From an uncultured Erysipelotrichaceae bacterium (GTDB lineage: Bacteria > Bacillota_I > Bacilli_A > RFN20 > CAG-826): a DNA stretch of 38,715 nucleotides. The stretch spans positions 1 to 38,715 of the forward strand of contig CAMGZU010000006.1 of NCBI GenBank assembly GCA_946183085.1. Direction: 5' to 3'. A program made the translations under genes and the position numbers. Positions 1 to 38,715 of this stretch are shown here, in pieces. How positions within the stretch are numbered: the first letter of the stretch is position 1; each line of letters begins with the position of its first letter. Under the pieces are notes generated by a model. It did not search any database. It was not told the DNA's origin and saw only the letters and a list, made by a program, of their open reading frames with translations.

Positions 1-35
1 TTTTTTGTTTCTAGAACAAAGATTTTCCAACACTT

Positions 36-41
36 TATAAT
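36..41 (+). promoter_or_regulatory. -10 element of the REC/EAL/HPt operon
   Basis: A perfect TATAAT lies 17 bases before the start codon of the response regulator at 59. No convincing -35 box is seen at normal spacing, as for most promoters in this window. Confidence 0.5.
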
Positions 42-58
42 GAAATGAAGAGCACCAC

Positions 59-541
59 ATGAGCGAAGAAAAGAAGATCCGAAACGCGAATCGCGGCAAC
101 TTCTCCATCAAGAGGACCGTTTTGATCGTCGACGACGAAGAGATCAACGTCGAGATCCTTACTACCATCCTGGAGGAGGATTTCCACGTCCTCAAAGCCT
201 ATGACGGCAAAGAGGCGTTGGAGCTTCTCCAAAAAGGCGATCAGAAAATCGACATGGTCCTTCTGGACGTCTTCATGCCATTCGACGGCCGCGAGGTCTT
301 GAAGATCCGTCAGCAAAACCCCGAGCTCAAGCGCATCCCCTTCATCGTTTGCACCAGCGATAAAAACATCGAGAAAGAGTGCTTCTACCTTGGGGTCAAC
401 GATTTCATCAAAAAACCCTATGAGAACCCCGACATCATCGTCGCGAGGGTCAAGAGGATGATCGAGCTTTACGAAAATACGCCAAGCAGTTCGACGCCAA
501 CTTCCCCGAAGTCAAAAAGGACATGGTTCTCCTTTCGGTGA
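59..541 (+). CDS. Response regulator receiver domain, N-terminal part of a frameshifted REC-GGDEF-EAL protein
   Basis: A phosphoacceptor receiver domain occupies about residues 18-135. The acidic pair Asp25-Asp26 (LIVDDEE), the phosphorylated Asp70 (LLDVFMP), the conserved Thr of CTS near 99 and the Lys119-Pro120 pair are all present. After about residue 139 the reading degenerates into a Ser/Thr/Pro-rich tail (SSSTPTSPKS) and stops. The frame one base back continues smoothly from the same point into a GGDEF-like domain. The natural product is therefore probably a single 549-residue REC-GGDEF-EAL protein, with one base missing near the A-run at 474-477. If the break is real, the cell makes a stand-alone receiver. 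The HPt gene downstream suggests a phosphorelay input. The sensor kinase is not in the window. Confidence 0.85.
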   Translation: MSEEKKIRNANRGNFSIKRTVLIVDDEEINVEILTTILEEDFHVLKAYDGKEALELLQKGDQKIDMVLLDVFMPFDGREVLKIRQQNPELKRIPFIVCTSDKNIEKECFYLGVNDFIKKPYENPDIIVARVKRMIELYENTPSSSTPTSPKSKRTWFSFR

Positions 542-1707
542 ACCGCTTCCGTCTCATCAATGAGCTTTATGGCCATGAATTCGCGGACAAAATCCTTCTT
601 TCGATTACGGGGGAGCTCAGCGACTTCGTCAGCAAATGCAAAGGGCTGCTCGGCAAAGAGAGCGGTGGGACCTTCCTCCTTTATTGCGAGCACCAAGAAG
701 ACTACGAAGCCTTGCCAAAGAAATTAGAAGAAGCGGTGAAGAAAGACGCAAAAGACATCAACGTGTCCTTCAAAATCGCCGTCTATCCCTTCGTTGACCC
801 GTCTTTGGAAAAAGAAATCGTCATCGACCGCTTGAGCGATACCGCGGACACCTTAATCAACGACTATGGCAAGAATGTCGCCGTCTATAGCCATGAGGCC
901 CAGACGGCGAACCTCCACAAAGAAGAGCTGATCGCCGCCTTCCCCGAAGCCTTGAAGGAAGAGCAGTTCCAGCTTTATTTCCAACCCAAATACGAAATCC
1001 AAGGCGAAAAGCCCCACCTCACCAGCGCGGAGGTTTTGATCCGCTGGATCAGCCCGAAGTTCGGCTTCGTCTCGCCCGGCGAATTCATCTCGCTTTTCGA
1101 AGAAAACGGCTTAATCTGCCAATTGGACGCCTACATCATCCAAAAGGCTGCGGAGCATATGAAGCGGTGGAAGAAGGTTTATGGCGAATACGTCCCCTTA
1201 TCCATCAACTTATCCCGCGTGAACCTCTACCGCCCGAACCTCGTCGAAGAGATCATCGGCTACATCTCCTCCAATGGCGTGCCGCGCGAGAAGTGCTACA
1301 TCGAGATCACCGAATCGGCTTTCGTCGAAGACGCCAAAGCGGTCATCCCGGTCATCGACAAGATCCGCCAAAGCGGCTTTAAGATCGAGATCGATGATTT
1401 TGGCTCCGGCTATTCTTCTTTCGGCGCGCTGGCCGACCTCCCCTTCGATGTCTTGAAGATCGACATGCAGTTCATCCGCGCGATGGAGAAGAACCCCAAA
1501 GTCAAAGACATCGTCAAGATGATCATCAACTTGGCAAAGACGTTGAACGCGACCGTGGTCTCCGAAGGCGTGGAGACGAAACAGCAATACGATTTCCTCC
1601 AAGAGATAGGCTGCGACATCATCCAGGGCTATTACCTCTCCAAGCCTTTGCCCTTAAAAGAATTCGAGGAACTCATCCAAAAGGAGTTTGTGACCAATGG
1701 ACGTTAA
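523..1707 (+). CDS. Degenerate GGDEF + intact EAL c-di-GMP phosphodiesterase (C-terminal part of the split regulator)
   Basis: Hydrolysis of cyclic di-GMP is the likely activity. The GGDEF domain (residues 1-125 of this frame) keeps the fold signature (VNRFRLINELYGHEF), but the catalytic motif reads SGGTF at 47-51, so cyclase activity is unlikely. The EAL domain (about 140-390) has every catalytic position I can check: Glu170 in EVLIRW, Asn229 (SINLS), the ITES glutamate at 264, Asp291-Asp292 (DDFGSGYSS), Lys312, Glu348 (SEGVET) and Gln368 (QGYYLSKP). Coding in this frame clearly begins before the ATG at 523, from about 478 (YAKQFDANFPEVKKD), which supports fusion to the upstream receiver. 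The stop overlaps the HPt start by 11 bases, indicating coupled translation. Confidence 0.85.
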   Translation: MVLLSVNRFRLINELYGHEFADKILLSITGELSDFVSKCKGLLGKESGGTFLLYCEHQEDYEALPKKLEEAVKKDAKDINVSFKIAVYPFVDPSLEKEIVIDRLSDTADTLINDYGKNVAVYSHEAQTANLHKEELIAAFPEALKEEQFQLYFQPKYEIQGEKPHLTSAEVLIRWISPKFGFVSPGEFISLFEENGLICQLDAYIIQKAAEHMKRWKKVYGEYVPLSINLSRVNLYRPNLVEEIIGYISSNGVPREKCYIEITESAFVEDAKAVIPVIDKIRQSGFKIEIDDFGSGYSSFGALADLPFDVLKIDMQFIRAMEKNPKVKDIVKMIINLAKTLNATVVSEGVETKQQYDFLQEIGCDIIQGYYLSKPLPLKEFEELIQKEFVTNGR

Positions 1708-2047
1708 GAAGTTTTACGAGGAGATCGGCGGGAGTTACCAAGACGCCTTGAACATCATGATGAACGACGCCCTCATCGCGAGGATGCTCACTAAATTCAT
1801 CGCCGGGGATTCCGTGGATAAGCTTTTCGCCGCTTACGAGGCGAAGGATTATCGCTCCGTCTTTGCCGCGAGCCACGCCCTAAAAGGCGTTGCCGGCAAT
1901 CTGGCCTTAAGCCCAATCTTTCAATTGGCTTCCAAAATAACCGAGGCCACCCGCTATGACGATGGAGTGAACCTCGACGCTGAGTTTGCCGAACTCAAAA
2001 AGACCTACGAACTCATTAAGGCAAAGCACCAAGAACACATCGCCTAA
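1697..2047 (+). CDS. HPt histidine phosphotransfer protein
   Basis: This 116-residue, mostly helical protein matches the histidine-containing phosphotransfer family in length and motif. The sequence ASHALKGVAGNLAL (about 58-71) is the classic HPt signature, with His60 as the phosphoryl acceptor. It starts inside the last codons of the EAL gene, so the two are made together. HPt proteins pass phosphate between a hybrid kinase and a receiver, so its natural partner here is the REC domain encoded at 59. The operon therefore reads as phosphorelay control of c-di-GMP breakdown. Family assignment is strong; the pairing is inferred from position. Confidence 0.85.
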   Translation: MDVKKFYEEIGGSYQDALNIMMNDALIARMLTKFIAGDSVDKLFAAYEAKDYRSVFAASHALKGVAGNLALSPIFQLASKITEATRYDDGVNLDAEFAELKKTYELIKAKHQEHIA

Positions 2048-2076
2048 CGAAAAGAATGTCGCTCCGAATCTATTGA

Positions 2077-2110
2077 CCTGACTTGGTTTTACCCAGTCGG
2101 GTTTTTCTTT
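2077..2110 (+). terminator. Rho-independent terminator of the REC/EAL/HPt operon
   Basis: CCTGACT (2077-2083) pairs with AGTCGGG (2095-2101), with one G-U pair, and is followed by TTTTTCTTT. It ends the operon just before the promoter element of the next gene. Confidence 0.75.
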
Positions 2111-2113
2111 GCC

Positions 2114-2146
2114 TGTGGCATGTTTGTGACGGGTGGCCGCTATCAT
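2114..2146 (+). promoter_or_regulatory. Shared promoter element, copy 1
   Basis: TGTGGCA (2114-2120), six bases, TGACG (2127-2131), nine bases, then TATCAT (2141-2146). The same arrangement precedes the genes at 3897 and 9589 and recurs at 6518. The distance from TATCAT to the start codon at 2171 is 24 bases. It may be a -10 box with an upstream tandem half-site for an activator, or a variant of a sigma-54 -24/-12 pair. In this copy the -12 dinucleotide is AC rather than GC. Confidence 0.55.
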
Positions 2147-2170
2147 ATGGGTATTCAGGAGGAAAGAAAG

Positions 2171-3244
2171 ATGGACCGCTCCGTGAAAAACGCTCTCTAC
2201 AAATGCAGCACCAAAGGATTGATTCAATTGCTCAATGACCCGAAATACGCCAATAACCCAGCCCGGCAATACCAGGACATGATCAATTACATCGCCCGCC
2301 ACGAGATGTATGGCGGCAAGACCAAAGGCGAGCTGTTTGAGATGATCCACGTCGCGCGAAACGAACTCCTCGCGCAATATGGCGAGAAGCGCAAAGACAA
2401 CAAAGAGAAGCTTCCATATGACAATTTCGGCAACGTCAGCCCCAGGGACGCTCAGCGCATCAAGAACTTCCTCCGCGATCCTTCGACCGCGGCCATGAAC
2501 GAATTCGCCGCGCTTGGAAACGTTAACCTTGCGGCCAATGGCGAGGACGAAGAGGAGAAGGAATACCTGAGGCGCCTTCAGATCAACGCCCAGATGCTTT
2601 CGAAGCAAGTGGAGGTCATGGCCGATACCCAGAACACCCACTTCAAAGGAAGCGAAGCCCGCACCGACATCTTGACCCGCCTCGAGAAGAAAATGCCCGA
2701 GGAGGATGAAAACGCGCTCGACTCGCTGAAGAAAGCCAACGGCAATTTCTTCACCAGGCTCTTCCGCCGCCCTTCTCAGGAATACAAAGCCTTCGAGCAA
2801 TCCTTCAAGCAATTCCGACAGACCGAAAGCGTCTTAAGCGGCAACGTCGAAGACTTGGAAAAGAAGACGACGGCCTACCTCAAGCATTTGATGCCAAACT
2901 TCAAATACGCGAAGGACATGAAGAAAGAGGAAATGCTATCCGCCCTCCCCAAAGGGCAAAGGGCCCGCGCCTCTTTCGCGATGGACGTCCTCGATTCGAT
3001 CCGTGAGAACAAGGAAGCGAAGCCTTACGTGGATAACGTCGAGAACGCGATCAATGGCCGCCCGATCAAGGAGATCGAAAAAGCCCCCGCTCAAGCGGAT
3101 CCGGCGAAGCAGCAGGAGTTCCAAAACGAGATTGCCGCCAACATCGAAGAACCCAAGGTCGAGGAAGTGAAGAACGAGGTAAAAGCCGAACCCGAAAAGG
3201 TCGAGGAAAAACAAGCCGAGGCCAATAACGAGATCGCGAACTAA
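2171..3244 (+). CDS. Unknown protein, WWER/TSxEY paralog 1
   Basis: I do not recognise a known family. The start at 2171 is preferred over an in-frame ATG at 2120 because AGGAGG (2157-2162) sits 8 bases before it and because 2120 lies within the promoter element. The 357-residue product has no signal peptide or membrane segment, is charged and mostly helical, and ends in a Glu/Lys/Ala-rich tail (about 305-357). From residue 190 it carries a region (NGNFFTRLFRRPSQEYKAF, then a block with TTAYLKHLMP and KGQRARASFAMDVLDSI) that aligns with the C-termini of the proteins at 3897 and 9589. The tail motif QQEFQNEIA resembles QDDFQKQLA in the second paralog. Probably a cytoplasmic, lineage-specific protein of unknown role. 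Confidence 0.8.
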   Translation: MDRSVKNALYKCSTKGLIQLLNDPKYANNPARQYQDMINYIARHEMYGGKTKGELFEMIHVARNELLAQYGEKRKDNKEKLPYDNFGNVSPRDAQRIKNFLRDPSTAAMNEFAALGNVNLAANGEDEEEKEYLRRLQINAQMLSKQVEVMADTQNTHFKGSEARTDILTRLEKKMPEEDENALDSLKKANGNFFTRLFRRPSQEYKAFEQSFKQFRQTESVLSGNVEDLEKKTTAYLKHLMPNFKYAKDMKKEEMLSALPKGQRARASFAMDVLDSIRENKEAKPYVDNVENAINGRPIKEIEKAPAQADPAKQQEFQNEIAANIEEPKVEEVKNEVKAEPEKVEEKQAEANNEIAN

Positions 3245-3261
3245 AGCCAACAACAAAAAAG

Positions 3262-3290
3262 AAGCTCTGACGTCAAATCAGAGCTTTTTT
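3262..3290. terminator. Bidirectional terminator between paralog 1 and the lipoprotein gene
   Basis: AAGCTCTGA (3262-3270) pairs perfectly with TCAGAGCTT (3278-3286). It has an A-run on the left and a T-run on the right, so it can serve both converging genes. Confidence 0.85.
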
Positions 3291-3307
3291 GATTCTTTGT
3301 TGTTTGT

Positions 3308-3775
3308 TTATGGAAGCATGTGGCCCGAGATCTCGGTGATGCGGACGTTGTAGACGCAGACGCCCTTGAGCTCGTAGCTCGCCGTGTTGGCGAAGCTTCC
3401 TTGCAGGGAATCCATCGTCTTATAGCCATCCTCTTCCTTGCCCGCGACGAAGCGGAATTCGACGTCGCTGACCTCAAACGGATCATCGAAATCAAAGGTG
3501 AAATCGGCGTTGATCCCTTTGCAGTTTTTCACGCTGACCTTGCATTTGCCCTTGATGTCGGAGGAGAAGAGCTTTCCTTTGGCGGGGTTGGGGTAGAGGC
3601 TGAAGCTGATGAGTGTCCCCGTGAAATTGCCGTTAAGTTCTTTGTCGCTCATCCTGCCCAAATCAATGTAGGATGCCGCGTTTTCGACGGTGAGGGCGGC
3701 GCCTTGGTTGCTGTTCGTGCATCCGGCGAGAAGAAGCGCCGAACACATCGCCATGATGGTTTTAGAGAGTCTCAT
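3308..3775 (-). CDS. Small predicted lipoprotein of unknown function
   Basis: The product is 155 residues from the ATG at 3775. An in-frame GTG further up is rejected because the lipoprotein signal begins at MRLSKT and GAGG lies 8 bases before that ATG. The signal has a basic start, a hydrophobic core and the lipobox LLLAGC with the lipidated Cys at residue 19. The mature part is about 135 residues, beta-rich in appearance, with several Lys/Asp/Phe stretches (DFTFDFDDPFEVSDVEF) and two spaced cysteines. I recognise no domain. It is transcribed against paralog 1 and shares its terminator. It should sit on the outer face of the cytoplasmic membrane. Confidence 0.75.
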   Translation of the reverse strand: MRLSKTIMAMCSALLLAGCTNSNQGAALTVENAASYIDLGRMSDKELNGNFTGTLISFSLYPNPAKGKLFSSDIKGKCKVSVKNCKGINADFTFDFDDPFEVSDVEFRFVAGKEEDGYKTMDSLQGSFANTASYELKGVCVYNVRITEISGHMLP

Positions 3776-3838
3776 AGAAATACCTCGTTTTTCTTTTGTA
3801 AGTCTATAATGCACGCGCGTTTTAGAAAAAGATTTTTG

Positions 3839-3872
3839 TGTGGCAATTCTATGGCAGAGCGACTGCTATCCT
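3839..3872 (+). promoter_or_regulatory. Shared promoter element, copy 2
   Basis: TGTGGCA (3839-3845), six bases, TGGCA (3852-3856), ten bases, TATCCT (3867-3872), then 24 bases to the ATG at 3897. Here the two TGGCA units form an exact direct repeat 11 bases apart. The GG-N10-GC spacing also fits a sigma-54 core promoter. Confidence 0.6.
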
Positions 3873-3896
3873 ATTCCCAACAATAAGGGGATCACC

Positions 3897-6470
3897 ATGA
3901 GCTACAGAGACCAATTATCCAAAATGATCCAAGAGATCAAAGACTACAAAAAAGTTTTTGACACCAACTACGAAGAAGCCCTCAAATTCAAAAACACCTT
4001 GCCGATGGCCCAAAAGGCCTACCATGTCCACAGCTTTTTCCGGAGCTTGAGGAATTCGTCGGCGGAGTGGTTCGGCAGCAAAGAGGCCTATGAGGCCTTC
4101 CTTGCCAAACACCCGGACCTTTTCCCAGACGGCAAAATGATTCATGTCCCCAATTTCGAACCCTATGGCGACATCAAACTCCCGGATGTGGATTTTGAAA
4201 AGATCTTCGATGCGCTCGACGAAGAATTCAAAGAAAACCCCCAGAAGCTTGAGGAACTCTACGACCACGCCGACCCGAAAATCCGCGAAGTGAATCACCC
4301 GATGCAGGGCGTCATCGATTCCATCAAGGAAGACGCGAGGCGCTTCTATGAAGAGGGTCCGCTCCTCAATGAGGTTTTGGAGACGCTGGACTATGCCAAC
4401 AACGAACTCGTTGAGAAGACGGGGGAACACCTTCTCGATAACGCCATCGACGCCAACGCCAATGCCCGTAGCGTCATGGCCGTCAAACACTTCGATACCT
4501 TCGTGGAAGAGAATGGCCTCGACAAGAAGAAGATCGTCAATCGCTCCCACCGCGATGCGACCATCAGCCCCAATTTTGCCAGCAAAGGCGTGTCCTACTC
4601 GGATTATAAGCCCTTCCTTTCGATGGAGGTTCATTATCCAGAAGACTTCAAAGAGAAGCTCTTGAATTTGGATACCCTTTTGCAAGACGAAGGCCTTTTG
4701 ACGAAGGCCCAGGGTGGCGAATCCGGCAACAAGGAATATGGCCTTGCCGATTATTTCCAGGCCAACTATACCCTCAAGAAGGCGCTTACCGACTACACGA
4801 AGCTGGCCAACGACGAGGAGAAGCAAGCCGCGCTTCTTAACATCCGCAAACTGACCCAAGACGTCAAAGATGTGACCGCGAAATACGAGAAGGTCTTCAA
4901 TTACATCAAAGAGAACTTCGATTTGGATAACATCTCCATGTCGGCCAACCTCTATTCGGGCCGTCCATCCTCCGTTCCCGATGGCGACCTTACAAACTGG
5001 AAACCGAACCTTCCGGAGAAATTTGACTTCGAGAATTCGCAGCCCGTCATCTTCTTAAGCGGCTTTACCCAGCTAAAGGCCGCCTGCCAGATTACGAACT
5101 CCTCCCTCAAAGACTATTTGGACCATCCCCATAAAACCTACCTTGACGGCGCGAAAAAGCTCGCCGAGCATGACGACAATCTCCTTTACATCACCCCCGC
5201 CCAAGAACCCAATCTTGGCAAGCGCATGGCCCGCGCTTTCTGCGGCCCATCCAACCTCTATGGCGGTCTTTATGGTTATAACATGGCGGGCGGTCGTGGC
5301 ATGGAGTTCCTTTATAACACCGTTTCGGACAAGGCGAACCAAGACGCCAACATCATAAAATCGTCCGTCATCAAAGAATACAGCACCATGTACGGCCATG
5401 ATCCCGCCGTTCTCTTTGATCCCACCACTGGGGCGAACATCCAAAACCTTAAGAACCTTTTTGCCGCCGGCGATCAGTTCGAGCACCTTTACGAAGCGAG
5501 CGATCGTTATTTCAACGAGAATGGCGATTGTGGCTGCAAAGTGAAAGATTATCCCGCCGCCGTCAAAACCCATGGCAATACCTCCGTCGCGGACGAATAC
5601 CGCAGAATCATGCAGACGGTGAAGGACTTCAATGACGAACGCGCCAACCTCGGCCGCAATCCCCAGCAGTATTATCAGCAAGGGAACTTGAATCCCTCCG
5701 TGAGCTCCGGCGCGATCCTTGCCGCCGGAAGGGAATACTTCGTCGACTATATGAGGGAGAACAACCTTTCCTTGGCGAGCATCCAAGACGCGAAGCTTAG
5801 GAATGAGGTCATCGATTTCATCAACGACCCGATCGCGGCCTATACCAAGAAAAACGGCAAGTTTGATTTGGATGATGGCCCCGAACGCGACAACGAAGTC
5901 TCCTTTAGCTTCCGGAGAACCTGGGAATATAAGATCGGCAAGAACAACACCTTCTTCGAGAAGTTCGCGGAGCATAACCGCAAACCCGGCGGCTACAACA
6001 CCGGCAAGACGATGGCCAAGATCTTATCGGACAACAAGGGCTCTTGGTGGGAACGCCTCCGTGGCAAGACCTCCAAGGAATATAGCGCCCTTCAGAAGAT
6101 CGCCAAGGCCTCCATCGATCCTACTAGCCGCACCAAAGGCGACAAAGAAGCGATGTATGTCGCGGCGAAGGCCTACAAGCAGTACAAGATGCCCGAAGGC
6201 ACCAATTTCGACAACTTGAGCAAGACCGCCAAGAAGCGCATCGAGTTCTGCGATTCGATCATCGATGCTTACGAGGCGGAGAAGCGCGAGAAGGAACTCG
6301 CGAATCAGCCGCAGCCCGTCGTCGAGAACAACAACATCATTCCGCAGGATGACTTCCAGAAACAGCTTGCGGTCGATATGGCACCCAAGGAAAGCAACAA
6401 GGTTCAGGAAGCCCCTGCCAAGGAAGAAAAAGCCAACGAGAAAGAGAACGTCATTCCCAACGAACTTTGA
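3897..6470 (+). CDS. Unknown 857-residue protein, WWER/TSxEY paralog 2
   Basis: I do not recognise a known family. The start at 3897 is chosen because AAGGGG lies 6 bases before it; the ATG at 3840 falls within the promoter element. The product is large, soluble and helical at the N-terminus, with no signal peptide or membrane span. The middle (about 350-600) is richer in aromatic residues and glycine (NLYGGLYGYNMAGGRG) and has a CGC cluster near 548, so it may be a globular enzyme-like or binding domain. From residue 715 it carries the shared C-terminal region (GSWWERLRGKTSKEYSAL, then AAKAYKQYKMP and SKTAKKRIEFCDSIIDAY). It ends in a Glu/Lys/Asn tail. It stops with TGA, which shows that TGA is not reassigned. 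Confidence 0.8.
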   Translation: MSYRDQLSKMIQEIKDYKKVFDTNYEEALKFKNTLPMAQKAYHVHSFFRSLRNSSAEWFGSKEAYEAFLAKHPDLFPDGKMIHVPNFEPYGDIKLPDVDFEKIFDALDEEFKENPQKLEELYDHADPKIREVNHPMQGVIDSIKEDARRFYEEGPLLNEVLETLDYANNELVEKTGEHLLDNAIDANANARSVMAVKHFDTFVEENGLDKKKIVNRSHRDATISPNFASKGVSYSDYKPFLSMEVHYPEDFKEKLLNLDTLLQDEGLLTKAQGGESGNKEYGLADYFQANYTLKKALTDYTKLANDEEKQAALLNIRKLTQDVKDVTAKYEKVFNYIKENFDLDNISMSANLYSGRPSSVPDGDLTNWKPNLPEKFDFENSQPVIFLSGFTQLKAACQITNSSLKDYLDHPHKTYLDGAKKLAEHDDNLLYITPAQEPNLGKRMARAFCGPSNLYGGLYGYNMAGGRGMEFLYNTVSDKANQDANIIKSSVIKEYSTMYGHDPAVLFDPTTGANIQNLKNLFAAGDQFEHLYEASDRYFNENGDCGCKVKDYPAAVKTHGNTSVADEYRRIMQTVKDFNDERANLGRNPQQYYQQGNLNPSVSSGAILAAGREYFVDYMRENNLSLASIQDAKLRNEVIDFINDPIAAYTKKNGKFDLDDGPERDNEVSFSFRRTWEYKIGKNNTFFEKFAEHNRKPGGYNTGKTMAKILSDNKGSWWERLRGKTSKEYSALQKIAKASIDPTSRTKGDKEAMYVAAKAYKQYKMPEGTNFDNLSKTAKKRIEFCDSIIDAYEAEKREKELANQPQPVVENNNIIPQDDFQKQLAVDMAPKESNKVQEAPAKEEKANEKENVIPNEL

Positions 6471-6477
6471 TCTCAAG

Positions 6478-6511
6478 AAGAAGCGCGCGAGAAAAAGCGC
6501 GCTTCTTTTTT
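6478..6511 (+). terminator. Terminator of paralog 2
   Basis: AAGAAGCGCGC (6478-6488) is perfectly complementary to GCGCGCTTCTT (6497-6507), followed by T residues. Confidence 0.9.
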
Positions 6512-6517
6512 CGAGAG

Positions 6518-6549
6518 TGTGCCACTTTTGTGACAACTCGTGTGATAAC
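6518..6549 (+). promoter_or_regulatory. Shared promoter element, copy 4 (no gene attached)
   Basis: TGTGCCA (6518-6524), six bases, TGACA (6531-6535), eight bases, GATAAC (6544-6549). It matches the elements upstream of the three paralogous genes, but no long reading frame follows. Confidence 0.45.
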
Positions 6550-6551
6550 CT

Positions 6552-6653
6552 ATGGCCGTAAAAGGGGTAAAGGGCGATGGACACAGGCCTCCTAGGAGGT
6601 CGATGGTCCCATCCACCATTGCAAAAAAAGCTGCCTTGCCGGGCAGTTTTTTT
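6552..6653 (+). ncRNA. Candidate small structured RNA or remnant leader
   Basis: About 100 bases lie between a promoter-like element and a strong terminator. They contain two possible hairpins: GGCCTC/GAGGTC around CTAG (6586-6601), which includes the perfect palindrome CCTCCTAGGAGG, and ATGGT/ACCAT (6603-6619). CCTCC could pair with Shine-Dalgarno sites. An SD-like AGGGG and an ATG at 6577 lie at the same distance from the element as in the paralogs, but that reading frame runs through the terminator. It could equally be the scar of a deleted fourth paralog. No known RNA family was recognised. Confidence 0.3.
6623..6653. terminator. Bidirectional terminator
   Basis: CTGCC (6631-6635) pairs with GGCAG (6642-6646), flanked by seven A on the left and seven T on the right. 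On the minus strand it ends the gene at 6690-7475; on the plus strand it ends the putative short transcript from 6550. Confidence 0.8.
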
Positions 6654-6689
6654 GTTGGGTTTCTCTTATTGGAAAAAAGAGCAACGGGT

Positions 6690-7475
6690 TTATTCTTTTT
6701 TGCGTTTCAAAACCAATTTGTAGATCGAAGTCTCTAGGAAATACATCAAGAAGGCCAAGCCCGCGATGACCGCGAGGTAACCCAAAAGATAAACGAAGAA
6801 CCCGGCTTCTCTTTGAACGACATCCACCAAAGGAAGCGTTGTGATCTGAAGGGGGTTGAGGAAGAACATATCGATCCCTTGCGGATAGAATGCCAAGTTG
6901 ATAGAGACGGCGATCGTGGCGACGATGGCGAAAAGGACCAAACTCCTCCAATAGGTGTGGATGGTGATCCTTTTGCGGTTCCAGACGAAGACGAAGACGC
7001 CGAGGATGACCTGCGAGCCATGATGGACCATCGTCTGGATGTTGATGAAGATGAATCTGGTCATGACCATGTCGGTGTAGATGCAGACCCCAAGTCCGGC
7101 GAAGAGGATCAAAAACGCCAGGAAGCCTATCGCCCCGTCGGCGAGGAAGCCATCGCGCTTGACGAAGATCAAAATCGGAAGGAAATAAAGAACCATCGAG
7201 CAGAGATGGAAGGGGAAGTCATAAGGGTCATATTCCCAATACGAGGGATTCCCATAATGGAAGGTTTTGACGAGCTGCTTCAAGACTTCAAAGACGAGCA
7301 AGACGATCCAAAAGAAAAGCAGGATCCTCTTGTAAGTCTTTTCACTCGCGTCTTTGAAAAAGAAAGACAAAAAGAAGGTCATCCCTAAGATGAGAATGAG
7401 GCAGAGAATATGGAACCAGGAGAACATCCCGGGTATTTCCATCTCCCCCTGAAAGAAGTGAAGTACCTGTTCCAC
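6690..7475 (-). CDS. YwaF/TIGR02206-type integral membrane protein
   Basis: A polytopic membrane protein of 261 residues with about seven hydrophobic spans. The pattern of conserved residues, including FHLCSM in the third span and the tyrosine/tryptophan-rich NPSYWEYDPYDFPFH just before it, fits the YwaF (TMEM164-related) family, whose biochemical role is not established. The GTG at 7475 is only a few bases beyond the TATAAT-like box (7486-7491 on this strand), leaving almost no leader. An internal ATG at 7442 follows a GGGGGAG and is a plausible alternative start, giving 250 residues. It is divergent from the membrane protein at 7511. Confidence 0.7.
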   Translation of the reverse strand: MEQVLHFFQGEMEIPGMFSWFHILCLILILGMTFFLSFFFKDASEKTYKRILLFFWIVLLVFEVLKQLVKTFHYGNPSYWEYDPYDFPFHLCSMVLYFLPILIFVKRDGFLADGAIGFLAFLILFAGLGVCIYTDMVMTRFIFINIQTMVHHGSQVILGVFVFVWNRKRITIHTYWRSLVLFAIVATIAVSINLAFYPQGIDMFFLNPLQITTLPLVDVVQREAGFFVYLLGYLAVIAGLAFLMYFLETSIYKLVLKRKKE

Positions 7476-7510
7476 GATTAAGAGTATTATACAAATATCG
7501 AAATCGGTTT

Positions 7511-8440
7511 ATGAAAGAAAAGGGGCAAAGGGGAATCACGAACGCGAGGGCCATCAACAAGATGCGTTGCATCGCCGGCCTCAGCATTTGCGCGCTGGTC
7601 ATCGTTTTGACCGCGGTCACGGTGGTTATGAACATTGCCGACGTCTATAACGAAGAGACGCCAGAGGCTGGGCTTGGCACCTTAAGGATGTTCACGACCA
7701 TCTCCAACGTGATCGCCGCGGTGGCCGCTTTTGCGTGCCTCCCTTTCCAGATTGACGGCTTGCGGAGAAACAAATACAAACTCCCTGAGTGGATCGTCAC
7801 TTTGATGTACGTTGGGGCAGAGGGCGTTTTCTTGACGTTTATCACCGCCGCCACCCTCATCTCCGCGACCCAGGGCTTTGTCACGACGATGCTCCTCAAA
7901 TCGAACCTCTTCATGCACACGATCAACCCGATCTTCATCACGTTGCTTTTCACTCGTTTCATCGCCGACGCTCATATCTCTTTCCGCCGGTCCTTCTTCA
8001 CTTTGATCCCCGTCACGCTTTACGCCTTCCTTTATTTCATCATGGTCTTCGTGGTGAAGGAGTGGCGCGACCACTACATGACCAACGCCTTCATGCCATG
8101 GCCCGTCTCTTTGGTCTTGGTTTTGGCCGTGGCTTTTGGCTTATCGCAGCTTCTCCGTTTCCTCCATAACCTCACCAATGCCCACGTGAAGCGCGTCATC
8201 GCCCGTTATTATCTGGAATCGCCGGATTACGATTATCCGCGCGTGAGCGATGCGATCGCCCACCTCGCCCAAGTCGAGGCGGCCTATTACTATGTGGGCG
8301 ATGACATCTACATTCCGACGGACATCATCGAGCTCTTGTCGAAGCGCTACTCCGCTTCCGGCCTTCCGCTTGATATCCAATACGACATTTATTTGGAGAA
8401 TTATCTGGCCGTCTTAAAACGCGATGGGAAACAGAAATAG
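7511..8440 (+). CDS. Polytopic membrane protein, possibly Pr6Pr-like
   Basis: The 309-residue product has about six membrane spans (roughly residues 20-220) and a cytosolic C-terminal part of about 90 residues (ARYYLESPDYDYPRVSDA onward). The order of features in the membrane part (RMFTTISNVIAA, then EGVFLTFI, then MHTINPIF) recalls the Pr6Pr / FAR-17a-AIG1-like group, but this is a weak resemblance and no activity can be assigned. The last 17 bases overlap the acyltransferase gene, so the two are probably co-translated and may act on the same envelope component. No strong SD is seen before the ATG. Confidence 0.6.
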   Translation: MKEKGQRGITNARAINKMRCIAGLSICALVIVLTAVTVVMNIADVYNEETPEAGLGTLRMFTTISNVIAAVAAFACLPFQIDGLRRNKYKLPEWIVTLMYVGAEGVFLTFITAATLISATQGFVTTMLLKSNLFMHTINPIFITLLFTRFIADAHISFRRSFFTLIPVTLYAFLYFIMVFVVKEWRDHYMTNAFMPWPVSLVLVLAVAFGLSQLLRFLHNLTNAHVKRVIARYYLESPDYDYPRVSDAIAHLAQVEAAYYYVGDDIYIPTDIIELLSKRYSASGLPLDIQYDIYLENYLAVLKRDGKQK

Positions 8441-9512
8441 AAACGGTGGACTCGATCTTTTGCGGGTGCTCTGCATGGCGCTCATCATCCTTTTTCACCT
8501 GGTCAAATATGGCGTTGGCGTCGAAAACATGGGTGACACGGCCCATGGGGTTTACGCGGGCTTTTTCTATGGCTTAGACAAGATCCTCACGACCGTCTTC
8601 TTCTTCACCTCGTTCTACTTTCTTTCGGAGAACACGCATCTTCGTCTTGGCAAAGTCATCTCCTTTCTGATTGAGGCCATTTTCTTCTCGCTTGTTTTTG
8701 GCTTAATCGGCCTCGCCACGCGTTTCTTTGAGCCGACCCCGATGTTCTTCCTGAACCTCTTCTTCCCGGTCTCTACGGTCGTGTGGTGGTTTGTGACGAC
8801 CTATTTGGTGATGTATCTTCTTTCGCCTCTATGGAATTGGATCATCGCAAAGATCAATCTCTGGATTCATTTGGCCGTGATCGTCGTGATGCTCGCTTTG
8901 TGGATCGTGCTCCCGCTTGTGGGTGTCCTCAGCGAAGACTACACCCTGGTCTTCCGGATGCTGATGCTTTATTTCTTAGCGGCCTTATTGCGGAAATACG
9001 CCCCAAAGCTCCAGATCAATTTCTTCGTGGGCTTGGCCATTTGCATCGTCACCTATGTCATGGCCTTCTCCATCTATTTCTTCGTGAATGGGCAAGGCTT
9101 CGTCGGCTTCTATGCCATTCTCCGCGCCAACAACCCGCTTCAGATCGTCATGGCGCTCGCTTTGTTCTACGCCTTCAAAGATATCCGGGTGGACAGCAGG
9201 ACCGTCCTCCCGCTTCTTTATCAGGCGAATTTCACCGTTTATCTCGTCCACGATCATCCTTTCATCCGCGACCTTCTTTGGAAGAGGGTTTTTGATCTCT
9301 CTTTCTTCACTCAGCCGATCTTCCCGCTTTATGCGATCGCCTTCACGATCGGGGTCTATGTCTTCTGCTTCCTCTGCTTCCTTGCCTACCGCTACAGCAT
9401 TGCCCTTCTTTTAAAGAAGCCTCTTGCCCTTCTTAACGAAAGATGGCTTTCCAAAGCCGACGCCTTCTTGAATCGTCCCTATCTCGATAAAGCGCAAGAA
9501 AAAGAAGCCTGA
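8424..9512 (+). CDS. Acyltransferase 3 family membrane protein
   Basis: A 362-residue integral membrane protein with about ten spans. The N-terminal signature GLDLLRVLCMALIILFHL (about 8-25) is the acyltransferase 3 motif, with the catalytic-type histidine in FHL. Near the end ANFTVYLVHDHPFI matches the conserved YLVH region. Family members transfer acetyl or other acyl groups to exported polysaccharides or peptidoglycan-linked sugars, with the donor on the cytoplasmic side. The real acceptor here is unknown. It overlaps the upstream membrane protein gene. The next gene, 77 bases on, has its own promoter element. Confidence 0.8.
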   Translation: MGNRNRNGGLDLLRVLCMALIILFHLVKYGVGVENMGDTAHGVYAGFFYGLDKILTTVFFFTSFYFLSENTHLRLGKVISFLIEAIFFSLVFGLIGLATRFFEPTPMFFLNLFFPVSTVVWWFVTTYLVMYLLSPLWNWIIAKINLWIHLAVIVVMLALWIVLPLVGVLSEDYTLVFRMLMLYFLAALLRKYAPKLQINFFVGLAICIVTYVMAFSIYFFVNGQGFVGFYAILRANNPLQIVMALALFYAFKDIRVDSRTVLPLLYQANFTVYLVHDHPFIRDLLWKRVFDLSFFTQPIFPLYAIAFTIGVYVFCFLCFLAYRYSIALLLKKPLALLNERWLSKADAFLNRPYLDKAQEKEA

Positions 9513-9525
9513 TGCTCTTTTTGGG

Positions 9526-9559
9526 TGTGGCAGAATCGTTGCACCCAATCGGTTATAAC
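9526..9559 (+). promoter_or_regulatory. Shared promoter element, copy 3
   Basis: TGTGGCA (9526-9532), six bases, TTGCA (9539-9543), ten bases, TATAAC (9554-9559), then 29 bases to the ATG at 9589. TGGCA-N6-TTGCA is an exact match to the sigma-54 -24/-12 core; TATAAC could instead act as a vegetative -10. Confidence 0.6.
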
Positions 9560-9588
9560 TATGTCATAACGAAATAGGAGGATCTCTT

Positions 9589-11118
9589 ATGCCGGAATAC
9601 AAACCGCTCACCCAAGCCGAAAAGGAGGCGATTCTCGCCCGTCACCACTATATCGTTGACGAGCTCAACAAGGCTTTAAACGGCGCCCTCAAATACGACG
9701 ATGACGCCATCATCGCCAAAATGAACGACCCGAAGGAAGTCGCGCTTTATCGCATGTTCGAAGAGCATAAGGCCAGGGAAGCCCAACGCCGATTGATCAT
9801 CAAGAATTTGAAAAACAAGTATGGCGAGAGCACCGTCAACGACAACCCGATGGCCCGCACCTTCAAATACCATTTGAAACTCGATGGCAGCGAAAAGAGC
9901 AACGCCTATAACGAAAAGCTCTATCAGGAATACATCTCCAACCCCGATAAAATCGTTTACCGCGAATTCAACAAACTCCTCAAGATCAACCCTCAGCAGA
10001 TGATCAACATGGGCGACGATCCCCAGAAGATGGGCGAGTTCTACATGGAGAACAGCAGCATGTGCGAAAACGCCTTTGTCATCTCCGCCGTCCTCACCAA
10101 TAGCGAAGCGCACACCACCCCGGCGATGCGCAATGCCGTCAATTCTTTGAAGAAGCCGCTCGAAACCCTCAACGAATATGGCAACACCGTCAAACATAGC
10201 GGCTTGGATGGCATGGCTTGCCCTAAGCTCACGAGGGAGCAGGCCGCGCTTGCGATGACCGCCCCGATTTTCATGAACCAAGGCGAACCCGATCTTAACG
10301 AGGTCGTCTTCGGCCAACTCCTCCCGATGGACACCCCAGCCCACTATTTTCAGAAATTCAAAGACTATGGCTTGGAAACCAACGATCCGGAGTTCTTCAC
10401 CAAATACAAAACGGTCTTAACCGATCCGGAAACAGGCAGGCGCACCGAGGTGAGCCCCGAGGAGATCTTTGAGATGGACAATCCCAACGTCCGTTTCGAA
10501 CGAAGGAGCAAGGACGAGATCTTCGAACTCAAATCCGTCAACCGGGTCTTCCAGGACAAATACGCCCAGAAGTTCCAATCCCGCATCGCGACCAAACTCA
10601 ACCAAGCCACCTTCAGCGCCGATCGGCTTGCCGACGATCGCGTCGGCGGCTGGTGGGAGAGGAACATCTTCCGCAACACCTCGCCCGAATGGAAAGACTT
10701 CATCCAGGCCTTTAAGGATTTCAATAACCCCGAGCATCCGAACTATTTGAAGAAGGACGTCCTCCGCCCGAAGGCGGAAGCCTACCGGCAACACCAGAGG
10801 CGCCAAGGTTATAACTCCTTGGAAGATATGAAGGGAACCTCCTTGAAGCGCGGCACCTTGGCCCAAGCGACGATCGACGTCTGCGACGAGCTCGACGCCC
10901 AAGAAGAAGGGCTCCGCGAAGACATCAACATCGAGATCGACACCGGCCTCAAAAACGGCAAAGTCGGACTCATCATCAGCTCCCAAGAGGTGGATATCAT
11001 GGGAGATGACCTTGCTCCAGCGCAAAAAGCTCCGGATGCCAGCAAGAACCTCAACGTCCAGAAAGAGAAGGACAACAACCTCATCAAGGACGACGAGCCA
11101 AAGCTCGAGATGAATTAA
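9589..11118 (+). CDS. Unknown 509-residue protein, WWER/TSxEY paralog 3
   Basis: I do not recognise a known family. An AGGAGG lies 7 bases upstream of the ATG. The protein is soluble, highly charged and mainly helical, with no signal peptide or membrane span. The C-terminal region from residue 353 (GGWWERNIFRNTSPEWKDF, then PKAEAYRQHQRRQG, then LKRGTLAQATIDVCDEL) aligns in order with those of the genes at 2171 and 3897. The N-terminal two thirds do not obviously match the other two, so this looks like a common C-terminal module on different bodies. The last 40 residues are rich in Asp, Lys and Asn, as in the paralogs. Three copies within 9 kb suggest tandem duplication and divergence. Confidence 0.8.
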   Translation: MPEYKPLTQAEKEAILARHHYIVDELNKALNGALKYDDDAIIAKMNDPKEVALYRMFEEHKAREAQRRLIIKNLKNKYGESTVNDNPMARTFKYHLKLDGSEKSNAYNEKLYQEYISNPDKIVYREFNKLLKINPQQMINMGDDPQKMGEFYMENSSMCENAFVISAVLTNSEAHTTPAMRNAVNSLKKPLETLNEYGNTVKHSGLDGMACPKLTREQAALAMTAPIFMNQGEPDLNEVVFGQLLPMDTPAHYFQKFKDYGLETNDPEFFTKYKTVLTDPETGRRTEVSPEEIFEMDNPNVRFERRSKDEIFELKSVNRVFQDKYAQKFQSRIATKLNQATFSADRLADDRVGGWWERNIFRNTSPEWKDFIQAFKDFNNPEHPNYLKKDVLRPKAEAYRQHQRRQGYNSLEDMKGTSLKRGTLAQATIDVCDELDAQEEGLREDINIEIDTGLKNGKVGLIISSQEVDIMGDDLAPAQKAPDASKNLNVQKEKDNNLIKDDEPKLEMN

Positions 11119-11126
11119 GCGAAAAG

Positions 11127-11159
11127 GCGGTGCGAAAAGGGAAAACGCGCCGCTTTTTT
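11127..11159 (+). terminator. Terminator of paralog 3
   Basis: GCGGTGCG (11127-11134) pairs with CGCGCCGC (11146-11153), with one G-U pair, and is followed by six T. Confidence 0.85.
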
Positions 11160-11207
11160 GTTGGCAAAGGTCTATACTAATTGCGGTTTGTGTCGGATTT
11201 TTAAGCG

Positions 11208-12293
11208 ATGAACGTGGTCTTGGAATATCTTTTGCAGAACTGGGCGATGATCCTCGTGCTCATCGCTTTCGCCATCATGCTCAAAATCACGGTCTTTCTC
11301 GACAAGAAAACCGTCCACCGCATGTACATCCTCATCGGCGCCGTCTTCCTCCTTTCGATCATCGTTTACACCGAGTTCCATTTGATGGAGATCAACGAAT
11401 ATCCTTCGGTTCGCGCTTGGATGATCGCCATCCGTTATAGCGCAACCCCCTTCATTCTCGGCCTCATTCTCTTCGCGTTGGTGAAACGGGCGCGTTGGTA
11501 TGTTTTGCTTCCCGCCGCGCTTCTTGCCGTCTTCAACATCGTCTCCGTTTATACGGGCATCGTTTTCTTCATCGATGATGCAGGCGAAATGCAGCGTGGC
11601 GCCCTTGGTTATCTGCCTTATATCGGCGTTGCCGTCTATAGCGTCGTCCTCGTCATCGTCTTGGTCCTCCAAAGCAACAAACGGCCTTCCGAGATCATCC
11701 CGATCGTCTTTTTGGCCTTCACCTTTGGCTCTGGCTTGGTTCTCCCTTTCATCGTCGGCAAGGACTATTCGAAGATCTTCTGCACGACCATCGCGATCGG
11801 CCTATTCGTCTATTACGTCTTTTTGATTCTCCAGTTGACCACAAAGGACGCTTTGACCGGTTTGTTAAACCGTCAATCCTTCTACGCTGAGATCCATAAG
11901 AACTCCAAAGACATCACCGCGGTCATCTCGATTGACATGAACGGCTTGAAGACCATCAACGACAACGAAGGACACCTAGAAGGCGACTTGGCTCTCACCA
12001 CTTTGGCGTCTTGCTTTTCAAGGGCCGTCACCATCCGCCAATCGGTCTACCGTTTGGGCGGCGATGAATTCATGGTTGTCTGCCGCAAGACATCGATGGA
12101 GGAAGTAGACCTCGTGATCGAAAGGATCCGCCGCTACGTCGGGAGCACGCGCTATCGCTGCTCCATCGGCTATTGCTATTCCGACAAAGAGAACAAATCC
12201 ATCAAAGAGATGGTGAAGGTCTCCGACGAGATGATGTACGCCGACAAGGCTCATTATTACGAAACGACCGGCGATCGGCGCCGCTCGAACTAA
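11208..12293 (+). CDS. Membrane-bound diguanylate cyclase (GGDEF)
   Basis: This protein makes cyclic di-GMP from two GTP. Residues 1-208 form about seven membrane spans without a recognisable ligand domain. Residues 212-355 are a complete GGDEF domain: DALTGLLNRQSF, metal-binding Asp243 in IDMNGLKTIND, and RLGGDEF with GGDEF at 284-288. The inhibitory RxxD site expected just before the motif is absent (TIRQ at 275-278), so product inhibition through that site is not expected. Together with the EAL enzyme at 523 it gives the window both synthesis and breakdown of c-di-GMP. The leader has no clear SD, so the exact start is uncertain. Confidence 0.88.
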   Translation: MNVVLEYLLQNWAMILVLIAFAIMLKITVFLDKKTVHRMYILIGAVFLLSIIVYTEFHLMEINEYPSVRAWMIAIRYSATPFILGLILFALVKRARWYVLLPAALLAVFNIVSVYTGIVFFIDDAGEMQRGALGYLPYIGVAVYSVVLVIVLVLQSNKRPSEIIPIVFLAFTFGSGLVLPFIVGKDYSKIFCTTIAIGLFVYYVFLILQLTTKDALTGLLNRQSFYAEIHKNSKDITAVISIDMNGLKTINDNEGHLEGDLALTTLASCFSRAVTIRQSVYRLGGDEFMVVCRKTSMEEVDLVIERIRRYVGSTRYRCSIGYCYSDKENKSIKEMVKVSDEMMYADKAHYYETTGDRRRSN

Positions 12294-12307
12294 GGGAAGG
12301 TGACGCC

Positions 12308-12332
12308 GCCCTCGTTTTCGAAGGGCTTTTCT
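12308..12332 (+). terminator. Terminator of the GGDEF gene
   Basis: GCCCT (12308-12312) pairs with AGGGC (12322-12326), with an extra CG pair and one bulged A, followed by TTTTCTTTT. Confidence 0.65.
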
Positions 12333-12387
12333 TTTGCTCTTCTTCCCTTCCTTTCGTTATGATGTAGGCACTTTGTGAGGCTTCCTT

Positions 12388-13056
12388 ATGCAGAAAATCA
12401 TGGAACCGGCGTTTGAGATCGCCTATCTCCTCGTCGGCTTAGCAATCTCGATCTTCATCCTCGTGAAAAGCAAGAAGCGCATCCCTTACGTCTTATTCGG
12501 CGTCATGGGCCTCGTTCTTGTCTTTGGCGACTCCTTTCACCTGATCCCGCGCATCCTCAATTCGTGGGAGCTAGGCGGCGAGAACATCTACGCCGCCTTG
12601 GGCATCGGCAAGCTCGTCACCTCCATCACGATGACGATCTTCTATCTGATCCTTTATTGGTTCTTCAAGCTCCGTTACCAAAAGAAGACGCCGCTTTCTC
12701 TGGATGTCTGTCTTTATGTCCTAGCGGCGGTCCGCATCATCTTGTGCTTATTGCCCTTCAACGATTGGACCAGCAAGGACGCGCCTTATCTTTGGGGGAT
12801 TTATCGCAACATTCCCTTTGTCATCATGGGGATTCTCATGGTGATCCTTTGCTTCAAATGGAACAAAGAAGACAAGCCCTTCAAGCTTGCTTATATCGCC
12901 ATCTCGCTGAGCTTTATCTTCTACATCATGACGGTCACCCTGACGGTGGTGAATACGCTCTTTGGCCTTATGATGCTTCCGAAGACCATCTGCTATGTCT
13001 GGCTCTTGGTGATGGGGATCGTGGCGTTACGAAAAGAAGACGCCGTCAAAGAATAG
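12388..13056 (+). CDS. Seven-span membrane protein of unknown function
   Basis: The 222-residue protein consists almost entirely of about seven hydrophobic helices joined by short basic loops, with KSKKRIPY and KLRYQKKT placing those loops inside. A charged motif GDSFHLIPR lies at about 49-57, at or near the second span, and could be a functional site. No family is recognised and no signal peptide is seen. It stands alone between two terminators, downstream of the diguanylate cyclase gene and convergent with the S41 protease gene. Confidence 0.65.
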   Translation: MQKIMEPAFEIAYLLVGLAISIFILVKSKKRIPYVLFGVMGLVLVFGDSFHLIPRILNSWELGGENIYAALGIGKLVTSITMTIFYLILYWFFKLRYQKKTPLSLDVCLYVLAAVRIILCLLPFNDWTSKDAPYLWGIYRNIPFVIMGILMVILCFKWNKEDKPFKLAYIAISLSFIFYIMTVTLTVVNTLFGLMMLPKTICYVWLLVMGIVALRKEDAVKE

Positions 13057-13073
13057 GAGCCCTATAAAGAAGA

Positions 13074-13098
13074 AAGCCACGACTGGGTGGCTTCTTTT
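13074..13098. terminator. Bidirectional terminator
   Basis: AAGCCAC (13074-13080) pairs with GTGGCTT (13087-13093), with T-rich sequence after it and A-rich sequence before it. It serves the converging genes on either side. Confidence 0.8.
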
Positions 13099-13102
13099 TG
13101 AT

Positions 13103-14887
13103 TTATTCGTCTTTTTCGTCTTCGCTGAGTTCCTTGACCATGTTTTCGAGGTCATAGAACTGGTCGTAGCGGAAGTCGGTGTCGATGTTCACGCCAGCTT
13201 CGTCATAGAGGAGGCCGTTTTTCGTCGGATAGCAGATGCGGAGCATCGAGGAGTGGGCAAAGCTTTGGCCATTCGGAAGCGTGTCGGTGCCCAGTGCACA
13301 TTCGCCGCCGCCGGGATTGACGCCGATGATTTTGGCAAAGCCAGAATGCGAGGCGAGGAAGGGGTAGGCCGTGCCGCAGGAGAAGGCGCAGGGCGAGGTG
13401 AGGAGATAGAAGGTGAAGTCTTTGCCGAAGGTCTTATCCTTTTCGTCCACGACGCCATCTTGGTTCATGTCCAAACGCGCGTTCACACTTTTCACGGCCT
13501 CGGTCAGCATGTCATGGAAATAGAGCGTGCCTTTGTTGTCTTTGGAGATGAGGGCAAGGAGCTTGGCCATCGTGTTGGAATCGCCGCCATTGTTGATCGA
13601 CATATCGATGATAACGCGCTCAACGCCCCCTTTGTTTTTGACTTCGGTCAGCGCTTTTTTGGTTTGGAAGTAGGTGTCTGCCGCCAAGATTTCGGCCTCG
13701 GTCGCCGCGGGCTTTCTGGTTTTGGGATCCAAGGCAGATTCATGAGCCTCGAATTTGAGCAGAGGCACGACGGCGGTTTTGCCGTCTTTGCTATAGCGGA
13801 CGTCGGTGGTTTTGATCCCTTCCTCCTTATAGACCTTTTCCTTGACGTTCTTTAAGGCCTCTTCGATGCCAAAGCGTTCTTCGCGCAAAGACTGTGGGAT
13901 GTCTTGGCTCGCTTTCTCGCCCCAGGCTTGGGCGGAGCTGACAAGAACCGTGTGGCCATCCTGGAAACGGTGGAGGAGCTGCTGGAGGGCGTTGGCTCTG
14001 GTGAGGGGGTCATCCGCCATCAGGTTTTCGTAATAGGAAGTCGAAGCGAGATAGTCGTACATCGAATTGATCCCGAGGGAATAGCGGAGGCCATAATAGT
14101 TCTCCAAGATGAAGGTTAGGGCGTCGCGGTTGTTCTGACGGAGCGAGAGCGGCATCTCCTTCCATTGGTTCTTCTCGATGGTTTTGGCCATCCTTTGGGC
14201 AAGGGTCAGCGGCGTGCCGGTTCCGTCGTTAAAACGGGCTTTGGGGACAAAGAGGGAATCGCTGAAGGCGAAGACGGACTGATAGTCGAAGAAAAGGCCA
14301 TAGCCAATCTGTCTTTTAAGGATGCTCGACGCCAAAGAAAGAGGGACGAAGAAGGAGTTGTCCTTTGCGTGGGTTTGGAAGCCCGTGTTCTTGTAAGAGA
14401 GGGCGTAGGGCTTCTTGGCGTCTCCTTGGATGACGGCCTCGTCGAACTTCGCGTCGAGAGCATTGGAGGAGACGTCCGCGCTCAATTCGCTGGAAAGCGA
14501 GGCGATGTCGCCGCTGATGGCGATCTCCTTGTCCTTGCGGTTGAAGGAAAAGCTATAGCGGTTTTCCCCGTTTGCCAAGGTGATCGAATAAGCGTCCGCG
14601 GTGCTCGTTTCCTTTTGGAGATACTTGTCCATGCTGTTTAGGAAGATGCGGAAGCCATCCGATAGACGGATGTAGGGGAGGAAGGGCTCCGAAGGCAAGA
14701 AGGCCAAGCGGACGGTTTGCTTCTCTTGCTTGGTCAAATCGATCACGCCCTGCTCATCTGCGACGGAGGTAGAGCAGACGTAAATGGGAACGTCCTTGTA
14801 TTCCAAAGCGGGCTCGTTCTCTTGGTTGGCGCAGCCAGCGACGAGAAGCAGGGAAAGGGCGAAGGGCATCAGCAGTTTTCTTTTCAT
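13103..14887 (-). CDS. Lipoprotein peptidase of the S41 (C-terminal processing/tricorn-like) family
   Basis: The 594-residue product starts with a lipoprotein signal (lipobox LLVAGC, lipidated Cys19), so it is anchored outside the membrane. The C-terminal third is an S41 domain: a strand with RVIIDMSINNGGDSNTMAKL, then SPCAFSCGTAYPFLASHSG with Ser503 as the likely nucleophile, then AKIIGVNPGGGECALG. The N-terminal two thirds are unassigned and probably bind substrate. I see no clear PDZ domain. Within the protease domain lies a perfect EF-hand-like calcium loop, DMNQDGVVDEKD (473-484), which is unusual for S41. An SD (GAGGAT) precedes the ATG, and TATAAT lies at 14911-14916 on this strand. 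The substrate is unknown. Confidence 0.82.
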   Translation of the reverse strand: MKRKLLMPFALSLLLVAGCANQENEPALEYKDVPIYVCSTSVADEQGVIDLTKQEKQTVRLAFLPSEPFLPYIRLSDGFRIFLNSMDKYLQKETSTADAYSITLANGENRYSFSFNRKDKEIAISGDIASLSSELSADVSSNALDAKFDEAVIQGDAKKPYALSYKNTGFQTHAKDNSFFVPLSLASSILKRQIGYGLFFDYQSVFAFSDSLFVPKARFNDGTGTPLTLAQRMAKTIEKNQWKEMPLSLRQNNRDALTFILENYYGLRYSLGINSMYDYLASTSYYENLMADDPLTRANALQQLLHRFQDGHTVLVSSAQAWGEKASQDIPQSLREERFGIEEALKNVKEKVYKEEGIKTTDVRYSKDGKTAVVPLLKFEAHESALDPKTRKPAATEAEILAADTYFQTKKALTEVKNKGGVERVIIDMSINNGGDSNTMAKLLALISKDNKGTLYFHDMLTEAVKSVNARLDMNQDGVVDEKDKTFGKDFTFYLLTSPCAFSCGTAYPFLASHSGFAKIIGVNPGGGECALGTDTLPNGQSFAHSSMLRICYPTKNGLLYDEAGVNIDTDFRYDQFYDLENMVKELSEDEKDE

Positions 14888-14910
14888 AAAGAAATCCTCT
14901 TTTCCCGGCT

Positions 14911-14916
14911 ATTATA
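14911..14916 (-). promoter_or_regulatory. -10 element of the S41 gene
   Basis: TATAAT on the minus strand, 24 bases before the start codon at 14887, at normal distance. No good -35 box is seen. Confidence 0.5.
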
Positions 14917-15100
14917 AACAAAAAACCGCGTTCTATAGGAAAAGGTTGGCTTCTGAATTCATCGGGAAAACAAAGTCCGACACATCCGAGAAAGAGTATC
15001 TTTCTTTGGCCTTCGAAAAGGTAAAAACCAAATAGGGTTTCACGCATAAAAACAACATGCGCAGGAGCGTGCCCGCGCTTTTTAGTAGCGCGAAAAGAGC

Positions 15101-15139
15101 GACTCCTCTAAAATAGCCTCACTTGTCGTTTTAGGAGTC
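15101..15139. promoter_or_regulatory. Inverted repeat over the promoter and SD of the DUF1295 gene
   Basis: GACTCCT-CT-AAAA (15101-15113) is complementary to TTTTAGGAGTC (15129-15139). The left arm includes part of a TAAAAT -10-like box, and the right arm contains the AGGAG ribosome-binding site. It could be a repressor operator or, if transcribed from further upstream, a hairpin hiding the SD. Confidence 0.45.
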
Positions 15140-15143
15140 GTTT

Positions 15144-16139
15144 ATGAAAAAGTATCTAGGCACCGTCCTTGCCGCGGCGATCGTCGTCGCGCTATCGATT
15201 CTTGGCTTTGTGTTCTCTTTCCCGAATCTCAGCCCGCTTCAGCAAGAGACCTTGCTCATCCTCGTGATCATCTGCGCCGCGAGCGCCCTTTATTGCTTCG
15301 TGGTGGGACAATTGACCCACAACAACTCGCAGATGGATAAGCTTTGGAGCATCTTGCCGATTGCCTACGTCTGGGTGATCGCCGCCAAAGGCAACATGGA
15401 TCCCCGCTTGGTGATCTATGCGGTCATCGTGACCCTTTGGGGCATCCGCCTCACCGTCAATTTCGCCAGGAAAGGCGCGTATCGCCTCAAATTCTGGGAA
15501 GGGGAAGAGGATTACCGCTGGCAGGTCCTCCGTCAGAACAAATACCTCAAGAACCCCATCGCTTGGGCCCTCTTCAACCTCTTCTTCATCTCGATCTATC
15601 AAAACGCCTTGGTCCTTGCGACCTGCTTGCCCGCCCTTGCTTGCATGGGATCGTTGGAACCGCTTGGCGTGATCGACTATGTCGCGATCTTCGCCTCCCT
15701 TGGCTTCTTGCTTTTGGAGCTTGCCGCCGACGAGCAGCAGATGGCCTTCCACACCACCAAGAACAGCATGCTCCGCGAAGGGCTCCGCCTCGAAGATCTT
15801 CCTGCCCCTTTCAACAAAGGCTTCAACACGACTGGCTTATGGAGAAGGTCCCGCCACCCGAACTATTTGGGCGAGCAGGGCGTCTGGCTCTCGCTTTATC
15901 TCTTCGCGATCGGCGCGAAAGTGACGACCTACGCCATCTTCCATTGGACGATGATCGGCCCGCTCTTCTTGGTCTTCCTCTTCATGGGGAGCTCCGCCTT
16001 TGGCGAGGCTGTCTCCTCTTCCAAATACCCGGAATACAAATATTATTTGGCCCAGGTCTCCAAATACATCCCGCTTTGGAAATACAATCCGAGCAAGGCG
16101 CTTCCCGAAGACGAAGCGCAGCCCGAAGCTGCTGAATGA
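15144..16139 (+). CDS. DUF1295 family membrane protein (steroid-reductase-like fold)
   Basis: The 331-residue protein has about eight membrane spans. The signature TGLWRRSRHPNYLGEQGVW (about 230-248) is the DUF1295 / isoprenylcysteine-methyltransferase-like nucleotide-binding motif. The domain continues with FGEAVSSSKYPEYKYYLAQVSKYIP near the C-terminus. Relatives resemble 3-oxo-5-alpha-steroid 4-dehydrogenases and phospholipid methyltransferases, but bacterial members have no proven substrate. The AGGAG SD is 6 bases from the ATG and lies within an inverted repeat. The C-terminus ends in a short acidic tail (PEDEAQPEAAE). Confidence 0.85.
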   Translation: MKKYLGTVLAAAIVVALSILGFVFSFPNLSPLQQETLLILVIICAASALYCFVVGQLTHNNSQMDKLWSILPIAYVWVIAAKGNMDPRLVIYAVIVTLWGIRLTVNFARKGAYRLKFWEGEEDYRWQVLRQNKYLKNPIAWALFNLFFISIYQNALVLATCLPALACMGSLEPLGVIDYVAIFASLGFLLLELAADEQQMAFHTTKNSMLREGLRLEDLPAPFNKGFNTTGLWRRSRHPNYLGEQGVWLSLYLFAIGAKVTTYAIFHWTMIGPLFLVFLFMGSSAFGEAVSSSKYPEYKYYLAQVSKYIPLWKYNPSKALPEDEAQPEAAE

Positions 16140-16145
16140 AAAATA

Positions 16146-16172
16146 GGCTGCCCGCGTGGCGGCCTTTTCTTA
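16146..16172. terminator. Terminator after the DUF1295 gene
   Basis: AGGCTGCC (16146-16153) pairs with GGCGGCCT (16159-16166), with one G-U pair, followed by TTTTCTT. An A-run on the left may let it serve trmL as well. Confidence 0.7.
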
Positions 16173-16652
16173 TAGATTTCCTTCCCGCTCAAGGCTGGGA
16201 AAGCCTCGTTGTCTTAAGACTTCGTAGACGGCGATCGCGACCGTGTTGGAGAGGTTTAGCGAACGAAGCCCTTCCTTCATCGGCATCCGCAAAGAACGGT
16301 CTTCGTTTTTCTTTAAGAGTTCTTCTGGTAGGCCGACGGATTCTCTGCCAAAGCAAAGATAGACGTCGTCGGGATAATCGATTTCGCTATAGACGTGTTT
16401 GGCTTTTTTGCTGAAGTAATAAACGAGGGCGTTCGGATTCTTTTCGTAGAACTCCTCGAGGTTCTCATAAACATGAAGATCCAAGGAATCCCAATAGTCG
16501 AGCCCAGCCCGCTTCATGTGTTTGTCATCGATCGAAAAGCCAAGGGGCTTGATCAAATGCAAAGAGGCGCCAGTCGCGGCGCACGTGCGGGCGATGTTGC
16601 CGGTGTTTTGAGGGATCTCCGGCTCCAATAAGACGACGTGGATGTGGCTCAT
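16170..16652 (-). CDS. trmL: tRNA (cytidine(34)-2'-O)-methyltransferase
   Basis: This SPOUT-class enzyme transfers methyl from S-adenosylmethionine to the ribose of the wobble base in certain leucine tRNAs. The start MSHIHVVLLEPEIPQNTGNIARTC is characteristic of the family, and the product is then 160 residues, the normal length. A longer open frame running back to 16820 is rejected because it overlaps the upstream gene and adds nonhomologous sequence. The knot region is present as LCFGRESVGLPEELL (about 97-111) and MKEGLRSLNLSNTVAIAVYEVLRQ (about 122-145). It starts 17 bases after the stop of the hemolysin III gene, without a strong SD, so it is probably translated by coupling. Confidence 0.93.
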   Translation of the reverse strand: MSHIHVVLLEPEIPQNTGNIARTCAATGASLHLIKPLGFSIDDKHMKRAGLDYWDSLDLHVYENLEEFYEKNPNALVYYFSKKAKHVYSEIDYPDDVYLCFGRESVGLPEELLKKNEDRSLRMPMKEGLRSLNLSNTVAIAVYEVLRQRGFPSLEREGNL

Positions 16653-16669
16653 CGGCAAGATTATAGCCC

Positions 16670-17560
16670 TTAGAAGATGTAGAGGTAGATGCCAACCCAC
16701 ATTAAGACGGAGGCCGTCAAGACGAAGAAATGCCAAATGAAGTGGGCGACGGGTTTGCCTCGTAAGGCCGCAAAAGGAATCATGCCCAAGGTATAGGTTA
16801 ATCCGCCCGAGATGATCCAAACGAACAAAGGAAGGTCATATTGGATCCAATGGGGGATGAACATGATGGCGCTCCAGCCGATCGCGAAGAAAAGGGTGTA
16901 ATGGAGCCAACGGATCCTCCCAGGCCCAAATACCGCGACGAAGGTGATGCCCGTCGCAATCAAAGCCCATTGGATGGCAAAGAGGCTGACGCCCCAAGAA
17001 AAGCCCCACATCTTATCGACCATGTAAATGAGGTAGATCGGCGCAAAAGTGCCACCGATCGCAAGATAAATCGCGGAATAATCGAAGCGGCGGAAGAGCC
17101 GTTTTACCCGCGTTCCATGGCGGAAGGAGTGGTAGAGGCAAGAGAAGAGCATCTGCAGAAAGAAGCAGACGCTATAGACGATCGCGGCGGTCAGCGCCAA
17201 AGGCCCTTGCGCCTTCATAATCATGAATACGCCTAAGACGATCGCGGCGATGGCCCCAACCCCATGGGTGACGGCGTTCCCGATCTCTTCGAGCAGACGG
17301 CGCTTGGGCGGCTCGTTGACGCGGCGGTGCTCTTTCTTCTTCGCGATCTTAAGGGCATAGGCTTCGGCCTTTAGGGGCTTCATGACCTTGAGCTGCTCCA
17401 GTTTGTAGTTGTCGCGGAGGTCTTCGAGCTCCTCGCGCTTCTTGTCTTTGATGGCATTGCGGGCGCGCAGGTAGCGCATACGCAAAACAGTCCGCTCCTT
17501 TTTGAGGTCGCGGACCGTTTTCTTTTGTTGGGGTATGTTGATTTGCGTTTCGTCGGCCAT
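16670..17560 (-). CDS. Hemolysin III / YqfA family (PAQR-like) membrane protein with basic N-terminal extension
   Basis: Residues 90-296 form the seven-span hemolysin III domain. The metal-site motifs of the PAQR superfamily are in order: EEIGNAVTHGVGA with a Glu and a His, SCLYHSF with a His, RRFDYSAIYLAIGGTFAPI with an Asp, and HFIWHFFVL with two His. Members are membrane proteins with a probable hydrolase-like zinc site; the hemolysin name is historical. The first 88 residues are an unusual addition: highly charged and predicted helical or coiled-coil (KKTVRDLKKERTVLRMRYL), probably cytoplasmic. The usual family length is about 210-220 residues. It is followed closely by trmL. Confidence 0.88.
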   Translation of the reverse strand: MADETQINIPQQKKTVRDLKKERTVLRMRYLRARNAIKDKKREELEDLRDNYKLEQLKVMKPLKAEAYALKIAKKKEHRRVNEPPKRRLLEEIGNAVTHGVGAIAAIVLGVFMIMKAQGPLALTAAIVYSVCFFLQMLFSCLYHSFRHGTRVKRLFRRFDYSAIYLAIGGTFAPIYLIYMVDKMWGFSWGVSLFAIQWALIATGITFVAVFGPGRIRWLHYTLFFAIGWSAIMFIPHWIQYDLPLFVWIISGGLTYTLGMIPFAALRGKPVAHFIWHFFVLTASVLMWVGIYLYIF

Positions 17561-17593
17561 GTCTACATCTCGTTTTAAAAACTAGATGCATAC

Positions 17594-17621
17594 ATCATAC
17601 GGCTTTTTACTTGCTAAGCAA
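17594..17621 (-). promoter_or_regulatory. Promoter of the hemolysin III / trmL operon
   Basis: On the minus strand TTGCTT (17621-17616), a 16-base spacer and TATGAT (17599-17594) precede the ATG at 17560. The -35 box overlaps the end of the upstream STAS-APH gene. Confidence 0.5.
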
Positions 17622-18731
17622 CTCTTTTAACCGGGTGAGGCAGCCATTGAGGCGCTTCGCGTTGTCCTTTTGGTTCCTTCTGGTCCAATCGACCATGTGG
17701 ATGTAAGAGAGGATGCGGATGCCCGCAAGGTGGGCCTCATCGTCATAGCCAAGCCGTTTCATGAGCTCATGGAAGATCTCGGCCGCCTTTTCGTCGGGGA
17801 TGTTGAAGAAGCGCTCGAAGTTGCCAGGATCGTCCTCCGAGAAGCCGATGTAGGTGGTGTAGAGGCCCGCGTATTCGAAGTAGGGGTTGCCATAAGAGAG
17901 GGTGTCCATGTCGATCAAAAGGAGCTCATCCTTATCGACGAGGATGTTCTTGATGTGGCAATCGCCATGCACAAGGGTGTTGGTTTCCGCCAGAGTGTTA
18001 ACGAAAGCATTTGCTTTCTCGAATTCCGCGGGCGAAAGGAGGTCTTTGATGCGTCCGAGCTTCGTCAGAATCTTTTCCTTCGCGCTAGGGACTTCCTTGC
18101 TCAAGCAGGGTGTGCTGTTGATTTTCTTAAGAAGCGCCGCGTAGCGATCCAAATAGAGGGGGATGTTCTTTAAATCCGCCTCAAAGAGGTGATGGAGCGA
18201 GGTGAAGTCGAGCATCTCGAACATCGCGCCATAATGGTCGCCGACGCGGACGACGTCGAAGGTGATCGCGGTGGGGATGCCGGCGACGAAGGCCGATTTG
18301 GCGAGGGCGAGCTCGCGCTCAATGGCGTCGATGCCGCCTTTGAGGAAGACTTTGACGATGGTGTCGGGGGCGATACGGTAAACCTTGGAGCAGAAGCCGG
18401 TGCCGATCAACTGCTCTTCTTTGACCGCGACTTCGCGGAAGGCTTTCTTCGCTTCCACGATGTTCAGGAAGCCCGTCATCTCCAAGACCTGATAGACGTC
18501 GGGTTTGACGTTGATGAGCTTGACGGAGCTGCAGGTCTGCTTGATGCGGAGCAAAACGCGGAGGCCGGCCGAGGAAATGTATTCCAAGGTGGCGCAGTCG
18601 ATGACGACGCGCTCCGGTTTTGTCGCCATGAGCGCCGCAAGCGAGTCGGTTTCAAGAGCGGGGGCGTTCGCCGAATTGATTTGGCCCTCGTAATAGAGGG
18701 TCAGGGTGGAGTCTTTGCTTTCGTATTTCAT
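17607..18731 (-). CDS. STAS domain fused to APH-like phosphotransferase (copy B)
   Basis: Residues 1-100 form a STAS domain of the anti-sigma-factor-antagonist type. YISSAGLRVLL contains the serine (Ser54) that is phosphorylated in such proteins. Residues 108-374 form an aminoglycoside-phosphotransferase/choline-kinase-like domain, closest to the TIGR02172 group. It has a glycine loop (IGTGFCSKVYR), the lysine in IVKVF, the Brenner motif HGDCHIKNIL and the metal site LIDMDTLS. All catalytic residues look intact. The gene is last in a three-gene cassette with the PP2C/ATPase protein and a second STAS-APH protein, with an SD (GAGG) 9 bases upstream. A role as the switch protein of a partner-switching module is inferred; the substrate of the kinase-like domain is unknown. 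Confidence 0.82.
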   Translation of the reverse strand: MKYESKDSTLTLYYEGQINSANAPALETDSLAALMATKPERVVIDCATLEYISSAGLRVLLRIKQTCSSVKLINVKPDVYQVLEMTGFLNIVEAKKAFREVAVKEEQLIGTGFCSKVYRIAPDTIVKVFLKGGIDAIERELALAKSAFVAGIPTAITFDVVRVGDHYGAMFEMLDFTSLHHLFEADLKNIPLYLDRYAALLKKINSTPCLSKEVPSAKEKILTKLGRIKDLLSPAEFEKANAFVNTLAETNTLVHGDCHIKNILVDKDELLLIDMDTLSYGNPYFEYAGLYTTYIGFSEDDPGNFERFFNIPDEKAAEIFHELMKRLGYDDEAHLAGIRILSYIHMVDWTRRNQKDNAKRLNGCLTRLKELLSK

Positions 18732-18740
18732 TTTTTTACC

Positions 18741-20651
18741 TCACTTAACGGATTTGTAGATGGTCAGGAAGTTCTTGTTGTTCCTGCGGGTGTATTCGAT
18801 GGAGTTGGTCATTTGCTTGACCATGTAGAGCCCTAAGCCGCCGATCGGGCGCTTGTCCGCGCTTTCGGTGATGTCGGGGTCTTCTTGGCGGAGCGGATTG
18901 AAGGCGACGCCCGCGTCGATGAAGGTGAGCTTGATCTCGTTCTTCAGCGCGGAATAGGCGTAGCGCATGAAGACGCGGCCCTTCTCCCCTTCGGGATAGG
19001 CGTATTTTATGACGTTCGAGATGATCTCGTCGACGATGATGGCGAGCTGGCTCCTCATGCTGGGGGATAAGCCATCGTGCGCGGCGTTCTTCTCGATGAA
19101 ATCCAAGGCCCCGGCGGAAGCTTCCATCGTGCAATCGGCGCGGAATTCGTCGACGTGGATCTTGCCGCTTAGATAATCGAGACAAAGGATCGTGATGTCG
19201 TCGCTTTGCTCCTCGCCATTGGCGAAGACGCGGAGCTCGTCTTTGATGTCGGAGATCATCTCCTCGGAGGAGAAGTATTGCTGGGTGGCGCAGAGCTTTA
19301 AGAAGCGGGCTTCGCCATAATTCTCCTCTTCCAGATTCTTGGCTTCGGTGACGCCATCGGTATAGAGGATGATTTGCGAACTCGGGGGGAGCGTGATGCT
19401 GTCTTCGATGATGGGGCATGGCTCCAAAGCGCCCAAGACAAAGCCAGGCTTGCAGGGGAGGTAGAGGTAACGTCCGTTGACGCGGATCATCGGGGGGTTA
19501 TGGCCGGCGTTCGCGAAGCGGAAATCGCCGGTTCTAAGATCCAAAATGCCGAAGAAGCAGGTGACGAACATCGCGGTCGTGTTGCCTTTGACGAGCTGGC
19601 TGTTGACCTCTTCCATGATCTGCTTCGGGGTCTTGTTGGGCTTGGTGGCGTTTTTGAAGCACGTGATGGTCTTCATCATGAACATCGCGGCCGGGACGCC
19701 TTTGCCGGAAGCGTCGCCGATGACGATTGCGAGGTGGTCGTTGTCGATGAGGGTGTAGTCATAGAAGTCGCCGCCGACTTCCTTCGCGGGCGTCAAGGAG
19801 GCGGAGATCGAGAAATCCTCGCCCAAGAATTCGCCCATCGGAAGCGCCGACATCTGGATGGTCGCGGCGATGTTGAGCTCGCTCTTGGTCTTCTCCTGTT
19901 CCATGGAGGTCGCGAATTCGTTGGAGAAAAGAGCAAAGGTGCGGGCATTGAGGGCATCGGCCGTGATGAAGAAGACGGTGAGGGCAATCAAACGGCCCAA
20001 ATAGTAATAGCGGAAGATGTCCCAATAGCGGTTCATCCCCTGGTTCATCAAGTCTTTGAGGAAGTAATAACGCTCTTCCGGAGAAGAAGGTTCGTAAATG
20101 GTTAATTTGCCATCTTCCCCCATGCGGATGATGCCAGCGGTGAGAAGGTGCGGGTCATATTCGCCGAAGAACATGCCTAGATACATGCAGAGTAAAAGCA
20201 AGACGGCGCTCACGCCGAAAGCGATGCGCCCGAGCTTCTGGGAATAGTAATGATTGGCCAAGGTGATCGGGACCGCCCAAGTGAGGATGGCGTGCTTGGG
20301 GATGATGATGTTGAGGGCGCTCACGACGAAGACCATCAAGCCGATCAAGAAGTACTTGAAGCCCGGGTGATAAAGGATCTTAGTGCGCGAAAGAAGAATC
20401 GGCGAAAGAAGGACCGCTAAGTTGATGGGGGTGATGATGTTGATGTAAAGCTTGAGCCGGGCATCGGCCAAGAAGAAATCGGTCAAATAGCAGATCCAAA
20501 GCAAAAGGACGAGGCCGGCCGCGAAGGCGAGGACCCGGACCATTTGGCGGTTGGCGTCGATCTCGTTGGAATGAAGCGCCTCTTGGAAGAGGGCGTTATC
20601 CTTGATCATCGTCGAACGGCGCCGACGTCTTTTGAAAGGGAATTGGATCAT
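18741..20651 (-). CDS. Membrane PP2C (SpoIIE/RsbU-type) phosphatase fused to RsbW-type ATPase domain
   Basis: The 636-residue protein has about six membrane spans (about 38-165 and 215-232), then a PP2C phosphatase domain (about 275-495), then a HATPase_c serine-kinase-like domain (about 505-635). Phosphatase metal residues are present: Asp295 (VGGDFYD), Asp313 (IGDASGKG), Asp432 (TDGVTEA) and Asp484/485 (QSDDIT). The ATPase has its N box DEIISN (541-546), Asp579 (IDAGVAF) and the glycine box GGLGL (604-608). It thus combines the kinase and the phosphatase that would act on STAS proteins. Its ATG overlaps the stop of copy A (ATGA), and copy B follows 9 bases after it. Confidence 0.88.
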   Translation of the reverse strand: MIQFPFKRRRRRSTMIKDNALFQEALHSNEIDANRQMVRVLAFAAGLVLLLWICYLTDFFLADARLKLYINIITPINLAVLLSPILLSRTKILYHPGFKYFLIGLMVFVVSALNIIIPKHAILTWAVPITLANHYYSQKLGRIAFGVSAVLLLLCMYLGMFFGEYDPHLLTAGIIRMGEDGKLTIYEPSSPEERYYFLKDLMNQGMNRYWDIFRYYYLGRLIALTVFFITADALNARTFALFSNEFATSMEQEKTKSELNIAATIQMSALPMGEFLGEDFSISASLTPAKEVGGDFYDYTLIDNDHLAIVIGDASGKGVPAAMFMMKTITCFKNATKPNKTPKQIMEEVNSQLVKGNTTAMFVTCFFGILDLRTGDFRFANAGHNPPMIRVNGRYLYLPCKPGFVLGALEPCPIIEDSITLPPSSQIILYTDGVTEAKNLEEENYGEARFLKLCATQQYFSSEEMISDIKDELRVFANGEEQSDDITILCLDYLSGKIHVDEFRADCTMEASAGALDFIEKNAAHDGLSPSMRSQLAIIVDEIISNVIKYAYPEGEKGRVFMRYAYSALKNEIKLTFIDAGVAFNPLRQEDPDITESADKRPIGGLGLYMVKQMTNSIEYTRRNNKNFLTIYKSVK

Positions 20652-21796
20652 AAGAGGCAGCTATCGACGTGTTTGAGCGCTTCCTTTAGGCGGTTGGCGC
20701 ATTGGGAGTAGAACGCCGTATCCTCCGGCGCGTATTTCTTCACCCAATAGCACATGTGGCTATATGCGACGACGCGGATCTTCCAATAGGTCTTCTCGTC
20801 GTTTTTGCCCAAATAAGCGAGGAGCGTGGCGTCAAAGACGCGTTCGCTGAGCGCTTTTGAGACGCCTAGGAATTCCTCGTTGTTGCCGGGTTTGGCTTCC
20901 TCGAAGGCGATGTAGGTGCAATAGATGGCCGCGAGTTCGTAGATGGGGTTGCCGACGGAGAGGGTATCCATATCGATCAAGAACAAGTCGCCATTCTGCA
21001 TGAGGATGTTTTTGAAATGGCAATCGCCATGGACATAGGTTTTGGCGTGGGGGATTTCGCCGATGAGCTTTTGGAGCTTGGCGAATTCCTCCTCGGTCAA
21101 TCCCTCCTTGGCGGATTTGGTTTTCTCCATGGCCAAATCGTCCGCGCTTGGGAGGTCATTGGTCGTTGGGACGGTTTCGTTGATCTTCTTGAGGAGCCCC
21201 GCATAAAGCCGGACGAGCTCGTCGAAGCGGTCTGGCTCATCGCGGAAGGCGTCGCGCAAAGAGCCGGATGCGAAGAGTTCGAAACGGACGCCATAGCGTT
21301 CCCCGACTTTGACGATGTCGAAGGAGATGGCGGTCGGAATGCCTAAGACAAAGGCTTGTTTGGCGAGGTTGAGCTCGCGCTGAATGTCGCTGACATCGAT
21401 GCCTTTCTTGAAGACTTTGACGATCATCTCAGGAGAGAGACGGTAGACTTCGCAGGTATAGCCATCGCCGATTTTTTCGCACCCCGTGATATCGATTTCG
21501 GTCAGGGCGCGGTCGACGGCGATCATCGTGACGAAGCCCGTCATCTCCAAGACGCTATAGACTTCGTTGGAGACCTCGACGAGGCGGAGGCTCGGGCAGG
21601 CTTGCTTGACTTTGAGGAGGATGCGGAGGCCGGCCGAAGAGATGTAGGTGAGGCTTTTGAGGTTGAACGTCACCTGCTCTGGCGGATTGCTTCCCAATGC
21701 TTCGAACACCTCTTTATCGACATCCTCGGCGTTGGTCGAGTTTATCTCCCCCTCGAAATAAAGGGTGATCTCATTTTCGGATTGTGTGGTTTTCAT
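20648..21796 (-). CDS. STAS domain fused to APH-like phosphotransferase (copy A)
   Basis: This is the paralog of the gene at 17607, with the same order: STAS (about 1-100, YISSAGLRILL with the phosphorylatable serine), then an APH/TIGR02172-like domain with IGDGYTCEVYR, IVKVF, VHGDCHFKNIL and LIDMDTLS. I start it at 21796 (MKTTQSEN, 382 residues). An ATG at 21823 would place the TATAAT box inside the coding region. With TATAAT at 21809-21804, transcription would begin about at the start codon, so the message may be nearly leaderless. It opens the partner-switching operon. Two STAS partners for one phosphatase/kinase suggest that two outputs or two inputs are balanced. Confidence 0.82.
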   Translation of the reverse strand: MKTTQSENEITLYFEGEINSTNAEDVDKEVFEALGSNPPEQVTFNLKSLTYISSAGLRILLKVKQACPSLRLVEVSNEVYSVLEMTGFVTMIAVDRALTEIDITGCEKIGDGYTCEVYRLSPEMIVKVFKKGIDVSDIQRELNLAKQAFVLGIPTAISFDIVKVGERYGVRFELFASGSLRDAFRDEPDRFDELVRLYAGLLKKINETVPTTNDLPSADDLAMEKTKSAKEGLTEEEFAKLQKLIGEIPHAKTYVHGDCHFKNILMQNGDLFLIDMDTLSVGNPIYELAAIYCTYIAFEEAKPGNNEEFLGVSKALSERVFDATLLAYLGKNDEKTYWKIRVVAYSHMCYWVKKYAPEDTAFYSQCANRLKEALKHVDSCLL

Positions 21797-21803
21797 TTGG
21801 AAC

Positions 21804-21809
21804 ATTATA
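21804..21809 (-). promoter_or_regulatory. -10 element of the STAS-APH / PP2C operon
   Basis: A perfect TATAAT on the minus strand ends 7 bases before the preferred start codon at 21796. This predicts a leaderless or very short-leader mRNA. No clear -35 box is seen. Confidence 0.45.
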
Positions 21810-21827
21810 ACCGAGTTTTCCAAAAGG

Positions 21828-21860
21828 AAAAAAGATGGGCTTTTCGACCCATCTTCTTTT
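21828..21860. terminator. Terminator of the fatty-acid/Fe-S operon
   Basis: AAGATGGG (21832-21839) pairs with CCCATCTT (21848-21855). Six A on the left give a U-run on the minus strand, so it ends the operon finishing with the hypA-like gene. T-rich sequence on the right would also allow plus-strand termination. Confidence 0.85.
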
Positions 21861-21866
21861 TCCGTT

Positions 21867-22208
21867 TTATCGACCGCGGATTTCGGTCACTTCGAATTCG
21901 TAGCCCGTTTCCATGTCGTAGTCTTCCGAGCCGCATTTGGGACAGCGCCCATGGGTGAGGGAGACGACGTAGCGTTCCTCGCAATCGCGGCACCTTCCCC
22001 AAGCGGGGACGGTTTCGACTTTGAGGAGACATTTCTCGAGCTTGGTGCCCTCGATGGCGGCGGGCCAGCAATCGTACATGTATTTGGGGATGATGCCGGT
22101 CGCCTCGCCGCAGGTGAGGGTCACTTCGGTGATCTCGGTGAGCTTCTCTTTGACCATCAGCTCCTCGAGGGTCGCGACGAGTTCGGTTGCGTAGCCGAGT
22201 TCGTGCAT
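21867..22208 (-). CDS. hypA: HypA-like nickel/zinc metallochaperone
   Basis: HypA delivers nickel to [NiFe]-hydrogenase or urease. The 113-residue length, the N-terminal Met-His-Glu (nickel ligand His2) and the zinc site with Cys73, Cys76, Cys89 and Cys92 (CRDCE, CPKCGS) match the family. It lies 3 bases after the stop of the 910-residue Fe-S flavoprotein gene and is last in that operon. No hydrogenase structural or other hyp gene is in the window, so its partner is unclear. Either it serves a hydrogenase elsewhere, or this copy has a local role in metal loading of the adjacent redox enzymes, which would be new. Confidence 0.88.
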   Translation of the reverse strand: MHELGYATELVATLEELMVKEKLTEITEVTLTCGEATGIIPKYMYDCWPAAIEGTKLEKCLLKVETVPAWGRCRDCEERYVVSLTHGRCPKCGSEDYDMETGYEFEVTEIRGR

Positions 22209-22211
22209 CGC

Positions 22212-24944
22212 TTAATCCCTCTTGAGGGCGCCGACGGCGATCTTGATGCCACGCTTGATGGTGTGGCCGACGGCCTTGCCAAGGAGCGAGTCGAACGAGG
22301 TCGCGTAGATGCCGGTCTTCTTGACCAAGTGGGCCGCGTCGAATTCGCACTTGATGACGCATTGCCCGCAGCCGACGCAGAGATTCGGGTCGACGACGGC
22401 CTTGCCGCAAGACAAGCAGCGGGCCGCCTCTTTGCGGATCTGCTCTTCGGTCAAGATGCCGCGGTTGTCGTGATAGGACTTCGTGTCCACGGGGCCGACG
22501 GCTGGGATCTGGCGCGGCGCTTTGTCAAAGCCGTCGAGCTCGATGTTGTCGAGGTTGATGGCCTGGTATTCGCGGCGGTCGCGGCCCGCATCCAAGAGCT
22601 GGCCAGGGTTGACGTAGCGGTGGAGGGAGACGGCCGCGGCTTTGCCATTGGCGATCGCGTCGATCGCAAAGCGGGCGCCATGGAAGCAGTCGCCGCCCAC
22701 GAAGATGTCGGGTTCGGTGGTCTGCAAGGTGAAGGGGTCGGCAAGGACGGTATGGCGCGGCGAGAGCTGGACGTTGGTCCCTTCGAAGAGCTTGCCATAA
22801 TCGAAGGCCTGGCCGATGGCGAGGAGGATCGATTTGGCTTCGGCTTCTTCGACGATGGATTCGTCAAAGCTCGGGTTGAAGCGTCCGTCTTTGTCCTTGA
22901 CGGAGGTGCATTTGCGGAACTTGATGCCTTTTAAGACCTTGTCCTCGATGACGAGTTCTTTCGGGCCCCAGGAATTGTGGATGACGATGCCTTCTTCTTC
23001 GGCTTCGGCGAGTTCTTCTTTGGCCGAAGGCATCTCCTCGCGGGACTCCAAGCAATAGAGGTCGACTTTTTCGGCGCCTTGGCGGAGGGCGGTTCTCGCC
23101 ACGTCCATCGCGACGTTGCCACCGCCGATGACGACGACCTTGCCCGAGAGCTTCTTGCCCTTGCCGAGGTTGACGTCGCGGAGGAAGTCGATGCCGCCGA
23201 GGATCTCGGGGTGGTCTTCGCCTTCTAAGCCAAGCTTACGGGAGAGCTGGGCGCCGATGGCGACGAAGAAGCCTTTATAGCCTTGCTTGCGGAGTTCGGG
23301 GATCGTGACGTCTTTGCCGACCTCGCAGCCGGTTTTGAATTTGACGCCCATCTCCTTGATGATCTCGATCTCGGCGTTGACGACATCCTTCTCCAAACGG
23401 AAGGAGGGGATGCCTAAGGTCATCATGCCGCCGAGCTTGTCTTCTTTTTCGAAAACGGTGATGTCATAGCCATCTTGCGCGAGGTAATAAGCGCAGGATA
23501 AGCCCGCAGGACCCGCGCCGATGATCGCGATTTTCTTATCGTGATAGTCGTGGCGTTTCCAGGGGAGGAAGCGTCCCTCGGGTTTGAGTTCCTGCTCGGC
23601 GATGAACTTCTTGATGTCATCGATCGCGACCGCCTGGTCGACGGAAGCGCGGGTGCAGTGAAGCTCGCAAGGATGGTTGCAGATGCGGCCGCAGACCGCG
23701 GGGAAGGGGTTCTCGTGCTTGATGAGGGCGAGCGCTTCTTTGTAGCGGCCTTCGCCCGCCATCTTGATGTAGCCTTGGATGGCGATGTGGGCGGGGCAGG
23801 CGGTCTTACAGGGCGCGGTGCCGGTTTCGGGAACGACGTTCTGGCGGTTGAAGCGGTAGTCCGGGTTGCGTTTGGCGACGCGGATGGTGTGGGAGCCAAG
23901 GGCCTTGTTGAAGGCGATTTTGGTCTTTTTCTTCTCGTCGAGCTTCACGCCCAAACGGACGGCGTTGACGGGGCAGTATTCGACGCATTTGCCGCACGCC
24001 ACGCAGTTGGCGGCGGTGATTTCGCAGCGGTAGTTGCTAGCGACCGCGTCGTTGGTTTTGAATTCCTCAACCGGGCGGAGGCCAAAGCAAGCGCAGCCGC
24101 AGCAGTCGCAGATCGCGGTGGTGTTGCCGTCTTTGATGCTCTCGATGTTCGGGATGCAGTGCATGAGGCCTTCTTCTTCGCAGTTATGCATGATCTCCTC
24201 AAGCTCTTTGCGGGAGATCTCACGGTCTTTGCCCGTGCGGACGAAGTATTTCGCGGCTTTGCCTAACTTGATGCAGCGATCGTTGGCCAAGTGGCCGCAT
24301 CCTTCGCCCATCGTGGTGCGGGAAGCGCGGCAAGAGCAGGTGCCGACGGAATAGTAGTCGTATTTGTCGAGATAATAGGAAAGCGTGTCACGGGGATCCG
24401 GTTTTTCGCCTTTGGGGAGGGCGCGTTCGATCGGGATGACCCTCATGAGGCCATAGCCATCCGGGATCATCGGGCCCATCGTCTTCAAGCGGTCATGGGT
24501 GTACTGGTTGAAGGCGCGGCGGATTTCCGGGTGTTCGGCGGCGTTGGGCGAGACGACCATGATCTCGAGCAAGCCCGGCGCGAAGATCGGGCAGAAATAC
24601 TCGTAATGGTCATCCTCTTCGAAATAGTCGACGCGAAGGGTGCCCAAATAGCCGAGGTGGTCACCGACCTCGTGGATCTTCTTGATGTCCCAGCCAAGCT
24701 TCTTGGCGAGATAGGCGTCGGTGCGGATCTTGCGGAGACCCATCGCGAGGATGAAGTCGCATTCTTCGTCGGAGACCGAGCCCGCCAAGGAATAGTATTC
24801 CGGGGCGTTGGCGTCGATCTTGTTCATCATGCCCGAGGGGCCGCCGATCATCTTGGCGACTTTGACGATTTTGGGGCGGAGGGGCTTGTCGCCGTCAGCG
24901 ACGGGCTTGCCTTGCCAAAGGATTGGTTTCTGTTCTTGAGCCAT
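22212..24944 (-). CDS. Multi-cluster Fe-S / FAD NAD(P)-dependent oxidoreductase (GltD-like)
   Basis: The 910-residue protein is built from several redox modules. Residues 1-305 form an N-terminal domain with many cysteines (GTCSCR 201-206, Cys216, Cys224, ICDCCGCACFG 278-288). Residues 310-330 form a [4Fe-4S] ferredoxin motif (NCVACGKCVEYCP). Residues 375-770 are glutamate-synthase-small-subunit-like: a cysteine region (CKTACP, then Cys418/422/426/430), an FAD motif GAGPAGL (477-483) and an NAD(P) motif GGGNVAMD (607-614). A final ferredoxin-like part holds Cys843/846 and Cys856/859/862/866. It should move electrons between NAD(P)H, FAD and ferredoxin-type clusters. The operon position points to supplying reductant for the double-bond oxidoreductase upstream. 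The exact acceptor is inferred. An SD (AAGGAG) precedes the ATG. Confidence 0.85.
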   Translation of the reverse strand: MAQEQKPILWQGKPVADGDKPLRPKIVKVAKMIGGPSGMMNKIDANAPEYYSLAGSVSDEECDFILAMGLRKIRTDAYLAKKLGWDIKKIHEVGDHLGYLGTLRVDYFEEDDHYEYFCPIFAPGLLEIMVVSPNAAEHPEIRRAFNQYTHDRLKTMGPMIPDGYGLMRVIPIERALPKGEKPDPRDTLSYYLDKYDYYSVGTCSCRASRTTMGEGCGHLANDRCIKLGKAAKYFVRTGKDREISRKELEEIMHNCEEEGLMHCIPNIESIKDGNTTAICDCCGCACFGLRPVEEFKTNDAVASNYRCEITAANCVACGKCVEYCPVNAVRLGVKLDEKKKTKIAFNKALGSHTIRVAKRNPDYRFNRQNVVPETGTAPCKTACPAHIAIQGYIKMAGEGRYKEALALIKHENPFPAVCGRICNHPCELHCTRASVDQAVAIDDIKKFIAEQELKPEGRFLPWKRHDYHDKKIAIIGAGPAGLSCAYYLAQDGYDITVFEKEDKLGGMMTLGIPSFRLEKDVVNAEIEIIKEMGVKFKTGCEVGKDVTIPELRKQGYKGFFVAIGAQLSRKLGLEGEDHPEILGGIDFLRDVNLGKGKKLSGKVVVIGGGNVAMDVARTALRQGAEKVDLYCLESREEMPSAKEELAEAEEEGIVIHNSWGPKELVIEDKVLKGIKFRKCTSVKDKDGRFNPSFDESIVEEAEAKSILLAIGQAFDYGKLFEGTNVQLSPRHTVLADPFTLQTTEPDIFVGGDCFHGARFAIDAIANGKAAAVSLHRYVNPGQLLDAGRDRREYQAINLDNIELDGFDKAPRQIPAVGPVDTKSYHDNRGILTEEQIRKEAARCLSCGKAVVDPNLCVGCGQCVIKCEFDAAHLVKKTGIYATSFDSLLGKAVGHTIKRGIKIAVGALKRD

Positions 24945-24955
24945 AATGGTTCTCC

Positions 24956-25231
24956 TTATTTGTCATAGACCAAGGTGAGTTTGGTCCCCGAGATGGTGAG
25001 GTAGAGGGCGAAGCTCGCACCGCCGGTGGCGAAATACGAGTTCGAGCGGTAAAGGCGGCCATCCGCGCCTTCGATTTGGACTTGGATGGCGTGCTCGCCC
25101 TTGCTGATGGGGTAGGACTTTTTGCTTTCTTCGGCCTTGAGTTCGCCGATCGGCCTTTCGTCGGCTAAGACTTTGCAGGCCACGGGCTGTCCTAAGGGGC
25201 TTTCTTTGCGTTCGATGGTAACAGTTCTCAT
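24956..25231 (-). CDS. Small beta-rich protein of unknown function
   Basis: The 91-residue protein has an AAGGAG SD and sits between two redox genes of the operon (11 bases from the next, 13 from the previous). Alternating hydrophobic residues and turns (ISKGEHAIQVQIEGADGRLY, then FALYLTISGTKLTLVYDK) suggest a small beta-sandwich, loosely PEGA-like. There are no conserved histidines, only one cysteine (Cys19) and no signal peptide, so it is unlikely to be an electron carrier. It may be an assembly or binding subunit of the neighbouring oxidoreductases. Confidence 0.7.
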   Translation of the reverse strand: MRTVTIERKESPLGQPVACKVLADERPIGELKAEESKKSYPISKGEHAIQVQIEGADGRLYRSNSYFATGGASFALYLTISGTKLTLVYDK

Positions 25232-25244
25232 CTATGTCTCCTTT

Positions 25245-26429
25245 TTATTCGGCGATGGGGAGGCGGACGGTCAAGTCCGAGAGCGGATAGGTCGAGCAGG
25301 CGTGGAAGTAGCCGAAGTCCTTATCCGCGGCGCGCCTGCCATCGTTATTGGGGCAGACGAAGGTCTCGCCCTCTAAGACGCGGCAGCGGCAGAAGCCACA
25401 GGCGCCCGAGCGGCAGGAGTTGTGGAGGGCGATGCCATGCCGTTCCAAGGCGACGAGGATCGATTCGCTCGCTTTGGCGGGGATGGTTTCCTTATGCACG
25501 CCCATCACAACCGTGAGCTGATAGGTCTTATCGGCCTTCTCTTTCGGGAAGCCTTCGAACTTGGTGATGTCCCTGGCCTGGCCGAAGACCTCGAAGCGGA
25601 TCCTCCTGGCCGGCACCTTGAGTTTCTTGAGCTCGGCATGGAGGAATTCGTACATCACCTGCGGGCCGCAGATGAAGTAGGTGGTGTCTTTCGCGGAATA
25701 CTTCTTGATGAGTTCGGCGGTCAAGAAGCCTTTTTCGCCCTTCCAGCCGGGGTTCTCGCCCGAGAGGACGTGGACGACTTTGACTTTGTCGCACACGCAG
25801 GCTTCGAGCTCATCCTTCAAGATGATGTCTTTCTCGCTCACCGAGCCATAAAGGATGGTGAGGTTGACATCGAGCTTGCCGGCTTTGATCTGCTTGGCCA
25901 TCGAGAGGAAGGGGGTGATGCCGCTTCCGCCCGCCAAGCAAACGACGTCATGGGCGTCGCGGATGAGATCGATGTGGAATTCGCCTAAGCCGACTTCCGC
26001 CAAGAATTTGTCGCCGACCTTGGCTTTCTCATATAGATAATCGCAGAAGAAGCCATCGCCCTTGCTCTTGCGGACGGTGATCTCAACGAAGGGATCTTTG
26101 CCGCGGGTATCTTCCGGCGAGGAAGAGATGGAATAAGGGCGGGTGATGAGGGAATCACCGATCTTGGTTTGGAGGGTTAGGAATTGCCCGGCGTAGAAAT
26201 AAGGGAAATGACCAGTCGAAGAAGAGAAACGGAGGGTGCGTGCCGTGGGGGATGCGTCCCTTTTCTCTATCAGAGTCACTTCGAAGCGGCCGGGGTGAAG
26301 AAGCCTTGCGACTTCGCCAATCGGATCACGGGTCACGACTTCTTTGGAAGCGTTCTCCCAACTCTTTTGACGGGCTTTGGTGACGCGGGAAGCGCCTCCA
26401 ACGTCCTTGAGGAATCCTTTTACTTTCAT
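25245..26429 (-). CDS. Ferredoxin-NAD(P) reductase-type flavoprotein with C-terminal [2Fe-2S] domain
   Basis: This is an electron-transfer enzyme of the phthalate-dioxygenase-reductase / Hcp-reductase type. Residues 1-45 are a short extension. Residues 46-155 are the FAD domain with RPYSISSSP (97-105). Residues 160-290 are the NAD(P) domain with GGSGITPFLSM (167-177) and ICGP (253-256). Residues 303-394 are a plant-type ferredoxin with Cys339, Cys344, Cys347 and Cys378 (SCRSGACGFCRC). It would take electrons from NAD(P)H and pass them singly through the cluster. Its start abuts the stop of the CrtI-like gene upstream, so the two are co-translated, which makes that oxidoreductase its likely partner. 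Confidence 0.9.
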   Translation of the reverse strand: MKVKGFLKDVGGASRVTKARQKSWENASKEVVTRDPIGEVARLLHPGRFEVTLIEKRDASPTARTLRFSSSTGHFPYFYAGQFLTLQTKIGDSLITRPYSISSSPEDTRGKDPFVEITVRKSKGDGFFCDYLYEKAKVGDKFLAEVGLGEFHIDLIRDAHDVVCLAGGSGITPFLSMAKQIKAGKLDVNLTILYGSVSEKDIILKDELEACVCDKVKVVHVLSGENPGWKGEKGFLTAELIKKYSAKDTTYFICGPQVMYEFLHAELKKLKVPARRIRFEVFGQARDITKFEGFPKEKADKTYQLTVVMGVHKETIPAKASESILVALERHGIALHNSCRSGACGFCRCRVLEGETFVCPNNDGRRAADKDFGYFHACSTYPLSDLTVRLPIAE

Positions 26430-27998
26430 TTATTTGCCCTCCTTTTCTTCCATAAATTCGAGAATGGTCTTCGCGGCTTTGCGGCCATTGGTGACCTGAG
26501 GCGACATGCCATCTCCGGAAATCGCGTGGGCACCGGCGAAGGCCAAGCCCCAAATGTAATTTTCCTTTTCGCCCATCTGGAGTCGGGCGACGATGTGGTC
26601 GTCCATCGTGTGGCGGTAGCCATAAATCGAGCCATTCCACGCGCCAGTATAGTGCGCGATGGTGCACGGAGCTTCGATCACGATTTCCTTGATGTGCTTT
26701 TTCAAATCAACGCCAAGGCGCTTGGACTCCATCTCGATGAAGTATTCGGCGTTCTTGCGTTTCATCTCGTCGTAATTCTCTTCGGTAACCCCGAACCAGG
26801 CTTTTGGCTGAGGAAGCGCGGTAATCGAATAGATGCAAGAGCCTTTCGGCGTCGCGTTGGGGTTGGCGATGTTGGTGCAGATGGAAGTGATGTATTTCCA
26901 AGGGCCCTCGGTCGCGTAATTCTCCCAAATCTTGTCGGTATCGAGGCCTTCCGGTGCATAGAAGGTCGAATAATCTTTGATGCCAAGGTTCTCGGCGTCG
27001 TCATCCAAAAGGAGGACAACCGAGAAGCAGGTGACGCCGACATCTTTGGCGTTAACGAATTGGATCGCGCCCTCGGGGACTTCGCTCTTAGGCTCGATCA
27101 TTTTGCTATAAGCGGTGTTGGGATAGGCGGAGCAAATGACATAATCGGCTTTGATTTCTTCGCCCATTGCCGTACGGACGCCGGTGACTTTGCCATCTTT
27201 GACGAGGATTTTATCAACGCGCTGCCCATATTCGATCTGCGCGCCCATTTCTTCGGCACGCATCGCCATCTTTAAGCCCATCTCATGGGAGAATTTGGCG
27301 GGGACATAAGAACCATAGCCAAGATAATCCGCCATAAGGACGGCATAGATGGTGAAGGGGAGTTCGCTTAAGGGCGAACCAACGTAAATCCAATACGCGG
27401 AGAGGGCATCCAAAGCTTTTTGCGGGAGATGGAAGGTATCGAGAACCTCTTTCGCGCTATAGCCGGCGGTCTTGACGAAGTCGCCATGCTTTAAGAGCAT
27501 CATCACCTTGCTCATGGGATGGATGGAGAGTTCGTTGACGGAGTTATAAACGCGGTTGCAGAGATTAAGGAGGTCAAGAACCTTTTTGTAGACGGAGCCG
27601 TCTTTGTCATCGCAGGCATCTGCGATCTCTTTGGCGGGCGTTTCGAAATTGCCATGGTCGCCTGGGTGGACCAAGACATTAAGTCCCGGCTCGACGAGAC
27701 GGAAGGCTTCGGGAACGCGGAGCCACTCGATGTCAACGCCCATTTCGTCGAAGAATTTGCGGATCTTCAAAGGGCATTCTGGCGTGCCAATGGACATCAT
27801 TTCGTGAAGGGTGGCTTCGATTTCGGTGCCACCGCGGACAAACGAAGTCGCAACGCCGCCAGGCAGGTTGTGTTGTTCGAGAACAAGGACTTTTTTGCCT
27901 TTGTTTGCGAGCGTCAAAGCGGAGGCTAGACCTGCTAAGGCCCCGCCGATGATGACGACATCATAATGGTCGTCGAAGTACTTTTTCCTTTGAGCCAT
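26430..27998 (-). CDS. CrtI/retinol-saturase-like FAD oxidoreductase, probable fatty-acid double-bond reductase
   Basis: The 522-residue product begins with the FAD/NAD(P) Rossmann motif (VVIIGGALAGLASALTLANKG, about 14-34), followed by LEQHNLPGG. This arrangement, the length and the C-terminal motif (IWGLAFAGAHAISGDGMSPQVTNGRKAA) fit the phytoene desaturase / all-trans-retinol 13,14-reductase superfamily. Members introduce or remove C=C bonds in long hydrophobic chains. I start it at 27998, where AAAGGA lies 6 bases upstream; a TTG further up is rejected. The neighbours (PAI-like isomerase before it, NAD(P)H-[2Fe-2S] reductase after it) suggest that it saturates a conjugated fatty acid made by the isomerase. 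That substrate is inference. Confidence 0.8.
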   Translation of the reverse strand: MAQRKKYFDDHYDVVIIGGALAGLASALTLANKGKKVLVLEQHNLPGGVATSFVRGGTEIEATLHEMMSIGTPECPLKIRKFFDEMGVDIEWLRVPEAFRLVEPGLNVLVHPGDHGNFETPAKEIADACDDKDGSVYKKVLDLLNLCNRVYNSVNELSIHPMSKVMMLLKHGDFVKTAGYSAKEVLDTFHLPQKALDALSAYWIYVGSPLSELPFTIYAVLMADYLGYGSYVPAKFSHEMGLKMAMRAEEMGAQIEYGQRVDKILVKDGKVTGVRTAMGEEIKADYVICSAYPNTAYSKMIEPKSEVPEGAIQFVNAKDVGVTCFSVVLLLDDDAENLGIKDYSTFYAPEGLDTDKIWENYATEGPWKYITSICTNIANPNATPKGSCIYSITALPQPKAWFGVTEENYDEMKRKNAEYFIEMESKRLGVDLKKHIKEIVIEAPCTIAHYTGAWNGSIYGYRHTMDDHIVARLQMGEKENYIWGLAFAGAHAISGDGMSPQVTNGRKAAKTILEFMEEKEGK

Positions 27999-28019
27999 AT
28001 TGGTTCCTTTCAAGCGAAG

Positions 28020-28048
28020 AAAGGGGACAGTTTTGGGCTGCCCCCTTT
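28020..28048. promoter_or_regulatory. Intercistronic hairpin after the PAI-like gene
   Basis: AAAGGGGACAG (28020-28030) pairs with CTGCCCCCTTT (28038-28048), giving a strong stem between the first and second genes of the operon. On the minus strand it is followed by TTTCTTCGC, a weak U-tract. It may act as a partial terminator or as an mRNA-stabilising end, making the isomerase more abundant than the reductases. Confidence 0.6.
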
Positions 28049-28064
28049 GATGAGGTAACGAAGA

Positions 28065-29495
28065 TTAGAAGAATCTCTCGACTAAGTCGTGCGAATATTC
28101 GCAGGTTTCGTCCATGTCGCCGAAGCTCATGATCTCGCCAGCGTAGAAGGTGTTGTTCTCACCCTGCATCGCCTCGACCTTTTCGTACCAACCCGCGGCA
28201 TAGTCTTCGGGGAAGACGTGCGGGAAGTAATACCAACGGCCATCATAGATGACGTTGTCTTTGCCATCTTTTTGCTCCGCCGGAGCGCCGAAGCCTTTGA
28301 CGTCCTCCATGACGAGCTTTTGGGCTTCTTCATAGGGAACTTCGGGGCGGGCTTTGTATTCTTCAAGGCTCTCTTTGCCGATGTCGCGGTGCTTACGGAG
28401 GGTGTAGGTGACGATCGGCTGGTTGGGTTCATCGACCCAGCGGCGATAGTAGACCATGCAGTGGCCAAGGCGATCCGGCTCCATGTTCCTCATGATGTAG
28501 TAGGAGACGTCCGGATACTTGCCCTTCTCGACGATGTAGGCGCGAGTGTCATAACGCTCGAAGTCGATCTTGGAGAAGAGTTCGCGCTCTTTGTCGGTGA
28601 CGTCGAGGTAGGAGTCGAGGCCTTGGGCGATCGGGTTCTCGATGGTGCCGCACTGGAGCGGGGCGGTGATGATGAGTTTGTCGAAGACCTCTTCTTTGCC
28701 GTTGACGGTGATGGTGACTTTCTTGCCATCGCGGACGATCTTCTCAATCTTGGAATTGAGGAGGGCCGGGTGGGCGATCTTCTTGTTGAGGGCCTCGTAG
28801 ATGGACTGGGTGCCATCTTTCCAGGTCCAGAGGTTGACGTTGACGAAGTTCATCATCGTCTGGAAGTCGAGGTATTTGAGGACATAGGCGGCCGGGATTT
28901 CATCGAAATAGCCATAGCCGAACGAGGTGAACGGGCCAATCCAGATCTCGGTGACGAGGGGGACGCCGTTGATTTCGCAGAATTTGTTGAACGGAAGGGC
29001 GAGGTCCTTGAGGTTCGGGTTGACGCCTTTGACGGGCTCACGTCCCGGGGTGACCGCGAAGCCTTCGTAACGGCCTTCGGAGACGCCGAGGTGGCCGCAG
29101 ATGTCATAGCCTTTGTACTTGGTTTCAAGCAAGCGGCCCATCTTCTTGACCTGGCTCTTCAATTTGAGGAGGTGGGGGATGCGGGTGAGCTTCTTGTCGA
29201 AACGGTGATCGATGCTGCCATCGAGGTTCTTGTAGGCACGGTTGAGTTTCGGGCCGTCATGGGTGACGCCGGCGAATTCTTCGATGTCGTGAACCGCATA
29301 GTAGGAGGGAACACCCATGATGGCGCCCATTTCGTAGCGCTTGCCATCATGAACCGGAGAGTGGCATTTGCCGCCCACGTGGTCGGTTTTTTCATAAACC
29401 ACGTAATTCTTGTATCCCTTTTTCTCGAGATACATCGCTGCCGATAAACCGGCAGGTCCACCGCCGATGATGGCGATTCTGGTCTTTTTGTCCAT
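28065..29495 (-). CDS. Polyunsaturated fatty acid isomerase (PAI-like, linoleate to conjugated linoleate)
   Basis: The 476-residue flavoprotein strongly resembles the Propionibacterium acnes polyunsaturated fatty acid isomerase, which turns linoleate into trans-10,cis-12 conjugated linoleate using FAD as an internal hydride shuttle. Shared blocks, as I recall that protein, include IAIIGGGPAGL (FAD motif, 7-17), TDHVGGKCHSP (37-47), RYEMGAIMGVPSY, PAAYVLKYLDF, LWTWKDGTQ, WYYFPHV and NTFYAGEIMSFG near the C-terminus. It is somewhat longer than the P. acnes enzyme (about 424 residues). AAGGAG lies before the ATG. It is first in the operon, behind a promoter overlapped by a cre site. The exact double-bond product cannot be told from the sequence. 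Confidence 0.88.
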   Translation of the reverse strand: MDKKTRIAIIGGGPAGLSAAMYLEKKGYKNYVVYEKTDHVGGKCHSPVHDGKRYEMGAIMGVPSYYAVHDIEEFAGVTHDGPKLNRAYKNLDGSIDHRFDKKLTRIPHLLKLKSQVKKMGRLLETKYKGYDICGHLGVSEGRYEGFAVTPGREPVKGVNPNLKDLALPFNKFCEINGVPLVTEIWIGPFTSFGYGYFDEIPAAYVLKYLDFQTMMNFVNVNLWTWKDGTQSIYEALNKKIAHPALLNSKIEKIVRDGKKVTITVNGKEEVFDKLIITAPLQCGTIENPIAQGLDSYLDVTDKERELFSKIDFERYDTRAYIVEKGKYPDVSYYIMRNMEPDRLGHCMVYYRRWVDEPNQPIVTYTLRKHRDIGKESLEEYKARPEVPYEEAQKLVMEDVKGFGAPAEQKDGKDNVIYDGRWYYFPHVFPEDYAAGWYEKVEAMQGENNTFYAGEIMSFGDMDETCEYSHDLVERFF

Positions 29496-29522
29496 TTATT
29501 TCTCCTTATGGATTTCGACGTA

Positions 29523-29551
29523 ATTGTATGCGTGTATGAAAGCGCTTGCAA
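29523..29551 (-). promoter_or_regulatory. Promoter of the PUFA isomerase/reductase operon
   Basis: On the minus strand TTGCAA (29551-29546), exactly 17 bases, then TACAAT (29528-29523), 28 bases before the ATG at 29495. It is the best vegetative promoter in the window. The cre-like site lies over the -35 box and spacer. Confidence 0.75.
29537..29550. promoter_or_regulatory. cre-like (CcpA/LacI-type) operator
   Basis: TGAAAGCGCTTGCA matches the catabolite-responsive element consensus TGWAARCGYTWNCW at every position. It is nearly palindromic and lies between the divergent isomerase and acyl-ACP synthetase operons, covering the -35 region of the former. Repression in the presence of preferred sugars is expected for the minus-strand promoter. 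Another LacI-family repressor could use the same site. Confidence 0.7.
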
Positions 29552-29604
29552 TGCGATTCAATCGGTATTTCGGTAATAATTATGTGATTTAATTAATTGG
29601 GTTT

Positions 29605-30954
29605 ATGCTTATGGAGCGTATGAATCGTTTCCAACGCTTTCTCCAAATCGTCGAGGCCCAAGATCCTTCGGCAAAGGCCATTGTTTTTGAGCGGAACGGG
29701 AGCCTGGTTTCCCTCTCTTTTGGCGAGGTTTTGAAACGCGTTCGGGAAACAAACGTTCCTAAAGGGAACAACCTTGGGATTTTCTGCTCGGGGGATTTGA
29801 ACACGTTGCTCGCCATTTTGAAGGCGAGCGATCTTGGCAAGACCATCACCCTTTTCAATCCGATGGATGAGGAAGGGGTATTGAAAGAGCAGTTGATCGC
29901 CTCTGGGGTGGATGCGCTCATTGGTCCGGAAGAAGTGGTTGAGGCTTTTGGGCCTTTGCTTTCGAAGACCAAGAAGAACGACCTCGGGGGGAAGATTCTC
30001 TTCTTTACCTCAGGCACGACTTCTTCGGCGAAGGCGGTGATCTTAGATCAGGCGCGACTTTGCTCCTCCGCTTATAACGGGGCGAGCTTGCTTCCCTTAG
30101 AGCCCAAGGACGAATTGCTTTGCGCTTTGCCACTTTCCCATGTCTTTGGCTTTGTTTGCTCTTGGCTATGGGCTTGGGAGTGCGGGGCTTCGATTGCTTT
30201 GTCACGCGGCCTTCGGTCTCTCTTTTCCGATTTCCAATTCTTTAAGCCGACGGCAGTCTCTTTGGTGCCCCAGATGGCGGCGTTTTTGACCGCCAAGCGC
30301 CTTTTTAACCCTGAACTAAGATTAATCCTCATCGGCGCAGGGCCTTGCGACGACGTTGTGCTGCAAGGAATTCGTTCGATGGGCATCCGACTGAGCTATG
30401 GCTATGGCTTGAGTGAAACGAGCTCGGGCGTGGCTTTGTCTTTGGGAGATGACCCACGTGCTTTCTCGATCGTTCCCGATGACGAGGTGAAGCTTGCCGA
30501 GGATGGCGAGATTCTCGTCAAGGCCCCTTCGACCGTCTTTGAGGGTTATCTCAACCATCCGGAAGACACGGCCGCTTCCTTTGACGAAGACGGCTATCTC
30601 AAGACCGGGGATTTTGGAGAGTTTGACGAACGGGGCCTCCTTCATCTAAAAGGCCGAAAGAAAGACATGCTGGCCTTGGACGATGGCACGAAGATGTTCT
30701 TGCCAGAGCATGAGGCGAAGCTAAGAGCCTTGTTGGGGCTAGAGGATATCGCGCTCCTTCAAGATGCGAGCCACCATGTCGTCCTTGCCGTCGGGAAAGG
30801 CGTCCCCAGCCAAGAAATCGAAGAGAAAGTGGAGCGATATAATGATGGCCTCTCTAGAGGACAGAAGATTGTCTCCGTAAAATATTTAGAAGGGCCCCTG
30901 CCAAGAAACAGCGCGGGCAAGATCAAACGTTACCAAATCAAGTTGCCAGAATAA
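29605..30954 (+). CDS. AMP-binding acyl-ACP synthetase / fatty acid-AMP ligase
   Basis: This ANL-superfamily adenylating enzyme would activate a carboxylic acid with ATP and load it on the ACP encoded next. Visible motifs are the P-loop FFTSGTTSSAKAVIL (about 132-146), YGYGLSETSSG (about 264-274), YLKTGDFGEFDERG, the hinge RKKDML and the C-terminal catalytic lysine in PRNSAGKIKR. At 449 residues it is shorter than usual acyl-CoA ligases (about 500-560), with a reduced N-terminal domain. The start is uncertain: ATGs at 29605, 29611 and 29620 are in frame and no good SD is seen. It leads a three-gene operon and is divergent from the isomerase operon, so the probable substrate is a free fatty acid. 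Confidence 0.85.
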   Translation: MLMERMNRFQRFLQIVEAQDPSAKAIVFERNGSLVSLSFGEVLKRVRETNVPKGNNLGIFCSGDLNTLLAILKASDLGKTITLFNPMDEEGVLKEQLIASGVDALIGPEEVVEAFGPLLSKTKKNDLGGKILFFTSGTTSSAKAVILDQARLCSSAYNGASLLPLEPKDELLCALPLSHVFGFVCSWLWAWECGASIALSRGLRSLFSDFQFFKPTAVSLVPQMAAFLTAKRLFNPELRLILIGAGPCDDVVLQGIRSMGIRLSYGYGLSETSSGVALSLGDDPRAFSIVPDDEVKLAEDGEILVKAPSTVFEGYLNHPEDTAASFDEDGYLKTGDFGEFDERGLLHLKGRKKDMLALDDGTKMFLPEHEAKLRALLGLEDIALLQDASHHVVLAVGKGVPSQEIEEKVERYNDGLSRGQKIVSVKYLEGPLPRNSAGKIKRYQIKLPE

Positions 30955-30965
30955 GGAGCATCACG

Positions 30966-31220
30966 ATGGATAGAAACCAAATCAAAGAGAAGGTCGTCAA
31001 AATCATCAAGGACAACCTTCCCGAATTCGCCGACAAAGAGATCGATGAAACGACCCGCATCAATACCGAGGCCAATTTCGATTCGATGACCTTCGTCTAC
31101 GTCATGTGCAAAATCGAAGCCGCCTTCGACATCAAGATCCCCGAACGCCGCTGGGATAAGATGAAGACCTTGGCGGATATGCTCAACGAAATCGAAAAAG
31201 CGATCGCCAAGAAGAAATAA
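30966..31220 (+). CDS. Acyl carrier protein
   Basis: The 84-residue acidic helical protein contains the phosphopantetheine attachment motif NFDSMTFVYV, with the serine at about residue 40 in DSM instead of the usual DSL. AAGGAG lies before the ATG, which is 11 bases after the synthetase stop. Its stop shares one base with the thioesterase start (TAATG). The location between a synthetase and a thioesterase indicates a dedicated carrier rather than the housekeeping AcpP. The basic C-terminus (IAKKK) is slightly atypical. Confidence 0.9.
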   Translation: MDRNQIKEKVVKIIKDNLPEFADKEIDETTRINTEANFDSMTFVYVMCKIEAAFDIKIPERRWDKMKTLADMLNEIEKAIAKKK

Positions 31221-31915
31221 TGAGCGTTTACGTCAAAGACATAACGATGCTCGCTTCGATGGTGGGGCCGGACCAAAGGCTCAAGCTGTCGGAGCTTCTT
31301 TCCTTTGCCCAAGAAGCCTCGATCGCCCATACGACCGAGCTTGGCATGGGCAGGGAGATGACGTTGGACCGCGATCTTCTTTGGGTCATCGGAAGGCAGC
31401 GTTTCGAGATTGCCCGTCTGCCCCAATACGATGAGCACGTGACGCTTGCTTCCTGGCCTGGAATGACCATGCGGATGCTGTTTCCGCGTTTCTATGAATT
31501 AAAAGTGGGGGAAGAGACTTTGATTCGCGGCGTCGCGATCTGGGGCCTGATCAAGAAGCGTTCCCGCAAGATGATCTTCGCCGACGACTATGGCATCAAG
31601 ATCCCTTCCGAGCACCGCGAGGGAGAACTCCCCTTCCCTAAGCCGCTCGTCGTGCCTTCCTTAAGCAAAAAAGCCGCCTTAACCGCCACGTGGGCGAATT
31701 GCGACCTCAATGGCCATATGTCCAACACGCATTATCTCGATTTCGCCCAAAGCTTATTGCCGCCTTCCTTTTGGAAGAAGCATCCGGTGAAGGCCATTGA
31801 GATCGATTACGAGAAAGAAATCCGCTTGGGCGAAGAGGTGGAGGTCACCTATGGGAAGAAAGGGAATGCCTTCTATGTCGTTTCCGACCGCTTCTCGCTG
31901 AAGATCGAATTCTAA
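31220..31915 (+). CDS. Acyl-ACP thioesterase (FatA/FatB family)
   Basis: This enzyme hydrolyses acyl-ACP to a free fatty acid. The 231-residue double hot-dog protein has the N-terminal half with ASIAHTTELG and IGRQRFEIARLP, and the catalytic half with CDLNGHMSNTHYLDF (about 159-173), the Asn-x-His type active-site motif of bacterial and plant acyl-ACP thioesterases. It overlaps the ACP gene by one base. With the synthetase and ACP it makes a closed activation/release set, so acyl chains may be loaded on ACP, altered there and then set free. Chain length cannot be judged from the sequence. Confidence 0.88.
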   Translation: MSVYVKDITMLASMVGPDQRLKLSELLSFAQEASIAHTTELGMGREMTLDRDLLWVIGRQRFEIARLPQYDEHVTLASWPGMTMRMLFPRFYELKVGEETLIRGVAIWGLIKKRSRKMIFADDYGIKIPSEHREGELPFPKPLVVPSLSKKAALTATWANCDLNGHMSNTHYLDFAQSLLPPSFWKKHPVKAIEIDYEKEIRLGEEVEVTYGKKGNAFYVVSDRFSLKIEF

Positions 31916-31936
31916 ATGCCTTCAGGCATTTTTCTT
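31914..31936 (+). terminator. Terminator of the synthetase/ACP/thioesterase operon
   Basis: AAATGCC (31914-31920) pairs with GGCATTT (31925-31931) around TTCA, followed by TTCTTTT. Confidence 0.8.
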
Positions 31937-31983
31937 TTCCCGTTTGGGAAGAGCATTAAAATAGAGCAAAGGAGTTTTTGACT

Positions 31984-32532
31984 ATGAGAAAAGATTTGGG
32001 AGCCAAAACCTGGCTCTTCCCGATGCCGGTATTGATTCTTGGCACTTACGACGAGAAAGGCGTGCCCAACGCGATGAACGCGGCTTGGGGCGGCGTCTAT
32101 GACACCAACAAGGTCACGGTGAGCCTTTCGAAGCACAAAACCACCGAAAACTTTGCAAAAAACGGAGCATTTACTGTGGCTTTTGCGACGAAAAAGACGG
32201 TTGTTGCATCCGATTACGTCGGCATCGTGAGCGCCAATCAGGTGCCCAACAAAGTCGAGAAGGCGGGTCTTCATGCCATGAAGGCGAGCAAGGTCAACGC
32301 GCCGATCTTTGAGGAGTATCCGGTGACCCTAGAATGCACCGTGGATTCTTTTGAGGACGGCACCCTCGTGGGCTCGATCGTGAACGTCTCGGTCGACGAA
32401 GCCTTCCTCAAAGATGGCAAGCTCGATGTTGCGAAGTGCGAGTTCATCGCCTTTGACGGGGCGAATGGCAAATACGTTGCCCTTGGCGACGTCGTCGCGG
32501 ACGCCTTCAAGGTTGGTGCTTCGCTCAAATAA
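31984..32532 (+). CDS. Flavin reductase-like (FMN-binding split-barrel) protein
   Basis: The 182-residue protein matches the flavin-reductase-like domain family. MRKDLGAKTWLFPMPVLILGTYDEKGVPNAMNAAWGG places the substrate pocket, and VTVSLSKHKTTENFAKNGAFTVAF is the FMN-binding strand region. The ATG at 31984 has GGAG 9 bases upstream; an in-frame TTG six bases earlier is not needed. Family members use NAD(P)H to reduce FMN or pass electrons to partner flavoenzymes. It is between two terminators and so transcribed alone, but its place next to the fatty-acid redox genes is suggestive. Confidence 0.85.
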   Translation: MRKDLGAKTWLFPMPVLILGTYDEKGVPNAMNAAWGGVYDTNKVTVSLSKHKTTENFAKNGAFTVAFATKKTVVASDYVGIVSANQVPNKVEKAGLHAMKASKVNAPIFEEYPVTLECTVDSFEDGTLVGSIVNVSVDEAFLKDGKLDVAKCEFIAFDGANGKYVALGDVVADAFKVGASLK

Positions 32533-32547
32533 GCCAAAACGCAGAGC

Positions 32548-32575
32548 AAAAAAGGGCCATTTGGCTCTTTTTTCT
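32548..32575 (+). terminator. Terminator of the flavin reductase gene
   Basis: AAAAAAGGGCC (32548-32558) pairs with GGCTCTTTTTT (32563-32573) around ATTT, with one G-U pair. Confidence 0.85.
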
Positions 32576-32596
32576 TTTCAAAAAGAAAATGCGGTT

Positions 32597-32610
32597 TATA
32601 GTGTTAACAC
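32597..32610 (+). promoter_or_regulatory. TATAGT -10 box and GTGTTAACAC palindrome before the aminopeptidase gene
   Basis: TATAGT (32597-32602) overlaps a perfect 10-base palindrome GTGTTAACAC (32601-32610), 21 bases before the ATG. The palindrome is where a repressor could sit on the start of transcription. The -35 is weak. Confidence 0.4.
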
Positions 32611-32631
32611 TTTGACCAACTAAGGAGAACT

Positions 32632-33858
32632 ATGAAGAAAAGTATTCTAAAAAAGTATGCCGAACTCCTCGTTAAGAGCGGCATTGCCCTCAAGAAAGGC
32701 CAGTCGGTCGTCATTCAGGCCAACACCGATATCGCGGATTTCGCCGCGTTGGTGGTGGAAGAGTGCTACCGCGATGGCGCCAAACGCGTCGTCGTCAACT
32801 GGACCAACGAGGCCGTGAACAAGATCGCCCTCAAAAAAGGCAAAGCCAAAGCCTTATCCGAAGTGCTTCCCTTTGAAGAAGCGATGGCCGCTTGGCAGAC
32901 CGATGAGCTTCCCTGCTTGCTCTGGCTCGACAGCGATGACCCCGACGGCATGAATGGCGTCGACGCCAAAAAAGCCGCCTTCATCCGCCAGCAGAAGATG
33001 AAGGTCCTCTATCCCTACCGCCAAAAGAGGGAGAACAAATACCAGTGGTGCATCGCCGGCGTCCCTTCCGCCGCTTGGGCGAAGAAAGTCTTCCCGGGCG
33101 AAAGAAAGTCCGTCGCGATGGAAAAGCTTTGGGAAGCGATCCTCTCCACCGCCCGCGCCATCGATGGCAATGGCATCCAGAATTGGCTGAAGCATGACGA
33201 AGATTTGAAGGCGCGCTGCGACTATCTCAATTCCCTCAAGCTCCGCAAACTCCATTACACCTCTTCCAATGGCACCGACCTTACCGTCGGCCTCATCCCG
33301 GGCGTCATCTTCTTGGGCGGCGGCGAAAAGACCCTCCAGGGCACCTATTTTCAGCCGAACATCCCCTCGGAAGAATGCTTCACGTCCCCGATGAAAGGCG
33401 AAGCGGAAGGTATCGTCTATTCCGCGAAGCCCCTTTCCTACCAAGGGCAGCTCGTCACCGATTTCTGGGTGAAGTTTGAAAAGGGCAAGGCCGTCGATTG
33501 CGGCGCGAAGACCGGCGAAGAGGCCTTCCGCTCGATCCTTACGATTGACGAAGGTTCTGCTTATCTTGGCGAATGCGCGCTTGTGCCCTTTGATTCGCCC
33601 ATCAACAACACGGGCCTTCTCTTCTACAACACCTTGTTCGATGAAAACGCCGCCTGCCATTTGGCGTTAGGCCGTGGCTTCACCAACCTCTATCCTGAGT
33701 TCGAGAAGTACACCGAAGAGCAGCTCCATGGCTTTGGCATCAACAAATCCATGTCGCATGTCGACTTCATGATCGGCTCGAAGGATCTTTGCATCGTCGG
33801 CACCACCGAAGACGGCAAAGAGGTCCAGATCTTCAAAGACGGCAATTGGGCCTTCTAA
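32632..33858 (+). CDS. M29 family metallo-aminopeptidase (AmpS/PepS-like)
   Basis: This cytoplasmic exopeptidase removes N-terminal residues from peptides with a two-metal centre. The 408-residue length is normal for the family, and the expected metal and catalytic positions are seen in order: QPNIPSEECFTSP with glutamates, DEGSAYLGECALVP with Glu, LFYNTLFDENAACHLALG with Asp, Glu and His, and SMSHVDFMIGS with His and Asp. AAGGAG lies 4 bases before the ATG. It is monocistronic, ended by a strong bidirectional terminator, and probably a housekeeping peptide-recycling enzyme. Confidence 0.93.
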   Translation: MKKSILKKYAELLVKSGIALKKGQSVVIQANTDIADFAALVVEECYRDGAKRVVVNWTNEAVNKIALKKGKAKALSEVLPFEEAMAAWQTDELPCLLWLDSDDPDGMNGVDAKKAAFIRQQKMKVLYPYRQKRENKYQWCIAGVPSAAWAKKVFPGERKSVAMEKLWEAILSTARAIDGNGIQNWLKHDEDLKARCDYLNSLKLRKLHYTSSNGTDLTVGLIPGVIFLGGGEKTLQGTYFQPNIPSEECFTSPMKGEAEGIVYSAKPLSYQGQLVTDFWVKFEKGKAVDCGAKTGEEAFRSILTIDEGSAYLGECALVPFDSPINNTGLLFYNTLFDENAACHLALGRGFTNLYPEFEKYTEEQLHGFGINKSMSHVDFMIGSKDLCIVGTTEDGKEVQIFKDGNWAF

Positions 33859-33877
33859 AGAAGAAAGACAACGAAAA

Positions 33878-33900
33878 AAGGCAGGGTCGACCCTGCCTTT
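33878..33900. terminator. Bidirectional terminator
   Basis: The perfect inverted repeat GGCAGGGTC/GACCCTGCC (33880-33897), flanked by A on the left and T on the right, separates the aminopeptidase gene from the converging rubredoxin-like gene. Confidence 0.88.
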
Positions 33901-33918
33901 CCTTTTGTTGGGGCCCCC

Positions 33919-34062
33919 TTACTGGGGGATTTCATTGCCGTCATCGTCGACGGGGACGAGCATATCTTCGCCCGCGCCGCAAATGGGGCAGGTGCCGTCT
34001 TCATTGGGTTCAACGATCTGACCGCAAATGAGGCACTTATACTTTTTTGGTTTTTCAGCCAT
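33919..34062 (-). CDS. 47-residue rubredoxin-like zinc-ribbon/iron protein
   Basis: A short gene with AAGGAG 8 bases before its ATG at 34062. The product holds two CxxC knuckles: YKCLICGQIV (Cys10, Cys13) and GTCPICGAG (Cys25, Cys28), 11 residues apart. This resembles the C-terminal rubredoxin domain of rubrerythrin without its helical bundle. It ends in an acidic tail (EDMLVPVDDDGNEIPQ). A single Fe(Cys)4 or Zn(Cys)4 site is expected. It is 98 bases upstream of the end of msrA on the same strand, fitting a small redox or oxidative-stress carrier. The partner is unknown. Confidence 0.85.
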   Translation of the reverse strand: MAEKPKKYKCLICGQIVEPNEDGTCPICGAGEDMLVPVDDDGNEIPQ

Positions 34063-34160
34063 GGAAGTATCTCCTTATCTTTAAGCCCATCATAATGGAA
34101 GCCCGAGAGAAAGCAACGAAAAAGCACTCCAGATGGTCCTGTGGCATAAAAAGGACATGC

Positions 34161-34658
34161 TTAATTCTTCTTTTCGTCGCCTTTGATGAGATTCAAGTTG
34201 ACGTGGCAATAGCCACCCGGGTTCTTGGTGAGGTAATCCTGATGGTATTCTTCGGCCTTGAAGAAGTTGCAGAGCTTCTCGATTTTGATTGCGTAGTTCG
34301 GCTCCAAATGCTCGGAGAAATAGTTTTCGGTCGTCACGGCGTCCAAAAGATCGGTGTAATAGACTCCAGAACGGTATTGATGGCCTTTGTCATGCCCTTG
34401 CTGATCTACGGAATAGGGGTCAACGAAGCGGAGGTAGTGCTCCAAGAGTTTGCTTAAAGAGATGACTTCATCGTCATAGTCGATCTTCACGGTTTCGGCA
34501 TGGTCGGCTTTGCCAGACTTCAAATCTTCGTATTTGGGGAAGGCAGTGGAGCCATTGGCATAGCCAACGGTGGTTTTGAGGACACCGTTTAACTGTTTGA
34601 AGTAGGCCTCGACGCCCCAAAAGCAGCCGCCGGCGAGATAAATGGTTTTCTTGCTCAT
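34161..34658 (-). CDS. msrA: Peptide methionine sulfoxide reductase A
   Basis: MsrA reduces S-methionine sulfoxide in proteins. The 165-residue protein starts MSKKTIYLAGGCFWGVEAYF, with the catalytic cysteine in GCFWG at residue 12, and contains HAETVKIDYD, DPYSVDQQGHDKGHQYRSGVYY and the C-terminal GGYCHVN, whose cysteine is a possible resolving residue. The upstream in-frame extension to 34718 is rejected as nonhomologous and overlapping the divergent ppa promoter. No strong SD is seen. It is the only oxidative-damage repair gene here besides the rubredoxin-like protein downstream. Confidence 0.93.
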   Translation of the reverse strand: MSKKTIYLAGGCFWGVEAYFKQLNGVLKTTVGYANGSTAFPKYEDLKSGKADHAETVKIDYDDEVISLSKLLEHYLRFVDPYSVDQQGHDKGHQYRSGVYYTDLLDAVTTENYFSEHLEPNYAIKIEKLCNFFKAEEYHQDYLTKNPGGYCHVNLNLIKGDEKKN

Positions 34659-34694
34659 GGCTAAAAGGTTAGCGCCTTTAGTTGAACTAGCAAG

Positions 34695-34700
34695 TATAAT
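34695..34700 (+). promoter_or_regulatory. -10 element of ppa/nrdG
   Basis: A perfect TATAAT ends 18 bases before the ppa ATG at 34719, with GAGG at 34708-34711. The leader would be only about 12 bases long. Confidence 0.5.
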
Positions 34701-34718
34701 ATTCACCGAGGTAAACAA

Positions 34719-35249
34719 ATGAACCCATGGAAAGACATTGACCCAAAAAGGGTCACCCCCGAGGATTTCCTCGCCTACATCGAGATTTCAAAAGGATCAA
34801 AGAACAAATACGAGCTCGACAAGGAAACCGGCTTGCTCCGTTTGGACCGCATCCTTTACACGTCTACCCAATATCCGCACAACTACGGCTTCATCCCGCG
34901 CACCTATGCGGAAGACAACGACCCGCTCGACGTTCTTTTGATCACGTCCGAGCGCATCGTTCCCTCCACGCTGGTCCGCGGCAAGCCGATCGGCATGATC
35001 GACATGATCGACCAGGGTATGCGCGACGTCAAAATCTTGGCGGTTTGCCCCGATGATCCTTTTTATCAGAACTACGATGACATTCACGATCTTCCGGACC
35101 ACATTGTTCAAGAGATCACCTACTTCTTTGAAACCTACAAGGTTTTGGAAGGCAAAGAAACCCTCGTCCCGGGCTTAAAAGGACGTGATGAGGCTTTAAA
35201 AGTCATCGAAGGCTCCATCAAACGCTACAACGAGAAGTTCGGCAAATAA
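34719..35249 (+). CDS. ppa: Inorganic pyrophosphatase, family I
   Basis: This enzyme hydrolyses pyrophosphate and so drives biosynthetic reactions. The 176-residue protein has the family I signature: [24 protein letters not shown] (about 52-75), with the metal-binding aspartates in EDNDPLD, and [12 protein letters not shown] (about 98-109). The lysine and tyrosine positions near KNKYELD also fit. It is followed 3 bases later by nrdG, so both are on one message. Pairing with nucleotide metabolism is sensible because many activation steps release pyrophosphate. Confidence 0.95.
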
Positions 35250-35252
35250 GCC

Positions 35253-35948
35253 ATGGATTTCTCCGGCTGGGAAAAACTATCGCTCGTCGATTACGACGAC
35301 AATCTGACCACGACTCTTTTTATGGCGGGGTGCAATTTCCGCTGCCCTTTTTGCCAAAATAGCGACCTCGTCCTTCATCCAGAAGAAGCTCCTAAGATCC
35401 CGTGGGAAGAAATTTTGGAATATCTAAAGAAAAGGCAGGGCGTGCTAGATGCCGTCTGCATCACCGGCGGGGAGCCGACCCTCATGCCGGATCTTTTGGA
35501 GAAGATGTGCGAGATCAAAGCGCTCGGCTATAAGATCAAACTCGATTCCAACGGCTCGAATCCCGAGCTTCTGAAGAAAGCCGCCCGAGAAGGCTTGGTG
35601 GATTATTTCGCGATGGACATCAAAAACGCCAAAGAGAAGTATCCTTTGACCTGTGGCCTGAAGAAGATGGACCTATCCAAGATCGAAGAGTCGGTCTCCT
35701 TTCTGCTTACTTCGGGAATCCCTTATGAGTTCCGCACGACGATCATCGAGGAATTCCATGACGAGGAAGATATGAAGAAAATCGGCGAGTGGATCAAGGG
35801 CGCGGAACGCTATGCCTTGCAGCTTTATATCGATTCCGAGCGTTGCATTGAGCGCGGTTATCACTCCATCCCGAAAGAGAAGGCGGAACGGTTCTTAGAA
35901 ATCGTCAAACCCTACGTAAAGCACGCGAAGCTTCGCTCTTACGAATAA
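35253..35948 (+). CDS. nrdG: Anaerobic ribonucleotide reductase activating protein (radical SAM)
   Basis: This radical SAM enzyme makes the glycyl radical on NrdD. FMAGCNFRCPFCQN (about 24-37) carries the CxxxCxxC site for the [4Fe-4S] cluster, with CITGGEPTL as the SAM-binding motif near 69-77. KLSLVDYDDNLTTTLF at the start is typical of the longer clostridial type of NrdG (TIGR02495-like, about 230 residues) rather than the short enterobacterial type. It follows ppa by 3 bases. The target nrdD is on the opposite strand 1 kb away, with thioredoxin reductase between them. Confidence 0.9.
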   Translation: MDFSGWEKLSLVDYDDNLTTTLFMAGCNFRCPFCQNSDLVLHPEEAPKIPWEEILEYLKKRQGVLDAVCITGGEPTLMPDLLEKMCEIKALGYKIKLDSNGSNPELLKKAAREGLVDYFAMDIKNAKEKYPLTCGLKKMDLSKIEESVSFLLTSGIPYEFRTTIIEEFHDEEDMKKIGEWIKGAERYALQLYIDSERCIERGYHSIPKEKAERFLEIVKPYVKHAKLRSYE

Positions 35949-35953
35949 AAAAT

Positions 35954-36000
35954 ACGCGGGGCGTTGTAGCAAATTCGTACAACGTTCCCGCGTTTTCTTT
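35954..36000. terminator. Long bidirectional terminator between nrdG and thioredoxin reductase
   Basis: An almost perfect long stem: ACGCGGG plus CGTTGTA on the left (from 35954) pairs with TACAACG plus CCCGCGT on the right, then TTTTCTTTT. It ends both converging genes. Confidence 0.88.
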
Positions 36001-36911
36001 TACTTTAAGGTATTGAGATAATTGGCGGCGTTCACGGCGGCGATCGCGCCATCGCTCACCGCGGTGACGACCTGGCGCATCTCTTTGGCGCGGCAGTCTC
36101 CGGCGGCGTATAAGCCCGGAGTCTTCGTCTCCATGCGGTCATTGACCTTGATGAAGCCTTTCTCGAGGTCGACGAGGTTCTTGTAACGGTCGTTGTTGGG
36201 GACTTGGCCGATCGCGATGAAGCAGCCCTTGCACTCGATGATCTTCTCTTCTTTGGTCTTGGTGTCCTGAAATTTGACGCCGGTAAGCTCTTCATCGCCC
36301 AAGAACTCCACCGTGTTGAGGTTGTGGTGATAGGTGATGTCCGGAACTTTGGCCAAAGCATCGACGAGGATCTGGTCGGCGAAGAATTTATCGAAGAGGG
36401 TCGCGATCGTGACGGAATGGCACTTCTGGGCGAGCATAAGGGCGTATTGGAGAGCGGTGTTGGCGTCGCCGATCAAGCAGACGTCCTGGCCTTGGAAGAA
36501 ATCGCCATCGCAGACCGCGCAATAGGAGATGCCTTTGCCGAGGAACTTCTCTTCGTTTGGCGCGCCAAGCTTGCGGGGCTCGACGCCCGTGGCGAGGATG
36601 ACGGCTTTCGCAGTGTGGTCGCCATAATCGGTCTTGACGGTGAAGGTGTCGCCGTTTTTCTCGATGGAGAGAACCTCAGCCAAGTCGAATTCGGCGCCCA
36701 TGCTTTCGATTTGCTCATAGACGTGGTCGGACCATTCTAATCCCGAGATGCTTTTGATGGTCGGATAGTTTTCTAGACGCGGGCTTTTGGCGATCTGACC
36801 GCCAAAGCTATCCTTTTCCAGCAACAGCACCTTCTTGCCCGCGCGAAGCGCGTAGAGGGCGGAGGTCATCGCGGCAGGACCGCCGCCGACGATAATGATA
36901 TCGGTTTCCAT
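36000..36911 (-). CDS. trxB: Thioredoxin reductase-like flavoprotein, probably ferredoxin-dependent
   Basis: The 303-residue protein has the FAD motif IIIVGGGPAAMTSALYALRAG (6-26), the redox pair CAVC (about 132-135) and the C-terminal FAD motif GLYAAGDCRAKEMRQVVTAVSDGAIAA. The NADPH domain lacks both usual signatures: the GxGxxA loop reads IGDANTALQYA, and the HRRxxxR motif is replaced by IATLFDKFF. This is the pattern of the ferredoxin-dependent flavin thioredoxin reductases known in clostridia. It likely reduces a thioredoxin or, here, the glutaredoxin-like tail of the neighbouring NrdD. TAAGGAG lies before the ATG. It follows nrdD on the same strand, after a hairpin. Confidence 0.85.
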   Translation of the reverse strand: METDIIIVGGGPAAMTSALYALRAGKKVLLLEKDSFGGQIAKSPRLENYPTIKSISGLEWSDHVYEQIESMGAEFDLAEVLSIEKNGDTFTVKTDYGDHTAKAVILATGVEPRKLGAPNEEKFLGKGISYCAVCDGDFFQGQDVCLIGDANTALQYALMLAQKCHSVTIATLFDKFFADQILVDALAKVPDITYHHNLNTVEFLGDEELTGVKFQDTKTKEEKIIECKGCFIAIGQVPNNDRYKNLVDLEKGFIKVNDRMETKTPGLYAAGDCRAKEMRQVVTAVSDGAIAAVNAANYLNTLK

Positions 36912-36934
36912 AAATGTCTCCTTTAAGGAAGAGA

Positions 36935-36958
36935 AGGCCCCTCAATGACGAGGGGCCT
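36935..36958. promoter_or_regulatory. Hairpin between nrdD and trxB
   Basis: AGGCCCCTC (36935-36943) pairs perfectly with GAGGGGCCT (36950-36958). There is no good U-run on the minus strand, so it is more likely a processing or attenuation structure than a full terminator of nrdD. Confidence 0.55.
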
Positions 36959-36975
36959 AGTTCTTGTGATAGGGC

Positions 36976-38715
36976 TTATTTCGAGCCTTTGACGGTCTCG
37001 ATGTAGCCACGGATGCTCGAGGCGTTCTCGAACACCTTGTAGGAATCGCCATCCGGTACGAGGAGGGTCGGGGCCTGTTTGATGCCATAGGCCTCGGTGA
37101 GCTCGCGCTGATCGATCGCGTCAACGTTCTCGTAGGAGATGCCATCCTTCTCTAAGAGCTTCTTCGCCATCTTGCAGTTCGGGCAAGTGGGGGAGGTGAA
37201 GAGAAGCGGACGGGTCACTTTCGGGGCTTCGACGTTGTGCTTTTCGCCAAGGGAGCAAGCAGCGCCTTCGACGACGTTCTTGACCGAGTTCTCGGGGCGA
37301 TAGACGCGGCGCATCTTGAATTCCTGAGCCTTGCCGGCGTTCCAGTTCTTGACCGGGCGGTAGTAGCCGGTGATGCGGGAATAGACTTCCGCCTCTTTGC
37401 CGCAGATCGGGCATTTCCACTGCTCGCCCTGGAGGTAGCCATGTTCCGCGCAGACCGAGTAGGTCGGGGACATGGTGTAATAGGGGAGCTTGTAGTTCTG
37501 GGCGATCTTACGGACGAGCTTCATGCAGCTTTGCCAGTTCGGAAGCTTCTGGCCAAGGAAGGCATGGAAGACGGTGCCAGAGGTATAAAGGGTCTGGAAC
37601 TTGTCTTCGATGTCGAGGGCCTGGAAGATGTCTTCGGTGTAGCCGACGGGAAGATGCGAGGAGTTCGTGTAGTAGGGGGTCTCGCCGTCTTTGGAAGCGG
37701 TGATGATGTCCGGGAAGCGGGCCTTGTCGTGCTTGGCAAGACGGTAGGCGGTGGATTCGGCCGGGGTCGCTTCAAGGTTGAAGAGATCGCCATATTTCTC
37801 CTGATAGTCGGAGAGGCGTTCCCTCATGTGGTTGAGGACTTCGACGGTGAAGTCCTGAGCCTCTTTGTGGGTGAGGTCCGCTTTGATCCAGCGGGCGTTA
37901 AGGCAGGTTTCGTTCATGCCGACGAGGCCGATGGTCGAGAAGTGGTTGTGGAAGGAGCCGAGGTAGTGCTTGGTGTAGGGGTATAAGCCAGCATCCAAGA
38001 GCTTCGTGACGGTCTTACGCTTGACGTCTAAGGAACGGGCCGCGATGTCCATCAAATGGTCGAGGCGGGCATAGAAGTCGTCTTTGTCGGTCGCAAGGTA
38101 AGCGATGCGCGGCATGTTGAGGGTGACGACGCCGATCGAGCCGGTGGATTCGCCAGAGCCGAAGAAGCCGCCGCTCTTTTTACGGAGTTCGCGAAGATCG
38201 AGGCGGAGACGGCAGCACATCGAGCGGACGTCGCTTGGCTGCATGTCGGAATTGATGTAGTTGGAGAAGTACGGGGTGCCGTATTTCGCGGTCATCTCAA
38301 ACAAGAGCCTGTTGTTCTCGGTGTCGCTCCAGTCGAAGTCTTTCGTGATGGAGTAGGTCGGGATCGGATATTGGAACCCACGGCCATTCGCGTCGCCTTC
38401 GATCATCGTCTCGATGAAGGCTTTGTTGATCATCGCCATCTCTTCGACGCAATCGCGGTACTTGAAGTCCATTTCCTTGCCGCCGACGATGCAGTTGAGG
38501 TTGGCCATGTCGTTCGGGACGGTCCAGTCCAAGGTGACGTTGGTGAACGGCGCCTGGGTGCCCCAGCGGGATGGCGTGTTGACGCCATAGATGAAGCTCT
38601 GGATGCACTGCTTGACCTCTTTATAAGAGAGGTGGTCGACTTTGACGAACGGAGCGAGGTAGGTGTCGAAGGACGAGAAGGCCTGAGCGCCCGCCCATTC
38701 GTTCTGCATGATGCC
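36976..38715 (-). CDS. nrdD: Anaerobic ribonucleoside-triphosphate reductase with fused glutaredoxin-like domain (N-terminus beyond window)
   Basis: Class III reductase making dNTPs without oxygen. The reading frame continues off the right edge (GIMQNEWAGAQAFSSFDTYLAPF at the edge), so the N-terminal ATP-cone part is missing. Visible are the catalytic barrel (SMCCRLRLDLRELRK, GSIGVVTLNMPRIAYL, LDAGLYPYTKHYLGSFHNHFSTIGLVGMNE), the C-terminal cysteine site CAEHG...KCPICGKE, and the glycyl-radical loop RITGYYRP. About 80 residues then follow that are not part of ordinary NrdD: a thioredoxin-fold domain with TSPTCPNCKMAKKLL (CPNC active site) and APTLLV. This suggests that electrons come from a built-in glutaredoxin rather than from formate. 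Confidence 0.93.
   Translation of the reverse strand, partial: GIMQNEWAGAQAFSSFDTYLAPFVKVDHLSYKEVKQCIQSFIYGVNTPSRWGTQAPFTNVTLDWTVPNDMANLNCIVGGKEMDFKYRDCVEEMAMINKAFIETMIEGDANGRGFQYPIPTYSITKDFDWSDTENNRLLFEMTAKYGTPYFSNYINSDMQPSDVRSMCCRLRLDLRELRKKSGGFFGSGESTGSIGVVTLNMPRIAYLATDKDDFYARLDHLMDIAARSLDVKRKTVTKLLDAGLYPYTKHYLGSFHNHFSTIGLVGMNETCLNARWIKADLTHKEAQDFTVEVLNHMRERLSDYQEKYGDLFNLEATPAESTAYRLAKHDKARFPDIITASKDGETPYYTNSSHLPVGYTEDIFQALDIEDKFQTLYTSGTVFHAFLGQKLPNWQSCMKLVRKIAQNYKLPYYTMSPTYSVCAEHGYLQGEQWKCPICGKEAEVYSRITGYYRPVKNWNAGKAQEFKMRRVYRPENSVKNVVEGAACSLGEKHNVEAPKVTRPLLFTSPTCPNCKMAKKLLEKDGISYENVDAIDQRELTEAYGIKQAPTLLVPDGDSYKVFENASSIRGYIETVKGSK

What the first reader, a model, noticed from the sequence alone, without database searches (positions are those of the whole stretch)
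2171..11118. Family of unknown proteins sharing a Trp-Trp-Glu-Arg / Thr-Ser-x-Glu-Tyr C-terminal domain
The last 140-170 residues of the proteins at 2171, 3897 and 9589 align in order: (W/F)(W/F)(E/T)R, then (T/P)S-x-E-(Y/W), then an A-x-A/T-Y-x-x-x helix, then a K-x-x-R ... I/L-D helix, and an acidic tail. The N-terminal bodies differ in length (about 190, 715 and 350 residues). A shared tail on varied soluble bodies is what one expects of a targeting, docking or secretion module.
Basis: partly seen in the sequence, partly recalled or inferred. Interest (0 to 1): 0.8.

Follow-up and report, generated by a model that had tools for sequence, protein, structure and literature searches.

The report
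Secretion tags on rumen bacterial proteins
Three otherwise unrelated proteins in this rumen/gut bacterium end in the same folded tag plus an acidic tail, and that tag occurs only in bacteria carrying one particular relaxase-free type IV secretion machine, so the proteins are probably cargo that the machine recognises by its tag, which would be the first such tag known in Gram-positive bacteria.

Summary
A ~85-residue helical C-terminal domain ((W/F)(W/F)ER…TSxEY…Y…R) followed by a disordered acidic tail is shared by 2171, 3897 and 9589. Domain profiles of the body classes match at 98-99.9% probability; most bodies do not match. The genome has at least 7 members, and I collected 140 unique members from relatives. 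Members sit directly downstream of, and elsewhere in genomes with, a type IV secretion system (T4SS): VirD4, T4SS pilin, lipoprotein, VirB6-like, VirB4, giant surface protein. Among 224 genomes of the bacterial family, 11 of 12 domain-bearing genomes carry the cognate VirB4, against 0 of 212 others. Among 25 named genomes with relatives of this VirB4, 13 of 13 in the cognate clade carry the domain and 0 of 12 outside it do. Two relaxase families are absent from 20 genomes. Most non-9589-type tails carry an FQxxL motif about 40 residues from the end. Best reading: T4SS substrates with a C-terminal recruitment domain that works like XVIPCD or BID but is unrelated in sequence. Secretion itself is inferred, not shown; body functions and target cells are unknown.

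The parts
2171..3244 (+). Member 1 ('short' class, 357 aa): soluble N-terminal body (189 aa) plus C-terminal domain and acidic tail
   Evidence: Shine-Dalgarno AGGAGG; no predicted signal peptide or TM; no family over its cut-off
2738..3013 (+). C-terminal domain of member 1 (NFFTRLFRRPSQEY...R...)
   Evidence: profile-profile match to the other classes
3119..3145 (+). Tail motif FQNEIAANI (FQxxL class) in the acidic tail of member 1
   Evidence: FQxx[LVIM] in 66 of 83 non-M1 tails against about 2 expected from shuffled tails
3897..6470 (+). Member 2 ('big' class, 857 aa): 712-aa helical body plus C-terminal domain and tail
   Evidence: AlphaFold2 model mean pLDDT 79.9; no fold match in PDB
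6033..6284 (+). C-terminal domain of member 2 (GSWWERLRGKTSKEY...)
   Evidence: model helices 717-722, 727-740, 750-764, 776-802
6354..6380 (+). Tail motif FQKQLAVDM of member 2, predicted short helix in a disordered tail
   Evidence: helix 817-827, low pLDDT
9589..11118 (+). Member 3 ('M1' class, 509 aa): 352-aa body plus C-terminal domain and tail; this class is the one most often found directly downstream of virB4
   Evidence: AlphaFold2 model mean pLDDT 79.2; no fold match in PDB
10645..10890 (+). C-terminal domain of member 3 (GGWWERNIFRNTSPEW...)
   Evidence: model helices 355-360, 366-378, 389-405, 416-452
10960..10998 (+). M1-type tail motif KVGLIISSQEVDI, in the place where other classes carry FQxxL
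   Evidence: M1 tails have 0 of 48 FQxxL; tail alignment shows KVGLIINAxEVD or (K/R)EPxLSxxxVE instead
11208..12293 (+). Membrane-anchored diguanylate cyclase (about 7 TM + GGDEF) next to member 3; its relatives recur beside members
   Evidence: GGDEF E=5e-24; recurrent neighbour. Association only

Best explanation
The shared C-terminal module is a recruitment (secretion) signal for a dedicated, non-conjugative type IV secretion system of gut and rumen Bacillota. The folded ~85-residue domain, helped by a short motif in the acidic disordered tail, is read in the cytoplasm by the system's coupling ATPase VirD4 or by VirB4, and the soluble body is carried through the VirB6-like channel, past the pilin and giant surface protein, out of the cell or into a contacted cell. 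Shown: shared domain on mostly unrelated bodies, the tail motif, physical linkage to virB4 and virD4, near-perfect co-occurrence with one VirB4 clade, no hit to two relaxase families. Inferred: that the domain binds VirD4/VirB4, that the proteins are exported, and that they are effectors. Target cell and biochemical activity are unknown.
For: (1) Linkage. In G003, G004, G008, G020, G026, G146 and G147 and in Clostridia loci a member follows virB4 directly on the same strand, often with gaps of -4 to about 150 bases (virB4 is the upstream neighbour in 15 cases). The operon is giant surface protein, T4SS_pilin PF18895 (E=1e-9), lipoprotein, VirB6-like, VirB4 (P-loop_TraG E=4e-21); VirD4 (PF02534 E=2e-54, TraG-D_C E=2e-32) lies in the same locus. 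In the window's genome VirB4 is on G000:C63 and VirD4 on G000:C68, two genes from another member. (2) Co-occurrence. 12 of 224 family genomes have the domain, 2-12 copies each; 11 of those 12 have the cognate VirB4 (G026 as an end fragment next to members) and 0 of the 212 others do (Fisher 9e-18, not corrected for kinship). Within the genus the label changes at least 2-3 times on an EF-G tree. Among 25 named genomes with related VirB4, 13 of 13 with VirB4 at least 74% identical carry the domain, 0 of 12 at 69% or less do. On the VirB4 tree domain-bearing systems form one clade, support 99/100. (3) PF03432 and PF03389 relaxases: none in 20 genomes. (4) Members are soluble with no predicted TM segment, occur in 1-13 copies, partly in the T4SS locus and mostly scattered. 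(5) FQxxL motif.
Against: No secretion or binding data exist. Only five body clusters recur across Bacilli and Clostridia, less variety than typical effector sets, which also fits accessory components. No body resembles a known enzyme or toxin. No recurrent immunity gene lies next to members. One domain-bearing genome, G006, shows no VirB4 although 95% complete. Rep_trans proteins occur in 5 of 20 genomes, on contigs other than those with the T4SS genes. Co-occurrence is partly shared ancestry.
Confidence: 0.74

Rival explanations
1. The domain docks the proteins to the cytoplasmic face of the T4SS as non-secreted accessory factors (gating, energy, chaperone or pilus-control proteins).
For: Same co-occurrence and linkage as the main reading; few, conserved body classes with helical folds; lack of recognisable toxin domains.
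Against: Up to 13 paralogues per genome, many far from the T4SS locus; copy number and class mix vary between genomes; accessory factors are usually single-copy and in the operon.
Confidence: 0.15
2. The proteins are exported structural or surface components of the T4SS appendage (adhesin or pilus partners) rather than effectors.
For: Giant surface protein and pilin in the same operon; bodies are long and helical.
Against: Bodies show no known anchors or cell-wall domains; copy number exceeds what one appendage needs.
Confidence: 0.06
3. A lineage-specific paralogous family with a dimerisation or scaffolding tail, linked to the T4SS only by shared ancestry.
For: Co-occurrence is not free of kinship; G006 has the domain without a found VirB4.
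Against: Direct adjacency to virB4 across Bacilli and Clostridia loci; domain absent from the 12 searched genomes with a T4SS outside the cognate clade; at least 2-3 joint gains or losses within the genus.
Confidence: 0.05

Closest known systems
XVIPCD of the Xanthomonadales bacteria-killing T4SS (X-Tfe effectors)
   Same: C-terminal domain of similar size (~120 residues) on unrelated N-terminal bodies, followed by a polar tail (glutamine-rich there, D/E/N/Q-rich here); one gene in the vir locus, the rest scattered; VirD4 present (PMC6536674).
   Different: No significant Pfam match of the window proteins; monoderm-type machine with giant surface protein; no adjacent immunity genes; bodies not recognisable hydrolases.
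BID domain of Bartonella Bep effectors
   Same: C-terminal delivery domain plus tail recruiting effectors to VirB/VirD4 (PMC6509941, PMC8714903, abstracts).
   Different: No significant sequence match to Pfam or to PDB chains; tail is acidic here; Gram-positive hosts.
Relaxase-less T4SS of Patescibacteria
   Same: Monoderm T4SS with VirB2-like pilins (searched with PF18895) and mostly no relaxase, thought repurposed (PMC12102498).
   Different: No C-terminal signal domain or substrate family came up in the passages read; here Bacillota with giant surface protein and tagged candidate substrates.
Streptococcus suis 89K T4SS
   Same: Proposed Gram-positive protein-exporting T4SS (PMC12857230).
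   Different: Lies on a pathogenicity island; its reported substrate is a subtilisin-like protease; no shared tag family reported in the passages read.

Membership tests
Type IV secretion system (machine linked to the family) | VirB4-type ATPase | tested here: met
   885-aa protein with P-loop_TraG PF19044 E=4e-21; own genome G000:C63
Type IV secretion system (machine linked to the family) | VirD4 coupling protein | tested here: met
   PF02534 E=2e-54 and TraG-D_C E=2e-32 in G147; found in 11 of 13 genomes searched, own genome on C68
Type IV secretion system (machine linked to the family) | VirB2-like pilin and VirB6-like polytopic protein | tested here: inconclusive
   Pilin met (PF18895 E=1e-9); the 5-6 TM protein is VirB6-like by position and topology only, no Pfam hit
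Conjugative element | Relaxase | tested here: not met
   PF03432 and PF03389 absent in 20 genomes; PF02486 in 5 of 20, on contigs other than those carrying the T4SS genes; other MOB classes not searched
XVIPCD / X-T4SS effectors | XVIPCD sequence family | tested here: not met
   No significant Pfam hit at E<=1 for the three window proteins; that the library holds an XVIPCD model is from memory
XVIPCD / X-T4SS effectors | Adjacent cognate immunity genes | tested here: not met
   No recurrent small or lipoprotein neighbour family
XVIPCD / X-T4SS effectors | Domain binds VirD4 and is needed for secretion | not testable with these tools
   Needs binding and secretion assays
BID-domain effectors | BID sequence or fold | tested here: inconclusive
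   No significant sequence match in Pfam or PDB; Foldseek of full-length models found nothing but the domain was not searched alone

The most novel reading that the evidence does not exclude
Gut and rumen Bacillota carry a widespread family of dedicated, relaxase-free protein-delivering T4SSs in which each machine clade has its own C-terminal sorting module, a lock-and-key co-diversification. The present domain belongs to one VirB4 clade; a sister clade (L185, L186) has a different shared module with acidic tails, and Lachnospiraceae systems (L194, L197) have basic, Arg-rich tails.
Probability: 0.6. Interest if true: 0.88.

Novelty: new variant of a known kind. Interest (0 to 1): 0.8.

Why it matters
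[quoted passage not shown] This family supplies a defined machine, a defined candidate signal and about 140 candidate substrates, so the question becomes directly testable, and gives a handle to find substrates in uncultured gut and rumen bacteria.

Tried and rejected
The search for related loci with the 9589 protein found nothing and the broad domain alignment A2 had no usable stretch; VirB4 worked instead. Pfam, NCBIfam, PHROGs, PADLOC and PDB sequence searches gave no family for the three proteins or the domain. Foldseek of both models against PDB gave nothing below E=0.02 with very low TM-scores. Type VII secretion and shell/encapsulin cargo were considered at first; neither was tested formally and both were dropped when the T4SS linkage appeared. 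A toxin/immunity reading was checked through neighbours and found no recurrent partner. Conjugation was rejected for lack of the two relaxase families searched.

Full report
Check of the observation. The three ORFs and their tails are as described. The starts at 2171, 3897 and 9589 are supported (Shine-Dalgarno AGGAGG before 2171). The tails align in order. A profile from five tails of this genome (A1) finds seven members in the window's own 1.32-Mb draft genome, two of them new at E=2e-13 and 2e-9, and 5-11 copies in nearly every positive genome of the genus (2 in G019).

Anatomy. From 56 fetched stretches plus the window I collected ~75 proteins, and 140 unique ones after adding relatives. 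In 139 of 140 there is exactly one copy, always C-terminal, followed by a median of 73 residues. Bodies fall into five clusters: M1 (50 members, ~378 aa), short (50, ~193 aa), big (15, ~714 aa), short2 (13) and M2 (10). Profile-profile comparison gives 98.2-99.9% probability between the domains of all classes but only 0.3-7% between most bodies; short/short2 (97.5%) and M2/big (70% over 99 residues) are the exceptions. AlphaFold2 models of 9589 (mean pLDDT 79.2) and 3897 (79.9) show the same helix succession in the domain and a disordered tail; the four main helices start at relative positions 0, 11, 34, 61 and 0, 10, 33, 59. The 2171 tail was not modelled.

A second conserved element. Outside class M1, 66 of 83 tails contain FQxxL (about 2 expected from shuffled tails), with median position 38-41 residues before the C-terminus. 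M1 tails have none (0 of 48) and carry KVGLIINAxEVD or (K/R)EPxLSxxxVE in their tails instead. Tails are 21-28% D+E. A free 81-residue protein in one T4SS operon carries the same motif (L083:576-821).

What the module goes with. Clustering all neighbours showed an operon directly upstream of members in four genomes: T4SS_pilin PF18895, lipoprotein, polytopic VirB6-like protein, VirB4. In G146 and G147 five members lie in the locus downstream of virB4, with the giant surface protein, pilin, lipoprotein and VirD4 on the other side in G147. In the window's genome VirB4, the VirB6-like protein and the lipoprotein are on contig C63, and VirD4 is on C68 behind a lipoprotein and another member.

Co-occurrence. 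Over 224 genomes of the bacterial family the domain is all-or-none: 12 genomes with 2-12 copies, 212 with none. VirB4 of this type is present in 11 of the 12 (G026 as an end fragment beside members; missing in G006) and in none of the 212 (next best G186 at 741 bits, G062 a fragment at 374 bits, against 1587-1989 bits for near-complete cognate copies). An EF-G tree shows at least 2-3 gains or losses of the pair within the genus. A scan of 84,980 species genomes gave 34 loci in MAGs titled Erysipelotrichaceae, Bacilli, Acholeplasmatales, Clostridia and Lachnospiraceae, many from ruminants. Whole-genome search behind 25 of them: all 13 with VirB4 at least 74% identical carry 1-13 domain proteins, all 12 at 69% or less carry none. 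On a VirB4 tree the domain-bearing systems are one clade (99/100). Some related T4SSs outside the clade also have soluble proteins after virB4, but with other shared C-terminal modules. A signal that changes with the machine is what recognition by the machine predicts.

Not conjugation. Relaxase PF03432 and MobA_MobL PF03389 are absent from 20 genomes with the domain. Rep_trans occurs in five, on contigs other than those with the T4SS genes. Not all MOB classes were searched.

Mechanism. I think the domain and tail motif are read by VirD4 (or VirB4) and the body is exported. Linkage, co-occurrence, architecture and lack of membrane segments are shown; binding, export and effector activity are inferred. 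Bodies match no known family or fold and no immunity gene recurs, so a eukaryotic target (rumen protists, host) or a non-toxic role is as open as bacterial killing.

Known relatives. It works like XVIPCD and BID but matches no Pfam family. Gram-positive effector T4SSs are an open question; Patescibacterial T4SSs lack relaxases in most cases. I found no paper describing this family in the open-access library searched; subscription papers were not covered.

Noticed in passing
L185:12112-15687, L186:12775-20298: Sister T4SS clade in Clostridia has a different shared C-terminal module (HxxRxxxWKxFHPIDxxRExRAI) with acidic tails, in proteins after virB4.
   Followed up: partly
L194:13907-17854, L197:13865-20945: Lachnospiraceae T4SS loci have soluble proteins after virB4 with basic, Arg-rich C-termini (e.g. 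RRR, GRR, GRQR, SRRH).
   Followed up: no
L083:576-821 (-): 81-aa acidic protein downstream of a T4SS-linked member carries the FQQQLAEDI motif with no domain; possibly a tail decoy, adaptor or regulator.
   Followed up: partly
window 11208-12293; L057, L060, L070, L079, L156: A multi-TM GGDEF protein family is a recurrent neighbour of members; a GGDEF protein and a two-component pair also sit by the G147 T4SS, suggesting c-di-GMP control.
   Followed up: partly
window 59-2047: Response regulator, partial GGDEF-EAL and Hpt genes directly upstream of the first member; related EAL genes lie near members in L043 and L073.
   Followed up: no
G004:C13:2491-5141 (L082, L189): VirB4 is split by a frameshift in this genome; sequencing error or pseudogene not decided.
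   Followed up: no
G006: Genome with 9 domain proteins and a VirD4 but no VirB4 found despite 95% completeness.
   Followed up: partly
L147:14119-14655, L150:972-1505, L151:5150-5683, L083:41-571: A ~177-aa TetR-like regulator (MNQKQLETLRKNNEES...) recurs next to virB4 or T4SS-linked members; TetR assignment is by eye.
   Followed up: no
L042:529-828, L048:459-884, L066:2-304, L084:4399-4719, L090:3906-4247: Small proteins with a leader resembling RiPP precursors (...LTDDQLEAVSGG...) lie near members in several genomes.
   Followed up: no
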